64,000 nucleotides of DNA from Armatimonadota bacterium. GTDB lineage: Bacteria; Sysuimicrobiota; Sysuimicrobiia; Sysuimicrobiales; Sysuimicrobiaceae. The DNA is taken from positions 16,284 to 80,283 of the forward strand of contig JANXCW010000003.1 in assembly GCA_025059775.1 (NCBI GenBank), in the 5' to 3' direction. The notes under the pieces are model-generated. The model saw only the letters and a program-made list of their open reading frames with translations. It searched no databases and was not told the origin of the DNA. Both the position numbers and the translations under genes were made by a program. This document shows positions 1 through 64,000 of this stretch, piece after piece. Numbering within the stretch: position 1 is the first letter of the stretch; every line of letters starts with the position of its first letter.

Positions 1-149
1 TCGAGAAGGATCACCTGATCCCTGTCTTTTACTACAAGACGATCATCGTGACCACCAAGGAGGTCAGGGATACGGGATACTTCCGGTGGTACACCACGGC
101 CTGGTGGTCTCCAGAAGAAGCCTGGATGGCTCGAAGAGAAGAGCGCTAG
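1..149 (+). CDS. ABC transporter substrate-binding protein, family 5, C-terminal end (partial)
   Basis: The gene enters from the left edge; only its last 48 codons are visible, in the frame that begins at base 3 and stops at TAG 147-149. The tail contains IPVFYYKTIIV and ends in WWSPEEAWMAR. This lines up with the end of the complete family-5 solute-binding protein at 3808-5331, which has IPVMVLKRAYV and HWTPERTWIAR. The visible part is therefore very probably the C-terminus of a periplasmic or lipid-anchored peptide/nickel-type binding protein. It lies 13 nt upstream of the first selenoprotein gene and so probably in the same transcript. The rest of the protein and its permease partners are outside the window. 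Confidence 0.7.
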   Translation, partial: EKDHLIPVFYYKTIIVTTKEVRDTGYFRWYTTAWWSPEEAWMARREER

Positions 150-162
150 AGGAGGTGGAGGC

Positions 163-1842
163 ATGGCGGATCGGTACGAGGTGCTGAGCCCTGTGGGGGA
201 GGCAGAGATTCCGGAGCCGTGGCGGATCGCACCCCGGCTGGACCGGTTGGAGGGTCGGGTGGTGGGGCTGTTTGAGAACAACAAGCGGGCGGCGCCCAGG
301 ATCCTGGAGGCGGTGGAACGGGAGTTGAGAGCGCGTGTACCGGGGGTTCGATTCAGCCGCTTCCGGCACCCGCACAACCGGGAGCTGGTGGGGGAGGAGT
401 TCGAGGCCTTCCGGCGGTGGGTGGAGGGAGTGGATGCGGTGGTGGGGGCGGTAGGGGACTGAGGGTCGTGCACCAAGTACTTGGTGTTCAACCTCGTGGA
501 GGTTGAAAAACTCGGGAAGCCTGTTGCCGCCCTGTGCAACGTGGGGTTTGCACGGGATGCGCGGTCGGCGGCGATGGTGAAGGGGTGCCCGGCGCTGCGG
601 GTGGTGCTGGAGCGGGTGCCGTGCGAGGCAACGGATGGGGAGTCCATCGCGCGGGGGGTGGCGGAGGTCATCGGGGAGGTGGTGCAGGCGCTGACGGAGC
701 CTTTGCGGGAAGAGGAGTGGGAGGAGGCGCTCGCGCGGGCAGCGGCGTGGCAGCCTGGGGACGCCCGTGGGGTGGTGTACCGGGGGGGTTACGAGGAGGT
801 GAACCGGTACTTCTACCGGATGGGTTGGACGGATGGGCTGCCGATCGTACCGCCCACCCCGCGGGCGGTGGAGGAGATGCTGCGGGGCACGGATCTGGAT
901 CCGGACCACGTGGTGGCGAGTTTGCCGCCGCGGGGGGGCAAGGCCACGGTGGAGAAGATCGCCATCAACGCGGTGATGGCGGGGGCGCTGCCCACGCATC
1001 TACCGGTGATCATCGCGGCGGTGGAGGCCCTGGCGGACCCGGATGCGTGGTACGGGACGTATCAGGTGAGCACGGGGTCGTGGGCGCCGTTCGTGGTGGT
1101 GAACGGACCGGTGCGGCGGGACATAGGGTTGAACTGCGGGAGCGGGGCGTTGAGCCCCGGGAACATGGCCAATGCGGCCATCGGTCGGGCGATCCGTTTG
1201 GTGGACCGGAACATCGGGGGGGTGCGGCCCGGGATCGAGGACATGGGGGTCTTTGGGAATCCTGGGAAGTACACCCTGGTGCTGGGGGAGAACGAGGAGG
1301 AAAGCCCCTGGGAGCCCCTGCACGTAGAACAGGGCTTGGAGCGGGAGGAGAGTGCGGTGAGCGTGTTCTTCCCGAACACCTATGTGCAGGCGGTGGCCAT
1401 GGGGACGGATCCGGAGAGCCTGGTGCTGACCCTGGCCCGGAATGTACCGGCGGGCAAGCGGAACGCGCTGACGGCCATGCTGGTGATTCCGGACCACGCA
1501 CGGATCCTAGCCCAGGCGGGGTGGTCCAAGCAGGAGGTGGTGCGCCGGGTGGTGGAGGCCGCCCGCATCCCCCGATACCGATCGCCGTACATACCTCCGG
1601 AACGGGCGGAGGGCCTGAGCCCGAAGGAGCTGCCGCGGAGGGAGGAGGACTGGATGCCCGCATGGATGGACCCGGCCCAGATCCGACTGGTGGTGACCGG
1701 GGGACCCGGCAGCTTCATGGCCCTGTGGATCGGTTCCGGGCTCATGCCCGCCCGGTGGGTGACCAAACGCGTGCGACTGCCGAAGGCGTGGGGACGGATG
1801 GTAGTCCGCTACCGGGGAATGGTGCCCAGGTACGCGGGCTGA
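163..1842 (+). CDS. UGSC-family selenoprotein (Sec at codon 100, in-frame TGA 460-462)
   Basis: The frame from ATG 163 meets TGA at 460-462 and stays open to TGA 1840-1842, giving 559 residues if TGA is read as selenocysteine. Translation across it gives Val-Gly-Asp-Sec-Gly-Ser-Cys-Thr-Lys-Tyr, the hallmark UGSC motif of a known (seleno)protein family. The first 120 or so residues form the UGSC domain, with U100 and C103 as a likely redox pair. The remaining 440 residues are a conserved domain (VNRYFYRMGWTDG, GGKATVEKIAINAVMAG, GLNCGSGALSPGNMANA) to which I cannot assign a reaction. No ribosome binding site or ATG follows the TGA; the only nearby alternative start is TTG 481. A 9-bp hairpin with a GTG loop lies 24 nt after the TGA, as expected of a bacterial SECIS. 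AGGAGGTGGAG precedes ATG 163. The family function is not established; a thiol/selenol redox role is inferred. Confidence 0.85.
471..507 (+). promoter_or_regulatory. Candidate bacterial SECIS element of the first UGSC gene
   Basis: Just after the TGA at 460-462 there is a perfect 16-nt palindrome (471-486) followed directly by a hairpin at 487-507. The hairpin has a 9-bp stem, TTCAACCTC pairing with GAGGTTGAA, and a GTG loop. The loop starts 33 nt after the TGA and has G as its first base, which fits the usual bacterial SECIS rule (apical loop about 16-37 nt from UGA with a G in its first two positions). The same sequence is present at 2159-2195 after the second TGA. Whether SelB binds it is inferred. 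Confidence 0.65.
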
Positions 1843-1862
1843 TGGCGTATGGAGAGGGAGTA

Positions 1863-3524
1863 ATGTACGAGGTCCTGAGCCCCGTGGGGGAAGCCGAGCT
1901 TCCGAAGCCGCAACCCATCGCTCCCCGCCTCGATCGCCTGGAAGGACGGGTGATCGGGCTATTCGTGAACTCGAAGCCCGTGGCTCCGGTTCTCCTGGAA
2001 CGGGTGGAGGAGCTGCTACGGGAGCGGGTAGGTGCCCGCACGGAGCGCTTCCGGCACCCGCACAACCGGGAGCTGGTAGGGGAGGAGTTCGAGGCCTTCC
2101 GGCGGTGGGTGGAGGGAGTGGATGCGGTGGTGGGGGCGGTAGGGGACTGAGGGTCGTGCACCAAGTACTTGGTGTTCAACCTCGTGGAGGTTGAAAAACT
2201 CGGCAAACCCGCGGTTGCTCTCTGCAACCTGGGGTTCGTGCAGGACGCCAAGGCCTCTGCCGCGGTGCGCGGCGTGCCGGGCCTCCGCGTTGTTTCGGAG
2301 GAGATCCCCAGCGAGTGCACCAGCCGCGAGGAGATCCGGCGCGGCGTGGATCGCGTCTTCGAGCATGTTCTGTGGGCCCTTCAGGAGCCGCCCACGGACC
2401 AGGAGCTGTTCCCGGAGACGTGGGACCTTCTGGAAGGAGGGGCGGTGGATGGCGTCGTGTACCGAGGTACCCTGGAGGAGGTGAACCGGTACTTCTACCG
2501 GCGTGGCTGGACGGATGGGTTTCCCATCCTCCCGCCCACCCCGCGGGCGGTGGAGGAGATGCTGCGGGGCACGGATTTGGATCCGGACCACGTGGTGGCG
2601 AGTTTGCCGCCGCGGGGGGGCAAGGCCACGGTGGAGAAGATCGCCGTCAACGCGGTGATGGCGGGGGCGCTGCCCACGCATCTACCGGTGATCATCGCGG
2701 CGGTGGAGGCCCTACTGGATCCCCGTACTTGGTTTGGCACCTATCAGGTGAGCACGGGGTCGTGGGCGCCGTTCGTGGTGGTGAACGGGCCGGTGCGGCG
2801 GGACATAGGGTTGAACTGCGGGAGCGGGGCGTTGAGCCCCGGGAACATGGCCAATGCGGCCATCGGCCGGGCCCTCTCCCTGGCGATCCGGAATATCGGG
2901 GGAGCACGGCCCGGGATCGAGGACATGGGGGTATTGGGGAATCCCGGGAAGTGGTCCATGGTGGTAGGGGAGTGGGAGGAGCAGAGCCCCTGGCCTCCCC
3001 TGCACGTGGACGAGGGACTTGCTGCTGAGCAGAGCGCGGTGAGCGTGATCTTTATGAACACCTTCGTGCAGATCCTAGGCTATGGCAGCGAACCGGAGGA
3101 TCTCGTCCGTAGCTTCACCTACAACGTTCCGCCTACGAAGAAGGACGCCACCACCGCGCTTCTGCTTCCCCCCCATCTCGCCCGGATCCTGGCGGAAAGC
3201 GGTTGGCAGAAACAGGACGTGGTGGACTTCGTCTGGCGCTACACGCAGGTCCCGGCCTACCAACACCCGGACTGGGTGCGGGCCCGCCGGTTGGAGGAAC
3301 GCCATACCCGCATCGGGACCGTGGAGGCGCACGTGGCGGTCCAGGTGCTGAGCCGGAGGGAGGCCATCCGGGTGGTGGTGATGGGAGGGCCGGGAAACGT
3401 GATGGGGGTTGTTCTGGGAGGAGGAATCATGCCGGCCCAGTGGGTCACCCGTCCGGTGCAGCTTCCCAGAAGCTGGGGGAGGTTGGTAACGAGGTATCGG
3501 GGTGTTGTTCCAAGAATCCGTTAG
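1863..3524 (+). CDS. UGSC-family selenoprotein, second copy (Sec at codon 96, in-frame TGA 2148-2150)
   Basis: This is a tandem paralogue of the gene at 163. Reading from ATG 1863, TGA 2148-2150 is in frame and the frame continues to TAG 3522-3524, giving 553 residues with Sec at 96 in the same Sec-Gly-Ser-Cys-Thr motif. ATG 1863 is chosen over ATG 1842 because GGAGAGGGAG lies just upstream and because the protein then starts like its paralogue (YEVLSPVGEAE). The domain order is the same. The C-terminal domain has GWTDGFPILPPTP, GGKATVEKIAVNAVMAG and a final MGGPGNVMGVVLGGGIMPAQ. Long stretches are nearly identical in DNA to the first copy while the regions between have diverged, which points to gene conversion. 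The first gene ends 20 nt upstream, so the two are almost certainly co-transcribed. Confidence 0.85.
2159..2195 (+). promoter_or_regulatory. Candidate bacterial SECIS element of the second UGSC gene
   Basis: This is an exact copy, 1688 nt downstream, of the palindrome plus hairpin found after the first TGA. The stem is TTCAACCTC/GAGGTTGAA with a GTG loop. It lies inside a block that is nearly identical between the two genes, so conservation alone could reflect recent copying. Its position relative to TGA 2148-2150 is what supports a SECIS role. Confidence 0.6.
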
Positions 3525-3540
3525 CGGATAGGAGGGACCC

Positions 3541-3780
3541 ATGACCATCAGCATCGTGTACTGCAGCGAGTGCAACTACCTTCCTCAGGCCCTGGAGGTC
3601 GCCCGAGGAATCCTCGAGCGGATGGCGGACGAGATCGACGAGCTCGTGCTGGTTCCCGCCGCGGGTGGTGCCTTCGAGGTGCGCAGGGATGGCGAGCTCG
3701 TGTTCGACATGATGGTCTCCGGTGGGTTTCCAAACGTGGAAGAACTCGTCCGGAGGCTGAGCGGGAAGATCCGTTCCTAG
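3541..3780 (+). CDS. SelW/Rdx-family protein, cysteine form
   Basis: This is a 79-residue protein with a start matching the Rdx fold: a first beta strand ending in VYCSEC (Cys8 and Cys11), followed by a helix. Selenoprotein W and related proteins carry Cys-x-x-Sec here; this one has Cys-x-x-Cys and needs no recoding. A later strand-turn (GGAFEVRRDGELVFD) and the SGGFPNVEELV segment also fit the family. The role is probably thiol redox, perhaps with glutathione- or thioredoxin-like partners. It starts 16 nt after the second selenoprotein, preceded by GGAGGGA, so it belongs to the same operon and may be a redox partner of the UGSC proteins. That partnership is inference. Confidence 0.8.
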   Translation: MTISIVYCSECNYLPQALEVARGILERMADEIDELVLVPAAGGAFEVRRDGELVFDMMVSGGFPNVEELVRRLSGKIRS

Positions 3781-3807
3781 CCACCGGGGAGCGTGGGAGG
3801 GGAAGGA

Positions 3808-5331
3808 ATGGCAAAAGGATTTCGACTGCATCCTCTTCGGACGTTCCTCCTCCTCGGGCTCGCAGGCCTGCTGCTGGCCGGGGTGTGGAACGTATCCGCG
3901 GGTCCTGCCCCCACGCGGGGAGGTGTGCTGCGGATTCGGGACGAGGCTCCCGCGGGCATCATCGGAATCCCCTGGGAGATCATCACCACAGGTGTGCTGT
4001 GGGCGAACCCCGCCTTTGAGTCCCTCACCCGCATGGATGCACGGGGACGGATGTTCCCGCACCTCGCGGTGCGGTGGGAGGTGGATCGCCAGAATCGGGC
4101 CGTGGTTTACCACCTCCGTGAGGGCGTGCGGTTCCACGACGGCTCCGTCATGGATGCGGACGTGGTGGCGTGGAACCTCAACCAGGAGATCGCGAAGGGA
4201 CGGGTCCCGGGCCGCCGGGCGGTGGCCGCAGGTCCCACCACGGTGCGGGTGGAGATGGATCGGTGGGATAACCGCATCTGGGAGGTTCTCTCCGTCACCA
4301 GCGGGTTCATCGCCTCCCAGCGGTTCATCGAACAGAACGGGGTAGAAGCAGCGCGTTGGCGGCCCGTGGGGACCGGGCCCTTCCAGCTGGAACGGGTGGA
4401 GCATCCTGTCCGCATTCGGTACACGCGATTTCCGAACTACTGGCAGCGGGGGCTTCCGTATCTGGACGCGGTGGAGATCCTCAGCATCCCGGATCCCCAG
4501 ACCTCTGCGGCGGCGTTCCTCGCCCGCCAGGTGGATATTTTGGGCATGGATGCGAACGAGGTGGTGCAGCGGCTCGTGGATCAGGGGTATCCCGTGGACG
4601 TGGGGACTTCCTCTGTCCTTGCCATTCTTCCCGATAGCGCCACGCCCAGTTCCCCCTTCCGGGACCGGCGGGTACGCGAGGCGTTGAGCTTGGCGCTGGA
4701 TCGGGAGGCTCTTGCCCGGCTCAGAGGATTTGGCCTGAACGAGCCGGCGAAACAGTTGGCCTCCAGGGAGTCCTTGGCATACAGCGCGGACCTAGAAACC
4801 TATGGCGCGTACAGCACCCAGCGGGCCCGGGAGCTGCTCCAGGCGGCCGGATACCCGGAAGGGTTTGAGACGCGCCTGATCGTGAACCCGCGGGTGGATC
4901 GGGATACGGCGGTGGCGATTCAGGGCATGCTGCGGGCGGCGGGAATTCGGGTGGAGCTGGAGTTCCCCCCCATCGGCCGGTACGCGGAGTACCAGCTGCG
5001 TGGGTGGCGGGGACTCATCATGCATCCGCTGGTGCACGCGGTGAACTTCGCGAATGTGGTGCGCCTGTACCTGTTCGGGGAGTTCACCTTCGCAAGTGTG
5101 GACAAGCCGGAAACGGTGAAGCAGGCCATGGAGGAAGCCCTCTCCACCGCGCGCCTGGAACGGCACAAGCTGCAGAAGCTACACCGAATACTCCTCCAGG
5201 ACCGGACCATGATCCCCGTGATGGTTCTGAAGCGGGCGTATGTGCGCCACCCCTATGTCCGAGACAACGGCCACATGCGGTGGGTCACCTGGGCGCACTG
5301 GACTCCCGAGCGGACCTGGATCGCCCGGTGA
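3808..5331 (+). CDS. ABC transporter substrate-binding protein, family 5
   Basis: This is a 507-residue secreted binding protein. The N-terminus has a basic start (MAKGFRLHPLR) and a hydrophobic stretch, then GGVLRIRDEAP, a typical first strand of the mature family-5 (peptide/nickel/opine) fold. Internal landmarks are YHLREGVRFHDGSVMDADVV and RRVREALSLALDREAL, both characteristic. ATG 3808 is preferred to the in-frame GTG 3793 because GGGAGGGGAAGGA lies directly upstream. It follows the Rdx gene by 27 nt and precedes the GMC oxidoreductase by 17 nt. No cognate permease or ATPase genes are adjacent, so it may use a transporter encoded to the left of the window, where a related protein ends at 149. 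The ligand is unknown. Confidence 0.85.
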   Translation: MAKGFRLHPLRTFLLLGLAGLLLAGVWNVSAGPAPTRGGVLRIRDEAPAGIIGIPWEIITTGVLWANPAFESLTRMDARGRMFPHLAVRWEVDRQNRAVVYHLREGVRFHDGSVMDADVVAWNLNQEIAKGRVPGRRAVAAGPTTVRVEMDRWDNRIWEVLSVTSGFIASQRFIEQNGVEAARWRPVGTGPFQLERVEHPVRIRYTRFPNYWQRGLPYLDAVEILSIPDPQTSAAAFLARQVDILGMDANEVVQRLVDQGYPVDVGTSSVLAILPDSATPSSPFRDRRVREALSLALDREALARLRGFGLNEPAKQLASRESLAYSADLETYGAYSTQRARELLQAAGYPEGFETRLIVNPRVDRDTAVAIQGMLRAAGIRVELEFPPIGRYAEYQLRGWRGLIMHPLVHAVNFANVVRLYLFGEFTFASVDKPETVKQAMEEALSTARLERHKLQKLHRILLQDRTMIPVMVLKRAYVRHPYVRDNGHMRWVTWAHWTPERTWIAR

Positions 5332-5348
5332 GGGGAAGGAGGGCGGAG

Positions 5349-6896
5349 GTGGAAGGGCACGGTTGGGATTACATCGTGGTGGGCGGAGGAGCCGCGGGGT
5401 GCGTGCTCGCGGCCCGACTCTCCGAGGACGACCGCGTGCGGGTCCTCCTGCTGGAGGCGGGCCCGAGATGGCAACCTGAGGAACTTCCGAGGGTCTTCCG
5501 GAGGCGGGGATACGGGCTGGATCAGGCCCTAGGCGCCCGCAGTCCTCTGCCGGAAGTGTACCCGGATTTCTACTGGCGGGGAATCCTAGCCCGGCGGGCA
5601 GAGGGACAGGATCCCGCGCCGTACGCACGTGGCCGGGGGCTTGGGGGAAGCTCCGTCGTCCACGGCCTCATCGGGATGCGCGGGTTGTCGGAGGACTTCG
5701 AGGAGTGGGTGGCGCTGGGCTGTACGGGGTGGGGGTGGGAAGAGGTCCTTCCCTACTTCTGCCGATTGGAGGACGATCTGGACTTCGGGGATGCCCCCTA
5801 CCACGGACGGGGTGGTCCCCTGCCCATCGCCCGAGAGCCGGAGGAAGGGTGGGGGACCTGGGGGCGTGCATTCCGGGAGGCTGCGGAACGGCTCGGGTAC
5901 CCGTGGAGCCCGGACATCAATGCTCCGGAGGCCCGGGGGGTGGTCCCCATGGCCCTCACGGTGCGGGACGGGCAACGGGTAACGGTCCGGGACGCCTACC
6001 TTGCCCCCGCGGAAACGCGGGGGAACCTCACCGTGCGATGCGAGGCCACCGTAGAGCGGGTACTTGTGGACGCCCGCACGGGACGATGCTTGGGCGTCCG
6101 TACGTTGGATGGCCGGGAGTTCCGGACGTCCGAAGACGGAGAAGTGCTCCTGTGTGCAGGAGCGGCCATGTCTCCCGCCATCCTCTTGCGCTCCGGCATC
6201 GGCCCGGACGCGGAGCTGCGGCGCCTGGGCATCCGCACGGTGGTGGATCTCCCGGTAGGCAAAGCGGTGCAGGACCACGTGATGGTCCGGATCCGGGTTC
6301 CCATCCGGCAGGAGCACCAGCGCTCCCGGGACAACTATCCTTCCTACGTGGCCTGCCGGTGCGACAGCGATATCGGCCCTTCCGGGCGCCGGGATCTGTT
6401 CCTCATGGCGGTGAACCACGCGTACTGGTTTGGGGAGCCCGAGGCAGGCATCGCGGTGATGCTGTACGAGTGCCGTTCGCGCGGGGAGATGGTGCTCGCA
6501 GGGGCCGACCCCACAGCTCCCGTACACTTCGAGCTGCGTCTGCTCTCGGATCCGTTGGACCTGCAGCGGTTGGAAAAGGGGGTGGAGCTGGCACGGGAGC
6601 TCCTGGCCCAGGCCCCCCTGCGCGGGCTGGTCCTGGAAGAAGCGAAGTGGCCGGATGGCGCGCGGATCCAGGCGGAGTGTCGGGACGTGATGCACCTGGC
6701 GTGTACCGCACCCATGGGGAGACCTGAGGACGGAGTCTCCGTGGTGGATCCGGAGTGTCGGGTACACGGGGTACAGGGGCTTCGGGTCATTGACGCCTCC
6801 GGCATGCCCAAGGTGGTGCGGGCCAACACCTACCTCACCGTGGTGGCCATGGCGGAGCGCATGGCGGATCGCCTGCGGGGCCGCGTGCCGCGCTAG
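5349..6896 (+). CDS. GMC-family FAD-dependent oxidoreductase
   Basis: This 515-residue enzyme belongs to the glucose-methanol-choline oxidoreductases, which oxidise alcohols with FAD. The N-terminal dinucleotide-binding motif is DYIVVGGGAAGCVLAARL, and GRGLGGSSVVHG is the second signature region. CAGAAMSPAILLRSGIG is the third conserved block. The C-terminal HLACTAPMG replaces the usual HPVGTCRMG and keeps the His; the final GLRVIDASGMPKVV is standard. The start is GTG 5349, with AAGGAGGGCGGAG upstream; the reading frame is open further upstream but overlaps the preceding gene. It is the last gene of the cluster that begins with the selenoproteins. The substrate is not evident; choline-, PEG- and other alcohol-oxidising members all look similar. 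Confidence 0.9.
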   Translation: MEGHGWDYIVVGGGAAGCVLAARLSEDDRVRVLLLEAGPRWQPEELPRVFRRRGYGLDQALGARSPLPEVYPDFYWRGILARRAEGQDPAPYARGRGLGGSSVVHGLIGMRGLSEDFEEWVALGCTGWGWEEVLPYFCRLEDDLDFGDAPYHGRGGPLPIAREPEEGWGTWGRAFREAAERLGYPWSPDINAPEARGVVPMALTVRDGQRVTVRDAYLAPAETRGNLTVRCEATVERVLVDARTGRCLGVRTLDGREFRTSEDGEVLLCAGAAMSPAILLRSGIGPDAELRRLGIRTVVDLPVGKAVQDHVMVRIRVPIRQEHQRSRDNYPSYVACRCDSDIGPSGRRDLFLMAVNHAYWFGEPEAGIAVMLYECRSRGEMVLAGADPTAPVHFELRLLSDPLDLQRLEKGVELARELLAQAPLRGLVLEEAKWPDGARIQAECRDVMHLACTAPMGRPEDGVSVVDPECRVHGVQGLRVIDASGMPKVVRANTYLTVVAMAERMADRLRGRVPR

Positions 6897-7116
6897 GGGA
6901 GCTGGGCCCCGGTAGCCTATTGCGCTCGGGGCAGGGGAGATGCCGCGCGAGAGTACCGGGGCTTCGTGGGAACCACTCCCAGGACTGCCCGGGAATCCTA
7001 CCGGGCCGGGTGGAGCGCTCTCGGGCGTTGCAGGGAGCTCCCATACCCTCCCTCTCGCCACCTGGACGGTCCGGTTCGCATTCCCTCGGAGACCAAAATC
7101 CGTGTGCTGACTGGCC
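6897..7116. other. Intergenic region between the GMC gene and the tRNA genes
   Basis: About 220 bases with no supported gene. I see no convincing terminator hairpin with a T tract. The open frames here are short and GC-driven. Confidence 0.5.
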
Positions 7117-7192
7117 TGGCGCGCCCGGAGGGATTCGAACCCCCGACCCGCTGCTTAGAAGGCAGCCGCTCTCTCCCCTGAGCTACGGGCGC
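7117..7192 (-). tRNA. tRNA-Arg (anticodon TCT)
   Basis: On the minus strand the sequence begins GCGCCCGTAGCTCAG, has the anticodon loop CTTCTAA inside the stem GCTGC/GCAGC, the T arm GGGGGTTCGAATCCC, and ends CGGGCGC-G-CCA. The acceptor arms GCGCCCG and CGGGCGC pair perfectly. The anticodon TCT reads AGA. CCA is encoded in the gene. Confidence 0.95.
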
Positions 7193-7250
7193 ACCCACTC
7201 CATTGTATCGGAACCCCCTGGGGCTCCGTAGCGCTCTTGGGGGGGAGTGG

Positions 7251-7256
7251 TATAAT
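7251..7256 (+). promoter_or_regulatory. -10 box of the tRNA-His promoter
   Basis: A perfect TATAAT lies 20 nt before the tRNA-His gene. No good -35 hexamer is visible at the normal spacing. The position just ahead of a stable-RNA gene makes it a likely promoter element. Confidence 0.5.
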
Positions 7257-7275
7257 CCACTTAGTCCGCTCGTAC

Positions 7276-7351
7276 GGTGGCCGTAGCTCAACGGCAGAGC
7301 ACCAGACTGTGGCTCTGGGGGTTGGGGGTTCGAATCCCCTCGGCCACCCCA
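7276..7351 (+). tRNA. tRNA-His (anticodon GTG)
   Basis: The acceptor arms GTGGCCG and CGGCCAC pair perfectly. The anticodon loop CTGTGGC sits in the stem CCAGA/TCTGG, giving anticodon GTG. The T arm is GGGGGTTCGAATCCCC. There is an extra G at the 5' end (7276) opposite C73, the identity element of tRNA-His, and CCA is encoded. Confidence 0.95.
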
Positions 7352-7423
7352 ACAGAACTCCATGTGAGGGAAGGTTTCAGGAGAAGCCAAGGGATTCCAT
7401 GGGGTGCTGAGCTGGCTGAGGTC

Positions 7424-7450
7424 TTGACAGAAATGTATTCTGTATACAGA
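7424..7450 (+). promoter_or_regulatory. Promoter region and operator palindrome ahead of the FCD-type GntR gene
   Basis: TTGACA at 7424-7429 is a consensus -35 box. Overlapping where the -10 should lie is the perfect palindrome TCTGTATACAGA (7439-7450), with a GT-AT-AC core like those bound by FCD-type GntR regulators. A second, weaker inverted repeat GTTC-TGTATT-GAAC follows at 7451-7464. The placement suggests autoregulation of the operon that starts at 7495. Confidence 0.55.
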
Positions 7451-7494
7451 GTTCTGTATTGAACTAGCCGCGTAGACTCACGAGGCGGTGACCT

Positions 7495-8355
7495 GTGCTT
7501 GCCCGGGATGCAGAGCGGCTGATTCGGTCCGAGGTTCTTCCCCTGGAGCGCTCCGAGATCAGCGCGCAGATCGCGGAGATCCTGGCCAACGAGATCATCC
7601 AGGGGCGTCTGCCCGGGGGCACAAGGCTCCGTGAGGAAGCCCTGGCCGCTCAGTTTAAGACCAGCCGGACCCCAGTCCGCGAAGCCCTCCGCCGCCTGGA
7701 GCGGGAGCACCTGGTGGAGCACATCCCCCGCCGGGGGTTCGTGGTGGCCACCATCCACGCCCGGGCTGTGGCGGGAATCTATCTGTGCCGTGCCTGGCTC
7801 CATGGCCTCGCCGCCCGGCAGGCGGCCCTGGTGGCCACGGATGCCGAGCTCGAGGAGCTCGAGGGCCTTGTCCGCCGGATGCGCCAGGCCCTGGATCCCC
7901 CGAACGTTCCGGAGCTGTTCCGCCTCAATGTGATCTTCCACCAGCGGGTCGCAGAGATCGCCCACAACCCCATGCTGGAGGAGATTCTGCGCGGGCTGGG
8001 GCGGCCCATCCTGCGCCTCAGGTACATGTCCATTTCCGTGCCGGGACGGGCGGAAGCCTCCGTGCGGGCCCACGAAGAGATCATGGAGGCGTTCCGCAAT
8101 AGGGATCCCATCCGCGTGGAGACCGTGGTCCGGGAGAACATCCTGGCCGCGGGGGAGGCCATTCTGCGCCACTACTTCCCTGAGGAGCTGAGCCGGGACC
8201 CCGCACTGCTGGAGACCTATCTGGCCACGGGGTACGGGCCGCCGCAGGCCTTCTCCCAGCGCGTTGCCTCGGGGGCCTCCGTGATGGAAATGGCAAGGGA
8301 AAACATGGACGGCAGGGAGCGAGAAACCAAAAGGAAGGGGAGGAGAGCGCCGTGA
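7495..8355 (+). CDS. GntR-family transcriptional regulator, FCD type
   Basis: This is a 286-residue regulator. The N-terminal winged helix-turn-helix spans about residues 22-90, with the recognition-helix region SRTPVREALRRLE and wing RRGFVV. The all-helical FCD ligand domain follows, with conserved residues of its metal/ligand pocket (RLNVIFHQRV and RAHEEIMEAF). FCD regulators usually sense small organic acids such as lactate, pyruvate, glucuronate or benzoate derivatives. The start GTG 7495 is the first reasonable start after the promoter and operator at 7424-7450. Its end overlaps the next gene by 4 nt, so it heads the operon for the ABC transporter and the CoA pathway and probably controls it. 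Confidence 0.9.
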   Translation: MLARDAERLIRSEVLPLERSEISAQIAEILANEIIQGRLPGGTRLREEALAAQFKTSRTPVREALRRLEREHLVEHIPRRGFVVATIHARAVAGIYLCRAWLHGLAARQAALVATDAELEELEGLVRRMRQALDPPNVPELFRLNVIFHQRVAEIAHNPMLEEILRGLGRPILRLRYMSISVPGRAEASVRAHEEIMEAFRNRDPIRVETVVRENILAAGEAILRHYFPEELSRDPALLETYLATGYGPPQAFSQRVASGASVMEMARENMDGRERETKRKGRRAP

Positions 8356-9317
8356 GACGCACCGTCTTTCGGATAGGGTTGGTCGGGGCCGTCTTGGCAG
8401 TCCTGCTCGTGTACTCCGTTTCTCCCGTTCCCGCCCAGGCCCCCATCCGGCTCCGGGTGGGTATTATCCCCATCGTGGACCTGCTGCAGCTGTTCGTGGC
8501 GGATGCGAAGGGCTACTTCACAGAGGAAGGGTTACGGGTGGAGACCACGGCCATGGCGGGAGGTGCGCAGATCGCTCCCGCGGTGGAGGGCGGCAGCCTG
8601 GATGTGGGATGGTCCAACATCGTCTCCATCCTCCTGGCCCGGGAGCGGGGCTTTGACTTCGTGTTCTTCGCACCGGGTGCATTTGAAGTAGATCCCCACA
8701 ACCGCGTCCACCAGCTGCTGGTCCCCGCGGACTCGCCCGTACGAGGCGCACGGGATCTCGTGGGCAAAACCGTGGCGGTCAACACCCTGGCGAACATCCC
8801 CTATCTCGCGGCCCTGGCTTGGCTCGATCAGCAGGGAGTGAATCCGGCTCAGGTGCGGTTCGTGGAGATCCCGTTCCCCGATATGCCCGCGGCGTTGAGC
8901 GGAAAGCGTGTGGACGCCGCGGTGGTCATCGAGCCCTTCGCGAGCGTGGCGGTGGCGCAGGGGACCGCCCGGGTGCTGGATCCCCGCCCCTTCGCGGTTT
9001 TCGGACCGAGAGTCCTGGTGGCCTCCTGGTTCGCGAAGCGTTCCTGGCTCGATCGGAACCGACAGGCGGCGGCCGCCTTCAACCGGGCCATCCGGAAGGC
9101 GAACGAATTCATCCTCCGTCGCCCCGGAGAGGCCAGGGTCCTGATCCCCCGCTACACCCGGGTCCCCGCGGAGCTCGCGGAGCGGATGCCGATCCCGGGC
9201 TTCTTCTCCACGGTGTTCGACTCAGATGTCCAGCCAGTGGTGGAGGCGGCGGTCAAACACGGGCTTCTGCGGAGACGCCTCTCGCCCGGAGACATTTTGG
9301 TGCGAGGCCTGCGCTGA
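8352..9317 (+). CDS. ABC transporter substrate-binding protein, NitT/TauT type
   Basis: This 321-residue protein has a clear signal peptide (RRTVFRIGLVGAVLAVLLV, cleavage near VPAQA). It continues with VGIIPIVDLLQLFVADAKG, the normal start of NMT1/SsuA-like binding proteins, then DAAVVIEPFASVAV, a typical hinge-region sequence. These proteins bind small anions, sulfonates, pyrimidine precursors or aromatic acids. It is translationally coupled to the regulator (GTG start overlapping its TGA) and followed by two permeases and one ATPase. The CoA-transferase genes downstream suggest a carboxylic acid as ligand; this is inference. Confidence 0.88.
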   Translation: MRRTVFRIGLVGAVLAVLLVYSVSPVPAQAPIRLRVGIIPIVDLLQLFVADAKGYFTEEGLRVETTAMAGGAQIAPAVEGGSLDVGWSNIVSILLARERGFDFVFFAPGAFEVDPHNRVHQLLVPADSPVRGARDLVGKTVAVNTLANIPYLAALAWLDQQGVNPAQVRFVEIPFPDMPAALSGKRVDAAVVIEPFASVAVAQGTARVLDPRPFAVFGPRVLVASWFAKRSWLDRNRQAAAAFNRAIRKANEFILRRPGEARVLIPRYTRVPAELAERMPIPGFFSTVFDSDVQPVVEAAVKHGLLRRRLSPGDILVRGLR

Positions 9318-9320
9318 AGG

Positions 9321-10115
9321 ATGGGCGCCGTGCGGTCTGAGCGGAGGGGATTCGACCGATGGGCCTCCGTCCTGGGAGCGGTGGCGGTGTGGGAAGTGGT
9401 CTCCCAAACCGGGATTCTCCACCCCGCCTTTTTCCCGCCTCCCAGCCGGGTGCTGCTGGCCCTGGTCCGGGAACTAGAAACGGGCGAGATCCCCAGACAC
9501 ATCTGGATCACCCTCACCGCGTATGCCCGGGGCCTTGCCTTGGCCCTGGCCATCGGAGTACCCTGGGGAGTTCTCCTGGGCCGCATCCGGCTCGTGCGAC
9601 GGGCAAGTGCCGTGCTGATCGAGATGCTGCGCCCCATTCCCTCCGTGGCCATCATCCCCGTGGCCATCCTCCTGCTGGGAATCGGGGAGGAGATGCGGTT
9701 CGCGGTGGCGTGCTATGCCGCGGTGTGGCCCCTGCTGTTCAACACCATGTACGGGGTCTACAATGCGGATCCCGTCCTGGTGGACAGTGCCCGGATCTTC
9801 GGCTTCGCACGGTGGGAGGTTCTCCTGCGGGTGGTGGTGCCGTCCGCCCTCCCGTTCATCACCACGGGTATGCGGGTGAGCTCCGCGGTGGCCCTCATCG
9901 TAACCGTAACCGCGGAGATGGTGGCGGGCACCGGGGGACTCGGCTTCTACGTGAAGGCCACAGAGCTGGGAGGCCGCATCCCGGAGATGTACGGAGGGAT
10001 CCTGCTCCTGGGAACCCTCGGATACCTGCTGAACCACCTGCTGCGAGCCGCGGAAGGTCGGGCCCTGCGGTGGTACCGGGGGGCCATGGGGCGGGCGGAG
10101 GAGGGGGCAGGGTGA
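9321..10115 (+). CDS. ABC transporter permease, NitT/TauT type (first of two)
   Basis: This is a 264-residue inner-membrane protein with about six hydrophobic segments. The family signature around residues 95-125 (MLRPIPSVAIIPVAILLLGIG) and the coupling loop DSARIFGFARWEVLLRVVVPSALP are typical of SsuC/TauC-like permeases. It begins 4 nt after the binding-protein gene and its TGA overlaps the GTG of the second permease. Two different permeases in one operon suggest a heterodimeric channel rather than the usual homodimer. Confidence 0.9.
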   Translation: MGAVRSERRGFDRWASVLGAVAVWEVVSQTGILHPAFFPPPSRVLLALVRELETGEIPRHIWITLTAYARGLALALAIGVPWGVLLGRIRLVRRASAVLIEMLRPIPSVAIIPVAILLLGIGEEMRFAVACYAAVWPLLFNTMYGVYNADPVLVDSARIFGFARWEVLLRVVVPSALPFITTGMRVSSAVALIVTVTAEMVAGTGGLGFYVKATELGGRIPEMYGGILLLGTLGYLLNHLLRAAEGRALRWYRGAMGRAEEGAG

Positions 10116-10900
10116 GGGTGTTACGAGGACCACGCGGGATCCCATCGGTCAACTGGACGGGCTGGCTGGTTTTCCTCGGGTTCGCGGGGGCCTGGGAGAT
10201 CCTCTCCCGTCGATCCGGATCCCTGTACTTTCCCCCCGTCACCCGGATCGTCGAAACCTTCGCCGCAGTGTGGCAGTTCCAGAACCTCTCGGCCCACGTG
10301 GTCCCCAGCCTGGTGCGGATGGGGGAAGGCTACGGCCTCGCGGCCCTTACGGGAACGGTGCTGGGAATCGCCATGGGACATTGGAAGCAGCTGGATCGCT
10401 TCGCAGACCCCCTCGTGGAGTTCCTCCGGGCGGTCCCTCCACCCGCGCTCATTCCCTTCGCCCTCCTCACCATGGGCATCGGAGATGCAAGCAAGGTGTT
10501 CGTGATCGCCTTCTCCAGCCTCTGGCCCATCCTCCTGAATGCCCGGGACGGGGTGCGGAACGTGGACCAGGTGATGATCGAGACCGCTCGGATGTTCGGC
10601 CTGAAAGCCCGGGAGGTGGTGACGGCGGTGGTGGCCCCGGCCACCATGCCCCAGCTCTTCGCGGGTCTTCGAACGAGTCTGGGGGTGGCCTTCATCACCA
10701 TGGTGATCGCGGAAATGGTAGGGAGCACCAATGGGCTTGGGTACTTCATCCTGAATGCCCAGCGTCTGTTTGCGGTGCCGGAAATGTATGCGGGCATCCT
10801 CCTGCTGGGACTCCTGGGGTATCTGGTGAACGGTGCCTTCGAGCGGCTGGAGAGCCGGATCCTGAGTTGGCACCGAGGATCCCGGGCGGTGCAGCTATGA
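10112..10900 (+). CDS. ABC transporter permease, NitT/TauT type (second of two)
   Basis: This 262-residue membrane protein resembles the preceding permease in layout but not closely in sequence. FLRAVPPPALIPFALLTMGIG corresponds to the conserved transmembrane segment and ETARMFGLKAREVV to the loop that contacts the ATPase. The start is GTG 10112, inside GTGA shared with the previous stop; the frame is open further upstream but only as a shadow of the first permease. The ATPase gene overlaps its end by 4 nt (ATGA), so all four transporter genes are translationally coupled. Confidence 0.9.
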   Translation: MRVLRGPRGIPSVNWTGWLVFLGFAGAWEILSRRSGSLYFPPVTRIVETFAAVWQFQNLSAHVVPSLVRMGEGYGLAALTGTVLGIAMGHWKQLDRFADPLVEFLRAVPPPALIPFALLTMGIGDASKVFVIAFSSLWPILLNARDGVRNVDQVMIETARMFGLKAREVVTAVVAPATMPQLFAGLRTSLGVAFITMVIAEMVGSTNGLGYFILNAQRLFAVPEMYAGILLLGLLGYLVNGAFERLESRILSWHRGSRAVQL

Positions 10901-11709
10901 ACCGGGTCGTGCTGGAAGTGGCGGGTGTGAGCAAGGAGTTCTCAGGACGTCAGCGGGCGGCGTTGGAGGAGGTCTCCTTCTCCGTAACGGAGGGCGAATT
11001 CGTGACCATCGTGGGCCCCTCGGGGTGCGGGAAGTCCACCTTGCTCAAGTGCGTGTGCGGTCTAATGAGTCCCTCTCGGGGCGAGATCCGGGTGGAGGGG
11101 CGGCGGGTAATGGGCCCACCGCCCGGAGTCGTCCTGGTGTTCCAGGAGTACAACCGGTCGTTGTTTCCCTGGCTCACGGTGATGCAGAACGTGATGCTCC
11201 CCCTGCGGAAGCGAAAGGGGCTCACACCTGTGGATCGGGAAGGACTGGCCCTCCGGATGCTGGCGGCGGTGGGACTGGACGGTTTCGTGAACCACTATCC
11301 GTGGGAGCTCTCCGGAGGGATGCAGCAGCGGGTAGCCATCGCCCGCGCGCTGGCCTTTCAGCCCCGCATCCTCCTCATGGACGAGCCCTTCGGCTCCGTG
11401 GACGCCCTCACCCGAATGGAGCTGGAGGACCTGTTGCTGAACCTCTGGACCCAGTTTCGGTTTACCACCCTGCTCGTCACGCACGACGTGGACGAGGCCA
11501 TCTACCTCGCGGACCGGGTTCTGGTCTTCAGCGGATCTCCAGGAAGGGTGGTGGACGATGTGCCGGTACACCTCCCGCGGCCCCGCGATCAGATCGGGAC
11601 GCGGTCCGCGGCCGAATTCGCCTCCTTGCGATCCCGGATCTTCCGCCAGATCGGGAGCGGGCGGATGAACGGGGTAGCGACGCCACAGGGGGAGGGAAGG
11701 GAACGATGA
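10897..11709 (+). CDS. ABC transporter ATP-binding protein, NitT/TauT type
   Basis: This is a 270-residue cytoplasmic ATPase. Walker A is GPSGCGKST at residues 40-48, with FQEYNRSLFPWLT as the Q-loop region, LSGGMQQRVAIARAL as the ABC signature, ILLMDEPFGSVD as Walker B plus D-loop, and THDVDEA as the H-loop. It powers the transporter made of the two permeases and binding protein upstream. The ATG start overlaps the permease stop. The gene end overlaps the CoA-transferase start by 4 nt, which ties uptake directly to activation of the substrate. Confidence 0.93.
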   Translation: MNRVVLEVAGVSKEFSGRQRAALEEVSFSVTEGEFVTIVGPSGCGKSTLLKCVCGLMSPSRGEIRVEGRRVMGPPPGVVLVFQEYNRSLFPWLTVMQNVMLPLRKRKGLTPVDREGLALRMLAAVGLDGFVNHYPWELSGGMQQRVAIARALAFQPRILLMDEPFGSVDALTRMELEDLLLNLWTQFRFTTLLVTHDVDEAIYLADRVLVFSGSPGRVVDDVPVHLPRPRDQIGTRSAAEFASLRSRIFRQIGSGRMNGVATPQGEGRER

Positions 11710-12602
11710 TTCAGGACAAGGTACGAGGCCTGCAGGAGGTGGTGGCGTCCATCCCGGAGGGGGCGCACGTGGCGCTGGGAGGCTTTGCCGTCTCAGGATG
11801 TCCCATCGCCTTCGTGCATGAGATGATCCGGCAGCGGCGGGGCAGGCTCACCCTCAGTCAGGCGGTGGGGGGGATGGATACAGATCTCCTGGTGGGGGCG
11901 GGTCTGGTGGAAACCCTGATCTTCGGGGGGGGATCCCTGGATCGGGCGGGGCTCCTGAACCAGGTGAACGAGGCCATCCTGAGGGGCACGATCCGGGTTC
12001 TGGAGCAGAGCAGCCTGGCCATCACCCTTCGCTACCATGCAGGGGCTTTGGGCATCCCCTACATCCCCACCCGTACGCTCCTGGGTTCCGAGATGCTGGA
12101 ACCCCTCGTGGAGGCGGGAGAGGTGGAGGTGGCGGAGGATCCCTTCGAAGGCCAGAGGATCGTCCGGCTCCGGGCCCTGCAGCCGGACGTGGCGGTGCTG
12201 GTCGTCCAGATGGCGGACCGCCAGGGCAATTGTCGGATCCTGGGCCCCACTTGGGACAACCTGGAGAAGGCCCGGGCCGCCCGCCGCACCGTGGTGCTCG
12301 CGGAGGAGCTGGTGGACGAGGAGGAGTTCCGAAAAGCCCCCGAGGGAACCACCCTGAGCGGCCTCTACGTGGACGCGGTGGTCCCCCTCCGCTTTTCCGC
12401 GTACCCCACCGCCTGCTATCGGAAGTATGATTACGATTTCGACCACCTGCGGCGCTACGCCACCCTCGCACAGACCGAGGAAGGGTTCACCCAATACCTG
12501 GAAGAGTACGTCCTGGGGACCTCCGACCACGAGGGGTACCTGTGTCGCATCGGAGAGGAGCGCCTGCGGGATCTGCGGGCGGATCCGGAGAGGGGGTATT
12601 GA
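11706..12602 (+). CDS. CoA-transferase, alpha subunit (GctA-like)
   Basis: This 298-residue protein belongs to the class I CoA-transferases, related to glutaconate and 3-oxoacid CoA-transferase alpha subunits. VALGGFAVSGCPIAFVHEMI near the N-terminus is the usual nucleotide-sugar-like loop of the CoA site. The protein transfers CoA from a donor such as acetyl- or succinyl-CoA to a carboxylic acid, together with the beta subunit encoded directly downstream. The start is ATG 11706, overlapping the ATPase stop. The acid is unknown; the neighbouring lyase and hydratase suggest a C5-C6 di- or branched acid. Confidence 0.85.
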   Translation: MIQDKVRGLQEVVASIPEGAHVALGGFAVSGCPIAFVHEMIRQRRGRLTLSQAVGGMDTDLLVGAGLVETLIFGGGSLDRAGLLNQVNEAILRGTIRVLEQSSLAITLRYHAGALGIPYIPTRTLLGSEMLEPLVEAGEVEVAEDPFEGQRIVRLRALQPDVAVLVVQMADRQGNCRILGPTWDNLEKARAARRTVVLAEELVDEEEFRKAPEGTTLSGLYVDAVVPLRFSAYPTACYRKYDYDFDHLRRYATLAQTEEGFTQYLEEYVLGTSDHEGYLCRIGEERLRDLRADPERGY

Positions 12603-12606
12603 GACC

Positions 12607-13377
12607 ATGAGCGGAAGGCAGGAGTACAGCCCAAGCGAGATGATGGTGGTGGCCGCCTCCCGGCTGCTCCGGGACGGGGAGACCGTGTTGGTGGGGCTGG
12701 GGCTTCCACAGCTGGCGTGTCTGCTGGCGAAGGCCACCCATGCTCCACGGCTCCGAATGGTCCTTGAGATCGGGGTCCTGGAGCCCGAGCCGGTGGATCC
12801 CGCCATCGGAATCGCGGATCCCCGCCTTTGGTACCGCGCCACCTGCCACACCAGCTTCACGGAGACCCTCGGGATTCTCCTGCAGGGCGGCCGGATCGAC
12901 GTAGGGTTTCTGGGCGGGGCCCAGGTGGATCGGTTCGGGAACATCAACTCCACGCACGTGTGCGAGAATGGACGACCCGTGCGCAGGTTTCGAGGCAGCG
13001 GCGGTGCGTGCGATATCGCGGCCCTGGCGGGGCGGGTGATCATCATCACACCACACGAGCGGCGGAGGTTCCCGGAGCGCGTGGACTTCTGCACGAGCCC
13101 GGGCTTCCTCCAGGGGGGACGGAGTCGGGAGGCCGCGGGCCTGCGCGGGGGGCCGGTACACGTGATCACGGATCTGGCCGTGATGGGGTTCGATGCGGAA
13201 ACGCGCGAGATGCGACTGGTGAGTGTACATCCGGGGGTGGATCCCGCGGCCGTGCAGGAGGCCACCGGATTCCCCCTGGCCTGGGCCGGGGAGGCCCGCA
13301 CCACCCCCCCTCCCGCTCCGGAGGAGCTGGAAATCCTGCGGAACCGCGTCGATCCGCACGGCTGGTATCTGAGGTGA
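12607..13377 (+). CDS. CoA-transferase, beta subunit (GctB-like)
   Basis: This 256-residue partner of the preceding gene starts 4 nt after it. It shows the GctB-type order: YSPSEMMVVAASRLLRDGE at the N-terminus, GLGLPQLACLLAKATHAP, then LEIGVLEPEP, where the catalytic Glu of this class is expected, and GFLGGAQVDRFGNINST. The C-terminus is similar to beta subunits that act on dicarboxylic or aromatic-derived acids. It is expected to form a heterotetramer with the alpha subunit in the cytoplasm. Confidence 0.85.
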   Translation: MSGRQEYSPSEMMVVAASRLLRDGETVLVGLGLPQLACLLAKATHAPRLRMVLEIGVLEPEPVDPAIGIADPRLWYRATCHTSFTETLGILLQGGRIDVGFLGGAQVDRFGNINSTHVCENGRPVRRFRGSGGACDIAALAGRVIIITPHERRRFPERVDFCTSPGFLQGGRSREAAGLRGGPVHVITDLAVMGFDAETREMRLVSVHPGVDPAAVQEATGFPLAWAGEARTTPPPAPEELEILRNRVDPHGWYLR

Positions 13378-13399
13378 CAAGGGAAGGAGGAGGCGATTT

Positions 13400-14560
13400 A
13401 TGGAGCGGGGCTCGCTGGAATCCTTGAATCTGTTGCGGGAGTCCATTCGTGAGCTCTGCAGGCGGTTCCCGGACGGGTACTGGAGGGAACTGGATCGGCA
13501 GCGTGCCTACCCGGAGGAGTTCATCCGGGCCCTCACGGAGCAGGGGTATCTCTCCATCCTCATCCCGGAGGAGTACGGGGGCGCGGGACTAGGGATCACG
13601 GAGGCCAGCGTGATCCTGGAGGAGATCAACCGCTCCGGGGGAAACGCGAGCGCATGCCACGCGCAGATGTACACCATGGCGCCCATTCTCCGGTACGGCA
13701 GCGAGGAGCAGAAACGCCGGTACCTGCCGAAGATCGCCCGTGGGGAGCTCCGGCTCCAGGCCTTTGCGGTCACGGAGCCCGACGCCGGTTCGGACACCAC
13801 CCGGATCACCACCTTTGCCCGCCGCGTGGGGGACCGTTACGTGATCCGCGGCCAGAAGATCTTCATCTCCCGGGTCCTGCAGTCCGACCTGATGCTCCTG
13901 CTGGCCCGTACCACCCGGTACGAGGAGGTGGCGCAGAAGACCGAGGGGATGTCCCTGTTCCTCGTCGACCTGCGGGAGAGCCGGGATCGGATCCGGGTGA
14001 CCCCCATCGAGACCATGCTCAACCACCCCACCTACCAGCTGTACTTCGATGATCTGGAGGTTCCCGCGGACGCCCTCGTGGGAGAGGAGGGGAAGGGATT
14101 CCGGTACATCGTGGATGGGTGGAACGCGGAGCGGATCCTGGTGGCGGCGGAGGCCATCGGAGATGCCCGGTGGTTTCTCCAGCGGGCCGTGGAATACGCA
14201 AAGAAGCGTGTGGTGTTCGGCCGCCCCATCGGGGCCAATCAGGGGATTCAGTTCCCCATCGCCCAGGCCTTCGCCCGCGTGGAGGCCGCGGATCTCATGC
14301 GGTTCGAGGCAGCCCGCCGGTTCGATCGGGGAGAGAGCTGTGGGCCTCAAGCGAACATGGCGAAGCTGCTGGCCACGGAGGCCAGCTGGGAGGCGGCTAA
14401 CGTCTGCATGAACGTGCACGGGGGATACGGCTTCGCGGTGGAGTATGACGTGGAACGGAAGTTCCGGGAAACGCGGCTGCTCATGACGGCGCCCGTGAGT
14501 CAGAACCTGATCCTTGCGTACCTCGGCCATCGGGTACTGGGCCTGCCGAGATCCTACTGA
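13400..14560 (+). CDS. Acyl-CoA dehydrogenase
   Basis: This is a 386-residue FAD enzyme that introduces a double bond into an acyl-CoA. The family signatures are FAVTEPDAGSDTTRI (FAD-binding block, about residues 120-135) and NVCMNVHGGYGFAVEYDVER near the C-terminus. KKRVVFGRPIGANQGIQ is the usual tetramer and FAD contact region. Length is normal for the family. ATG 13400 is preceded by AAGGAGGAGGCG. Electrons from this enzyme probably pass to the EtfBA pair encoded in the same operon at 19290-21102. Confidence 0.93.
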   Translation: MERGSLESLNLLRESIRELCRRFPDGYWRELDRQRAYPEEFIRALTEQGYLSILIPEEYGGAGLGITEASVILEEINRSGGNASACHAQMYTMAPILRYGSEEQKRRYLPKIARGELRLQAFAVTEPDAGSDTTRITTFARRVGDRYVIRGQKIFISRVLQSDLMLLLARTTRYEEVAQKTEGMSLFLVDLRESRDRIRVTPIETMLNHPTYQLYFDDLEVPADALVGEEGKGFRYIVDGWNAERILVAAEAIGDARWFLQRAVEYAKKRVVFGRPIGANQGIQFPIAQAFARVEAADLMRFEAARRFDRGESCGPQANMAKLLATEASWEAANVCMNVHGGYGFAVEYDVERKFRETRLLMTAPVSQNLILAYLGHRVLGLPRSY

Positions 14561-14576
14561 GAGGAGGGAGAGGGCG

Positions 14577-15470
14577 GTGGAGATGGAGTTGAAACGCTCA
14601 TGGCTGTTCGTCCCCGGGAACCGGCAGCGGATGATCGACAAAGCCTTCGGGCTTGCTGCGGATGCCCTCATGCTGGATCTGGAAGACGGAGTCCCTCCGG
14701 CCGCAAAGGAGGAGGCGCGGGAGCGCATCGCGGAGGCCCTGGAGCGGCCCAGGACGGAGGGAGGGCCCATGCGCTTCGTCCGGGTAAACGGCGCCCGGCA
14801 TCCTGACCTGGACCGGGATCTCTGGTGCGCGGTGCGTCCAGGAGCGGACGGGTTGGTGCTCCCGAAGGTGGAGAGCCCGGAGCAGGTGCGGGAAATGGAC
14901 GAGCGCGTAAGCCGCCTGGAGGCGGAACGGGGAATGCCCATAGGAGGCCTTCGGTTCCTCGTGGCCATCGAGAGCCCCTTGGGGTTACTGGAGGCCTACC
15001 GCATCGCCCGGTCCAGTGAGCGGGTGGTGGGATTGCTCTTCGGGGCCGAGGACTACTCCCGGGAGTTGGGGCTCCCGGTGGTACGGGAGAAGGAAGCTCG
15101 GGAGCTCCTGTACGCCCGATCCGCGTTCGCCACCGCGGCCGCGGCAGCCCACGTACAGGCGGTGGACGGCGTCTGGCCGGACCTAAACGACATCGCGGGC
15201 CTGTGGCAGGACTGTTGGATGGCGCGCCGGCTGGGCTTCACGGGCAAGTCCATCATTCACCCTTCCCAGATCGAGCCCGTAAACCACGTGTTCACTCCTT
15301 CTGCCAACGACCTCGAGTTCGCCCGGCAGGTGGTGGAGGCCTTCGAGCAGGCGGAGGCGGCGGGGGTGGGCTCCATCACCTTAGGAGGCCAGCTCATCGA
15401 CCGGCCCATTGTGGAGCGGGCCCGGGCTACCCTGCGTCTGGCCGAGAGTTTGGGGGTGATCCAGAGATGA
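14577..15470 (+). CDS. HpcH/HpaI-family lyase, citrate lyase beta / citramalyl-CoA lyase type
   Basis: This 297-residue protein has the CitE-like beginning KRSWLFVPGNRQRMIDKAF, the metal-site segment DALMLDLEDGVPP, and the catalytic-region sequences PKVESPEQV and VAIESPLGLLEAYRIA. Members cleave 3-hydroxyacyl-CoAs such as citramalyl-, malyl- or hydroxymethylglutaryl-CoA in a retro-Claisen reaction needing Mg. Two starts are possible, GTG 14577 and ATG 14583; the GGAGGG at 14563-14568 is better spaced from the GTG. Together with the MaoC and CoA-transferase genes it suggests a citramalyl-CoA-type step yielding pyruvate and acetyl-CoA. Confidence 0.88.
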   Translation: MEMELKRSWLFVPGNRQRMIDKAFGLAADALMLDLEDGVPPAAKEEARERIAEALERPRTEGGPMRFVRVNGARHPDLDRDLWCAVRPGADGLVLPKVESPEQVREMDERVSRLEAERGMPIGGLRFLVAIESPLGLLEAYRIARSSERVVGLLFGAEDYSRELGLPVVREKEARELLYARSAFATAAAAAHVQAVDGVWPDLNDIAGLWQDCWMARRLGFTGKSIIHPSQIEPVNHVFTPSANDLEFARQVVEAFEQAEAAGVGSITLGGQLIDRPIVERARATLRLAESLGVIQR

Positions 15471-16474
15471 GGTACGACATCGAACTGAACTCTGCGGCGC
15501 ACTACCCGGCCCGAGACGTGGTGGATCTGGCGGTCCTGGCGGAGCAGGCGGGCTTCGGGGCGCTCTGGAAAGGGGAGTCCAACAGCACGGACCCCCTGGT
15601 GCTTCTGTCGGCCGTAGCCGGCCGAAGCCAACGACTCCAGTTGGGGACCGCCATCTACCACATCCACGGTCGCAGCCCCGTGACCCTGGGGATCCAGGCG
15701 GCCACCCTCCAGGATCTCAGTGGAGGACGGTTCCTCCTGGGACTCGGTGTGGGAAACGCGAACATCGCGGGCTGGCACGGGAGCACCCTCACCAAGCCCT
15801 TGGCGCAGATCCGGGAGTACATCGAGATCGTGCGCAGGGTCGCCCGGGGCGAGCGGGTAGAGCATCAGGGCCAGTACTACTCCACCGGGCAGCGCTTCCG
15901 GCTGGCGTGGAAGCCCCGATACGAGCCGCCTCCCATATACGTAGCCGCCCTGGGACCCCGCATGGCACACCTGGCCGGGGCGGTGGGGGACGGGGCGCTG
16001 ATCAACATGGCCCTTCCCCAGAAGATCCGGGAGATCGCGGCCAGCGTGCGCCGGGGAGCGGAGGAGGCAGGCAAGGATCCTCATTCCGTGGAGATCATCG
16101 CCAAGGTTCGCGTTTCGGTGCACGCGGACGAACGGAAGGCCAGGAGCCGGCTCCGGCAGGTTCTGACCTTCTACAACCTGGCGGAGTACTACAGCGACAT
16201 GCTGCGGGGAATGGGATTCCGTGCGGAGGTGGATCGGGTGCACGAGGCCTTTCGGGAAGGAGGGTTCAGGGCTGCCCAGGAGGCGATCACGGACGAGTAC
16301 ATGGACCGGTTGCCCGTGATCCCGGCCACTTCCGTAGAGGAGGTGCGGGCCCGGTTGCAACCCTTCGCGGAGGCCGGGGTCACTCGATTGATCATCCCGT
16401 ACGTGCCCGCGGAGGATCCTCCTGCGGAGGAGGCAGCCCGATTCCTCCGGGCGTGGAGCACGGTGAAGGTGTAG
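15467..16474 (+). CDS. LLM-class flavin-dependent oxidoreductase
   Basis: This 335-residue protein belongs to the luciferase-like family that uses F420 or FMN. Signatures are the N-terminal AEQAGFGALWKGES, LGTAIYHIHGRSPVTLG, and the block LGLGVGNANIAGWHG. The G-rich loop and length fit the F420-type subfamily (methylene-H4MPT reductase-like), but cofactor preference cannot be decided from sequence alone. The ATG start overlaps the lyase stop (ATGA). Its role in the pathway is not obvious; it could be an accessory reductase or monooxygenase. Confidence 0.85.
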   Translation: MRYDIELNSAAHYPARDVVDLAVLAEQAGFGALWKGESNSTDPLVLLSAVAGRSQRLQLGTAIYHIHGRSPVTLGIQAATLQDLSGGRFLLGLGVGNANIAGWHGSTLTKPLAQIREYIEIVRRVARGERVEHQGQYYSTGQRFRLAWKPRYEPPPIYVAALGPRMAHLAGAVGDGALINMALPQKIREIAASVRRGAEEAGKDPHSVEIIAKVRVSVHADERKARSRLRQVLTFYNLAEYYSDMLRGMGFRAEVDRVHEAFREGGFRAAQEAITDEYMDRLPVIPATSVEEVRARLQPFAEAGVTRLIIPYVPAEDPPAEEAARFLRAWSTVKV

Positions 16475-16521
16475 TGCAGGGGCGGGAAATCCACAGAGGA
16501 TCTGGAGAGGAGGTGAGGAGG

Positions 16522-17535
16522 ATGTGTGACATCTACGACCAGCAGGCGGCGGAGCAGATCATGGTGGGACGTACCCTGACCCTGAAGCGGGTCCGGGAGC
16601 TGAACGCGAAGGACTACTTCTACCAGATGCTGAAGGATCGTCCGGAGATCCGGAGGATCTACCCCGGAATCGAGAATGAGCTCCTGGTGGGGGCCATCGA
16701 CACGCACATCCATGCGTATCCGGATTTCGTCTACCGATCCCAGGACATGATCCAGGTGGCTATCGATGCGGCGAAGGCCCGCATGCGGGCCGTGGTGTTC
16801 AAGGACCACTACAACATCAGCTGCAATGCGGCGTACGTGGTGCAGCGGTACATTGACGACATGGTGGACCGGGGAGAGCTGGAGCACCGGGTAGAGGTCT
16901 ACGGCGGGATGGGCACCTGTCACGGGATGAATCCGGAGTATGTGCGGATCGCCCTCCAGTACCCCAACTGCAAGATGATCTGGTTCCCCACCTTCACTTC
17001 ATACGGATACTGGCGGTCCGCGGGCCGGCCGGAGCTCGGCAAGGTGCGGCTCGTGGACGACAACGGAGAGGTCCTGCCTGAAGTGGTGGAGATCATGAAG
17101 CTGGCCGTGGAGCATCGAGTGGGGATCGGCTTCGGACACACGGATTTTCAGGAGCTCCTGCCCCTGGCGAAGAAGGCCAAGGAGCTGGGGGTTCGGGCCG
17201 TCCTGGACCATCCCCTCCTGGAGCTCAACAAGCTCCTGTTGGACGAGATGCGGGAGCTGGCGGATCTCGGAGTCTATGTGGGGACCTACTGCCAGCCCAT
17301 GATCCCCAGCCTGTACCAACCCGTGGCAGACCCCATGGAGACCATCGAGGCCATCAAGCAGATCGGGCCGGAACGGTGCATCATTGGAAGCGATTTCGGA
17401 CAGGTGATGCACATGGACACCATGGACGGGATGCGGGTCTTCCTGCGGGCCCTGCTGGCCTTTGGGATCAGCACGGAGGACATTCGGAAGATGTTGGTGG
17501 AAAACCCGGCGAGGCTGATCTGGCTGGAGGACTGA
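16522..17535 (+). CDS. DUF6282-type metal-dependent hydrolase
   Basis: This 337-residue protein has an amidohydrolase-like TIM-barrel pattern: DTHIHAYPDF with His62 and His64, FKDHYNIS, GFGHTDFQELLPL, LDHPLLELN and GSDFGQ. These are the expected metal-site strands of the amidohydrolase superfamily. I recognise the group as DUF6282, whose reaction is unknown. ATG 16522 follows GAGAGGAGGTGAGGAGG. It lies between the luciferase-like and MaoC genes in one operon, so it probably hydrolyses an intermediate or an ester/amide precursor of the acid substrate. Confidence 0.75.
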   Translation: MCDIYDQQAAEQIMVGRTLTLKRVRELNAKDYFYQMLKDRPEIRRIYPGIENELLVGAIDTHIHAYPDFVYRSQDMIQVAIDAAKARMRAVVFKDHYNISCNAAYVVQRYIDDMVDRGELEHRVEVYGGMGTCHGMNPEYVRIALQYPNCKMIWFPTFTSYGYWRSAGRPELGKVRLVDDNGEVLPEVVEIMKLAVEHRVGIGFGHTDFQELLPLAKKAKELGVRAVLDHPLLELNKLLLDEMRELADLGVYVGTYCQPMIPSLYQPVADPMETIEAIKQIGPERCIIGSDFGQVMHMDTMDGMRVFLRALLAFGISTEDIRKMLVENPARLIWLED

Positions 17536-17554
17536 CCGAAAGGAGGTGAGGGAG

Positions 17555-18058
17555 ATGCCGGTGAAGCCGGGCTGGGAAGGCCGCTTCTTCGAGGACTTTG
17601 AGGTGGGGGATGTGTACAGGAGCCGGCTGGGCCGAACCATCACGGAGGCGGACAACATCTGGTTCACGCTGCTGACCAACAATACAAATCAGATCCACTT
17701 CAACGTGGAATACGCGAAGCGGACGGAATTCGGCAGGCCCCTGGTGAACAGCGCCCTCACCCTAGCCGTCGTAGCGGGGCTGGGGGTTCAGGATACAAGC
17801 GAGAACGGGTTCGCCCTGGGTTGGGACGAGATCAAGCTCCCGAAGCCCGTCTTCGTAGGGGATACCCTGTACTCGGAGTCGGAGGTGGTTGAAAAACGGG
17901 AGTCCCGGTCCCGACCCCAGTTCGGGATCGTAAAGTTCCGGACCAGGGGGATCAACCAGCGAGGCGAGGTGGTGATCGAGTACACACGGAGCGTCATGGT
18001 CTGGAAGCGGGAGTACGCACCACGCCGGGATCTGTTCCCCACCCCGCGGGAGGAGTGA
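17555..18058 (+). CDS. MaoC-family hydratase
   Basis: This 167-residue protein has the hot-dog fold signature GRTITEADNIWFTLLT, followed by the active-site region NTNQIHFNVEYAKRTEFGRP, where Asn and His replace the usual D-x-x-P-x-H pattern in the way seen in mesaconyl- and itaconyl-CoA hydratases. The reaction would be reversible hydration of an enoyl-CoA. ATG 17555 is chosen over GTG 17546 because AAAGGAGGTGAG (17538-17549) is its ribosome binding site and covers the GTG. It ends at the start of the family III CoA-transferase gene. Confidence 0.85.
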   Translation: MPVKPGWEGRFFEDFEVGDVYRSRLGRTITEADNIWFTLLTNNTNQIHFNVEYAKRTEFGRPLVNSALTLAVVAGLGVQDTSENGFALGWDEIKLPKPVFVGDTLYSESEVVEKRESRSRPQFGIVKFRTRGINQRGEVVIEYTRSVMVWKREYAPRRDLFPTPREE

Positions 18059-19266
18059 TGCCAGGCGTCCTGGCCGGGAAACGGGTGGTTGCCCTGGAGG
18101 TGGCGGTGGCTGGGCCGTTCTGCACGAGCCTCCTCGGTGACATGGGGGCAGAGGTCATCAAGATCGAGAGACCCGGGGGGGATCTTATCCGATCCTGGGA
18201 CAGCGTGGTGCGGGGGTTAAGCTCAGGCTACGTATGGGTGAACCGGAACAAGCGGAGCGTGGTGCTGGACCTGAAGCGAGAGGGCGCTCAAGAGGTCGCT
18301 CGACGGCTGGTGGAGCACGCGGACGTATTCATGGAGAACTACGCGCCGGGTGTGGTGGAAGCCCTGGGGCTGGGCTATGAACAGGTCCGGGCGTGGAACC
18401 CCCGTTTGGTATACTGTTCAATCTCCGGGTACGGACGGGAAGGGCCGTACCGGGAGATGAAGGCCTACGACCTGCTGGTGCAGGCGGAGGCGGGTATGAT
18501 GGCGGTCACAGGGTATCCGGATGCTCCGGCCAAGGTAGGAGTGCCGGTGGCGGATCTCGCCGCGGGCCTGTACGGAGCCCTGGGGATTGTGCTGGCCCTG
18601 CTGGAGCGGGAGCGAACCGGAGAGGGGCAGTTCGTGGAAGTATCTATGTTCGAAGCCATGCTGGCATGGCTGGGGTACTTTCCCTACCACGTCTGGTACG
18701 GCGGACAGGAGCCTGGGCGGGTGGGCATGCGGCACCATTACATCGTGCCCTACGGTCCTTTCCAGACGGCAGAGGGAAAGTGGATCTGCTTCGCGGTGGC
18801 GAGCGACCGGGACTGGAGACGGTTCTGCGAGCAGGTCATCGAGCGGCCGGACCTCGTGGAGCACCCCGATTTCCACACCGTGGAGAAGCGCCGCCAGAAT
18901 CGGGAGATACTGGAACCGATCCTGGAACAGATCCTGAGAGGGCGTAGCCAGGAGGAGTGGGCGCGTCGGCTGCAGGCGGCAGGGTTGCCGTGGGGACTCA
19001 TGCGGAGCATCCGGGAGGTGCTGGACCATCCCCAGGTGCAGGCCCGAGGACTCATCCAGGAGCTGGACTCGCCGGTGGGAAGGGTGAAGACCATCGCAAG
19101 CCCCCTGCGGCTGGAACGGAACAGGGCGCAGTACACCCGGGTTCCGGACCTGGGGGAGGATACGGTTCCCGTGCTCCAGGAGCTGGGCTTTTCCCTGGAG
19201 GAGATCCGAACCCTCCAGGCGGAAGGTGTGATCAGGACAGGACCGGATACGCAGGAGAACGCGTGA
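18058..19266 (+). CDS. CaiB/BaiF family III CoA-transferase
   Basis: This is a 402-residue class III CoA-transferase. VVALEVAVAGPFCTSLLGDMGAEVIK is broken in the usual way, with LLGDMGAEVIKIERP as the classic first motif; ENYAPGVVEALGLGYE and YCSISGYGREGPY follow, and LLVQAEAGMMAVTG contains the region of the catalytic Asp. It moves CoA between acids without a covalent glutamyl-CoA on a class I-type subunit. ATG 18058 overlaps the MaoC stop by one base; GTG 18055 is an alternative. It is the second CoA-transferase of the operon, so two different acids may be activated. Confidence 0.9.
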   Translation: MPGVLAGKRVVALEVAVAGPFCTSLLGDMGAEVIKIERPGGDLIRSWDSVVRGLSSGYVWVNRNKRSVVLDLKREGAQEVARRLVEHADVFMENYAPGVVEALGLGYEQVRAWNPRLVYCSISGYGREGPYREMKAYDLLVQAEAGMMAVTGYPDAPAKVGVPVADLAAGLYGALGIVLALLERERTGEGQFVEVSMFEAMLAWLGYFPYHVWYGGQEPGRVGMRHHYIVPYGPFQTAEGKWICFAVASDRDWRRFCEQVIERPDLVEHPDFHTVEKRRQNREILEPILEQILRGRSQEEWARRLQAAGLPWGLMRSIREVLDHPQVQARGLIQELDSPVGRVKTIASPLRLERNRAQYTRVPDLGEDTVPVLQELGFSLEEIRTLQAEGVIRTGPDTQENA

Positions 19267-19289
19267 GCGCGGATCAGGAGGTCGGCGGA

Positions 19290-20084
19290 ATGCGCGTGGT
19301 GGTGTGTGTGAAGCAGGTGCTCGACCCGGAGCTCCCGGCAGAGGAGTTCACCGTTGACCCGGTGGCGAAGCGGCCCGCGGTGGAGAACGCCCGCTTGGTG
19401 ATGAGCACCTTCGATGAGATCGCGCTGGAAGCAGCCCTCCAGCTGCGGGAGGCAATCGGGGAGGCTTCCGTGGTGGCCCTGAGCCTGGGGGGCCGGAGCG
19501 CGGACGACGTCCTGAGGAAGGCCCTGGCCATGGGGGCCCAGGAGGCCCTGCGGATCGACGCCTCTGCCCTGGAAGAACCGGATGGGGTCCAGACGGCATC
19601 TGCGCTGGCGGCCGCCATCCGTGGCCCTCTCTGGCCCGTGGATGTGGTGATCTGTGGACGCCAAGCCGCGGACACGGATGCGGGGCAGGTGGGGCCTATT
19701 CTCGCGGAGATGTTGGGCTTCCCCCTGGTCACCAACGTGCTCTGGGCGCGTCCGGGGCCTGGGGGGACCTTGCACCTGGAGCGGGAGACGGAGGAGGGCA
19801 CGGAGGTGGTGGAGGTGACGCCTCCCGTCCTCCTGACGGTTACGAATGCGGAGTGCAACGTTCCCCGCATGCCCAAGGTGCGGGACATCCTGGCGGCCCA
19901 GCGGAAGTCCGTTCCCGCGGTGGAGGTAGGGGATCTGCAACCGGAGGTGCCTTCCCCGTGGACTGTCCTCACGGATCTGTCCCTGCCGCAGCTGAAGGGG
20001 CGGTGCCGGGTGATCGAGGCGGAGACGGTGGAGGAGAAGGTGGAAGCCCTGCTGGCGGAGTTAGATCGGCTGCGGGTGGTGTAA
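19290..20084 (+). CDS. etfB: Electron transfer flavoprotein, beta subunit
   Basis: This 264-residue protein begins RVVVCVKQVLD, the standard EtfB start. VICGRQAADTDAGQVGPILAE is the family signature, with the AMP-binding region around it, and TNAECNVPRMPKVRDILAA is the conserved C-terminal stretch. It carries electrons from acyl-CoA dehydrogenases to a membrane oxidoreductase, together with the alpha subunit encoded 10 nt downstream. ATG 19290 follows CAGGAGGTCGGCGG. Confidence 0.95.
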   Translation: MRVVVCVKQVLDPELPAEEFTVDPVAKRPAVENARLVMSTFDEIALEAALQLREAIGEASVVALSLGGRSADDVLRKALAMGAQEALRIDASALEEPDGVQTASALAAAIRGPLWPVDVVICGRQAADTDAGQVGPILAEMLGFPLVTNVLWARPGPGGTLHLERETEEGTEVVEVTPPVLLTVTNAECNVPRMPKVRDILAAQRKSVPAVEVGDLQPEVPSPWTVLTDLSLPQLKGRCRVIEAETVEEKVEALLAELDRLRVV

Positions 20085-20094
20085 GGAGGTCGGG

Positions 20095-21102
20095 ATGCGT
20101 GTACTCGCGGTGGTTCTCACCCATCCCCCGGCTTCCGGGTGGGAGGAAGTCGTGGGAGCCGCGCACGCGGCCGCGCAGGCTGCGGACGGTTCCCTGCTGG
20201 CGGCCATCCTTGGGCCGGAGAAGGGTGCGCGGGAGCTGGCGCAGGAGATCTGGCGGGCAGGGGCCGAGGAGATCTGGCTGGTGACGGATCCCCTCCTGGA
20301 AGATCCGCTCAGCGATCGATACGTGGCCGCCCTGACAGGGGCGGCGCGCACCCTGCAGCCTACCGTCCTGCTGCTCCGGGGCGATCCGCTGGGCGCGGAG
20401 CTGGGGCCCCGGGTGGCCTGGCGGCTACGGGCGGCTTCGATAACGGACGTGGTGGGGGTGCGCAGGGATTCGGAGGGTTCTCTCCTCTGGATCCGACCCA
20501 TGTACGGTGGAAAGGCGCTGGCCGCGGTGAGATCCCACCGCCCCGTGACGGTGGTGACCGTGCGGCCCCGGGCGTTCTCCGCACCACCCCTTCGGTCCGG
20601 AGATCCAGACCCGCAACGCATCCAGGCCCTCCCTCTGAGCGAGGAGGTCCCGGTGGAGACCAGGGTTCGACTGTTGGAAAGCCGCAGGCAGGAGACCGCT
20701 GGGCCTCGGCTGGAGGAGGCTCGGGTGGTGGTGGGAGGAGGACAGGGCATCGGCGGGAGGGAGGGCTTCCGGATGCTGGAGGAACTCGCACGCCTGCTGG
20801 GCGGAGCGGTGGGGGCCAGCCGCGCTGCGGTGGACGCCGGTTGGGCTCCCGGGCATCTCCAGATCGGCCAGACGGGGAAGAAGATCGCTCCGGAGCTCTA
20901 TCTCGCGGTGGGGATCAGCGGGGCGAGCCAGCACCTCGCGGGGGTGAGCGGCGCGCGGCACATCGTGGCCATCAACACGGATCCGGAGGCCCCCATCTTC
21001 AAGGCGGCGGAGGTTGGCGTGGTGGAGGACTGGAGGGCGATCGTCCCCCGGCTTGTGGAGCGGCTGAGGGAGCGGAAGAAGGTCGATCCACAGGGGCCCT
21101 GA
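20095..21102 (+). CDS. etfA: Electron transfer flavoprotein, alpha subunit
   Basis: This 335-residue protein has the EtfA C-terminal FAD domain: QIGQTGKKIAPELYLAVG, ISGASQHLAGVSGARHIVAI and NTDPEAPIFKAAEVGVVED, which binds the electron-carrying FAD. The N-terminal half is the variable domain I. Length is normal. AAGGAGGTCGGG precedes ATG 20095. Immediately downstream is the membrane iron-sulfur oxidoreductase, forming the usual EtfBA-plus-quinone-reductase arrangement. Confidence 0.95.
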   Translation: MRVLAVVLTHPPASGWEEVVGAAHAAAQAADGSLLAAILGPEKGARELAQEIWRAGAEEIWLVTDPLLEDPLSDRYVAALTGAARTLQPTVLLLRGDPLGAELGPRVAWRLRAASITDVVGVRRDSEGSLLWIRPMYGGKALAAVRSHRPVTVVTVRPRAFSAPPLRSGDPDPQRIQALPLSEEVPVETRVRLLESRRQETAGPRLEEARVVVGGGQGIGGREGFRMLEELARLLGGAVGASRAAVDAGWAPGHLQIGQTGKKIAPELYLAVGISGASQHLAGVSGARHIVAINTDPEAPIFKAAEVGVVEDWRAIVPRLVERLRERKKVDPQGP

Positions 21103-21114
21103 AGGGAAGATCCC

Positions 21115-23163
21115 ATGTGGCCAGGGACGGTGGGCGAAGCCACCCGGGAGGTCTTCTGGAACATCCCGGCTGCGGGGGTGGTGGTGATGTACCTCCTCAC
21201 CGTGGTGGCGGCAGGGGTGTTCGGATACGGGGTCTACCGGGAGTATCGGTGGTGGCGACGCGGCAAGTCCCTCAGCCGGCTCCATCCCGTCCGGCCTCGC
21301 CTGAAACTGGTCCTCACCCATGTGATCGGACATGCGAGGCTCTTTGCGGACCGGCTGCCGGGCCTCTACCACTTCGCTTTCTTCTGGGGGTTCCTGGTGC
21401 TCTTCCTGGGGACCGTGGTGGTGTTTGTCCACCACGACCTGCGGATCCGCATCATGCGTGGTCTTTTTTACCTGTACTTCCAGTCCGCCACCCTGGACCT
21501 CATGGGCCTCGTGGCCGCCCTGGGCGTCGGTGCCGCGCTCCTCTCCCGGTACATCGGAGGTCCTCCTCGGCTGCGGAGGGGAGTTTGGTCGGATATTGCC
21601 ATTCTCCTCCTCTTCGAGGCCATCCTGCTTACGGGATTCGTGGTGGAGGCCTTGCGCATCGCAGCCACGGAGGACCCCTGGGGGCGGTGGAGCCCCGTGG
21701 GGTTTGTGATCGCCCAGGCCTTCCGGGGAGCAGGGATGACACCCGGGGACATGCGGTGGCTCCATGCGGTCCTGTGGTGGGTCCATTTCGTGCTCGCCAC
21801 CGCCTTCGTGGCCTATATCCCCTATTCGAAGCTCTTCCACCTCCTGCTGGCGCCCCTGAACGTGTACCTCCAGCCCCTGGAGCAGGGTGGCTCTCCCCGC
21901 CCGCTCCCGTTGGAAGAGGGGGCGGTGTTGGGGGTCCGGAGTCTTGTAGACTTCACGTGGAAGGATCTTCTGGATCTCGACGCATGCACGGAATGCGGAC
22001 GGTGCACCGCGGTCTGTCCCGCCTCCGCCACGGGCAAACCCCTCTCCCCCATGCACCTGATCCTGGATCTCCGGAAGACCATGCGCTCGGGTCAGGGAAA
22101 TTCACCGGTTCCGATCGCGGGAAATGTGATCCGGGAGGAGACGCTGTGGGCGTGCACCACGTGCATGGCGTGCATGGAAGCGTGCCCAGTATTCATCGAG
22201 CACGTCCCGAAGATCCTCGACCTACGGCGCTATCTGGTGATGGAGGAGGCTCGGCTTCCCGGTGGGATGCGGGAAGCCCTGCGCAGCCTGGAGGCGCGGG
22301 AGCATCCCTGGGCAGGGACCCGGTGGAGCCGGCGGGACTGGTACCGGGCTTTGCCCGTCCTGGAGATGAAAGAGGTAGGGCGCGCGGAGAGGGTGGACGT
22401 GGTCTACTGGGCGGGGTGTGCGGTGCTGGACGAGCGCTATCAGCGGGTGGCCCGTGCCCTCGTCCGCATCCTGCATCAGGCCGGGTTGCGCGTGGGGGTT
22501 TTGGGTCCCGAGGAGCGGTGTACCGGGGACCCCGCCCGGCGCATGGGGGACGAGTTCGTGTTCCGTACACTGGCTACCGCAAACCTCGACACCTTTGCCC
22601 GATACGGGGTGCGGCGGGTGGTGACCTCCTGTCCGCATTGCTATAACGTGCTGAAGAACGAGTACCGGGAGCTGGGTGGGGATCTGGAGGCGCAGCACCA
22701 CACGGAGTTCCTCTCCTCCCTGCTCCGGCGGGGAAGCTTAAGACCTGCCCTGCGGGAGGCGGGGGGAGCCGAGGTCTCGGTGACCTATCACGACCCCTGC
22801 TACCTGGCCCGGTACAACGGGGTGGTGGATCCCCCCCGGGAGGTGCTGAAGGAGCGTGGGGGATGCAAGCTAGTGGAGATGCCGCGGAGGGCTAGGAACA
22901 CCTTCTGCTGCGGGGCCGGAGGGGGGAGGGCCTGGGTGGAAGAGCGGGGAGAGGAACGGGTGGCCATCCAGCGCGCGCGGGAAGCGATCCAGACGGGGGC
23001 CGATACGGTGGCGGTGAGCTGCCCGTTTTGCCTGCAGATGCTGGAAGATGCGGTGAAGTCCGCGGCAGAGGGGCGCGCGGTGCGCGTACTGGACGTAGCG
23101 GAGCTGGTGGCGGACTTCCTCCAGGTACCGGAGCAGGCCGCTTCAGAGCCGAAGACGCAGTAG
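21115..23163 (+). CDS. Membrane-bound ETF:(mena)quinone oxidoreductase, heterodisulfide-reductase-like
   Basis: This 682-residue protein has three parts. An N-terminal region of about 260 residues has five to six membrane helices of NarI type with several His residues that could bind heme b. A ferredoxin-like part follows with two [4Fe-4S] motifs, ACTECGRCTAVCP and ACTTCMACMEACP. Two CCG-type domains then follow (VVTSCPHCYNVLKNEY, TYHDPCYLARYNG, NTFCCGAGGGRAW, VSCPFCLQMLEDA). This layout next to etfBA is that of the ETF:menaquinone oxidoreductases described in menaquinone-using bacteria, which pass ETF electrons to the quinone pool. It ends the plus-strand operon, and its last 21 nt overlap the end of a convergent gene. 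Confidence 0.9.
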   Translation: MWPGTVGEATREVFWNIPAAGVVVMYLLTVVAAGVFGYGVYREYRWWRRGKSLSRLHPVRPRLKLVLTHVIGHARLFADRLPGLYHFAFFWGFLVLFLGTVVVFVHHDLRIRIMRGLFYLYFQSATLDLMGLVAALGVGAALLSRYIGGPPRLRRGVWSDIAILLLFEAILLTGFVVEALRIAATEDPWGRWSPVGFVIAQAFRGAGMTPGDMRWLHAVLWWVHFVLATAFVAYIPYSKLFHLLLAPLNVYLQPLEQGGSPRPLPLEEGAVLGVRSLVDFTWKDLLDLDACTECGRCTAVCPASATGKPLSPMHLILDLRKTMRSGQGNSPVPIAGNVIREETLWACTTCMACMEACPVFIEHVPKILDLRRYLVMEEARLPGGMREALRSLEAREHPWAGTRWSRRDWYRALPVLEMKEVGRAERVDVVYWAGCAVLDERYQRVARALVRILHQAGLRVGVLGPEERCTGDPARRMGDEFVFRTLATANLDTFARYGVRRVVTSCPHCYNVLKNEYRELGGDLEAQHHTEFLSSLLRRGSLRPALREAGGAEVSVTYHDPCYLARYNGVVDPPREVLKERGGCKLVEMPRRARNTFCCGAGGGRAWVEERGEERVAIQRAREAIQTGADTVAVSCPFCLQMLEDAVKSAAEGRAVRVLDVAELVADFLQVPEQAASEPKTQ

Positions 23164-24165
23164 CCGGCGCGCGTTCCCTTCGAAGATAGCCTGCTTGGCC
23201 TCAGGCGGAAACGAGACGTTTTCCACCACCCGGATGGTCTCCCGGATGAACAGGGAACCGCCCTCGGGATCGAAGGGGAAATCCGTGGCAAACAGGACCC
23301 GCTCCGCTCCGAAGAAGGCGATCCCGCACTCCGTAGCCGCAAGCGCCCCGAAGAGGGCGGTGTCCGCATAGAAGGCACGGAAGTAGTCCAAGGGGCGTTT
23401 CCTCAGGGCCTCCTTGGCCTGCAGGTCCTCCGGGAAGTCCGTGCGGGTTCCCAGCTGATCCAGCCCCCAGCCGACCCTACCTTCGAAGTAGGGCACCATG
23501 CCTCCCATATGGTGGGTGAGGAGCTTCAGGTTCGGGAATCGGTCAAAGAGTCCTGAGAACACCATCCGGGCCATGAAGACGCTCGTCTCGTAAGGCCACC
23601 CGAAGGTCCACCAGATGTCGTACTTGGAGCGGGACTCCGTGGGGTAGTCGGGTTGATCCGGAGGCCGGGTTGGGTGGACCCAGATGGGAAGGTCGCACCG
23701 GCTCATGTATGCAAACAGGGGCAGGTATTCGGGTTGATCCAAGGGCTTTCCGTTTACGTTGGTGTAGATCTGGACTCCTGTGGCGCCGAGCTCCCCGATG
23801 GCCCGCTCCGCCTCCTGGACCGCAGCCTCTGGGTGGTTCAGGGGCAGGGAGGCTATGAATCCCACGAACCGATACGGGTAACGATCCACCAGCTCCGCCA
23901 TGGCGTCGTTGGCCACCCGGGCGAGTTCCGGGGACCGGTCAGGGCCGGCCACGGCTTCGAGGGGCGGGGCAGCCAGGGAGAGGACCTGGACGTAATCGGG
24001 GTAGGCATCCAGGATGCGGAAGCGTGCATCGAGGTCATACAGGGCGGGGATCCCGCGCACCCGCTTCTGCATGTACGCCTCCCCGGCCACGTGGCGCACC
24101 AAGTAGTCGTAGTACCGCTGCGGTAGGATGTGGCAGAAGACGTCGATCTTCCAGGGCACCTTCAT
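23143..24165 (-). CDS. Amidohydrolase-family protein, ACMSD-like
   Basis: This 340-residue protein resembles the decarboxylase/hydrolase branch of the amidohydrolase superfamily (aminocarboxymuconate semialdehyde and gamma-resorcylate decarboxylases). It has WVHPTRP and LLTHHMGGMVPY, both metal-site strands, and FATDFPFDPEGG near the end with the catalytic Asp. The first metal motif is unusual: IDVFCHILP has Phe10 where the first His of HxH is expected, keeping only His12. The start is ATG at 24165; the frame is open 56 codons further upstream but without support. It is the last gene of the minus-strand cluster and could decarboxylate or hydrolyse an aromatic or ring-cleaved acid. Confidence 0.82.
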   Translation of the reverse strand: MKVPWKIDVFCHILPQRYYDYLVRHVAGEAYMQKRVRGIPALYDLDARFRILDAYPDYVQVLSLAAPPLEAVAGPDRSPELARVANDAMAELVDRYPYRFVGFIASLPLNHPEAAVQEAERAIGELGATGVQIYTNVNGKPLDQPEYLPLFAYMSRCDLPIWVHPTRPPDQPDYPTESRSKYDIWWTFGWPYETSVFMARMVFSGLFDRFPNLKLLTHHMGGMVPYFEGRVGWGLDQLGTRTDFPEDLQAKEALRKRPLDYFRAFYADTALFGALAATECGIAFFGAERVLFATDFPFDPEGGSLFIRETIRVVENVSFPPEAKQAIFEGNARRLLRLRL

Positions 24166-24181
24166 CCTCCGTGGGTTGGAT

Positions 24182-25225
24182 TTAGCGGCTTCCCCGCTCC
24201 CGAATCCGGTCCAGGGCCTTCTGGAGGTAGCTGAAGTCCACAAGCTGCTCCGTGGGGACAATGGCCCGGATGGCCCGCCGCTCCAGCATGAACTCCTGAA
24301 GGGGCCGGATGTAGCCCACGTGGAAGGTGCCATCTGGCCGCAGGCCTGGCCAGATCATGTTCCGGTACACCTCCACGTCCTTGAAGGGAAGATACTTAAG
24401 GAAGATTCGGATCACCTCCTCCCGCACGGAGGGATCCCGCATGGCGAGGTCGTAGTAGCGCAGCCCCCGGATGTAGGCGGTCATCCAACGGACTCCGAGG
24501 TCCGGGTTTGCCAGCATGGCGGGCCCGTAGAAGATCACCCCGATGGGGAAGTCGTTGACCACCCGGTCCGCGGTCATAAGGATCACCGCGGACTTGAGGC
24601 GGTAGGTGGCCACGGTGGCCACGGGCTCGATCACGAAGGCAGCGTCCACGGCACCGTTCTGCAAGGCCACGGGCATATCGGGGTTCGGCAGGACCACCAA
24701 CTCCACATCCCGGAGGGTGAGCCCCGCGGTCCGGAGCATCTCCTGGACCTCGAAGGTCACAGCACCCTCCAGGTTCGTCACCGCCAGCTTCCGCCCTCGC
24801 AGTCCCGCGATGGATCGGACGCCCCGCTCGTAGAGTTCCCGACGGACTAGGAGGACGTTGAAGCCGTTGCCCCGCCGGATGATGCCCTTGCCCGCCACCA
24901 CCTTGAGCGGGATCCCCTGATGGATGGCGTTGATGAAGGCAGGGTCGATGGCCCCACCGCCCACATGGAGCTGCCCCGTGGCCAGGAGCGGAATGGTCTG
25001 CCCGCCCGTGCGGAAGGTGTTGTTCATGGAGAGCTCGATGCCTTCCTCCGCGAAGTATCCCTTCTCCATGGCAATGTACATCCCCGCATCGGAGGGGTGG
25101 CCCACGGTCCCCACCACCACCCGCTCGAGCCGCCGCTGTCCCAGGGCCATGGCCCCCGTGCTCAGGAGGGCCAATGCCCAGACGAAGCCGAAGATGGCCC
25201 ACCGGACTGTCCGCACCTCCCTCAC
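24182..25225 (-). CDS. ABC transporter substrate-binding protein, NitT/TauT type
   Basis: This 347-residue secreted protein has a hydrophobic signal segment (WAIFGFVWALALLSTGAMA). The mature part starts RVVVGTVGHPSDAGMYIAME and contains NTFRTGGQTIPLLATGQL and DAAFVIEPVATVAT. It is clearly related to the orphan binding protein at 55002-56015, with similar sequence along the whole length. The start GTG 25225 is tentative; GTG 25216 is an in-frame alternative. It lies directly downstream of its permease and ATPase in one minus-strand operon. Confidence 0.88.
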   Translation of the reverse strand: MREVRTVRWAIFGFVWALALLSTGAMALGQRRLERVVVGTVGHPSDAGMYIAMEKGYFAEEGIELSMNNTFRTGGQTIPLLATGQLHVGGGAIDPAFINAIHQGIPLKVVAGKGIIRRGNGFNVLLVRRELYERGVRSIAGLRGRKLAVTNLEGAVTFEVQEMLRTAGLTLRDVELVVLPNPDMPVALQNGAVDAAFVIEPVATVATYRLKSAVILMTADRVVNDFPIGVIFYGPAMLANPDLGVRWMTAYIRGLRYYDLAMRDPSVREEVIRIFLKYLPFKDVEVYRNMIWPGLRPDGTFHVGYIRPLQEFMLERRAIRAIVPTEQLVDFSYLQKALDRIRERGSR

Positions 25226-25240
25226 CCCCGTCCTGCGGGT

Positions 25241-26053
25241 TTACTGCCAAGGCACCAGGATCCTACGTAGGGCGTCCACGGCCAGCACGGAGAGGTAGCC
25301 CAGCAGCGCCGTGATCATGAGCACCGCGTACAGGGTCGGCACGCTGAAGGTCTGCCAGCTGCTCCATAGCACATACCCCAGCCCGTTTCGGGCTCCCAGC
25401 ATCTCCGCCAGCACCACCAGGATCAGGCTCAGCCCGATCCCCAGCCGCGCCCCCGCCATGATGAGGGGCAGCGCTCCCGGGAGGGCCACCGTGCGGATCA
25501 GCTGCCATCGGGTGGCGCTGAAACTTCGGGCCACATCGAAGTACACCCGCCCCGTTACCAGAACCCCTTCCATGGCGTTCACCACCATCACGAAGAACAC
25601 CCCGATGGCGGACATGGTGAGTTTAGAGCCCTCTCCAAGTCCGAAGATCAGGAGCAGCAGCGGCAGCAGGGCGCTTTTCGGAATGGGGTAGAGGGCGGCC
25701 ACCACCGGGTCCAGGGCCGCCCGTACCCACGGGGAAAGCCCCATCAAAATCCCCAGGAGGGCCGCGGGAACCGCCCCGATCACGAACCCCACCCCCAGCC
25801 GGGCCAGGGTTGCCCCTAGGTGTGGCACCAGATCCCCACCCCCGAGCCCCCGAACCAGGGTCTCGAAGATGAGGCTGGGAGGGGGGAAGAACCGGGCGTC
25901 CATCCAGCCCAGTCGCGCTGCCGCTTCCCAGGCCCCCAGCCACACCAGCGGGAAGACGCTGCGGGCCAAAGACGCCGCCTGGGTCCTCCACCCGCTCGCT
26001 TGGACCGCCGGTCTGCGCTCCAGGGCCTGCGCCTGGAGGGTTCGCTCCTCCAC
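25241..26053 (-). CDS. ABC transporter permease, NitT/TauT type
   Basis: This 270-residue membrane protein has about six hydrophobic segments. ALYPIPKSALLPLLLLIFGLG and DVARSFSATRWQLIRTVALP are the characteristic permease sequences, the latter being the ATPase coupling loop. GARNGLGYVLWSSWQTF is also typical. GTG 26053 is chosen as start because it overlaps the last base of the ATPase stop codon and follows GGAGGAGGTGGGG; the frame is open further upstream only as a shadow. It works with the ATPase at 26053-26838 and the binding protein at 24182. Confidence 0.9.
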   Translation of the reverse strand: MEERTLQAQALERRPAVQASGWRTQAASLARSVFPLVWLGAWEAAARLGWMDARFFPPPSLIFETLVRGLGGGDLVPHLGATLARLGVGFVIGAVPAALLGILMGLSPWVRAALDPVVAALYPIPKSALLPLLLLIFGLGEGSKLTMSAIGVFFVMVVNAMEGVLVTGRVYFDVARSFSATRWQLIRTVALPGALPLIMAGARLGIGLSLILVVLAEMLGARNGLGYVLWSSWQTFSVPTLYAVLMITALLGYLSVLAVDALRRILVPWQ

Positions 26054-26838
26054 TAGCCCCCCACCTCCTCCGCGATCAGGGACCAGATGTGCCGGTAGAT
26101 GCGGCCGTATTCTGGGCTGCTGCGGATCTCCACCACGTCCCGGGGTCGGGGGAAGGGTACGGGCACCCGGGCCTTGATGCGGCCCGGCCGGCGCGTCATC
26201 ACCACCACCTCGTCCCCCAGGGTGATGGCCTCGTCGATGCTGTGGGTGATGAACACCACCGTTTTCCGGTACTCCTCGCACAGCCGCGCCACCTCCTGCT
26301 GGAGGAGGGTGCGGGTCTGCTCATCCAGGGCGCTGAAGGGCTCGTCCATGAGCAGGATCTCGGGATCCACCGCAAAGGCCCGAGCGATGCTCACCCGCTG
26401 CTTCATACCCCCCGAGAGCTGGTGGGGGTAGGCATCCGCGAAGCCTTCCAGGTGCACCCGCTCGATCCACTGCTCCGCGATGGTGTACCGCTGCGCCCGG
26501 GGGACTCCCCGAAGCGCAAGTCCGTACGCCACGTTGTCCCGTACCGTCATCCACGGGAACACGGACTGCTCCTGGAACACCATGGCAAAGGGGATCCCGC
26601 TGCCGTTGGCGTGTAGCACCACCCGCCCCTCGAACTCCCGCTCGAGTCCCCCGAGGATCCGCAGGAGCGTGGTCTTGCCGCACCCGCTGGGCCCCACGAT
26701 CACCGTGAACTGCCCCCGGGGTACCTCGAAGCTCACCTGCTCCAAGGCCACAAGCCTCCCCTTCCGGGTGGAGAAGACCTTCCGCACCTCCTCCACTCCC
26801 ACGGCGGGAGGCTCTGCCCTGAGTTCCGCAGGTGCCAT
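26053..26838 (-). CDS. ABC transporter ATP-binding protein, NitT/TauT type
   Basis: This 261-residue ATPase has Walker A GPSGCGKTT at residues 49-57, FQEQSVFPWMTVRDNV as Q-loop region, LSGGMKQRVSIARAF as signature, ILLMDEPFSALD as Walker B and ITHSIDEA as the H-loop. It is the first gene of the transporter group on the minus strand, 72 nt after the hydratase gene. That gap contains a sequence resembling the operator found at 44644, although it partly overlaps the hydratase stop. Confidence 0.92.
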   Translation of the reverse strand: MAPAELRAEPPAVGVEEVRKVFSTRKGRLVALEQVSFEVPRGQFTVIVGPSGCGKTTLLRILGGLEREFEGRVVLHANGSGIPFAMVFQEQSVFPWMTVRDNVAYGLALRGVPRAQRYTIAEQWIERVHLEGFADAYPHQLSGGMKQRVSIARAFAVDPEILLMDEPFSALDEQTRTLLQQEVARLCEEYRKTVVFITHSIDEAITLGDEVVVMTRRPGRIKARVPVPFPRPRDVVEIRSSPEYGRIYRHIWSLIAEEVGG

Positions 26839-26910
26839 CTACACCGACTCCCCCAGCCTGCCCACCTAACTATGGTGGACGATCAGGAGGAAGCCTGCAA
26901 GTTGATCGGT

Positions 26911-27702
26911 CTATACAAACCGTACGGAGAGGGGGGGGAATCCCGCCATCTCCAGCGTGACCACATCCCCCCGTTGAACCGGTACGGCCCTTCCTAGGGA
27001 GCCGCTGAACACGATGTCGCCAGCCCGGATCTCCTCTCCGAACTCCGCCAGCTTGTTGGCGAGCCAGGCTACGCAGCGGGCCGGATGCCCTAGGGCTGCG
27101 GCGCCCAGGCCTTCCGTGGCCGCCCGGCCGTTGTGCCAGAGGATCATGCCCACCAGACGCAGGTCTGCCTCCCGCATCCGGCTCGACCACGGTCCGGTGA
27201 CGAATCCCCCGAAGGAGGCGTTGTCCGCGATGGTATCCGTGATCTTGATCCGCCAGTCCGAGATGCGGGAGTCGATGATCTCGATTCCTGCGGTAACCGC
27301 CTCCGCGGCTGCCAGCACATCCTGCAGGGTGACGTGCGGACCCCGGAGGGGCCGGCCCAGTAGGAACGCCACCTCCCCCTCCACCCGGGGCTGGAGGAAG
27401 AGGTCGTAGGGAACCTCCACCCGGCCGGCCTGGGGCGGGAAGTACCGGGAGCCCCACAGGCAACCGTAATCCGGCTCGTTCACGCCCAGCTGCGCCTGCA
27501 TGGCGGCGCTCGTGAGCCCGATCTTCCGACCCACGATGCGCTCCCCGCGGGCGGTGCGCAGGCGCATCCAGTGCTGCTGCACCGCGTACGCCTCCGGGAT
27601 CTGCACCAGCCCCGCCTCCTCGCTCAGGGGGGGAATAGGGCGGCGGTGGAGCAGGGCTTCCTCTAGTCGATGCGCGAGGACCTCTACCGACTGCTGAGGC
27701 AT
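26911..27702 (-). CDS. 2-hydroxypenta-2,4-dienoate hydratase (DmpE/MhpD type)
   Basis: This is a 263-residue member of the FAH superfamily. GRKIGLTSAAMQAQLGV, LQPRVEGEVAFLLGRPL, EIIDSRISDWRIKITDT and ADNASFGGFVTG match the order in DmpE/MhpD hydratases, including the acidic metal-site residues of PRVEGE. It adds water to 2-hydroxypentadienoate to make 4-hydroxy-2-oxovalerate, the substrate of the aldolase encoded at 29868. ATG 27702 is chosen, so the gene overlaps the end of the dehydrogenase gene by 19 nt; the frame is open upstream but inside that gene. It is the last enzyme gene of the meta-cleavage cluster. Confidence 0.88.
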   Translation of the reverse strand: MPQQSVEVLAHRLEEALLHRRPIPPLSEEAGLVQIPEAYAVQQHWMRLRTARGERIVGRKIGLTSAAMQAQLGVNEPDYGCLWGSRYFPPQAGRVEVPYDLFLQPRVEGEVAFLLGRPLRGPHVTLQDVLAAAEAVTAGIEIIDSRISDWRIKITDTIADNASFGGFVTGPWSSRMREADLRLVGMILWHNGRAATEGLGAAALGHPARCVAWLANKLAEFGEEIRAGDIVFSGSLGRAVPVQRGDVVTLEMAGFPPLSVRFV

Positions 27703-29141
27703 ACGGTTTTCGCTTCCGTGTAGAACTCCAGGCTGTACTGAGCTCCCTCGCGGCCGATGCCGCTGTCCTTCATCCCCCCGAAGGGCACCCGCAGGTCCCG
27801 GACGAAGAAATCGTTCACCCACACGGTCCCCACCTCAAGGGCGTTGGAGACCCGGATGGCCCTCCCCACGTCCCTGGTCTGCACCACCGCGCTGAGCCCG
27901 TAGTTGACCCCGTTCGCAATTTCGATGGCTTCCTCCTCGGTGTCGAAGGGCAGGACGGTGACCACGGGGCCGAAGACCTCCTCCTGGCAGATGCGGTCTG
28001 TGGGGCGCACCCCCGCGATGACCGTGGGGTTGAGGAAGTTGCCCCGGTCGAAGGGGGCGGGAAGCGAGGGCCGGTCCCCGCCCAGGAGGATCTGAGCGCC
28101 CTGGGTCCTGGCCTCCTCCACATACCCCAGGACCCGCTGGAGGTGTTCCGGGGCGATCAGGGCGCCCAAGGTGGTCTGGGGATCCATGGGATCTCCGGGG
28201 CGCAGGCGTTCGCAGGCAGCCACGAAGCGGCCGAGAAAGGCCTCAAAGATGGGCCGCTCCACCAGCACCCGGGGACCTGCCAGGCAGAACTCCCCCTGGT
28301 TGAAGAAGCCCGCCCGGACACTCACCTCCACCGCGCGGTCCAGGTCCACGTCCGCGAAGACGATGTTGGGGCCTTTGCCGCCCAGCTCGAAGCTGAGCCG
28401 CTTGAGCGTAGGGGCGGCGTTCTGCATGATGATGCGGCCCGTGGTGGTCTCCCCTGTAAAGGAGATGAGCCGCACCAGGGGATGCTTTGTGAGGAACTCC
28501 CCCGCGGAGTTGGGACCGAAGCCGTGTACCACGTTCAGTACACCCGGCGGAAGCCCTGCTTGGTGCGCGAGCTGTGCGAGCTTCCAGGCTCCGATGGGCG
28601 TCCACTCCGCGGGCTTGAGGACCACGGTATTCCCGAAGGCCAGGGCTGGTCCGATCTTCCAGGTCTCCAGCAGGAGCGGCACGTTCCAGGGCGTGATGAG
28701 GGCGGCCACGCCTACCGGCATCCGCTGCACGTAGTTCACGTACCCGTTGTCCATGAGGAAGGCTTCTGTTCCGTGGGTGACCGCGTAGTCCGCGAAGAAC
28801 TCGATGTTGTTCGCCACGCGGGCGATGTACACCGCGGGGTCGTTCTCCCGGACGGGGCGCCCCACGTCCCAGGTTTCGATCCGGCTCAGCTCCTCCGCGG
28901 CCTCTCGGATGGCGTTCGCGAAGGCCCGGAGGTACCTCCGACGTTCCACGGCGGGTAAGCGGCTCCAGTGCTTGAAGGCCTGATGGGCGGCCCGGATCGC
29001 GGCGTCCACCTCCTCCGCGGTGGCCTCCGGGGCCGTGCCGATCACCTCGTTCGTGGCGGGGTAGTACACCTCGAACCGGTTCTTTCCTCTGACGAACTCC
29101 CCGCCGATGTAGTGCTCCAGCTCGAAGAACGGTCGGCTCAT
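27684..29141 (-). CDS. 2-hydroxymuconic semialdehyde dehydrogenase-like aldehyde dehydrogenase
   Basis: This 485-residue NAD-dependent aldehyde dehydrogenase has the catalytic segments ELGGKGPNIVFADVD (general-base Glu) and NQGEFCLAGPRVLVE (nucleophilic Cys), plus the nucleotide-binding TPWNVPLLLETWKIGPAL. The final FGGMKDSGIGREGAQYSLEFYT is standard. The start GEFCLAGPR variant and the EHYIGGEFV N-terminus are those of HMS dehydrogenases (DmpC/XylG). With the hydratase and decarboxylase on either side it oxidises the ring-cleavage product to 2-hydroxymuconate. ATG 29141 follows AAAGGAGGGGTCTGAG. Confidence 0.9.
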   Translation of the reverse strand: MSRPFFELEHYIGGEFVRGKNRFEVYYPATNEVIGTAPEATAEEVDAAIRAAHQAFKHWSRLPAVERRRYLRAFANAIREAAEELSRIETWDVGRPVRENDPAVYIARVANNIEFFADYAVTHGTEAFLMDNGYVNYVQRMPVGVAALITPWNVPLLLETWKIGPALAFGNTVVLKPAEWTPIGAWKLAQLAHQAGLPPGVLNVVHGFGPNSAGEFLTKHPLVRLISFTGETTTGRIIMQNAAPTLKRLSFELGGKGPNIVFADVDLDRAVEVSVRAGFFNQGEFCLAGPRVLVERPIFEAFLGRFVAACERLRPGDPMDPQTTLGALIAPEHLQRVLGYVEEARTQGAQILLGGDRPSLPAPFDRGNFLNPTVIAGVRPTDRICQEEVFGPVVTVLPFDTEEEAIEIANGVNYGLSAVVQTRDVGRAIRVSNALEVGTVWVNDFFVRDLRVPFGGMKDSGIGREGAQYSLEFYTEAKTVCLSSR

Positions 29142-29160
29142 CTCAGACCCCTCCTTTCCC

Positions 29161-29871
29161 CTAACCTTCCAGGACCGTGAGCAGCAGCCGGTCTTCCCCC
29201 ACCACCTCCACAACCCCTGGCTCCGCGGGAACCGCGGCCGCGGGCGAACCTAGGAACACCACCTGCCCCGCGCACAGCCCGCCTACCCGGTCCGCAAGCC
29301 AGCACAGCCGCAGGGCGGGATCCCCAAGGGCTTCCACCCGCCCCTCCGTCCGGAGGGCTCCGTTGACGTACAGGCGCAGCGTCTCAGGGGGCCGCTCTCC
29401 GAGCAGGACTTCTCCCAGCACGAACCCACCGCCCGAAGCGTTGTCCGCCACCACCTCCGCCGCGGTGAAGCGGTAGTCCTGCCAGACGCTGTCCAGGATG
29501 TCCAACCCCAAGAACCAGCCGCCCATGGCCTTCCGGGCGGCTCCCGGAGAGCTCCCGGGAGGAAGGTCCTGCCGGAGGATGGTGGCGAGTTCCGGTTCCA
29601 GGCGGGGCTGGATGAATCGGTGGAGAGGGACCGTGTGCTCGAGCAGCATGTCCGCGCAGATGCGTCCGTAGATGGGTTCCGGAATCCCCATCTGGCGTTG
29701 CTTTGCCTCGCTCAGCAGGCCCAGCTTGAATCCCCGCAGAACCCGACCCTCGCACAGGGCCTGCTGGATCCGGTAGGCCACCGCGAGGTCCAGCTGTACC
29801 CCGACGCTAGGTAGAGAAGTGCGGTGCTGCCGGGCCTTGCGGATCTCCTCCCGCAGCTGCGTCTCCGTCAT
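29161..29871 (-). CDS. 4-oxalocrotonate decarboxylase-like protein (DmpH type)
   Basis: This 236-residue FAH-superfamily protein is shorter than the hydratase next to it. The segments [42 protein letters not shown] and [14 protein letters not shown] match 4-oxalocrotonate decarboxylases, with the PRxEPE metal site. It would convert 2-oxo-3-hexenedioate to 2-hydroxypentadienoate and usually forms a complex with the hydratase. It is about 25 residues shorter than DmpH, mainly in the middle. ATG 29871 overlaps the aldolase stop by 4 nt. Confidence 0.82.
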
Positions 29872-30920
29872 CCCCCTACCGCCGCCTGCTCTCGGGCGCG
29901 CACCAGGTCCAGGGCCACGTCCAAGATCCAGTCCTCCTGTCCCGCTACGGCCTTGCGCCGCCCCAGTTCCACCAGGATCTCCCGAGGGTCGATCCCGAGG
30001 CGCTCTCCAATGCGCCGGGCATGCAGGAGGAAGGTGGAGTACACCCCCGCGTACCCGATGGTGACCGCATCCCGGTCCGGGAAGGGCTGGAAGGGCATCA
30101 TGGGCGCCAGAATGAACTCCGCGGTGTCCATGAGCTTGAAGACATCCAGGCCGGGGTTGATCCCGGCCTTGTCCAGTACCGCGGCCAGCACCTCCGTGGC
30201 CGCGTTTCCCGCTCCCGCCCCGCATCCCCGTAGGCAGGCGTCCACTTGGTCTGCGCCCGCCTCGATGGCCGCGAGGGTGTTCCCGATGGCCAGACCCAGA
30301 TTGTTGTGTGCGTGGAAGCCCACCTGCACCCGGAGGGCCTGCTTGAGAGCCCGGACCGCGCCCGCGGCCTCCCAGGGGAGCATAGCACCCGCGGAGTCCA
30401 CCACGTACACGCAGTCCGCCCCGTAGGACTCCATGAGGAGGGCCTGCTCCGCCAGAACCTCCGGAGGCCGCATGTGGGCCATCATGAGGAAGCCCACGGT
30501 CTCCATCCCCAGTTCCTTCGCGAGTCCGAAGTGCTGCTCGGAGATGTCCGCCTCCGTGCACTGGGTGGCGATGCGGGCGATGGTGGCGCCGCGGCGGACC
30601 GCCTCCTTGAGCTCGTGCCGGGTGCCGATCCCGGGCAGGAGCAGCACCGCGATGCGGGCCCGCTGGACCGCGGAGGCGGCCTCCTCCACCAGATCCAGAT
30701 CCGACACCCGGGAGAATCCGTACTGGATGCTCGATCCCGCGAGCCCGTCCCCGTGGCTCACCTCGATCACGGGGACTCCGGCTTCGTCCAGGGCCGCGGC
30801 GATCCTGTGCACCTGCTCCCGGGTGAACTGGTGCCGGAAGGCGTGCGAACCGTCCCGCAGGGTGGTGTCCGTCACCCGGGGGGGCTTCAAGGGGGGCCTC
30901 GTGGTTCCTGTGGCGCTCAT
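29868..30920 (-). CDS. 4-hydroxy-2-oxovalerate aldolase
   Basis: This 350-residue enzyme has the aldolase opening [17 protein letters not shown], with the metal and catalytic Arg-Asp pair, and the [12 protein letters not shown] metal-ligand motif. [19 protein letters not shown] completes the active site. It cleaves 4-hydroxy-2-oxovalerate to pyruvate and acetaldehyde in the DmpG-DmpF complex, in which acetaldehyde is channelled to the partner. The partner gene (30917) overlaps its start by 4 nt. ATG 30920 is well supported by that overlap. Confidence 0.95.
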
Positions 30921-31834
30921 ACCGCTACCCTCGCGAGCATGTGCTGGGCGATGAGTTCCCCCACCCGCCGGGCCGCGGAGGTCATGATGTCCAGGTTGCC
31001 CGCGTAGGTGGGGAGGAAGTCCCCCGCCCCTTCGATCTCCAGGAGCATGGCGATCACCGTCCGCTCGCCCCAAGGAGTCTCCCGGCGGTCGAAGTGCACG
31101 GGGTTCTTGAGCCGGTAACCGGGCACGTACCGCTGGACCTCCGCCACCATCCGCTCCACGGACTCCCGGATGGCCTGAGGGTCGATCTCCTCCGACGCGG
31201 GGATGCAGTAGATGGTGTTCCGCATGATGATGGGAGGCTCCGCGGGGTTTAGGATGATGATGGCCTTGCCCTTCGCGGCCTTCCCCAGGACCTCGAGACC
31301 CCGGGCGGTGGTGGAGGTGAACTCGTCAATGTTCTGTCGGGTTCCGGGCCCCGCGGAGCGGCTCGCCACCGTGGAGACGATCTCCGCGTATTGCACGGGC
31401 GTGATCCGGCTCACCGCATAGACGAGGGGGATGGTGGCCTGCCCCCCACAGGTGATGAGGTTCACGTTGGGCGCGTCCACGTGCTCCCCGAAGTTCACGG
31501 GAGGGACCACGTAGGGACCCACGGCGGCCGGGGTGAGATCCACCGCCAACTTTCCTGCCTCCCGGAGCATCTTGGCGTGGCGGACGTGGGCCTTGGCGCT
31601 GGTGGCATCGAAGACAATGCGGATCTCAGGATCCTCCAGCACCGCACGGATCCCCTCCACGCTCGTGCGGATTCCCAAGGATCTCGCCCGCGCGAGCCCC
31701 TCGGAGGCGGGGTCGATCCCCGCCACCAGCACGAGCTCCATGGGGCCCGGGTTCTTAATGATCTTGTACATGAGGTCGGTCCCGATGTTTCCGGACCCCA
31801 GGATGGCCACCTTCACCCGCCCGTCCTGCGGCAT
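30917..31834 (-). CDS. Acetaldehyde dehydrogenase (acetylating)
   Basis: This is a 305-residue NAD- and CoA-dependent enzyme of DmpF type. The N-terminal [18 protein letters not shown] is the NAD-binding motif and [17 protein letters not shown] carries the catalytic Cys. [21 protein letters not shown] is broken in its usual position around residue 160. It turns the acetaldehyde from the aldolase into acetyl-CoA. ATG 31834 is preferred to the in-frame ATG 31897 because the protein then starts like the family and a GGGGGAG sequence lies upstream. It is the first gene of the minus-strand operon. Confidence 0.93.
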
Positions 31835-32081
31835 CCTCTGCTCCCCCTCTCCGATCTGGTAGGCGGGATCGCTGACTTTCGTCCGATCCCACGCCATGTT
31901 CTATTCTAACCGCTCTAACCACAATGCCCAAGAAGGGGGAAATCAGTCTTCGGAGGCCGTGCCGGATGGGCGTCCCGTGGAGATTGAGCGGTTGGGTAAG
32001 GCTCCCCTAACTTTGAGGAGGGCAGGAAGCCTGGATCGAAGGACTCCGGCGCTGGAATCCCACCAGGGAGGTCAGACTGCG
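31835..32081. other. Divergent intergenic region with long leader
   Basis: About 250 bases separate the meta-cleavage operon (minus) from the branched-chain-type transporter (plus). It must contain promoters in both directions. The AT-richest part is around 31895-31920. The plus-strand part is GC-rich with several short inverted repeats but matches no riboswitch class that I recognise. CAGGGAGGTCAG ahead of 32082 is the ribosome binding site. Confidence 0.5.
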
Positions 32082-33293
32082 ATGCGGAGAAAGGGGGCGG
32101 TGTTCACAGGGCTGGTGGTGCTGGTTTGTGTGAGCCTGTCTGTGGCCGGGGCCGGCACCGCGGCCCCCCAGGCCACGATCCGCCTGGGGACGGTGATCCC
32201 GCTCACAGGCCGGTTCGCCTCCGGGGGCGCTCAGGTGCGGGCGGGGTACGAGCTGGCGGTGGAGGACATCAATGCCCGCGGGGGAGTCCAGGTGGGGGGT
32301 CAGAGGCTACGGCTGGAGCTGGTGATGCTGGATGACGAGAGCGACCCCACCAAGACCGTGAGCCGGATGGAGGCTTTGGCGCAGCAGGGGATCGCCGCGT
32401 ACCTGGGAGGGTTCGGGAGCGACCTGCATGCGGCCGCGGCCGCGGTGGCGGAGAAGAACCGCATCCCGTACTGCGGGGTGGCGTTCGCCCTGTGGAGCAT
32501 CCACCAGCGGGGCTACCGGTACCTCTTCTCCCCGTTCCCCAAGTCGCCGGATATGGCCATCGAGACATACCGGATGCTCAACAGCTATCTCCCCTCCGAC
32601 CAGCGACCCCGGCGGGTGGCCATCTTCGCGGAACGGACGGACTGGGGCCGGGAGATGGCCTCCCTGTGGTCGGTGCGGTCCACGGAGTTCGGCTATCAGG
32701 TGGTGTTCCGGGGGGAGTACACCGTGGGCACCCGGGACATGAGCGACCTGATCCTGCGGGCCAAGGCCGCGGGCGCGGAGCTGGTCCTCGGGGTTCCCAC
32801 CCCGCCGGACGGCATCACCATGGTCCGTCAGATGAAGGAGCTTGACTTTAACCCCAAGGCGTACCTGTTGATCCGGGCTCCGGACGCTGTCGCCTGGAGC
32901 CAGAGCTTGGGCAAGGACGGGGATTATACCCTGCTCATCCCGGGATGGCACTACGCGGTGAAGTTTCCCGGAGCCCCGGAGCTGAACGCGAAGCACCAGC
33001 AGAGGTTCGGCCGGCCGGCGGATGTCATCGTGGGACCTGCCTACGCCTGTGTGCAGGTGGTGGTGGACGCCATCCGACGGGCGGGAAGCCTCGATCATGA
33101 GAAGATCCGGGACGCCATGGCCGCCACGAACCTCACGACCGTGGTGGGACCCGTGCGGTTCCGGCCGGATGGCACAAGCCCTGTGCGGGTGATCATCGTA
33201 CAGTGGCAGGGCGGACGGCAGGAGCTGGTGTGGCCCCGGGAGTTCGCCACGGCCCGCTTCGTGTATCCGGCTCCGCCCTTCCGCAGCCGGTGA
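32082..33293 (+). CDS. ABC transporter substrate-binding protein, branched-chain amino acid type (set 1)
   Basis: This 403-residue protein has a signal peptide (RRKGAVFTGLVVLVCVSLSV) and then IRLGTVIPLTGRFASGG and the typical LAVEDINARGGV of the Leu/Ile/Val-binding class (periplasmic binding protein type 6). In environmental bacteria many members bind aromatic or short acids rather than amino acids. ATG 32082 follows GGGAGGTCAG; the longer open frame from 31896 lacks support. It overlaps the next gene by one base and starts a complete five-gene transporter. Confidence 0.9.
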   Translation: MRRKGAVFTGLVVLVCVSLSVAGAGTAAPQATIRLGTVIPLTGRFASGGAQVRAGYELAVEDINARGGVQVGGQRLRLELVMLDDESDPTKTVSRMEALAQQGIAAYLGGFGSDLHAAAAAVAEKNRIPYCGVAFALWSIHQRGYRYLFSPFPKSPDMAIETYRMLNSYLPSDQRPRRVAIFAERTDWGREMASLWSVRSTEFGYQVVFRGEYTVGTRDMSDLILRAKAAGAELVLGVPTPPDGITMVRQMKELDFNPKAYLLIRAPDAVAWSQSLGKDGDYTLLIPGWHYAVKFPGAPELNAKHQQRFGRPADVIVGPAYACVQVVVDAIRRAGSLDHEKIRDAMAATNLTTVVGPVRFRPDGTSPVRVIIVQWQGGRQELVWPREFATARFVYPAPPFRSR

Positions 33294-34027
33294 TGCCCTT
33301 GGGTCAGCCCCTCCTGGAGGTCCGCGGACTGTGGAAGGCGTTTGGAGGGGTGCAGGCGGTTCGGGACCTCACCTTCCACGTGGAGGAAGGGGAAATCTTC
33401 GGGCTGCTTGGCCCGAACGGATCGGGCAAGACCACGGTGTTCAGCTTGGTGGCGGGTACCCTGCGCCCGGACCGAGGGGACATCCGGTTCCAGGGAATCC
33501 CCCTCAACGGAGTACCGGCCCACCGTCGGGCTACGCTGGGAATCGCCCGGACCTTTCAGCTTGTCCGTAGCCTCCACCACCTCTCCACGCTGGATAACGT
33601 GGCGGTAGCCCGCCTGTACGGCGCCCAACCCGCCTCCTCCATCTCCATCGCCCGCAGGGAAGCGGAAGAGCTCCTGAACTTGGTGGGACTGCATGGGAAG
33701 GCGTTCCTCCCCGCAGGGCAGCTGAACCTCGCGGAGCGACGGCGCCTGGAGGTCGCTCGGGTCCTGGCCATCCGGCCCCGGCTTCTGCTCCTGGATGAGC
33801 CCTTCGCGGGGCTCAACCCGGAAGAAGTCCAGGCGGAGATCCTCCTGTTCCAGCGGCTCCGGGCGGAGGGGCTCACCCTCGTGCTGGTGGAGCACAACGT
33901 GTCCGCGGTGCGGGCCTTGTGTGGCCGGGTGGCGTTCCTGAACTCCGGGGAGAAGATCGCGGAAGGTTCCTGTGAGGAGGTCCTCAGCCACCCCCGGGTG
34001 GTGGACATCTATCTGGGCCGGGGATGA
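33293..34027 (+). CDS. ABC transporter ATP-binding protein, LivG type (set 1)
   Basis: This 244-residue ATPase has Walker A GPNGSGKTT at about residues 40-48 and Walker B LLLLDEPFAGLNPEE. The signature motif is the LivG variant LNLAERRRLEVARVL, where the usual LSGGQ is replaced. ARTFQLVRSLHHLSTLDNV is the Q-loop. It pairs with the LivF-type ATPase immediately downstream to energise the two permeases of this set. The ATG overlaps the binding-protein stop. Confidence 0.92.
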   Translation: MPLGQPLLEVRGLWKAFGGVQAVRDLTFHVEEGEIFGLLGPNGSGKTTVFSLVAGTLRPDRGDIRFQGIPLNGVPAHRRATLGIARTFQLVRSLHHLSTLDNVAVARLYGAQPASSISIARREAEELLNLVGLHGKAFLPAGQLNLAERRRLEVARVLAIRPRLLLLDEPFAGLNPEEVQAEILLFQRLRAEGLTLVLVEHNVSAVRALCGRVAFLNSGEKIAEGSCEEVLSHPRVVDIYLGRG

Positions 34028-34031
34028 TCCC

Positions 34032-34745
34032 GTGATCCCCCTGCTGGAGGTCCGGAACCTGGAGGCCGCCTACGGAGATGCGCAGGTATTGTGGGGGGTA
34101 AACTGGCAGGTGGCTCCCGGGGAGGTGGTGGCGGTGGTAGGCCCCAACGGCGCGGGCAAGAGCACCGCCCTCCGGGCCATCATGGGACTCGTGCGGCTCC
34201 TCCGGGGCGAAGTGTGGTTCGAGGGGGAGCGCCTGGATGGGAAGCCCCCAGAGGCGGTGGTGGAGCGGGGCATTGCCATGGTTCCGGAGGGCCGTCGGCT
34301 GTTTGGCCACATGACGGTCCTCGAGAACCTGTGGATGGGGGGCTACGCGGCCCGGGCCAGGGCCCACCGGACGCGGACCCTAGAGGAAGTCTTCGACCTG
34401 TTCCCCATCCTCGCGGAGCGCAGACATCAGCTGGCGGGGACCCTCTCCGGCGGTCAGCAGCAGATGCTGGCCATTGCCCGGGCCCTCATGAGCCGGCCGC
34501 GGCTGCTGCTCCTGGATGAACCCTCCCTGGGCCTGGCGCCCAGGGTGGTGCAGCAGGTGTACGAAGCCCTTCACCGCATCGTGCGGGAGGGCGTCACGGT
34601 GGTGGTGGTGGAGCAGAACGTGTTTCCCGTGCTGGAGCACGCCTCGCGGGGATACGTGATGGCGCAGGGAAGGGTGGTCCTGGAAGGGGACGCCCGGAGG
34701 CTGTTGGAGGCGGAAGAAGTACGGCGTTCCTACGTGGGGGCCTAG
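34032..34745 (+). CDS. ABC transporter ATP-binding protein, LivF type (set 1)
   Basis: This 237-residue ATPase has Walker A GPNGAGKST, MVPEGRRLFGHMTVLENL as Q-loop region, LSGGQQQMLAIARAL as the signature and LLLLDEPSLGLAP as Walker B. All are standard for LivF. The GTG start 34032 lies 5 nt after the LivG gene; no ATG is available in this frame. Its stop overlaps the GTG start of the permease by one base. Confidence 0.92.
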   Translation: MIPLLEVRNLEAAYGDAQVLWGVNWQVAPGEVVAVVGPNGAGKSTALRAIMGLVRLLRGEVWFEGERLDGKPPEAVVERGIAMVPEGRRLFGHMTVLENLWMGGYAARARAHRTRTLEEVFDLFPILAERRHQLAGTLSGGQQQMLAIARALMSRPRLLLLDEPSLGLAPRVVQQVYEALHRIVREGVTVVVVEQNVFPVLEHASRGYVMAQGRVVLEGDARRLLEAEEVRRSYVGA

Positions 34746-35620
34746 TGGAGATCTGGCTGCAGAACCTCGTCTTCGGGGCCCTCGTGGGGGGGCTGTACGG
34801 GCTTGCCGCGGTGGGACTCGCCCTGGTGTTCGGCGTGCTGCGGATGTTGAACGTCTCCCATGGGGAGCTCCTGATGTTGGGGGGGTACGCCACCTTCTGG
34901 GCTTTCTCCCTGTGGGGGGTGGATCCCTTCGCCTCCGTCCTGATCACGGGACCGCTTCTGTTCGGCGTGGGGGTGGTGCTCTACCAGACGCTCTTCGGCC
35001 GGCTGATCCGGCTCCAGGAAGAGGCGAAAATCCAGCTGTCCATTCTCCTCGGATTCGGCCTTGCCCTCGTGCTCCACGCCCTCGCCATCTTCGCGTGGAC
35101 CGCGGATGAACGGGCGGTGACCACCGGCTATGCGGGACGTGTGATCCCCCTGGGGCCCGTAGTGATCCCTTTGACGCGGGTGTGGGGCCTCGGGGTGGCG
35201 TTTGCGGCGCTCGCTGGACTCCACCTCTTCCTGCACTGGACGGATCTAGGGCGGGCCATCCGGGCCACCGCGGAGGACTGGGAGGCGGCGAGCCTCATGG
35301 GAGTGCCCGTACGCCAGGTCTACCGCACCGCGTTCGCCCTGGGGAGTGCCCTCGCGGGCGTGGCAGGCGCTCTCGTCACGGTGTCCGATGCCATCAGCCC
35401 GGCCATCGGTCTGGGCTGGACCCTCAAGGCCCTCATCGTGGTGGTCCTCGCGGGCCTGGGGAGCATGTTCGGGACCTTCGTGGCGGGCATCCTGCTGGGG
35501 ATGGCGGAATCCGCAGCCGCCTTCGCCCTCGGCGGGGTGTTCCGGGAGGTGGTGGGATTGGTGCTCTTCCTCGTGATCCTCCTCCTCCGGCCGCAGGGTC
35601 TGTTCGGGAGGGGCCCGTGA
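34745..35620 (+). CDS. ABC transporter permease, LivH type (set 1)
   Basis: This 291-residue membrane protein has about eight hydrophobic segments and the LivH hallmarks GLYGLAAVGLALVFGVLRMLN near the N-terminus (broken across the first two helices) and SLMGVPVRQVYRTAFALGSAL, the cytoplasmic coupling loop. GLGWTLKALIVVVLAGLGS is a conserved helix region. It starts with GTG overlapping the ATPase stop, and its own stop overlaps the next GTG. Confidence 0.92.
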   Translation: MEIWLQNLVFGALVGGLYGLAAVGLALVFGVLRMLNVSHGELLMLGGYATFWAFSLWGVDPFASVLITGPLLFGVGVVLYQTLFGRLIRLQEEAKIQLSILLGFGLALVLHALAIFAWTADERAVTTGYAGRVIPLGPVVIPLTRVWGLGVAFAALAGLHLFLHWTDLGRAIRATAEDWEAASLMGVPVRQVYRTAFALGSALAGVAGALVTVSDAISPAIGLGWTLKALIVVVLAGLGSMFGTFVAGILLGMAESAAAFALGGVFREVVGLVLFLVILLLRPQGLFGRGP

Positions 35621-36567
35621 GGCGGGCGGGCGCGGTGGCGGGCGGGATAGCGCTCGTGGTCCTGCCGTTAGTGCTTCAGGAGTCCGCGGTGGTGAATTGG
35701 GCGTTCCTCGTGCTTCTCTCCGTGACCCTGGCCCAGTCCTGGAACCTCCTGGGAGGCTTCGGTGGGCAGGTCAACCTGGGACTGGCGGCCTTCTTCGGCA
35801 TCGGGGCTCTTCTGACCCGCACCCTTTGGCTGGAAGGGGTTCCGGTCGGCATGGCCCTGGTCGCGGGATGCGCCGGCAGCGTGCTGGCCGGCTTGCTCGT
35901 AGGAGCCCCCTCTCTCCGCCTCCGGGGGCCGTACTTCGCCATCGGAACCCTCGCCATGGCGGAGATCCTGCGCATCGTGGTCGCCACTACCCTGCCGGAG
36001 GTCTCCGCACTCCCCTCCCGGGCCATCGCCACCTACCACCTCCTTCCCCGCTACTACCTCATCCTCCTCGTGGCGGCCGCGGCCACCCTGGCCGCTTGGT
36101 GGCTCTCCCGTGCCAGGTTCGGACTTGGGCTGGTGGCGGTGCGGGAGGACGAACTGGTGGCGGAGAGCGTGGGGATAAACGCCTTCCGCCACAAGCTCCT
36201 CGCCTTCCTGTTGAGCGCGGGGTTCGCAGGAGCTACGGGCGGTGCGTTCGGCTACTACCACCCCAGCTTCTACCCGCAGTTTGCCTTCAGCCCCGTGTGG
36301 ACCTTCGATAGCGTGCTGATGGTGTTCCTGGGAGGCATCGGGACCGTATGGGGGCCCGTGTTGGGGGCGGCGTTCTTCGTAACCGTTCGGGAGGTGCTAG
36401 CCCTGGGGCTTGCGGAGGTCCATGTGCTCGTGTTCGGATTTCTCTTCATCCTGGTGGTCCTGTTGCTTCCCGGGGGGTTGGTAGAGATCGGGCGGAGCCT
36501 GCGCCGCTTTGCCCCCGGCCGTGCGGCCCCCGGGCGTCACCCGGCAGATCTGGTGGGAGGGATCTAG
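35617..36567 (+). CDS. ABC transporter permease, LivM type (set 1)
   Basis: This 316-residue membrane protein has LivM features: SWNLLGGFGGQVNLGLAAFFG in the early helices, AVREDELVAESVGINAFRHK as coupling loop (LVAVREDE), and the conserved GGIGTVWGPVLGAA. It completes the first branched-chain-type transporter. The start GTG 35617 lies in the GTGA shared with LivH. Confidence 0.92.
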   Translation: MRRAGAVAGGIALVVLPLVLQESAVVNWAFLVLLSVTLAQSWNLLGGFGGQVNLGLAAFFGIGALLTRTLWLEGVPVGMALVAGCAGSVLAGLLVGAPSLRLRGPYFAIGTLAMAEILRIVVATTLPEVSALPSRAIATYHLLPRYYLILLVAAAATLAAWWLSRARFGLGLVAVREDELVAESVGINAFRHKLLAFLLSAGFAGATGGAFGYYHPSFYPQFAFSPVWTFDSVLMVFLGGIGTVWGPVLGAAFFVTVREVLALGLAEVHVLVFGFLFILVVLLLPGGLVEIGRSLRRFAPGRAAPGRHPADLVGGI

Positions 36568-36652
36568 GGTTTTCCGAAAGCCGCGCGTGTTGCGGGGATT
36601 CCCGTTTATACTATTTTATACTATGTGCGGATCCCACGGGAGGTGAGGGAGA
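36568..36652 (+). promoter_or_regulatory. Promoter region ahead of transporter set 2
   Basis: This 85-nt spacer contains an AT-rich direct repeat, TATACTAT at 36607-36614 and again at 36617-36624, separated by TT. Either copy could act as a -10 box, with TTGCGG at 36590-36595 as a weak -35, but the spacing is not ideal. GGGAGGTGAGGGAG before ATG 36653 is a strong ribosome binding site. Confidence 0.45.
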
Positions 36653-37849
36653 ATGCGGAACTTGGGGACGATCGGGGTGGCGGTGATCCTCGGATTTGCC
36701 GCGTTGCTGGCGGTTCCCAGCGGGGCCCAGGTGCGGCCCTTAAAGGTCGCGGCCCTGACACCCCTGAGCGGGCCGTTTGCCTTCTGGGGTGTGAACGTGC
36801 GGGATGGGATGCGCATGGCGGTGGAGGAGCTGAACGCGGCGGGGGGCGTGCTGGGACGCCCGGTGGAGTTTGTGGAGCGAGACGACCGCAACAGCCCCGC
36901 GGAAGCCATCAGCGCCTTCCGGTTCCTGGTAGAGCGGGAGGGGATCACGGCCGCGGGGGGAATGATCAGCAGTGACATCGGGACTGCCCTCGCGCGGGAG
37001 GCGGAAACGCTGCGGGTCCCCATCTTCCTCACGCGGGCTGGGGCGCACACCATCCTCCGGAGGAACAGCCGGTATACCTTCCGGACCTGCCTCGTGGCCT
37101 CTCCCATGTACGTGCAGGCGTCCGCGGCTCTCATGCAGTTCAACAAATACACCCGGGTGGGCGCCATCATCGCAGATTACGCCTGGGGACGGTCCTACAT
37201 GCAATGGCTGGAGCGCTACGTGCGTTCCATCCCAGGCATGCAGATCCAGATCGAGGTAGCCCCTGTGGTCACCTCGGACTTCACCCCGTACCTGCGCAGG
37301 TTGCAAGGCTTCAACCCTGAGTTCCTGGACATCGGGGGCCATCCGCCCGGTATTCCCGTGATCGTGCGTCAAGCCGTGGAGCTGGGGATGCGCCAGCAGA
37401 TGTTCGGGGCCCACAATCCGCCGGAGTGGATCGTGCAGCGGGCAGGAGAAGCCCTCTACGGGCGCTACGTGGACTACACCTGCGCGGATTTCACCCATCC
37501 CACCTTCCGTCGGCTGGCGGAGCGGTTCTACGCCGCCTACCGGCGTTACTTCGACGACAACGCCCTCTCGGGCTATGCCATCGTGAAGATGGTGGCGGAT
37601 GCCGCGCGGAAAGCGAACTCCACGGATCCCCGCCGCATCGCGGAGGTGATCCGGAAGGGGAGGTTCGTGCAGCCCGGATACGGATGGCCGCTGTCCTTCA
37701 CGGAGTGGGGAGAGATGAAGGAGGCCCGTCCCATCATGTTCACCATCGAGCGGGGGGATCCGCCGGGCGGAATCTGCCCGAACTGCGGCTGGAAGCAGCG
37801 GCTCGAGTTCCGGGTTCCGCGTCTGGAGCCCTATGTCCCCGAGGAGTAA
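36653..37849 (+). CDS. ABC transporter substrate-binding protein, branched-chain amino acid type (set 2)
   Basis: This 398-residue secreted protein has a signal peptide (GTIGVAVILGFAALLAVPSGAQ region) and then LKVAALTPLSGPFAFWG and MAVEELNAAGGV. SDIGTALAREAETLRVPIFL and GRSYMQWLERYV fit the type 6 periplasmic-binding fold. The C-terminus contains CPNCGW, a Cys pair rare in this class. It starts the second five-gene transporter, and its end overlaps the LivG gene by 17 nt. Confidence 0.9.
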   Translation: MRNLGTIGVAVILGFAALLAVPSGAQVRPLKVAALTPLSGPFAFWGVNVRDGMRMAVEELNAAGGVLGRPVEFVERDDRNSPAEAISAFRFLVEREGITAAGGMISSDIGTALAREAETLRVPIFLTRAGAHTILRRNSRYTFRTCLVASPMYVQASAALMQFNKYTRVGAIIADYAWGRSYMQWLERYVRSIPGMQIQIEVAPVVTSDFTPYLRRLQGFNPEFLDIGGHPPGIPVIVRQAVELGMRQQMFGAHNPPEWIVQRAGEALYGRYVDYTCADFTHPTFRRLAERFYAAYRRYFDDNALSGYAIVKMVADAARKANSTDPRRIAEVIRKGRFVQPGYGWPLSFTEWGEMKEARPIMFTIERGDPPGGICPNCGWKQRLEFRVPRLEPYVPEE

Positions 37850-38603
37850 CTCGCCCTTCCTCCGGTGTCGGGGGATCACGAAGCGTTTTGGGGGAATGGT
37901 GGCCCTCCGGGACGTGACTTTCGAGGTGGAGGCTGGAGGCTTCGTGGGGTTGATCGGTCCCAACGGAGCGGGAAAGACCACCCTCCTCAGCGTGATCAAC
38001 GGCCTGCTGTCGCCGGATGAGGGCGTGGTGGAGCTGGAAGGTGAGCGCATCTCCGGGTTGCCCGCGCACGCGGTGACCCGTCGGGGAGTGGGGCGGGTGC
38101 TTCAGATCCCCCGGCTGTTCCCCCGCCTTACGGTGGAGGAGAACGTGTTGGTGGGGGGGCTGTTTGGGGGACCCCAGGGCATCCGCTGGCAGGAGGCCTT
38201 GCACCGGGCACGGGAGGCCCTGAGGCTGGTGGGGTTGGAGCGGAAACGGGAGGAGGTGCTCGGGCGGCTGAATACCCAGGAACGTCGCCTGGTGGACCTG
38301 GCGCGGGCCCTGGCCGCAAGGCCCCGGCTGCTGTTGGTGGACGAGCTCATGAGTGGGCTCAGCCTGGTGGAAATCGAGCAGTGTACCGCGCTGCTCCGGC
38401 GCATCCGGCAGGAGCTGGGGATCACCATTCTCTGGGTGGAACACGTGATGGAGGCGGTTCTGGGAACGGTGGAGCGCGTCATCGTCCTGGATCACGGCGC
38501 CATCATCGCGGATGGTCCGCCCGCACAGGTAGCCCGGGATCCCGTGGTGGTAGAAGCCTACCTGGGCGTGCCCATGCACGAGCTGGAAGGAGTAGGGAGA
38601 TAG
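37833..38603 (+). CDS. ABC transporter ATP-binding protein, LivG type (set 2)
   Basis: This 256-residue ATPase has Walker A GPNGAGKTT, the LivG-type signature LNTQERRLVDLARALA, and Walker B LLLVDELMSGLSLVE, where the usual Asp-Glu-Pro is Asp-Glu-Leu. LWVEHVMEAV is the H-loop. The ATG lies inside the end of the binding-protein gene; an internal start further downstream would lose the first strand. It pairs with the LivF ATPase 3 nt downstream. Confidence 0.9.
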   Translation: MSPRSNSPFLRCRGITKRFGGMVALRDVTFEVEAGGFVGLIGPNGAGKTTLLSVINGLLSPDEGVVELEGERISGLPAHAVTRRGVGRVLQIPRLFPRLTVEENVLVGGLFGGPQGIRWQEALHRAREALRLVGLERKREEVLGRLNTQERRLVDLARALAARPRLLLVDELMSGLSLVEIEQCTALLRRIRQELGITILWVEHVMEAVLGTVERVIVLDHGAIIADGPPAQVARDPVVVEAYLGVPMHELEGVGR

Positions 38604-38606
38604 TCC

Positions 38607-39344
38607 ATGCTGGAAGTCCGGGATCTGTGGGCGGGCTATGACGGCACCGCGGTGGTCCGGGAGGTGGACCTGGAGGTGCCCGGGCGGGAAGCCACCGCGG
38701 TGCTGGGGCCTAATGGGGCAGGGAAGTCCACGCTCTTTCGGGCCATCGCGGGCCTGATCCGTCCCCAGCGGGGAGCGGTGATCTTCGAAGGGACTCCCAT
38801 CCACGGGCTTCCGCCCCATGAGATCTCCCGGCGGGGTCTCGTGTACGTGCCCGCGGAGCGGGAGCTCTTTCCACAGCTCACGGTTCTCGAGAACCTGGAG
38901 CTGGGAGCGTACAGTTCGCCTGGGGGATTCCAAAGCAGGCTGCGGCTGGTCTTCGATCTGTTCCCCCGCCTGGCGGAGCGGCGCCGGCAGCGGGCCGGCA
39001 CCCTCAGCGGGGGCGAGCAGCAGATGCTGGCCATTGCCCGGGCCCTCATGGGCCGGCCTAAACTGATCCTGCTGGACGAACCCTCCACGGGCCTCGCGCC
39101 CCGCCTGGTGGCGGAGCTGTATCGCCAGCTGGAGGCGCTGCAGCGGGAAGGGGTGACCATCCTGCTCGCGGAGCAGCAGGTACGGTCGGCCCTGGCCCTG
39201 TGCCGCCGGGTCTACGTTCTCCGGGACGGACGGGTGGTATTCCGGGGAGCGGCCTCCGACCTGTGGGGGAAGTCGGAGCTGCGGCAGGCGTACTTAGGGG
39301 AGCTGCGGGGCATGGAGTCCGTAGGCGGGGTGGCGGGCGGATGA
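38607..39344 (+). CDS. ABC transporter ATP-binding protein, LivF type (set 2)
   Basis: This 245-residue ATPase has Walker A GPNGAGKST, VPAERELFPQLTVLENL, the signature LSGGEQQMLAIARALMG and Walker B LILLDEPSTGLAP. It is the LivF partner of set 2. Its DNA across the signature is very similar to the set 1 LivF gene at 34441-34490, as expected for the same conserved motif. ATG 38607 follows AGGAGTAGGGAG. Confidence 0.92.
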   Translation: MLEVRDLWAGYDGTAVVREVDLEVPGREATAVLGPNGAGKSTLFRAIAGLIRPQRGAVIFEGTPIHGLPPHEISRRGLVYVPAERELFPQLTVLENLELGAYSSPGGFQSRLRLVFDLFPRLAERRRQRAGTLSGGEQQMLAIARALMGRPKLILLDEPSTGLAPRLVAELYRQLEALQREGVTILLAEQQVRSALALCRRVYVLRDGRVVFRGAASDLWGKSELRQAYLGELRGMESVGGVAGG

Positions 39345-40198
39345 CGGGGATCGTGCTCGATGGACTCGTACAGGGATTGCAACTGGCCCTGTTGAGCGTG
39401 GGTGTGGTCTTCGTGTACGGACTGGGAGGGGTTTTGAACCTGGCGCACGGGCAGGTGGCGGTATCCGGAGGGTTGGTGGCCGCCCTCCTGCTTCAGAGCC
39501 GTTGGCCTCCCGTGCTGGCCTGCGCGGCGGGAATCCTCTTTGCGGGATTCGTGGCCCTCCTGCTGGACCAGACCCTTCTACGTCAGGCCTACGCCCGCCG
39601 GGGGGAGGAGCGCCTGCTCCTGGGGATCATCCTGACCCTGGGGCTTTCCTTCGCCCTGGATGGACTATTTACCTGGCGGTACCCGAACCTGGCCCTGACC
39701 CTGCAGCTCTCCAGCCCCTACGTCCGGATCGGGGGGATTGTGGTGCGCACGGGGAGCCTGGCCGTGGCAGGTCTTGCCGTGGCCGCGTTCCTGGTTCTCC
39801 TGGCCTTCCTGAGGGGCACCTTCCTGGGCAAGGCCATCCGGTGCATCATCCAGAACGAGGTAGGAGCCTGGCTGTGCGGGGTGGATGTGCACCGGGTGCG
39901 GACCCTCACGGTGGCCCTCAGCGGGCTTTTGGCAGGGGTCGCGGCGGTGGCGCAGGGCTTCTTCTCGTACCTGGGCCCCGAGATGGGGACGGAGTTCACC
40001 ATTTTGAGCCTGATCGTGGCCGTGGTGGGCGGGGTCCGCAGCCTCACGGGCACCTTCCTCGCGAGCCTCATACTGGGGCTGGTGAACGCCACGTTGAGCT
40101 ACGCGGTGGGGACCTACGTCACCTGGATCGTGCTCCTGGCGGTGGCGGCTTCCACCCTGTTGATCCGGCCCGAGGGGCTGCTGGCGTACTGGCCATGA
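39341..40198 (+). CDS. ABC transporter permease, LivH type (set 2)
   Basis: This 285-residue membrane protein has the LivH pattern GLQLALLSVGVVFVYGLGGVL with the short NLAHGQ segment following it, and the coupling loop AWLCGVDVHRVRTLTVALSG. The last helices contain SLIVAVVGGVRSLTGTF, a LivH hallmark. ATG 39341 overlaps the ATPase stop (ATGA); the frame is open upstream only in the shadow of that gene. Confidence 0.92.
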   Translation: MTGIVLDGLVQGLQLALLSVGVVFVYGLGGVLNLAHGQVAVSGGLVAALLLQSRWPPVLACAAGILFAGFVALLLDQTLLRQAYARRGEERLLLGIILTLGLSFALDGLFTWRYPNLALTLQLSSPYVRIGGIVVRTGSLAVAGLAVAAFLVLLAFLRGTFLGKAIRCIIQNEVGAWLCGVDVHRVRTLTVALSGLLAGVAAVAQGFFSYLGPEMGTEFTILSLIVAVVGGVRSLTGTFLASLILGLVNATLSYAVGTYVTWIVLLAVAASTLLIRPEGLLAYWP

Positions 40199-41259
40199 GC
40201 GGACGCCAGCTGGTCGTCCACGCCGTTCCGGTCCTGGCCGCGGGAGGGGTCCTCGTGATGGTGCCCTTCCTGCTCGGGGGAAGTCCCTATGGGCTGCGCA
40301 TCGCGAGCCTCATGCTGATCCTGGCCACCTACGCTGTGGCTTTCAACCTCCTGTTCGGACACACCCGTCAGCTCTTCCTCTGTGTGGGAGCCCTGGCGGG
40401 CCTGGGAGCGTACGCCTCCGTGATCCTGGTCCGGGATGCAGGATTCCCCCCCCTCCTGGCCGCCGTCCTTGCCACGCTGGGGGCGGCCTTGCTGGGAGGC
40501 TTCCTCAGCTACGTGGGCGTGCGTCGGGGGCTGGGGGTGCTGTTCGTGGGCATCATCACCGTGGCGGTCTCCCTCATCTTCCACAACCTCCTGCTGGGTC
40601 TGAGGGAGTATACGAACGGGGAGACGGGGATCTCCACCCAGGGTTTGGGATTCGGTCTGGGGGAAGCGCCAACGCGCGCGTACTACGTCCTCCTCGGAGT
40701 CCTGGTGAGCTCCCTCACCATCTACCAGCTCCTACTCCGGTCCCGATACGGGCTCGCCTTCCGGGCCCTGGGGGAAGACGAGCTGAACGCGGAGCTCTCC
40801 GGGATCGACGTGACGCGGTACAAGGTTGGGACCGCAGCCCTGGCTTCAGGCCTTATCGGGCTTGTAGGGGTCCTGTACGCGGACGTCAACGGGTTTATCA
40901 GTCCCTCCGTCTTCGCCCTGGGGCACGTGGATATCCCGGTGCTCCTCGCCCTGCTGCTGGGGGGGATAGGGACCACCTTGGGACCCGTGGTGGGAGCAGG
41001 ACTGTTTACCCTGGTGGACGAGCTCGTGCGCCCCTTCGGGCAGCTCACGGTGCTCACGTACGGCATCCTCCTGGTGGTGCTCTTCCTGGTCTTCCGGGAG
41101 GGGGTAGTGCCGTTCGCGGGACGTCTCCTCCTGCGGTTGGGCCGGGTACTCCTCCCGGGTATACCTAGGGAGGCCAGGGCCGGCTCCGGACGTTCCCCCC
41201 AGCCGGCAGGTGCGTCAGAGGGGGGTGTGGGACGTTCGGAATCCGCGGGGGGAGGGTAG
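40195..41259 (+). CDS. ABC transporter permease, LivM type (set 2)
   Basis: This 354-residue membrane protein has about nine hydrophobic segments. YAVAFNLLFGHTRQLFL and ALGEDELNAELSGIDVTRYK (coupling loop) are typical of LivM. LLLGGIGTTLGPVVGAG is the conserved C-terminal helix. The last 50 residues (REARAGSGRSPQPAGASE) are a hydrophilic, low-complexity tail outside the normal fold. It overlaps the LivH gene by 4 nt and ends the transporter. Confidence 0.9.
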   Translation: MSGRQLVVHAVPVLAAGGVLVMVPFLLGGSPYGLRIASLMLILATYAVAFNLLFGHTRQLFLCVGALAGLGAYASVILVRDAGFPPLLAAVLATLGAALLGGFLSYVGVRRGLGVLFVGIITVAVSLIFHNLLLGLREYTNGETGISTQGLGFGLGEAPTRAYYVLLGVLVSSLTIYQLLLRSRYGLAFRALGEDELNAELSGIDVTRYKVGTAALASGLIGLVGVLYADVNGFISPSVFALGHVDIPVLLALLLGGIGTTLGPVVGAGLFTLVDELVRPFGQLTVLTYGILLVVLFLVFREGVVPFAGRLLLRLGRVLLPGIPREARAGSGRSPQPAGASEGGVGRSESAGGG

Positions 41260-41292
41260 ACTTTTCATTCTTTTGTGAAGGAGGTGAGACGC

Positions 41293-41721
41293 TTGCGAGA
41301 AGGACTTCCTGCTCGACAGATGGACGATGAGGAGGTGGAGCGGCTGCGCTCCGTGTATGTGGATCTGATGGGTTTCGTGCCGCCCCGTATTCAGGCCCGC
41401 ACGGACCTCCTCTCCCGTGTGGACCCGGAGGGGCTCCGGCTGCAAGAGGCCCTGCGGCGTCACTTCATGTACCCCAAGTGCTTCGACGTGAAGACAGCCC
41501 AGTTGATGTTGTTCGGGATGTTGCTCGTGAACCTCCAGGACGCCGCGAAGCTGCACGCCATCGCGGCCCGCCGGGCCGGCGCCACCTGGGAGGAGCTGGC
41601 GGCGGTGGTGGGCCTTGCGTTCCTCTTCCGGGGGCTGTCGGCGGCGAACTACGGCTCCCAGATCCTCATGGAGATCGCGCAGGCGGAGGCACAGGAGGCA
41701 GAGCAAGCTGCGAGGAGGTGA
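41293..41721 (+). CDS. Carboxymuconolactone decarboxylase-like (AhpD-fold) protein
   Basis: This is a small helical protein of 142 residues. [34 protein letters not shown] has the helix pattern of the CMD/AhpD fold (for example [17 protein letters not shown]), including the His of the E-x-x-x-H segment, but without the CxxC pair of AhpD, so peroxidase activity is unlikely. TTG 41293 is chosen because AAGGAGGTGAG at 41278-41288 is the only ribosome binding site and covers the alternative GTG 41275. It is 5 nt upstream of the extradiol dioxygenase gene, suggesting a role in the aromatic pathway. Confidence 0.7.
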
Positions 41722-41726
41722 GGGAA

Positions 41727-42707
41727 ATGGTTCCACCCCTGGTGGCACAGTTGCTGCACGTGGAGCTGCTCACGCCCAAGCCGGAGGAGACCTACTGGTT
41801 CTTCCACGACCTCTTGGGGATGGAGGAAACCACCCGTCACGGACCCTCTGTGTACCTAAGAGCATATGAGGACACCTATCACCATACCCTGGTGATCACG
41901 GAGGCTCCCACCGCGGGGTTGGGACACATCGCGTGGCGGGCTCCGAGCCCCGAAGGACTGCAGGCGGCCGTGGAGCGGCTGGCGGAGAGCGGCTACGGAT
42001 GCGGCTGGTCCGAGGGAGATGTGGGGCACGGGCCCGCGTATCGGTTCACCACACCGGAAGGCCACCCCATGGAGATCCTGTGGGAGGTCGAGTACTACCA
42101 GGCGCCTCCGGAGAAGCGCACCGCCCTGCGCAACCGGCCACAGCGGCGGCCCCTCCGGGGCGTTCCCGTGCGCCGGATCGACCATGTCAATCTCCTGGCA
42201 AGCTCCATTCCTCCCATGCGGCGGTTCTTCCAGGAGGTGCTGGGCTTCCGCCTGCGGGAACAGAAGATCGGCGAAGGAGGAGTGGAGGTCGGTGCGTGGT
42301 TGAGCGTAAGCCCGCTTGTCCATGAAGTCGCGGTGATGCGGGATGCCACGGGTCAGCCGGGCCGGTTCCACCATCTTGCCTACTGGTACGGCTACCCTCA
42401 GCACCTTCTGGACATCGCGGACATCTTCAGCGATTATGGAGTCCGGATCGAGGCGGGACCTGGCAAGCACGGGACCACTCAGGCCTACTTCCTGTACGTG
42501 TTTGAGCCGGGGGGAACCCGCATCGAGCTGTTCGGGGATACCGGGTACCTGATCTTCGACCCGGAGTGGAAGACGGTGGTCTGGGACGTGGCGAACGAAA
42601 GCGATCTGGAAAAGAGCAGCATCTGGTTCGGAGGGCGGCTGCCGGACACCTTCTACACCTACGGGGTGCCCTCCAGAACGTGGGAGCCTGCGCCCGTGGG
42701 GCGCTGA
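41727..42707 (+). CDS. Extradiol ring-cleavage dioxygenase, type I (catechol 2,3-dioxygenase / homoprotocatechuate type)
   Basis: This 326-residue protein has two VOC-type modules. The C-terminal module holds the Fe(II) site: His153 in RIDHVNLL, a His of GRFHHLAYW (215 or 216) and Glu267 in TRIELFG. His199 in LVHEVAV is the second-sphere catalytic His. [18 protein letters not shown] follows the homoprotocatechuate enzymes better than XylE. The closing segment [16 protein letters not shown] is also of that type. It cleaves a catechol meta to its hydroxyls and would feed the pathway on the minus strand at 26911-31834. GAGGTGAGGG precedes ATG 41727. Confidence 0.9.
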
Positions 42708-42720
42708 AGGAGAGAGGGCC

Positions 42721-43842
42721 GTGGGGAAAAGTCCCTTGGAGGCTTCGGGCCTGCCGTTGTTCTTCCGGATCGATCTGGCCCCGGACCGGATCCTGGGAAG
42801 ACAAGCGGATGGCGAGAAGATCGTGGTACGTACCGCGGCCCGGTCGCTCTCCACCATGCAGAAGGAAGTCCTGGTAGCCCAGAGCGCCACGCGGGCCACT
42901 TGGCGGCTCGCCAGCGACGAGGGGCCCTATCTCCTGGGCGATGATGTAGCGCCTCCGCTCCTGGCCCTTTTCAGCGTGGGGCTGGTAACGGACCTCGCGG
43001 AGGCGCTCCAACGGCAGATGGTGTTGCGGGGTGCTCCGCGGAGGCCGGTGCAGCTTCAGCTGGACACCCGCTACACCATGAGAGGTTCGGCGACGCAAGG
43101 GACCCTCCGTGCGGGTGCGTACCCCGCCGGAGCTCTCTGTGCTCGGAGTGCTCCCGGAAGCGCTGATCCGGGAGGCGGTATGTGGGGCACCCGCGTACGG
43201 CCTTGTGCGTGCCGGACTTGCGAACCGATTCTCCCTAGTCCACAACGGCCGTCCTCTGAGAACGGTACGGGTAAATCCCGCAGATACACCGATCCCTCCG
43301 GATCCTCATCCTTTCTTCGACGGGTTGCTTCCCGTGGAAGATCCGGGGGCGGTGGAACGGAACGGGCCCACGCCGAGGACGGAAGAGGACACCAGCCACC
43401 CGGGCTCGAGCCTGGCAGAGACGCAGGACCGGACCCTGCATCTCCAGGCCATCTGCGTGCAGACGTCAGAAGGGCTGTGGCACGTGGAGCAGCGCATGTA
43501 CAACCCCCGCGGGACCATCTTCCGGTTTCTCTGTGACCCATCGGGTATACGGGCCCCTGACCCTCTCACGTACCTCTCCGCAGGGATCGCCTTCTGCTTC
43601 ATGACCCAGCTGGCACGCTTCGCCCGAATCCGGCGCAAGGACCTGCGGGCCTGCCGGGTGGCGCAGGACACAGGTTTCCGGATGGGAGGGGATGCGGAGC
43701 CCGTGGTGACCCACGTCTTTTTGGAGACGAGGAGGACGACGCCTTCGCACAGGAGCTCCTGGCCATGGGGGAGCACACCTGCTTCCTGCATGCCCTGTGC
43801 CGTACGGAGATGGAAGTGCAGATCCAGCCGCGCATGGTCTAG
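42721..43842 (+). pseudogene. OsmC-like two-domain protein, interrupted by two compensating frameshifts
   Basis: Read in one frame the gene is broken, but the coding signal moves from frame 1 (42721 to about 43108) to frame 2 (about 43109-43726) and back to frame 1 until TAG 43840-43842. The joined protein of about 373 residues has two OsmC-like halves, each with a helix motif: DDVAPPLLALFSVGLVTDL in the first and YLSAGIAFCFMTQLARFARI in the second, with the conserved Cys in AFCF. It ends GEHTCFLHALCRTEMEV. OsmC relatives reduce peroxides or hydrolyse thioesters. The first shift lies within 43099-43120 and the second near 43724-43735. It could be a real pseudogene or two assembly errors. The start GTG 42721 lies 13 nt after the dioxygenase. 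Confidence 0.75.
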
Positions 43843-43845
43843 AGG

Positions 43846-44601
43846 ATGAGTCGGAGGCTCGGCACGGAAGCCCAACAGGCCCAGCCGGTCCTATACCGGT
43901 ACCAGCAGATCAAGGAGCACCTCCTCCAGCAGATCCAGTCGGGCAAGCTGCGCACGGGAGACCGGATTCCCCCGGAGGAGGAACTGGCGGAGCGGTTCGG
44001 CGTGAGCCGTATGACCGCTCGTCAGGCGGTCATGGAGTTGGTGCGCGAGGGCTGGCTGTACCGTCGGCAGGGCGTGGGGACCTTCGTGACCCAGCCTCCC
44101 TTCGAACGCCAACTCAGCCGCCTCACCACCCTCTCGGAGGAGTTGGAGGCACGAGGGGAGGGGGATCGGCTCCGATCCCGGGTGCTCAGCTGGGGTACCC
44201 TTCCCGCGGCGCGGCCCGTGGCGGAGCTCTTCGATCTGCCCACCGGGACCCCCTTGCTCCGCGTGAGCCGGGTGCGGTACCTGGACGAGACTCCCCTCGC
44301 CCTCCAGGTGATCTACATGCCTGCCCCGTTGGTCCGAGGACTGCGCCCCCAGGACCTGGAACGCGGGTCCGTGTACCGGGTGCTGGAGGACCGGCTGCGC
44401 CTGCGCATCCACCGGGCGGAGCAACGGGTGGAGGCGGTGCCCGCCACCCGCTTTCACGCCCGGGTACTGGAGGTACCCGAAGGTAGCCCCCTCCTTCTCG
44501 CCCGCAGGCGCGCCTACCTTGTCACCGGCCAGCTGTTCGAGGTTACCCGCACCTACTACCGGGCCGACCGCTACTATTTCCAGGTCACCCTCTTCCGGTG
44601 A
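43846..44601 (+). CDS. GntR-family transcriptional regulator, UTRA (HutC) type
   Basis: This 251-residue regulator has an N-terminal winged helix-turn-helix, with ELAERFGVSRMTARQAVMEL as recognition region and RRQGVGTFV as wing. The UTRA ligand domain follows (TTLSEELEARGE, LLRVSRVRYLDETPLALQ, QLFEVTRTYYRADRY). HutC-type regulators bind small effectors such as urocanate or sugar phosphates. It starts 3 nt after the OsmC-like gene. A matching near-palindromic operator, TTGTATAGACAA, lies 42 nt after its stop, in front of the first M24 gene, so it probably controls the cluster that follows. Confidence 0.92.
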   Translation: MSRRLGTEAQQAQPVLYRYQQIKEHLLQQIQSGKLRTGDRIPPEEELAERFGVSRMTARQAVMELVREGWLYRRQGVGTFVTQPPFERQLSRLTTLSEELEARGEGDRLRSRVLSWGTLPAARPVAELFDLPTGTPLLRVSRVRYLDETPLALQVIYMPAPLVRGLRPQDLERGSVYRVLEDRLRLRIHRAEQRVEAVPATRFHARVLEVPEGSPLLLARRRAYLVTGQLFEVTRTYYRADRYYFQVTLFR

Positions 44602-44643
44602 GGCCCCGTGGGAAGGAATTCCGGGAGGCGGCGACGTAGTGTA

Positions 44644-44655
44644 TTGTATAGACAA
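44644..44655 (+). promoter_or_regulatory. Likely operator of the UTRA-type GntR regulator
   Basis: TTGTATAGACAA is an imperfect palindrome in which 10 of 12 bases agree with its reverse complement. It has the GT-(N)-TA-(N)-AC layout bound by HutC-type GntR regulators. It sits in the only spacer of any length (44602-44679) between the regulator and the first M24 gene, which starts 25 nt further on. A resemblance to a -10 box (TATAGA) suggests it overlaps the promoter. Confidence 0.6.
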
Positions 44656-44679
44656 ACCCGGCTGGCGGAGGGAATCACG

Positions 44680-45813
44680 GTGTCCACACAACCACCTCCG
44701 CGGGAGGAACGGGATTGGCGGATCCGCCGAATCCGGGCGGCCATGGCGGAGGCCGGACTGGAGGGGCTGCTCCTGTGGGGTCCCGCATGGCGGCGGGAGA
44801 ACGTGCGCTACCTCACCGGGGCCCGGATCCGGGGAGGCTTCTCCGCGGTCTACCTGCCTGCGGTCGGGGAGCCTGCCGCCTTCGTCTCCCGGGAGGAAGA
44901 CCGGTCCGCTGTGGAACAAGCTGGCTGGGTTCAGGATGTTCGCCCGCTTGGGTTCCCTGAGTGTGCGGAGCTCGTGAGCCGGATCCGTGAGGGGGGATCC
45001 CCGGACCGGGTCGGGGTAGCCCTGTGGGAGCTCGTGCCGGAGGCCCTTGGGAGGGCGCTCCGGAGGGAGTTTCCCCGTACGCGCTGGGTACCCGCCACCG
45101 ACCTATTGGATCGCCTCCGCATGACCAAAAGCCCCTGGGAGGTGGAGCAGGTTCGAAGGGCAGCCCGGGTGTGCGAGGTGGGGTGGGAAGCATTTCTGCA
45201 TGCCCTCCGACCAGGCGTCGCGGAGTACGAGGTGGTGGCGGAGGTGGAGGGGACGCTGAAGCGGCTTGGGGCGGAGGACAACTTCCTGCTCATCGCCTCC
45301 GGCAGGGACGAGGTGAGAGGGATGACCCCGCCCGGCCGACGTCGCATCGAGCGGGGGGATCTCGTGCGCACCGAGCTCACCCCTCAGGTCAACGGGTACT
45401 GGGCCCAGATCTGCCGGACCGCGGTGGTGGGAGCGCCTACGAAGCCTCAGATCCGGTCGCTGGAGCTGTTCCGGGAGGCGATGGAGGCGGGCTTGGCGGC
45501 CTGCCGACCAGGTGTCACCGCCCACGAGGTGGCGAAGGCCCAGAACGACGTCTTCCGGAAGTACGGCTACGGGGAGTACTGCACGAGCCGGTACACCCGG
45601 GTGCGGGGACACGGACATGGCCTGCACCTGGACGAGTGGCCCACCCTCCTGGAGGGTGTAGAGATCCCTCTGGAGGAGAACACGGTACTCATCGTGCACC
45701 CAAACACCTACACACCGCTGGCGGGCTACTTCGTGCTGGGGGATCCCGTGGTGGTCACCCGGGAGGGCTGCAAGCGACTGGTCCGCACAGAACCCATCCT
45801 GTTCGCCGTGTAG
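44680..45813 (+). CDS. M24-fold (creatinase/aminopeptidase P-like) hydrolase without standard metal ligands
   Basis: This 377-residue protein has an N-terminal creatinase domain (WRRENVRYLTGARI) and a pita-bread domain. RMTKSPWEVEQVRRAARV is the usual linker. At the metal sites the family residues are changed: RTELTPQVNGYWAQICRT has Glu and Gln where two Asp are expected, and IVHPNTY replaces EPG. The GHGHGLHLDEWP segment keeps His residues. Such changes are known in metal-independent relatives like creatinase and ectoine hydrolase, so a C-N ring or amide hydrolase is more likely than a peptidase. GTG 44680 follows GGCGGAGGGAAT. It opens the operon under the likely operator. Confidence 0.85.
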   Translation: MSTQPPPREERDWRIRRIRAAMAEAGLEGLLLWGPAWRRENVRYLTGARIRGGFSAVYLPAVGEPAAFVSREEDRSAVEQAGWVQDVRPLGFPECAELVSRIREGGSPDRVGVALWELVPEALGRALRREFPRTRWVPATDLLDRLRMTKSPWEVEQVRRAARVCEVGWEAFLHALRPGVAEYEVVAEVEGTLKRLGAEDNFLLIASGRDEVRGMTPPGRRRIERGDLVRTELTPQVNGYWAQICRTAVVGAPTKPQIRSLELFREAMEAGLAACRPGVTAHEVAKAQNDVFRKYGYGEYCTSRYTRVRGHGHGLHLDEWPTLLEGVEIPLEENTVLIVHPNTYTPLAGYFVLGDPVVVTREGCKRLVRTEPILFAV

Positions 45814-45823
45814 GGAGGAACCC

Positions 45824-46909
45824 GTGAAGCGCGGGCTTGTGGTCCTCGATCCGCTTGACGTGGCCCTGGAAGAGTACACCCGGCGGGTGGGAGCGCTCCA
45901 GGATCGTCTTCGCGCCATCGGCTGCGGGCTGGGACTGATCTACGGGGATGTGTACCGGTCCGGAGACATCACATACCTCACCAACCTCTGCCTGTACTGG
46001 AATGAAGGCATCCTTGCAGTCCCCCCCGAGGGAATGCCCGTGTTCCTTACCAAACTCTCCCCCCGGGTACATCCCTGGATGCGGTCCATCTCCACGGTCG
46101 GAGACCTGAGGAGCGGCCAGGACCTTGCCGCCCTGGTGGAGGCCGTTGCCGCCGAGCATCCCGGGGGAAGCGTGGGACTGGTGGAGGAGATGTGGTGGCC
46201 TGCTCCCCTGGTGGAAGCCGTCCGGAAGCGGCTTGTGGACCGCCCCGTACGCGATCTGGGATCGGTGGTTCGGGGGTTGCGACGCCGTCCTTCCGAGGCG
46301 GAGCGCCAGCTCCTCCGGCAGAGTGCAAGGCTGGCAGCCACCGCGGTGGCCGTGGCCGCCAGCACGCCCGGCGAAAGGTCAGAGCGGGTGGCCGCCGCGG
46401 AGCGGGAGGTGCGGAGTGCAGGGGTCCGGGACGTGGTCCTGTGGTGGGATCCCGGACCCGGAAGGGGATGGTCCATAGAGGTCCTGGTGGACTGGCGGGG
46501 ATACTGGGCCCACGCGGCGCGCACGGTCCTGGAGGACCGGGCCCGTCTGGAGGCGGGGGAGCGGTTCGCGGAGGCCTACCGGAGGGCCACCACGACCCTG
46601 AGGGCTGGTGTGCAGATCAGGCAGGTGGAGGCGGAGGTCCGGGCATGGCTGGGGAGCCGACCGGACGAACGGTGGTCTGTGGACGTGGTGGAGCACGTGG
46701 ATCTCGAGACCCGAGGGGAGCATCGACTGCCGCAGGTGCGGGACGAGCCGCTTGCTGAGGGCACCGTGGTTTCCCTCGAGCTCCGGCTATGGGGGCCGGA
46801 TGGGACGCGGTGGGTGGCCGCGGATACATACGAGGTGTATAGGGACGGAGTGCGTTGGCTTACGGACCGATTGCCCCCGGATCCGGTGGTGCGGGTGGAA
46901 GGCGGATAG
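45824..46909 (+). CDS. Second M24-fold protein, degenerate metal site
   Basis: This 361-residue protein has the same two-domain layout as the gene 10 nt upstream but is only distantly similar. SGDITYLTNLCLYWNEG is the N-terminal domain, VVRGLRRRPSEAERQLLRQSA the linker, and LVDWRGYWAHAARTVLED the position of the first metal ligands, where only one Asp is left. The final Glu ligand is also not recognisable. It may form a heteromer with the first M24 protein or be a separate hydrolase of the same pathway. The start GTG 45824 follows GGGAGGAACCC. Confidence 0.78.
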   Translation: MKRGLVVLDPLDVALEEYTRRVGALQDRLRAIGCGLGLIYGDVYRSGDITYLTNLCLYWNEGILAVPPEGMPVFLTKLSPRVHPWMRSISTVGDLRSGQDLAALVEAVAAEHPGGSVGLVEEMWWPAPLVEAVRKRLVDRPVRDLGSVVRGLRRRPSEAERQLLRQSARLAATAVAVAASTPGERSERVAAAEREVRSAGVRDVVLWWDPGPGRGWSIEVLVDWRGYWAHAARTVLEDRARLEAGERFAEAYRRATTTLRAGVQIRQVEAEVRAWLGSRPDERWSVDVVEHVDLETRGEHRLPQVRDEPLAEGTVVSLELRLWGPDGTRWVAADTYEVYRDGVRWLTDRLPPDPVVRVEGG

Positions 46910-46918
46910 GAGGGAGGG

Positions 46919-47998
46919 ATGCGGATCCTCACCAACGAGGAGATCACCCAGGTGCTCACCATGCAGGACTGCATGGAGGCCCTGGAGCAGGCCTATAAGG
47001 AGCTGGCCCAAGGGCTCGGCGCGAACCGGCCCCGGAACCATACTTACTTTCCCCTGGAGGACCCCCGTTATCCCGGATTCCGATTCCGGTTCAAGTCCCA
47101 GGAAGGGGGATGCGTGAGCGCGGGGGTGTGGGCTCTCCGGATCACCTCGGACCTCGCGGGGGTGGAGACCCTCCCGGATGGGGTGAAGCGACGGCGGCTT
47201 CTGCCCGTGGCCCCAGGAGGCCGGTACGTGGGGTTGATCTTCCTGTTCAGCCTCCGGGATCTGGCGCCCCTCGCCATCCTCCACGACAGTGTGATTCAGA
47301 AGATGCGGGTAGGGGCGACCAGTGCCCTCGGGATCCGGGAACTGAGCAATCCGGACGCGCGGGTGGCGGGTCTGTTCGGGTCCGGATGGCAGGCTGGCGC
47401 GCACCTGGAGGCCCTGCTGCTGGTCCGTCCCGCCATCGAGGAGGTCCGGGTCTACAGCCCAACCCGGGAGCACCGGGAAGCCTTCGCCGCTCAGTGGAGC
47501 GAGCGCACGGGAAAGCGCGTGGTCGCCGTGGACCATCCCCGTGAGGCGGTGGAAGGCTGCCAGATCGTCACGTGCGCCACCGCGGCCATGGATCCCTGTT
47601 TCGACGGTGCCTGGTTGGAGCCAGGGACGCACGTGACCTGCATCACCAGCCCGGATGGAACCGCCATGCGCCGGGAGCTCGATGACGCCACCTTCGATCG
47701 GGCGGACGTGATCGTGGTGCTTTCCAACGAGCAGGTGGAGCATGACAACCAGATTGACATCCTGGGACCCGTGCGGCGGGGAAGGAAGCGGCGGGAGGAG
47801 ATTCGGGAGCTGGGGGAGATACTGGTCGGACGGGCTCCCGGGCGCACCTACCCGGATCAGATCACGGTATTCGCCAACAACACGGGGATGGGAATCCAGT
47901 TCGCGGCCGTAGGTGCCCGGGTCCTGGCGAAGGCGGAGGCCCTGGGATTGGGCCGCACGATTCCCGAGGAGTGGTTCCTGGAGGAGACCACGCCCTGA
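46919..47998 (+). CDS. Ornithine cyclodeaminase / mu-crystallin family protein
   Basis: This 359-residue NAD(P)-dependent protein starts RILTNEEITQVLTMQDCMEAL and carries the nucleotide motif FGSGWQAGAHLEALL. RFRFKSQEGG and KMRVGATSALG are conserved substrate-side segments. Members catalyse cyclodeamination of ornithine, reduction of cyclic imines, alanine dehydrogenation, or dehydrogenation in ectoine degradation (EutC type). Next to two M24 hydrolases of ectoine-hydrolase kind this last role is worth considering, but it is only inferred. AGGAGGGATG covers the start ATG 46919, 9 nt after the M24 gene. Confidence 0.87.
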   Translation: MRILTNEEITQVLTMQDCMEALEQAYKELAQGLGANRPRNHTYFPLEDPRYPGFRFRFKSQEGGCVSAGVWALRITSDLAGVETLPDGVKRRRLLPVAPGGRYVGLIFLFSLRDLAPLAILHDSVIQKMRVGATSALGIRELSNPDARVAGLFGSGWQAGAHLEALLLVRPAIEEVRVYSPTREHREAFAAQWSERTGKRVVAVDHPREAVEGCQIVTCATAAMDPCFDGAWLEPGTHVTCITSPDGTAMRRELDDATFDRADVIVVLSNEQVEHDNQIDILGPVRRGRKRREEIRELGEILVGRAPGRTYPDQITVFANNTGMGIQFAAVGARVLAKAEALGLGRTIPEEWFLEETTP

Positions 47999-48017
47999 GG
48001 AAGGAGAGGGAGAGCGG

Positions 48018-49808
48018 ATGTCCAGCCGAGTGGGCGGAAAGTGTATCCGGTTCGGCCATAACGTGAACACGGATGTGATCATCCCAGGTCGGTACCTGGT
48101 GAGCATTGATCCTGCAGAGCTCGCCCAACACGCCTTCGAGCCCCTCGGCCCGGAGGTGCAGGCACGCCTCCGCAGAAGCCAAGTGGTGGTGGCCGGCCGG
48201 AATTTCGGATGCGGGAGCGCCCGGGAGCAGGCCGCCACGTGCCTGGTGGGCGCGGGGATCCAGGCCGTGGTGGCCTGGTCCTTCGCCCGCACCTTCTTCC
48301 GCAACGCCATCAACACGGGGCTTGTGGCGGTGGAGTGCCCAGAGGCCGCGGATGCCGCGGAGGACGGATCGGAGGTGTGGGTGGATCTCGCGGCAGGAAC
48401 GGTGGAGGTGGATGGCCGCACCTATCGCTTCCGGCCGTACCCAGAGACCATTCGGGAGATCCTGGCCGCGGGTGGCCTTATCCCGTACCTCGCCCGTGGC
48501 GAGGCCACAAAGCCACGGCCGGCCCCTTGCGGAACAGCCGGGCCGAAGACCTTTGCGGAGAAGGTGCTGGCCCGGGCCGCGGGCCTTCTGTACGTGGACG
48601 CGGGCCAGATCGTGGACGTGTACCCGGATCTGTATATGAGCCACATGGCCTCCTGGCGGTGCATCCGGACCCTGGAGAAGTTGGGCGTGGAGCGGCTGTA
48701 CGACCCGGATCGGATCGCCATGGTCATGGACCACATCTCCCCGCCCAAGACCGCCAAGACCGCGGCCGACATGAAGCTGTGCCGGGAGTTCGCCCGACGG
48801 CACGGGATCCGGAAGTTCTACGACATGGAGGCGGGGATCGCCCACGTGGTCCTCATGGAGGAAGGATACGTGCGGCCCGGCATGCTCCTGATCGGCACAG
48901 ATTCGCACTCCACCATCTACGGAGCCCTGGGTGCCTTCGGAACCGGGGTGGGGTTCAGCGAGCTGGCCGCCACCTGGGCGACGGGGCGGCTGTGGATGCG
49001 GGTTCCGGAGTCGATCCAGGTGGCCATCGAGGGACCTCTGGCGCCCGGCTGTAGCGCCAAGGACGTGATGCTGAAGCTCATCGGAGACCTCACCGCGGAC
49101 GGCGCCACGTACTGCTCCGTGGAGTTCACGGGATCGTACATCCGGGGGCTCTCGGTCTCCGAGCGCATGACGCTCTGCAACCTCGCCATGGAGCTGGGGG
49201 CCAAGTGCGCCTATGTCCCTCCGGACGACGTCACCCGGGAGTATCTGGCGGCACGGGGAGTGTACCTCGACCAGTACGAGGAGGTCTTCCCGGATCCGGA
49301 TGCCCGTTACCGCCGGGTGATCTCCGTGGATGGCCGGGCTCTGGTGCCGCAGGTGGCCTGTCCCCATACCGTGGACAACGTGAAGCCGGTGACGGAGGTG
49401 GCGGGGACCCGGGTGGATCAGGTGTTCATCGGCTCGTGCGCCAATGCGAAGTACGAGGATCTGGTGGAGGCCGCCCGCTACCTGCGGGGACGAAAGGTCG
49501 CTCCGGGCGTGCGCCTCATCGTCACCCCCGCCAGCAAGGAGACCGTGCGGCGGATGGTGGAGGATGGGATCTTCTCCGTCTTCCTGGAAGCAGGGGCCCT
49601 CATCACAAACCCGGGGTGCGGGGCGTGCGCGGGCGACGGAGGAGCACTCGCGGACGGGGAGGTGTGTCTCAGCACCGCCAACCGGAACTTTCAGGGCCGC
49701 ATGGGGAGCTACCACGCCTCCATCTACCTCTGCAGTCCCGCCACCGCCGCGGCCTCGGCCATCACGGGGGTGATCACGGATCCGCGCACCGTACCGGTAG
49801 AAGTCTAA
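48018..49808 (+). CDS. Aconitase-family hydro-lyase, small and large domains fused (small first)
   Basis: This 596-residue protein joins a LeuD-like swivel domain (about residues 1-165: NVNTDVIIPGRYL, GRNFGCGSAREQA) to a LeuC-like large domain (about 180-596). The usual order in fused aconitases is large domain first, so this one is reversed. The [4Fe-4S] ligands are present: Cys474 in IGSCANAKYEDL and Cys534 and Cys537 in NPGCGACAG. TDSHSTIYGALGAFGTGVG is the substrate-site segment. It should interconvert hydroxy acids such as isopropylmalate, homocitrate or dimethylmalate types by dehydration and rehydration. GGAGAGGGAGAGCGG precedes ATG 48018. Confidence 0.88.
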   Translation: MSSRVGGKCIRFGHNVNTDVIIPGRYLVSIDPAELAQHAFEPLGPEVQARLRRSQVVVAGRNFGCGSAREQAATCLVGAGIQAVVAWSFARTFFRNAINTGLVAVECPEAADAAEDGSEVWVDLAAGTVEVDGRTYRFRPYPETIREILAAGGLIPYLARGEATKPRPAPCGTAGPKTFAEKVLARAAGLLYVDAGQIVDVYPDLYMSHMASWRCIRTLEKLGVERLYDPDRIAMVMDHISPPKTAKTAADMKLCREFARRHGIRKFYDMEAGIAHVVLMEEGYVRPGMLLIGTDSHSTIYGALGAFGTGVGFSELAATWATGRLWMRVPESIQVAIEGPLAPGCSAKDVMLKLIGDLTADGATYCSVEFTGSYIRGLSVSERMTLCNLAMELGAKCAYVPPDDVTREYLAARGVYLDQYEEVFPDPDARYRRVISVDGRALVPQVACPHTVDNVKPVTEVAGTRVDQVFIGSCANAKYEDLVEAARYLRGRKVAPGVRLIVTPASKETVRRMVEDGIFSVFLEAGALITNPGCGACAGDGGALADGEVCLSTANRNFQGRMGSYHASIYLCSPATAAASAITGVITDPRTVPVEV

Positions 49809-49829
49809 CCAGGGAAGGGGGAGGGGAAA

Positions 49830-50849
49830 ATGCAGAGGCGTGGATGGATGCTCGCAGGTCTGAGCGTGCTCGTCCTGGTCGGCTCCTTTGGCGCTCTGGC
49901 CGGCCCGTCCGTCTCGGATTCCGTGCGCCTTCCGGAGCCAACCACCGTTCGGGTGGTGGTCATTCCTGGAGTGCAGGACTTCGTGATCAACGTGATGCAA
50001 AAACAGGGATTTGACCGTAAGTACAACCTGGTGCTGGACATCCGGCGGGTGCTTCAGCCCCAGTTCGCGGACCAGGCGGTGGCGGAGCGACTGGTGGACG
50101 TCGGGTTCATGGGCCTGGTGGGGGCGGTGAAGGCACGGGCGGAGGGGAAGGGAGTCGTGATCTTCAACGTGCTCACGGGCCCATCAAACTTGGTCCTTGC
50201 GCCCCAGGCCTCCCCCGTGCGGACCCTGGCGGACCTTCGGGGAAAGAAGGTGGGGACGTTCAGTGGCCCGGGAAGCGCTACGTATGCCATGCTGATGGCC
50301 GTGGGGCGGTACGTGTACGGGATAGATCTGGAACGGGAGGCCCAGCTGATCTCCGCACCTAATCCGGCCCTTAAGGGGCTTATGGATCGGGGGGAACTGG
50401 CGGCGGCGTTGTTCGGTACCGTGGACGGCGTCAAGGTGTTCCTCGAAGGTCGCTATCGGGTGGTGAGCGACCTCACGGAGGATTTCCAGAAGCGGTTTGG
50501 GCGGGTGGCGGCCCACGTGGTGATGGCCACCACGGAGGACTACGCCCGCCGGCGTCCGGAGGTGCTGCGGGCCTTCTCGGCTGCGTACAAGGACACCATG
50601 CGGTACGTGGATCGGCAGCGCCAGGTGTGGGTGGAGTACGCCCGGGAGCTGGAGTTCCCCAGCCCGGAGGCCGCAGCGGTACTGCTGCGTCAACGGATGG
50701 GAAGCCGGTTCATCCGGAACTGGGACGAAGCGCAACGGAGGGTGCAGGAGCAGTTCATCCGGATTCTGATCGAGGTGTTGGGCCCGGAACGGTTCGTCCG
50801 GGATATTCCTCCAGGACTCATGCGGCTGGATCTGCAGCCGCGGCAGTAG
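49830..50849 (+). CDS. ABC transporter substrate-binding protein, NitT/TauT type
   Basis: This 339-residue secreted protein has a signal peptide (RRGWMLAGLSVLVLVGSFG). The mature part has VRVVVIPGVQDFVINVMQKQG and the domain-hinge segments LADLRGKKVGTFSGPGSATY and GELAAALFGTVDGVKVFL. It starts 21 nt after the fused aconitase gene and is followed by one permease and one ATPase. The ligand is probably the substrate of the surrounding hydro-lyases, which is inference. Confidence 0.86.
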   Translation: MQRRGWMLAGLSVLVLVGSFGALAGPSVSDSVRLPEPTTVRVVVIPGVQDFVINVMQKQGFDRKYNLVLDIRRVLQPQFADQAVAERLVDVGFMGLVGAVKARAEGKGVVIFNVLTGPSNLVLAPQASPVRTLADLRGKKVGTFSGPGSATYAMLMAVGRYVYGIDLEREAQLISAPNPALKGLMDRGELAAALFGTVDGVKVFLEGRYRVVSDLTEDFQKRFGRVAAHVVMATTEDYARRRPEVLRAFSAAYKDTMRYVDRQRQVWVEYARELEFPSPEAAAVLLRQRMGSRFIRNWDEAQRRVQEQFIRILIEVLGPERFVRDIPPGLMRLDLQPRQ

Positions 50850-50859
50850 GTTCGGCCCC

Positions 50860-51618
50860 ATGGCCTGGCGGAACTGGTCCTTCCGGCTCCTGGGAGTTAC
50901 GGGGATGCTGCTGGTCTGGGCTGGGGCTGCTTCCATGCTCCCCGAGACGGTCCTGCCGGGGCCCTCCGCGGTGTTGCAGACCATCTGGCGGAATCTCCAC
51001 CAGCCGGAGACCTTCTACCACATCGGCGTCACCGTACGGCGGGTGCTGGTGGGCATGGGACTGGCCCTGGGGGGAGGTACGTTGATCGGGGTGGTTATGG
51101 GGATCTCCCGGGTGGGGGAGTGGATGCTGGACACCTGGGTCCTGGTGGGCCTCACCATCCCCGCCGTGGTGTACGGAATCGTGAGCGTCCTCTGGTTCGG
51201 CCTTAACGACCTCGCGGCGTTTGCCGCCATCGGGATCTCCGCGTTTCCTGCCATCGCCATCAACATGTGGCAGGGGGTGAAGGCCATCGATCTCTCCCTG
51301 GTGCACATGGGCAAAGCCTTCCGGCTCTGCCGGAGGTCCCTGGTCCTGAAGGTGGTCCTCCCGCAGACCGTGCCCTATCTGCTGGCCGCGATGCGGTATG
51401 CCCTGGGAACCTCGTGGAAGATCGCCACCGTGGTGGAGCTGATCGGGCTGTCGAGCGGTGTGGGGTACATGCTGCACTACTGGTACGGCATGTTCTCCAT
51501 GCGGCAGGTGCTGGCGTGGACCCTGACGTTCACGGGTGTGCTCGTGCTCTTCGAATTCCTGGTGCTCAAACCCCTGGATTGGTGGGTGACCCGATGGCGG
51601 CCCAGGGTCTCGGCGTAG
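50860..51618 (+). CDS. ABC transporter permease, NitT/TauT type
   Basis: This 252-residue membrane protein has about six hydrophobic segments. VLVGLTIPAVVYGIVSVLWFG is the conserved segment and KAFRLCRRSLVLKVVLPQTVPYLL (for example FRLCRRSLVLKVVLPQ) the ATPase-coupling loop. LSSGVGYMLHYWYGMF is also standard for the family. ATG 50860 lies 10 nt after the binding-protein gene. It probably acts as a homodimer, as only one permease is present. Confidence 0.9.
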   Translation: MAWRNWSFRLLGVTGMLLVWAGAASMLPETVLPGPSAVLQTIWRNLHQPETFYHIGVTVRRVLVGMGLALGGGTLIGVVMGISRVGEWMLDTWVLVGLTIPAVVYGIVSVLWFGLNDLAAFAAIGISAFPAIAINMWQGVKAIDLSLVHMGKAFRLCRRSLVLKVVLPQTVPYLLAAMRYALGTSWKIATVVELIGLSSGVGYMLHYWYGMFSMRQVLAWTLTFTGVLVLFEFLVLKPLDWWVTRWRPRVSA

Positions 51619-51629
51619 GAAGGGAGCCC

Positions 51630-52421
51630 GTGCGGGCAATCCCCAAGATCCGGATGGAACGGGTCTCGAAGTGGTTCCGGCTCCCCCGGGGCGGGAGGCT
51701 CGTGGTCCTGGAGCGACTGGACCTGGAAATCGAGGAAGGGGCACTGGTCTCCATCGTGGGGCCCTCGGGATGCGGGAAATCCACCTTGCTGAACATCCTG
51801 GCGGGATTGGAATCCGTTTCGGAGGGGCGGATCTGGATGGATGGAAGGGAGGTGGAGCAAAGCGGGGTGCGGGTGGGGTACGTGTTCCAGCAGCCGCGAT
51901 TGCTCAGTTGGCGCACCCTGCGGGGGAACGTGCTGCTCCCGCTGGAGGAGATGCGCTTGCCGCGCGAGGAGCGGGAGGCCCGGGCGGATCGGTACCTGGC
52001 CCTGGTGGGACTCCGGGAGTTTGCGCACTACTACCCACTGCAGGTGTCCGGAGGGATGCAACAACGGGTGGCCATCGCCCGAGCGCTGGCGGTAGAACCG
52101 GAGGTGCTGTTGGCGGATGAGCCGTTTTCCGCCCTGGATGAGATCACGGCCCGTCGGATGCGGGAGGAGTTCGTGCGGATCTGGCAGGCCACGGGTCGGA
52201 CGGTTCTGTTCGTGACGCACAGCATTCGGGAAGTGGTATATCTGTCGACCCGGGTGGTGGTGGTGACCCCCCGGCCCGCCCGGATCTATCTGGACGTGCC
52301 CGTGCCGGTGCCGTATCCGAGGGCATACGAGGACGACCGACTGTTCGCCCTAGAGAAGGAGATCACCCGGGAGTTCCTCCGGATGGAGGAACTGGTCGGG
52401 CCTTCCAGAGGGATGGCGTGA
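51630..52421 (+). CDS. ABC transporter ATP-binding protein, NitT/TauT type
   Basis: This 263-residue ATPase has Walker A GPSGCGKST, FQQPRLLSWRTLRGNV as Q-loop region, VSGGMQQRVAIARAL as signature and VLLADEPFSALDE as Walker B, with THSIREV as H-loop. GTG 51630 is chosen because AGGAAGGGAG (51617-51626) lies directly upstream; ATG 51594 is an alternative that would overlap the permease by 25 nt. Together with the two genes upstream it forms the third NitT/TauT-type transporter in the window. Confidence 0.9.
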   Translation: MRAIPKIRMERVSKWFRLPRGGRLVVLERLDLEIEEGALVSIVGPSGCGKSTLLNILAGLESVSEGRIWMDGREVEQSGVRVGYVFQQPRLLSWRTLRGNVLLPLEEMRLPREEREARADRYLALVGLREFAHYYPLQVSGGMQQRVAIARALAVEPEVLLADEPFSALDEITARRMREEFVRIWQATGRTVLFVTHSIREVVYLSTRVVVVTPRPARIYLDVPVPVPYPRAYEDDRLFALEKEITREFLRMEELVGPSRGMA

Positions 52422-52441
52422 GCGGTGGAGGGCATCGTCCC

Positions 52442-53710
52442 ATGACCATGGTGGAGAAGATCCTGGCGCGCGCCAGCGGGCGCACCCGGGTGGAGCCCGG
52501 AGAGGTGGTGGTGGCGAAGGTGGACCTCATCCTGCTCCACGACCTCAGCGGATACCTGACGGCCCGAGTGTTCGAGGAGAAGGTGCGGCTGCCCATGCGG
52601 CACCCGGAGCGGGTGGTGATGGTCTTCGACCACCACTTCTCCCCCCCCACGGAGGAGGGTGCGCGGCTGCTGGAGGAGAACCGGGCCTTTGCCCGGCGGT
52701 ACGGGATCCGGCTGTTTGACTGCGGGCACGGCAACATCCACAATGTGGCGGTGTGGGCTGGGCTCGTGCGCCCGGGGATGGTGGTGGTGGGCTCCGACAG
52801 CCACACCCCGGTCCACGGGACGCTTGGCTGTTTTGCGGCGGCCCTGGGCAACGATTCCCACGCCGCCCTGGGGTTCCCCTACGGGAAGGCTTGGTTCCGG
52901 GTACCTCATACCGTCCGTATTGAGCTCACCGGGGAGCATCGCCCCGGTGTGACCCCCCGAGATGCGGCCCTGTGGCTTGCGGCCACCATCGGGGAAGGGG
53001 GCGCCATCTATAAGGCCCTGGAGTTCGATGGCCCCTACATCCGGCGATTGGGCTTCTGGGACCGCTGGCTGTTCCCCCTCATCACGGTGGATGTGGGCGC
53101 GAAGTGCGGGTACATCGAACCGGATGAGGTCACCGAAGCCTTCGTCCGATCCGTTACCGCGGATCCCTATGAAGTGGTGCGGGGAGATCCGGATCGGGCG
53201 TATGAGGCGGTGTGGCGGTACGACGTGAGCGATCTAGAGCCCCAGGTGGCCTGTCCACCCACGGTGGGAAATGTGAAGTCGGTGACGGAGGTGGCGGGTA
53301 CTCCCGTTCAGTGGGCGGAGCTGGGAGGGCACGGCGGGTGTCGGATCGAGGACATCCGGCTTGCGGCACGGATCTTGAGGGGTCGCAGAAAGCACCCGGA
53401 GGTGAAGTTCAACATCGTGCCGGCAAGCCGCGCGGTCTTCGCCCAGGCTCTCCGAGAAGGCCTCGTGGAGCTTCTGCACGAGGCGGGAGCGACGTGGTTT
53501 CCCCCCAGCGCAGGGAGCAACCAGGCCATTAACATGGGAGCCATGGCGGCGGGCGAGGCCATGATCTCCACCCATTCCCGCAACTTCCCCGGCCGCAACG
53601 GGAGCCCGGAGGCTCGGATGTACCTGGCCAGCGCACTTACGGTGGCCGCTTCCGCCGTAGCCGGTTGCATCGCAGATCCCCGGGAGTTCCTCGGAGAGGG
53701 AGGGAAGTAA
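52442..53710 (+). CDS. Aconitase-like large subunit lacking the iron-sulfur cysteines
   Basis: This 422-residue protein has the LeuC fold landmarks KILARASGRTRVEPGEVV, VMVFDHHFSPPT, VGSDSHTPVHGTLG and CPPTVGNVKSVTEVAGTPV. The three cluster cysteines are gone: LGGHGGCRIEDI has His where the first Cys aligns (a Cys lies three residues later), and FPPSAGSNQ replaces the CxxC segment. A normal [4Fe-4S] cluster is therefore unlikely, and the reaction may differ from a standard hydro-lyase. ATG 52442, with GGAGGG at 52427-52432, is preferred to GTG 52418, which overlaps the ATPase stop. Its small subunit is encoded 1 nt downstream. Confidence 0.85.
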   Translation: MTMVEKILARASGRTRVEPGEVVVAKVDLILLHDLSGYLTARVFEEKVRLPMRHPERVVMVFDHHFSPPTEEGARLLEENRAFARRYGIRLFDCGHGNIHNVAVWAGLVRPGMVVVGSDSHTPVHGTLGCFAAALGNDSHAALGFPYGKAWFRVPHTVRIELTGEHRPGVTPRDAALWLAATIGEGGAIYKALEFDGPYIRRLGFWDRWLFPLITVDVGAKCGYIEPDEVTEAFVRSVTADPYEVVRGDPDRAYEAVWRYDVSDLEPQVACPPTVGNVKSVTEVAGTPVQWAELGGHGGCRIEDIRLAARILRGRRKHPEVKFNIVPASRAVFAQALREGLVELLHEAGATWFPPSAGSNQAINMGAMAAGEAMISTHSRNFPGRNGSPEARMYLASALTVAASAVAGCIADPREFLGEGGK

Positions 53711-53711
53711 G

Positions 53712-54212
53712 ATGCGGTTCCGTGGACGGTGCTGGAAGTTCGGGGACCACATCCCCACGGATCAGATCGTGCCCTCGCATCTGGTGTACCGTCCCATGTC
53801 GGAGATCGTGCGACACGTGCTGGTGAACTTGAAGCCGGAGTTTCCTGAGCGCGTGCAACCCGGAGACATCGTGGTGGCGGGGAAACACTTCGGACAGTCC
53901 TCCGGCCGGGCCATCGCGGCCAAGGCCATTCAGGCCACGGGCGTGGCCTGCGTGGTGGCCGAAAGCTTCGCCCGCACCTTCTACCGAAACGCCTTCGAGA
54001 TCGGCCTTGCCGTTGTGGAATGCCCGGGGATCTCGGAGGCCGTGCGGGAAGGGGACATCCTGGAGGTGGACCTGGAGAGCGGATGGGTTCGTAACGAGAC
54101 CACGGGCCGGGAGCTCCGGGGGGAGCCCACCCCTCCCTTCCTCCTCGAAATGCTGCGGGCGGGGGGGTTGATCCCGTTTGTGCCGCGGTTGCTGCAGGGT
54201 GGGGAAACGTGA
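53712..54212 (+). CDS. Aconitase-like small subunit (LeuD-type swivel domain), divergent active-site loop
   Basis: This 166-residue partner has the swivel-domain pattern: WKFGDHIPTDQIVPSHLV, then AGKHFGQSSGRAIAAKAI where the family normally has NFGCGSSREHA, and VVAESFARTFYRNAFEIGL. The changed loop (GQSSGRA) matches the unusual large subunit, suggesting that both evolved together for a new substrate or reaction. The start ATG 53712 overlaps nothing but follows the large-subunit stop by 1 nt, with GGAGAGGGAGG upstream. Its stop overlaps the next GTG. Confidence 0.85.
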   Translation: MRFRGRCWKFGDHIPTDQIVPSHLVYRPMSEIVRHVLVNLKPEFPERVQPGDIVVAGKHFGQSSGRAIAAKAIQATGVACVVAESFARTFYRNAFEIGLAVVECPGISEAVREGDILEVDLESGWVRNETTGRELRGEPTPPFLLEMLRAGGLIPFVPRLLQGGET

Positions 54213-54994
54213 AGTTCCGAATCGTGGACTTAAGCGTGCGCGTGGACCACGCTAGCCCGGACGAACCCTGGCCTGCGGAGGTCCGGCGGGTGGATCACCG
54301 GGCCGCGGCTCTCCAGAGAGCCGCGGCCTTCGGTATCGCCCCCGATGAGTTCCCGGAGGGGCTCCACCTTGCCAACGAGGAGTGGCGCCTCATCACCCAC
54401 GTGGGTACCCACATGGATGCCCCCTGGCACTATGGTCCCACCTCCGGAGGGCGGAGAGCGCGGTTCATCGACGAGATCCCCCTGGAGTGGTGCTTCGGCC
54501 CCGGGGTGGTGCTGGATGTGAGCCATCGGGGGGCGGGGGAGGAGATCCTCCAGGCGGACCTGGAACGATCCGTGCGGGAGATCGGCTACACCCTCAGGCC
54601 AGGGGACATCGTCCTGCTCCATACCGGGTGCGACGCCTATCTGGGCATGAGGGAGTACCTGGAGGCACACCCCGGACTTTCCCGGGAGGGTCTGTTGTGG
54701 CTGCTGGATCAGGGGATTCGGGTGATCGGAATCGACGCGTACAGTCTGGATCGGCCGTTTCGGGTGATGGCGGATGCCTACCAGCAGATGGGGACAAAGG
54801 CTCTGTTCCCTGCGCACTATGCGGGACGGGAGCGGGAGTACTGCCAGATCGAAAAGCTGTGCAACCTGAAGGCCATCGGTCGAGCGTGGGGGTTCTGGGT
54901 GGCGGCGTTTCCCATCAAACTGGCAGGCTCGGGAGCGGGATGGGTCCGGGCCGTGGCACTTGTTCCGGAGGAGGACAAAGGAAGGGGAGGGTAG
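54209..54994 (+). CDS. Cyclase-family hydrolase (kynurenine formamidase fold)
   Basis: This 261-residue protein has the metal motif THVGTHMDAPWHYG (His64, His68 and Asp70), shared by kynurenine formamidases, isatin hydrolases and related cyclases. GDIVLLHTGCDAYLG and RVIGIDAYSLDRP are the other conserved segments. These enzymes hydrolyse cyclic or formyl amides and lactones in the cytoplasm with Mn or Zn. GTG 54209 overlaps the small-subunit stop. The neighbourhood of hydro-lyases suggests it opens a ring of the transported compound. Confidence 0.87.
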   Translation: MKFRIVDLSVRVDHASPDEPWPAEVRRVDHRAAALQRAAAFGIAPDEFPEGLHLANEEWRLITHVGTHMDAPWHYGPTSGGRRARFIDEIPLEWCFGPGVVLDVSHRGAGEEILQADLERSVREIGYTLRPGDIVLLHTGCDAYLGMREYLEAHPGLSREGLLWLLDQGIRVIGIDAYSLDRPFRVMADAYQQMGTKALFPAHYAGREREYCQIEKLCNLKAIGRAWGFWVAAFPIKLAGSGAGWVRAVALVPEEDKGRGG

Positions 54995-55001
54995 GGAGCC
55001 C

Positions 55002-56015
55002 ATGGGAGGACTGTGGCGGGCGGGAGCTGTCGTGCTGTTCCTATCGGTCCTCTGGCCAGGGGCACTGGCCGGGCAGGAGCGTCTGGAACGCATCCGGGTG
55101 GGAACCGTAGGCACCACGGCGGATGCAGGGATCTACATAGCCCAGGAGAAGGGGTTCTTCCGGGAGGAGCGGGTGGAGGTGATGGTCCAGAACACCTTCC
55201 GGACGGGCGGGGAGATGATTCCCTTTGTGGCCACGGGAGAGCTCCCGGTGGCGGGCGGGGCGATGGATGCGGCGTTCATCAACGCGGTACGCCAGGGGAT
55301 TCGGATGCGGGCGGTGGCCACAAAGGGGAGCATGAAGCAGCAGGTGCTGGTGGTCCGTCGCGATCTCTTTGAACGGGGACTGCGAACGGTGGCGGGCCTC
55401 CGGGGCCGGAGGATCGCGGTGAGCAGTCCCAGCGGGGCGGTGGCATTCGAACTCCAGGAGGCCCTGCGGACCGCAGGCCTCACCCTGGACGACGTACAGC
55501 TGGTAACCCTGCGGTTTGTGGACATGCCCATCGCCCTGCAGAACGGGTCCGTGGACGCGGCACTCATGATCGAGCCTTCCCGGACGGTGGCGGTGGAGGG
55601 GTTGAACGTCGCCCGGGATCTGATGACCTTGGACCGGGTGCTCCCCGATTTCCCCATCGGCGTCCTCTTCTACGGGGAACGGATGGTTCAGGAGCGGGAT
55701 CTGGGAACCCGGTGGATGGCGGCCTACGTACGGGGTCTGCGGTACTACGAACGGGCCCGGCGGGAGGGTCGGCTGGAAGAGATACGGCGGATTCTAAGCA
55801 GGTATCTGCAGTACGAAGGGGTGGTTTGGGAGCGGATGATCTGGCCGGATCTGCGGCCGGATGGGACTTTCGATGTGAGATACCTGCGGCCGCTCCAGGA
55901 ATTCATGGTGGCCCGCAAGGCCATCGGGGGAGTGGTGCCCACCGAAGAGCTCGTAGACTTCGGGTTCCTGCAGAGGGCGCACGAACACCTGCGCCGAAGG
56001 GGAATCCGCGACTAA
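55002..56015 (+). CDS. ABC transporter substrate-binding protein, NitT/TauT type (no adjacent permease)
   Basis: This 337-residue secreted protein has a signal peptide (GAVVLFLSVLWPGALAG) and a mature start RIRVGTVGTTADAGIYIAQE. NTFRTGGEMIPFVATGEL, GSVDAALMIEPSRTVAV and the C-terminal PLQEFMVARKAIGGVVPTEE repeat, residue by residue, the pattern of the protein at 24182-25225. There is no permease or ATPase next to it, so it may share the transporter at 25241-26838 or be a duplicate recruited for a second ligand. ATG 55002 follows GAAGGGGAGGGTAGGGAG; it starts 7 nt after the cyclase gene. Confidence 0.88.
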   Translation: MGGLWRAGAVVLFLSVLWPGALAGQERLERIRVGTVGTTADAGIYIAQEKGFFREERVEVMVQNTFRTGGEMIPFVATGELPVAGGAMDAAFINAVRQGIRMRAVATKGSMKQQVLVVRRDLFERGLRTVAGLRGRRIAVSSPSGAVAFELQEALRTAGLTLDDVQLVTLRFVDMPIALQNGSVDAALMIEPSRTVAVEGLNVARDLMTLDRVLPDFPIGVLFYGERMVQERDLGTRWMAAYVRGLRYYERARREGRLEEIRRILSRYLQYEGVVWERMIWPDLRPDGTFDVRYLRPLQEFMVARKAIGGVVPTEELVDFGFLQRAHEHLRRRGIRD

Positions 56016-56034
56016 GTCCGTAGAGGGCGCTGCC

Positions 56035-57810
56035 GTGGATCCGAGGGATTGCCTGACAGGGAGCTCCTTTGGTACAGACTGGCGAACTTCCAGCCGACGG
56101 TACGGCGTAGTGGTTGAGCGGGGCATTCGGGTTCCAATGAGCGACGGAGTACATCTGAGCTGCGACATCTTTCGGCCAGACGCCGACGGCCGCTTCCCCG
56201 TCATTCTGGGTTGCCATCCGTACGAACCTACCGGACAGGCGGCTCCCATCCGGCCCGGGCCCCTCTCCACCACCCGATGGCGCCATCCGGGCCAGGAGAG
56301 AACCAACGCCTCATTGGAAGCGGGAGATCCGTACTTCTTCGCCCGCCGGGGCTACGTGCACGCGATCTGCAACGTGCGGGGGACGGGGCGGTCGGAGGGA
56401 CTCTGGCAGTTCATGGGTCGACGGGAGGCCCAGGACGTGTGCGAGCTCATCCGATGGATCCGGCAACAGCCCTGGTGCAGCGGTCGGGTGGGCATGTTTG
56501 GGGTCTCCTATTTTGCGCGGATCCAGCTGTTCGTGGCCGCAGAGCATCCGGAAGGACTAACGTGCCTGTTCTGCCCATGGGCCTCCACGGACTTCTACCG
56601 GGACGTGATGTATCGCGGGGGGATTCTGGCCTACGACTGGCTCGTGGGGTGGAGCCGTACCTCCCTCTCCTACGCCAGATGCCGGCCGGCAAACCACACC
56701 AAGGCCATTCTGGGGGAACGAGCTTACCGGGAGGCCATCGCGGGGCTCCTGGAGGACGAGGATCTATGGAGCATTCCGGAACTCCGTTCTGCGCTTCAGA
56801 ATCCGGAGGAAGGGATGCATCCCTTCATCGTGGATGTTCTCCTGCATCCCCTGTACGATGAGTTCTGGAAGGAGCGCTCCGCACGGCTGAGGGACATCGA
56901 GATCCCTGCGTATCTGGGAGGAGATTGGGGGATCTTCGGCCTCCACCTGCCCGGGGCATTTCGGAGCTGGCGACAGATGCGGGGTCCCAAGAAGATGCTG
57001 ATCGGGCCCCCGGTGTACCTGGATCGTCCCCTCTACCAGCTCCATTTCGAAGCCCTTCGGTGGTTCGATTACTGGCTCAAGGGAATGGAGACCCGCATCC
57101 TCGAGGAGCCCCCAGTTCGACTGTTCGTCGTGGGCCTGGAGGAATGGCGGGAGACTACGGACTGGCCGGTTCCGGGTACGCGGTGGGTGCCCTTCTTCCT
57201 GCACGAGGGAGGACTGCTCCTGGACCGTGAACCCTTTGGGGAGGAGGGCAGCGACGCGTTCGAGGACTCCCCCTGGTACCGGGGGGCCCTGGAGTACGCG
57301 ACCCCGCCGATGGTGGAGACCACGGAGATCCTCGGACCCATGGTCCTCAAGCTCTATGCCAGCAGCACGGATACGGAACTGTTCTGGGTGGCCTCGGTGT
57401 ACCGGGAAGATCGGGAGGGCAGCCGGAAGCTCTTAACCCGCGGGTGGTTGCGGGGCTCTCAGCGTCATGTGGACTGGGATGCCTCCACCCCGTGGGAGGT
57501 GCATCACCCGCACGACCGCCGGGAGCCGCTGCGGCCTGGGGAGATCTACGAGTTCTTCCTCAACATCGTCCCTACAGGGGTGTTGCTGCGGCCCGGGGAG
57601 CGCCTGCGGCTCAAGCTGAGCTCCGCGGAGGATCCTCCCACCACCCCTCTGGAGGGGATCGGAAGCGGCAGCCTCCGGCGGCAGGCCCCTTCCCGCATCA
57701 CCGTTTACCGGAACGCCCGGTTTCCCTCTTTCCTCCTGGTGCCCATCACCCGGGGGAACCTCCTCGGGAGCTTCGTGTCGGGCGGCAGGTGGCCGCAAAG
57801 CGTGGGATAA
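56035..57810 (+). CDS. CocE/NonD-family alpha/beta hydrolase
   Basis: This is a 591-residue hydrolase. The N-terminal alpha/beta domain has RGIRVPMSDGVHLSCDIFRP, an oxyanion region, NVRGTGRSEG and the nucleophile elbow GMFGVSYFARIQL with Ser158. The C-terminal jelly-roll domain is represented by LKLYASSTDTELFWVASVY and the closing PSRITVYRNARFPSFLLVP. Members hydrolyse esters or amides such as cocaine or acyl amino acids. The start GTG 56035 is tentative; ATG 56137 is a shorter alternative. It lies 19 nt after the orphan binding protein, with which it is probably co-transcribed. Confidence 0.88.
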   Translation: MDPRDCLTGSSFGTDWRTSSRRYGVVVERGIRVPMSDGVHLSCDIFRPDADGRFPVILGCHPYEPTGQAAPIRPGPLSTTRWRHPGQERTNASLEAGDPYFFARRGYVHAICNVRGTGRSEGLWQFMGRREAQDVCELIRWIRQQPWCSGRVGMFGVSYFARIQLFVAAEHPEGLTCLFCPWASTDFYRDVMYRGGILAYDWLVGWSRTSLSYARCRPANHTKAILGERAYREAIAGLLEDEDLWSIPELRSALQNPEEGMHPFIVDVLLHPLYDEFWKERSARLRDIEIPAYLGGDWGIFGLHLPGAFRSWRQMRGPKKMLIGPPVYLDRPLYQLHFEALRWFDYWLKGMETRILEEPPVRLFVVGLEEWRETTDWPVPGTRWVPFFLHEGGLLLDREPFGEEGSDAFEDSPWYRGALEYATPPMVETTEILGPMVLKLYASSTDTELFWVASVYREDREGSRKLLTRGWLRGSQRHVDWDASTPWEVHHPHDRREPLRPGEIYEFFLNIVPTGVLLRPGERLRLKLSSAEDPPTTPLEGIGSGSLRRQAPSRITVYRNARFPSFLLVPITRGNLLGSFVSGGRWPQSVG

Positions 57811-57825
57811 AAAGGGAGGTGCGGC

Positions 57826-59526
57826 ATGGACGGAGCCCTGCGGTCAGCGGAAGGACGGCGGATGCGATGGCGAAGCTGCCTATCGGAGGAATCCCCTCGA
57901 TGGGCCGTGCGGAGGGCCCACTGGCGCGCCATGGGCCTCACCGAGGAGGAGCTGGAGCGGCCCAAGATCGCCATCGTCAACAGCTCCTCGGAACTGGCCA
58001 TGTGCTTCCGACACCTGGACGGAATCGCGGCCCGGCTCAAGGAGACCATCCGGTCCGCGGGAGGGGTTCCCTTCGAGATCCGGACGACGGCCCCCGCGGA
58101 CTTCATCACCAGCGCGGGGCACGGTGGAGGGTATGTGCTGAGCGCCCGGGACCTCATCGTGAACGACATCGAAGTAGCGGTGGAAGGGGCGCTGCTGGAT
58201 GGCATGATCTGTCTTTCCTCCTGCGACAAAACCGTGCCCGCCCACCTCATGGCCGCAGCCCGCCTGGATCTTCCGACCCTTATCGTGGCATGCGGGTACC
58301 AGCCCAGCGGCGAATACCGGGGAGAACCGGTGGACATCGAGGATGTGTTCCTGCACGCCTCCGGCGCCGCCGCAGGGGCCTGCGATCTCCAGCAGGTGTG
58401 GGAGATGGCGGACCGGGCCATCCGAGGGCCCGGCGTGTGTCCGGGGATGGGAACCGCGAACTCCATGCACATGGCCTGCGAGGCCTTGGGAATGGCGTTG
58501 CCCGGGAGCACACCGGTGCTCGCGAACAGCCCCCGAATGTGGAGGACGGTGGAGGAGGCGGGTCGGCGCATCGTGGAGCTGGTGCTGGAGGATGTGCGGC
58601 CCCGGCAGATCCTGCAGCCGGAGGCGTTCACCAACGCGGTCCTGGTGATGCTGGCGGTGGGGGCGAGCATCAACGTGGTGAAGCATCTCCAGGCGGTGGC
58701 GAAGGAAGCCCGCTGCCCCGTGGACATCTACGAGCTCTTCGCGCAGTATGAGGAGAAGGTGCCGCTCCTGGTGGCGGTACGACCCAACGGGAAACACCGG
58801 ATTGAGGAACTGGAGGAAGCGGGCGGGACCCTGGCCGTGCTGAAGCGGTTGGAGCCACTGCTCATTCCAGACGTCCCCACGGTCGCGGGGCGGACGCTCC
58901 GCGAGATCCTCCGGGACGTGACGGTGACCCGGGAGGAGGTAGTCCGTCCACTCCACCGCCCCTGGCGGAGGCGGGGAACCCTCCTGGTCCTGCGGGGATC
59001 CCTGGCCCCTCAGGGGGCCCTCGTGCGGTTGGGGGCGGAAGGAGGCCCGTCGCGTTTCTCCGGCTGGGCCAAGGTCTTCGAATCGCAGGAGCAGGCTTTG
59101 GAGGGGTTGCGGAAAGGGGAGGTGCGAGCTGGTCACGTGGTGGTCATCCGGGGCATGGGACCCCGAGGGAGGCCCGGCATGGGGATGGTCTCCGCGTTCG
59201 CGTTCGCCCTGGACCGGGCCGGGCTCAGCGGCCGGGTGGCGATGGTCAGCGATGGGCAGGTCTCCGGCCTGCTGAACCGTGGGCTCGTGGTGGCGGAGGT
59301 CTCTCCGGAGGCCGCGGAGGGGGGTCCCCTCGCGTGGGTGAAGGACGGGGATCGGATCACCATCGATCTCGAGGCGCGTCGGGTGGATCTCGAGGTCTCA
59401 TCGGAGGAACTGGAGGCACGGCGGCGAACCCGCACGTGGAGCAGCCCGGTGGAGGAGCACGGATGGCTGGAGATCTACCGGAAGCTCGTGCGTCCCCTGA
59501 GGGATGGCGCCATCCTGGTGGAGTAA
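57826..59526 (+). CDS. IlvD/Edd-family dehydratase
   Basis: This 566-residue protein belongs to the dihydroxyacid/sugar-acid dehydratases. The [2Fe-2S]-type cysteines are present: Cys60 in SSSELAMCFRHL, Cys133 in SSCDKTVPAHLM and Cys205 in GVCPGMGTANSMHM. RGMGPRGRPGMG and MVSDGQVSGLLNRG are the C-terminal family segments; the usual S-G of TDGRFSG is VSG. It dehydrates a 2,3-dihydroxy acid or sugar acid to a 2-oxo acid. AAAGGGAGGTGCGGC precedes ATG 57826. True IlvD of branched-chain synthesis is unlikely because of the catabolic neighbours. Confidence 0.9.
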   Translation: MDGALRSAEGRRMRWRSCLSEESPRWAVRRAHWRAMGLTEEELERPKIAIVNSSSELAMCFRHLDGIAARLKETIRSAGGVPFEIRTTAPADFITSAGHGGGYVLSARDLIVNDIEVAVEGALLDGMICLSSCDKTVPAHLMAAARLDLPTLIVACGYQPSGEYRGEPVDIEDVFLHASGAAAGACDLQQVWEMADRAIRGPGVCPGMGTANSMHMACEALGMALPGSTPVLANSPRMWRTVEEAGRRIVELVLEDVRPRQILQPEAFTNAVLVMLAVGASINVVKHLQAVAKEARCPVDIYELFAQYEEKVPLLVAVRPNGKHRIEELEEAGGTLAVLKRLEPLLIPDVPTVAGRTLREILRDVTVTREEVVRPLHRPWRRRGTLLVLRGSLAPQGALVRLGAEGGPSRFSGWAKVFESQEQALEGLRKGEVRAGHVVVIRGMGPRGRPGMGMVSAFAFALDRAGLSGRVAMVSDGQVSGLLNRGLVVAEVSPEAAEGGPLAWVKDGDRITIDLEARRVDLEVSSEELEARRRTRTWSSPVEEHGWLEIYRKLVRPLRDGAILVE

Positions 59527-59549
59527 AAACTCGATAAGGAGGGGAGCAA

Positions 59550-60284
59550 ATGGCAACGGGAAGGTGGCCGAGGGCAATTTTCTATGACTCCAAGACCACC
59601 CTGTTCGATTGGGCGTGGAGCTGGCGGGAAGCGGCGCAGCGCATCGTGGCCAAGTACGGCGGCGGCGTAGACGTGGACGAGTTCACGGAGGACTGGATCG
59701 TGATGTTCGAGGGGTTCCAGCGTCGCGCGGCCTTTACCCGGTACGCGGATCTCACGAACCACATCCGGGACGGGCTGCGATATGCCTACCGGCTGCACGG
59801 CATCCGGGGAAACCCGGATGAGGATGTGAAGATCTTTCTGGAGCTTCAGGAGCAGGTGGAGCCGTTTCCGGAGGTACTGGAGGAGCTGCAGCGGCAGCGG
59901 GACCTGGGCGTGAAGATCCTCATCTTCTCGGACGTGGAGACGAAGTACATCGAGATGTACGTGAGCAAGCTCCGGGGATTCCGGCCGGATTTCGTGGGGA
60001 GCACGGAGCAGGCCCGGGTGCACAAGCCGAACCCGCGGGTGTACTTCTGGGTGCTTCGGCAGGTGGGTCTGGAGCCCCGGGACGTCCTCTACTGCGCCGC
60101 GCCTCAGTTCGATGTGCAGGGGGCCATCGCCTGTGGGATGAAGGCCGCGTGGCTGCGGCGCACGCAGGGGCGGCTGGGGCGCCGGAACGTGACCTTCGAG
60201 GCGGGGGATGTCCCCGCGGACTACGAGATCGAGGATCTCCGGGAGCTCACGAGGATTGTGGAGAGGAACCTCCGGCTGTCGTGA
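59550..60284 (+). CDS. HAD-superfamily hydrolase, haloacid dehalogenase type
   Basis: This 244-residue protein has the HAD nucleophile motif FYDSKTTLFDW with Asp13, the motif II segment ILIFSDVE, and motif III HKPNPRVYFWVL with the Lys. The cap region (helices with FEGFQRRAAFTRYADLTNHI) is like those of 2-haloacid dehalogenases and epoxide-hydrolase-type HADs. It could be a dehalogenase or a phosphatase; the sequence alone cannot tell. GATAAGGAGGGGAGC precedes ATG 59550. It begins 23 nt after the dehydratase gene. Confidence 0.85.
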   Translation: MATGRWPRAIFYDSKTTLFDWAWSWREAAQRIVAKYGGGVDVDEFTEDWIVMFEGFQRRAAFTRYADLTNHIRDGLRYAYRLHGIRGNPDEDVKIFLELQEQVEPFPEVLEELQRQRDLGVKILIFSDVETKYIEMYVSKLRGFRPDFVGSTEQARVHKPNPRVYFWVLRQVGLEPRDVLYCAAPQFDVQGAIACGMKAAWLRRTQGRLGRRNVTFEAGDVPADYEIEDLRELTRIVERNLRLS

Positions 60285-60294
60285 GGAGGGGGGC

Positions 60295-61455
60295 ATGCAG
60301 GTGGAGGCCGCGGGGAGCCGGATCTCGCACGGGAGGCCGGAAGGGAGCCCGGAGCAGGCGCAGATTCGGCTAGAAAGTGTGACCCGGAGGTTTGGGAGCG
60401 TGACCGCGGTGGACCGGGTCAGCCTGTCGGTGGCCAAGGGGGAGTTCGTGACCCTGCTGGGCCCGAGCGGCTGCGGGAAGACCACCACCTTGCGCATCAT
60501 GGCGGGACTGGAGGAGGCGGACGAGGGTCGGGTATACATCGGGGGCCGGCTGGTGAGCGATCCCCAGACGGGGATCTTCGTGCCGCCTGAGCGGCGGTCC
60601 GTGGGGATGGTGTTCCAGTCGTACGCGGTGTGGCCGCACATGACGGTGTTCGGAAACGTGGCTTTCCCCCTCCGGATCCGCCGATGGCCCGCGGAGGCCA
60701 TCCGGCGGCGGGTCCTGGAGGTCCTGCAGCTCGTGGGGCTCCACCACCTGGCGGATCGTCCGGCCACCACCCTCAGCGGCGGCCAACAGCAGCGGGTGGC
60801 CATCGCCCGGGCCATCGTGTACGAGCCGGAAGTCCTGCTCATGGACGAACCCCTCAGCAACCTGGACGCGAAGCTGCGGGAGGAGATGCGCAACGAGCTC
60901 CGGGCCCTGCAGCGCCGGTTGGGGATGACCACCGTGTACGTCACCCACGATCAGGAGGAAGCCATGGTGCTCTCGGACCGCGTGGTGGTGATGCACGCGG
61001 GCCGGGTGCTCCAGGTGGGCACTCCGGAGGAGATCTACCTGCGCCCCGCGGACGCCACGGTGGCGGAGTTCCTGGGCTCTCCTACGTTGCTGGACGCCAC
61101 CGTGCGACGGAGTGAGAAAAACTCGGATGGGGCCCTGGTGGAGGTGGAGGGAGTAGGGTGGCACGGTTGGTGCAGGGCCCGGGAACCGCTTCCCGCGGGC
61201 ACCCGGGTAAAGGTATGCGTGCGGAGCGAGGATCTCCTGGTGCACCGGACCCCGGATCCGATCGCTCCAGGAGGGGTGGTGTGGCGCGGGCAGGTGGAGC
61301 AGAGCCGTTTCCGGGGCCAGTCCCGGCTCCTGGTGGTTCGCGGCGAGGCGGGCGTGTTCCGGGTGGAGGTTCCCAGGACCGAGCGGTTCGAGGAAGGGGA
61401 GCCTGTGTGGGTGGTCGCCCAGGCGGACCGTCTCCTGGCGTTTCCACAACGATAG
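60295..61455 (+). CDS. ABC transporter ATP-binding protein, iron/polyamine type (TOBE domain)
   Basis: This 386-residue ATPase has Walker A GPSGCGKTT, FQSYAVWPHMTVFGNV, signature LSGGQQQRVAIARAI, Walker B VLLMDEPLSNLD and H-loop THDQEEA. The C-terminal 130 residues are a TOBE domain, as in PotA and FbpC. It works with the binding protein and permease downstream. ATG 60295 is chosen with GTGAGGAGGGGGG upstream; the extra N-terminal 25 residues before the first strand are unusual but in frame. Confidence 0.92.
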   Translation: MQVEAAGSRISHGRPEGSPEQAQIRLESVTRRFGSVTAVDRVSLSVAKGEFVTLLGPSGCGKTTTLRIMAGLEEADEGRVYIGGRLVSDPQTGIFVPPERRSVGMVFQSYAVWPHMTVFGNVAFPLRIRRWPAEAIRRRVLEVLQLVGLHHLADRPATTLSGGQQQRVAIARAIVYEPEVLLMDEPLSNLDAKLREEMRNELRALQRRLGMTTVYVTHDQEEAMVLSDRVVVMHAGRVLQVGTPEEIYLRPADATVAEFLGSPTLLDATVRRSEKNSDGALVEVEGVGWHGWCRAREPLPAGTRVKVCVRSEDLLVHRTPDPIAPGGVVWRGQVEQSRFRGQSRLLVVRGEAGVFRVEVPRTERFEEGEPVWVVAQADRLLAFPQR

Positions 61456-61475
61456 GGCGAGACAGGAGGTGGAGG

Positions 61476-62549
61476 ATGCGGGCAAGATCAGGAAGGGGCA
61501 TCCGGCCCGTAGGGGCGGTGTTCCTGCTTGGGATTGCCGTCTGCCTGACGGGAGGACTTACAGGCTGGAGCGCTCCCGCCAGGGACTGGGCATCCGTGGT
61601 GGAGGCGGCCAAGCGGGAAGGCCAGCTCGTGCTCTACGATGGCCACGGGGGTGCCATCCCCACCATCCAGTTCGCCGCGGAACGTTTCCAGCGGAGGTAC
61701 GGGATCCGGGTGGAGGTAAGCGTCATGCGGGCAAGCGAGGCGGTGGAACGGGTGCGCATCGAGCAGCGGGCGGGTCGGCCCGTGGCAGACCTCGTGACCG
61801 TAGGGTCCACCACCGCCTGGCAGATGAAGAACCTGGACCGGACCCTTCAGCCCATCGGATCCCTGCCGAGCGAACGGAAGGTTTCGGCTCAGATCCGCCT
61901 GCAGATGGAGGCGTGGGGGATTGCGGACGTGATGCTCACGGAAGCCGTGCAACTCTACGGGATCCTCATCAACACGCAGCTCGTACCCCCTCAGGAGGAG
62001 CCCAGGAGCTGGATGGATCTGCTGGACCCCCGGTGGCGGGGCAAGCTCATCACGGATGACCCCCGGGCTCCCGGGGGAGGCTTCGTATTCTTCGCCGCCA
62101 CGTACAGGCAGCTGGGCCGGCGCTACCACGAGGTTCTCGCCACCCAGCGGCCCTTCCTGACCCGGGCCATCGCGGAGGCCGCCAACCGCGTGGCCCGCGG
62201 GGAGTTCGCCATGATGTACCCCTTTGCCCTGGGGCTCTATCCCCGGATCCGCGAGCTTCCCAACGTGAAAGTCTCCATCCCTCGGGAGGGGGCGCCCTAT
62301 GTGTTCCAGGGGGTCTCCATGCCCCAGACCGTGCGTCATCCCCACGCGGCGCGGCTGTTCGCGGAGTTCCTCCTCTCGGAGGAGGTACAACGACAGCTGG
62401 CCCGGGACTACCTCCTGCCCGCGGTGGCCGGCACGATCCTGCAGGCCCCTCCGGAGGTACGGGGTCTTATGCGGACAAGATTGTGGGACACCACGGACCC
62501 ACCCCGGGCGGACGAGTTGCTGAAGGTGGCCGCGGAGATCTACCGGTAG
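61476..62549 (+). CDS. Extracellular solute-binding protein, iron(III)/family 1 type
   Basis: This 357-residue secreted protein has a signal segment (RPVGAVFLLGIAVCLTGGLTG) and the mature start ASVVEAAKREGQLVLYDGHG. FQRRYGIRVEVSVMRASE, ILINTQLVPPQEEPRSWMDL and DPRWRGKLITDDPRAPGG are typical of the FbpA/spermidine-type group. Ligands in this class include ferric iron, polyamines and phosphonates. ATG 61476 follows CAGGAGGTGGAGG. It lies between its ATPase and permease genes. Confidence 0.88.
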   Translation: MRARSGRGIRPVGAVFLLGIAVCLTGGLTGWSAPARDWASVVEAAKREGQLVLYDGHGGAIPTIQFAAERFQRRYGIRVEVSVMRASEAVERVRIEQRAGRPVADLVTVGSTTAWQMKNLDRTLQPIGSLPSERKVSAQIRLQMEAWGIADVMLTEAVQLYGILINTQLVPPQEEPRSWMDLLDPRWRGKLITDDPRAPGGGFVFFAATYRQLGRRYHEVLATQRPFLTRAIAEAANRVARGEFAMMYPFALGLYPRIRELPNVKVSIPREGAPYVFQGVSMPQTVRHPHAARLFAEFLLSEEVQRQLARDYLLPAVAGTILQAPPEVRGLMRTRLWDTTDPPRADELLKVAAEIYR

Positions 62550-62555
62550 CATGGC

Positions 62556-64000
62556 ATGGTAGGGACCCAGGCGTGGCGCCCTGCAATCCCCGGTGTCCGA
62601 ACAGCGCTCCGGCGGCAGGGGGGGGCTACCCTGCTCCTAGTGGGGCTCGGCCTCCTGGTGGTCTATCCTACCGCCTTCCTGCTCTATGGCAGCCTCTACA
62701 GCGCTCCTCCGGGAGATCCCGGGAGTTTGACCGCGCAGGGGTACCGGGCGCTAGGGTCCAGGGAGAACCTCCGGATCCTGCTGGAGACGTTTGGATTCGC
62801 GCTCGCGGGGTCCGGCGCGGGGCTCGTGCTGGGGCTTGCACTGGGGTGGGTGGTGGCGAGGACGGATGTTCCCGGTGCGGCTCTGTGGGAAGCCGCGTTC
62901 ACGCTCCCGCTTTTCATCCCCCCGGTGCTGATGGCCGCGGCTTGGGGGATGCTGGCGGCCCCTCGGGCGGGTCTGCTGAACGCCGCCTACCGGGCGCTCT
63001 TCGGTGGGGAGGGCCCCTTCAACATCTACTCCGCGGGAGGTGTGGTGTGGTACCTGGTGCAGTACAGCACCGCCTTCCAGCTCAGCGTGCTCACAGGACC
63101 CCTGCGGGCCTTCGACGCCACCCTGGAGGATGCGGGGCGGGTGTGCGGCGCCTCCCGCTGGCGGACCTTCTGGCTCGTGGTCCTTCCGGTGATGTACCCC
63201 GTGGTCTCCAACGCGTTTCTGTACTCCTTCGTGCGGGGCTTTGAGTCCTTCGAGGGGCCGCTGCTCCTGGGACTCCCCGCGGGGATCCGCATGCTAGCTA
63301 CGCAGATCTACGAGGTGATCCACCAGCGCCATCGCCCGGACTACTCCCTGGCCACAGCCATGGGAGTGGTGGCGCTGCTGCTCACTGCTCCCTTGGTGGG
63401 GCTTCAGTGGCAGATGCAGCGGAGAGGAAACTTCGTGAGCATCACCGGGCGCGGGTATGCTCCCAAACCCGTGCGGCTGCGCCGGTGGCGTTGGGTGGTG
63501 TGCACGGGGTGCCTCCTGTACGCCCTCCTCGTGGTGGGGCTCCCCGTGGGGCAGCTCGTCCTCGGGAGCTTTTTGCGGTTCTTCGGGCTCTACGGAGCAA
63601 ACGCCTGGACCCTCCAGCACTACCAGCGGGTGTTGCACGATCCTTTCGTCCTGGGAGCCCTCCGCAACACCCTCCTGCTGGGCACGGTGGGGGCGACCCT
63701 GTCCATGCTCCTGGGTGCCGCGGTGGCGTACGTCTCCGTGCGGGGCCGGGCCGCGGGATGGATACGCGCCGGGGTGAATCTCCTCAGCTGGGTTCCCCTC
63801 CTGATGCCCGGGGTGGTGCTGGGAGTGGCGTTCCTGTGGGCATACGCGTTTCTTCCCCGCTCCATCTCCCTCTACGGCACCGTGTGGGCCTTGCTGTTCG
63901 CCTACGTGACCCTCTGCCTCCCCGTGGCCTCTCGGGTGCATGCAGGCGCCTTCGCGCAGGTGTCCGGGGAGCTGGAGGAGTGCGCCCGGGTATGCGGAGC
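62556..64000 (+). CDS. ABC transporter permease, iron(III) type, two-module (partial at right edge)
   Basis: The frame from ATG 62556 stays open to the window end, giving at least 481 residues. It contains two permease modules, as in FbpB/SfuB. The first has LLLVGLGLLVVYPTAFLLYG and the loop LEDAGRVCGASRWRTFWLVVLP. The second starts near CLLYALLVVGLPVGQLVLGS with LRNTLLLGTVGATLSMLLG, and its coupling loop ECARVCG is at the edge. It should form the channel for the transporter above. ATG 62556 is 6 nt after the binding-protein stop; ATG 62551 hits a stop at once. Confidence 0.88.
   Translation, partial: MVGTQAWRPAIPGVRTALRRQGGATLLLVGLGLLVVYPTAFLLYGSLYSAPPGDPGSLTAQGYRALGSRENLRILLETFGFALAGSGAGLVLGLALGWVVARTDVPGAALWEAAFTLPLFIPPVLMAAAWGMLAAPRAGLLNAAYRALFGGEGPFNIYSAGGVVWYLVQYSTAFQLSVLTGPLRAFDATLEDAGRVCGASRWRTFWLVVLPVMYPVVSNAFLYSFVRGFESFEGPLLLGLPAGIRMLATQIYEVIHQRHRPDYSLATAMGVVALLLTAPLVGLQWQMQRRGNFVSITGRGYAPKPVRLRRWRWVVCTGCLLYALLVVGLPVGQLVLGSFLRFFGLYGANAWTLQHYQRVLHDPFVLGALRNTLLLGTVGATLSMLLGAAVAYVSVRGRAAGWIRAGVNLLSWVPLLMPGVVLGVAFLWAYAFLPRSISLYGTVWALLFAYVTLCLPVASRVHAGAFAQVSGELEECARVCG

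Follow-up and report, generated by a model that had tools for sequence, protein, structure and literature searches.

A tandem pair of genes with in-frame TGA codons

The window analysed here, a stretch of 64,000 nucleotides from an Armatimonadota genome, carries near its start two tandem genes on the plus strand, each open from end to end except at a single TGA codon. The main features are as follows.

163-1842, plus strand: predicted UGSC selenoprotein gene, copy 1, UGSC domain fused to a partner domain; 559 residues, selenocysteine (Sec) at 100
178-696, plus strand: UGSC domain of copy 1 (PF24696), residues 6-178; 107.1 bits, cut-off 25
460-462, plus strand: in-frame TGA of copy 1, predicted to be read as Sec (U100, GDUGSC motif); Cys in 6/6 full-length homologues among the best 120 of 2391
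742-1839, plus strand: partner domain of copy 1, matching no Pfam family
1863-3524, plus strand: predicted UGSC selenoprotein gene, copy 2, tandem paralogue; 553 residues, Sec at 96
1869-2384, plus strand: UGSC domain of copy 2 (PF24696), residues 3-174; 112.7 bits, cut-off 25
2148-2150, plus strand: in-frame TGA of copy 2, predicted to be read as Sec (U96)
2436-3521, plus strand: partner domain of copy 2

A preliminary description of the locus had reported that the frame from ATG 163 to 1842 is interrupted by TGA 460-462 alone, with UGSC-type sequence around it, and re-reading the frame bears this out. The TGA (codon 100) is followed directly by GGG TCG TGC, so the motif reads U-G-S-C. The same motif occurs in copy 2, where TGA 2148-2150 is the sole break in 1863-3524. 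In both genes the sequence on either side of the TGA is open and conserved in frame, and the two proteins are 67% identical. The description also held that standard gene calling splits copy 1 and that no ribosome binding site follows the TGA. The ORF list indeed contains a 99-residue ORF (163-462) and a 453-residue ORF starting at TTG 481. Inspection by eye found nothing resembling a Shine-Dalgarno sequence, at the spacing usual for one, ahead of TTG 481, TTG 2169 or ATG 574; gaggaggtggaggc precedes ATG 163 and ggagagggag precedes ATG 1863. What had been said of copy 1 thus stands, while the tandem copy 2, the hairpin, the partner domain and the similarity to GrdB/PrdB were missing from that account.

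Family membership and truncated database homologues

The assignment to the UGSC family holds by Pfam PF24696. The NCBIfam equivalog model NF041046 also matches both copies over nearly its whole profile (76 and 83.9 bits, E 2.9e-21 and 1.1e-23), yet both miss its curated cut-off of 125 bits and are therefore filed under the Pfam family only. The family and its fused architecture are already in print: the UGSC passages of PMC2398784 describe Sec in a U-x-x-C motif, Cys homologues and a fused second domain of unknown function (the UGSC/Unknown_1 fusion), which we assume to be the present partner domain. UGSC is a major selenoprotein family, with 255 Sec and 21 Cys sequences in that 2008 ocean survey (PMC2398784). 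In the parts of later sources that concern it, UGSC is listed with counts of 26 and 33 in a 2016 census of more than 5200 organisms (PMC5029168), in genomes whose tRNA-Sec has the anticodon CUA (PMC5330540) and in algae (PMC7539508). The present pair differs from the published family in being tandem fused copies with probable gene conversion that fall below the NF041046 cut-off.

The best-matching database homologues are mostly fragments. With copy 2 as query, 114 of the best 120 of 2391 homologues begin no earlier than residue 104 as numbered in copy 2, whose Sec is residue 96. The other six (P0014, P0015, P0029, P0082, P0102 and P0109) are full-length and carry Cys at the Sec position. Cys homologues of the kind predicted earlier therefore exist, and family members do not all stop at the TGA position. 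That 114 of the 120 closest listed proteins lack the catalytic residue and everything N-terminal to it is a measure of the mis-annotation.

The fragments also bear on the idea that TGA 460 and TGA 2148 are true stops in a split operon, each ending a short protein that is followed by a separately started long one. Annotation reads the genes in just this way, and some members of this family have the UGSC part and its partner domain encoded by separate genes, so splitting as such is natural. The break, however, falls inside the UGSC domain at U-x-x-C and not at the boundary between domains, and the downstream starts lack a ribosome-binding-like stretch. Six homologues moreover run through the position with Cys, and the same TGA occurs in every UGSC gene found in the source genome (see below). 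We consider true stops highly improbable.

The source genome encodes the selenocysteine machinery

The preliminary description had supposed that selA, selB, selC and selD lie elsewhere in the genome, and a search of the source genome (G000; 2.35 Mb, 99.2% complete) located all four. On contig C4, tRNA-Sec (79.5 bits; identified by ARAGORN as SeC with a TCA anticodon), selB (363 bits against a cut-off of 242) and selA (573 against 268) adjoin one another, and contig C8 carries selD (377 against 125). The selD gene (G000:C8:32726-33649) itself has an in-frame TGA, within DCAGUASK, and judged by this sequence the SelD of the organism is likely a selenoprotein too. Among nine further genomes with UGSC genes, selB exceeds its cut-off in seven; it does not in G032 (68% complete) or in G045, where one UGSC gene with TGA is present.

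These genes address the alternative that TGA is reassigned or leakily read, for instance as Trp, and does not specify Sec. Trp does stand at the Sec site in 4 of 15 PrdB entries, apparently through gene calls made with TGA as Trp. Against this, TGA is the terminal stop in 11 of 17 genes checked in the source genome, copy 1 included, the Sec gene set of the genome is complete, and the six full-length homologues have Cys, not Trp. Reassignment is in our estimate scarcely credible.

The TGA recurs at the motif across genomes and phyla

All six UGSC genes found in the source genome have TGA at the motif, as do all five found in G036, of the same genus, and L038, a partial same-genus relative of copy 1. 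UGSC genes found in G030, G031, G032 and G034 have it as well. Our wider sampling covered 43 genomes of the phylum and four genomes reached from four loci of a collection scan. In the phylum, 7 of the 43 genomes have a UGSC match and 36 have none. In the four other genomes, PF24696 gave 41 matches, 28 of them with one in-frame TGA. An Acidobacteria genome (G043) contributes 27 matches, of which 25 exceed the cut-off; 17 of the 27 have one TGA, and 16 of those 17 exceed it. A beta-proteobacterium (G044) has nine, all with TGA, a Peptococcaceae genome four, one with TGA, and an Acidimicrobiia genome a single match with TGA.

Of the 28 TGA matches, 22 were among the retrieved sequences and six were not; in 22/22 the TGA lies within U-x-x-C. 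The 30 retrieved matches comprise these 22 with U and a Cys at +3 (UGSC, UGGC, UGAC, USSC, USQC, USLC, USVC or UDGC) and eight without U, which read CGSC, CGTC and LDTC or, in five cases, have neither Sec nor Cys. Members of this last kind occur in the Acidobacteria genome. By eye, the N-terminus of several Acidobacteria members resembles a signal peptide. Record selenoprotein gene numbers over all families are given as 39-43 in passages of PMC9312934 and PMC12013277; set against these, the 17 TGA-bearing matches in one genome indicate that a single family can form a large share of a selenoproteome.

Such recurrence speaks against the TGA being a nonsense mutation or sequencing error in what would be pseudogenes. 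In its favour, the SBP_bac_5-like gene just upstream does appear to be broken by a frame change, but the TGA context is shared by both copies of the tandem, by L038 of the same genus and by members from other phyla, and both flanks of each TGA are open and conserved in frame. The probability of a pseudogene pair is very small. As judged from these sequences, the products of the two genes are very likely full-length selenoproteins of the UGSC family, with UGA 460 and UGA 2148 decoded as Sec, and our confidence in Sec decoding of the in-frame TGAs is very high.

Candidate SECIS hairpins downstream of the TGA codons

Both TGA codons are followed by a potential RNA stem-loop, GCACCAA-GUAC-UUGGUGU, with its loop at nucleotides 18-21 counting UGA as 1-3.

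470-487, plus strand: 7-bp hairpin with GUAC loop, candidate SECIS of copy 1; p 0.004 against synonymous recodings (region after the TGA)
488-506, plus strand: second possible hairpin of copy 1
2158-2175, plus strand: hairpin identical to 470-487, candidate SECIS of copy 2; p 0.006
2176-2194, plus strand: second possible hairpin of copy 2, missing from the best fold of 2148-2208 (61 nt)

Compared with dinucleotide shuffles, the 61 nt from each TGA give z -2.1 and -2.5, and 463-510 gives z -3.2. A broader comparison used 37 Sec sites from 10 genomes, many of them paralogues and hence non-independent. Measured against protein-preserving synonymous recodings, these sites are more stable (mean z -1.03, 9/37 at p<=0.05), whereas eight non-Sec members in the same test have mean z +0.34 and 0/8 at p<=0.05. 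In the commoner register, GTG or GTA occupies nucleotides 23-25 in 17/37 Sec sites; all eight flanking positions are paired in 9/37, and over the 37 sites 194 paired positions are observed against 146 expected (z 6.8). The hairpins of copies 1 and 2 lie 5 nt nearer the UGA than this register, with 7/7 pairs and single-site p of 0.035 and 0.039. The fused close relatives L068, L070 and L072 of the Acidobacteria genome lack a hairpin signal (z +0.32 to +0.83). We put forward the hairpin just downstream of the UGA as a predicted SECIS candidate.

Probable gene conversion across the Sec site

Two regions of copy 1 share identical sequence with copy 2.

391-515, plus strand: putative gene-conversion tract of 125 nt with the same sequence as 2079-2203, covering the Sec codon as well as both hairpins
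850-1184, plus strand: second putative gene-conversion region, in which five stretches of 45-77 nt recur unchanged in 2532-2866

Beyond the shared tracts, identity between the copies in windows of 15 codons is mostly 45-80%. For the three windows surrounding the Sec codon, copy 1 matches copy 2 at 131/135 positions and L038 at 120/135; elsewhere in the gene it is L038 that lies closer to copy 1. This pattern is most simply explained by transfer of the tract from one copy to the other, which would have followed the split of the species.

Probable kinship of the UGSC domain to GrdB and PrdB

Profile searches connect the UGSC domain with the GrdB/PrdB selenoenzymes. Among 17 UGSC domains searched at E<=10, the PrdB model TIGR04483 matches seven (best 1.5e-6), GrdF seven (1.7e-5), GrdH six (7.1e-5), TIGR01917 six (9.1e-6) and TIGR01918 five (1.9e-6); the next family beyond the GrdB/PrdB models matches one domain of the 17, at E 0.0056. 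In the reverse direction, 13 of 15 PrdB proteins match NF041046 at E<=10 (best 1.8e-4). Aligning the UGSC and PrdB profiles with hhalign gave P 8.5e-6. Reversing the profiles yielded 0.0024 and 0.11, and the best value from 60 shuffles of the columns was 0.015; masking the motif in both profiles weakened the match to 0.0011 and left the register unchanged. As a control, the partner-domain columns on their own gave E 0.032 against PrdB. Weighing against the kinship, an alignment of UGSC to the partner columns reached 1.7e-4 over 25 columns, situated where the two domains border.

The alignment with D-proline reductase PrdB places Sec in register, followed by an aligned strand and helix (50 columns, 32% identity). 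In the PrdB set of 15, the Sec column holds nine Cys, four Trp and two Arg. The Trp entries (P0123, P0130, P0145 and P0156) apparently stem from gene calls with TGA as Trp; the Arg entries are P0171 and P0197. Copy 2 taken singly gives weak matches to GrdB-type models (E 0.0012-0.01) and to PrdB (E 0.22, 10.9 bits against a cut-off of 300). Its best match is to GrdF (the NF040794/5, TIGR01917/01918 group), where residues 73-183, including Sec, fall on model positions 329-434 (E 0.0012). The partner domain is not that of PrdB, and UGSC shares only the Sec-bearing C-terminal part of GrdB with the glycine, sarcosine and betaine reductase proteins GrdB, GrdF and GrdH. The pyruvoyl partner PF09338 does not occur among the 25 of 27 families listed for 75 members. 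PF07355 (GRDB) is unmatched in the source genome, and two GRDB matches found at L084 and L085 had no readable Sec frame by the pattern used.

The 15 PrdB proteins also match other Pfam families. UGSC is found in 4/15 (best 0.0057), Asparaginase in 7/15 (best 3.5e-4), HGD-D in six (best 0.0039) and a thioredoxin model likewise in six (best 0.022), so that part of the signal may reflect a general strand-loop-helix likeness. We consider common ancestry of UGSC with GrdB/PrdB probable, an estimate lowered because PrdB proteins also weakly match other Rossmann-like families. The passages on UGSC in PMC2398784, PMC13188914, PMC9312934, PMC9402790, PMC5029168, PMC7435645, PMC7539508 and PMC5330540 draw no link to PrdB or GrdB.

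The partner domain and a Rossmann-like structure model

No Pfam family matches the C-terminal two thirds of either protein, and the partner domain has no credible match in the PDB. It is fused to, or encoded next door to, the UGSC part at all six UGSC loci of the source genome. Residues P221, P225, A261, G268, P271, P275, G309, G335, G359, E370 and G508 are invariant in the partner domain, and D218, T226, N263 and N331 are kept in 74/75 rows.

In the structure model (pLDDT 93.6) the UGSC domain is Rossmann-like, of alternating beta/alpha build, and Sec opens the helix that follows a strand. The entries listed as structural neighbours are of Rossmann, CheY and flavodoxin type, with no thioredoxin entry among the 50 rows listed. 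In sequence searches against solved structures, the UGSC family profile found nothing below E 0.48, and a PrdB sequence found no relative, with asparaginases and others from E 0.012 up.

These results bear on the possibility that the proteins are selenoproteins whose UGSC domain is a thioredoxin-type thiol/disulfide or peroxide redox protein with no carbon-bond chemistry. U-x-x-C is a redox motif, and this is the view in the literature, a thioredoxin-like fold being assumed in the UGSC passages of PMC2398784. The alternating beta/alpha model and its neighbours, together with sequence kinship to GrdB/PrdB, point the other way. We regard a thioredoxin type as unlikely, though it deserves serious attention, and the model calls the printed assignment into question. 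A purely redox function may also be compatible with the modelled fold.

Genomic context of the UGSC genes

Downstream of copy 2 lie an SBP_bac_5 binding protein, a GMC oxidoreductase, a GntR/FCD regulator, an NMT1-type ABC importer and a CoA-transferase. Upstream of copy 1 are binding proteins, an ABC importer and a split UGSC pair, along with an FAD oxidoreductase, an AMP-binding enzyme, a 3-hydroxyacyl-CoA dehydrogenase and a thiolase. The SBP_bac_5-like gene immediately upstream (L028:15148-16432, ending at window position 149) occupies two frames, 15148-15966 and then 16103-16432, and appears to be a frameshifted pseudogene or an assembly error. Further into the window, tRNA-Arg(TCT) (7117-7192, minus strand) and tRNA-His(GTG) (7277-7351, plus strand) lie on opposite strands.

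In the beta-proteobacterium (L090-L095), one cluster comprises 14 distinct ORFs in six UGSC loci, and 3/3 of those tested are TctC receptors; L035 and L092 are one region and were counted once. MmgE/PrpD, amidohydrolase and TPP enzymes occur near some UGSC loci. Spurious ORFs clutter neighbour clustering in high-GC loci, which makes gene context indicative only. The neighbours hint at catabolism of imported small organic compounds, but transporter genes are common.

A proposed mechanism and its meaning for the family

In the mechanism that we propose, SelB and Sec-tRNA would read the UGA, presumably aided by the hairpin right after it. Sec would then make the nucleophilic attack in a reductase that is kin to GrdB (glycine reductase) and PrdB (D-proline reductase). 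With the substrate held by the partner domain, the selenolate would, by analogy with PrdB/GrdB, expel a leaving group from the bound substrate by attacking one of its carbons. The Cys at +3 of U-x-x-C would release the reduced product, leaving a Se-S bridge that a cellular reductant would reopen. For PrdB and GrdB themselves, the relevant passage of PMC10298544 describes attack of the selenolate on a carbon of the substrate and later formation of a selenylsulfide, a mechanism that it calls hypothetical; their chemistry is also treated in part of PMC13188914. By this analogy, we give nucleophilic reductase chemistry of the UGSC proteins about even odds. Taken whole, the best explanation of the locus is that the pair are Sec-decoded UGSC selenoproteins in which Sec acts as the nucleophile of a GrdB/PrdB-related reductase, to which we assign a probability of roughly 0.6.

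The pair is almost certainly a clear and ordinary example of Sec decoding, within a family that is already known. Its interest lies in the likely kinship of the family, its expansion and its truncation in databases. What is newer is the profile kinship to GrdB/PrdB, the Rossmann-like model, the Acidobacteria genome with 27 matches and the probable gene-conversion tracts across the Sec site. A wider reading, which we offer tentatively and with some doubt, is that UGSC may form a third, hugely diversified branch of GrdB/PrdB selenoenzymes that is not thioredoxin-like. Its members would be two-part Sec-nucleophile reductases whose paralogues have spread as a toolkit for the reductive cleavage of different imported organic compounds, reaching some 17 copies with Sec in a single Acidobacteria genome; almost the whole branch would be hidden in databases because annotation starts the proteins after the Sec codon. 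The UGSC family, so far without an assigned function, gains a testable relative of known chemistry.
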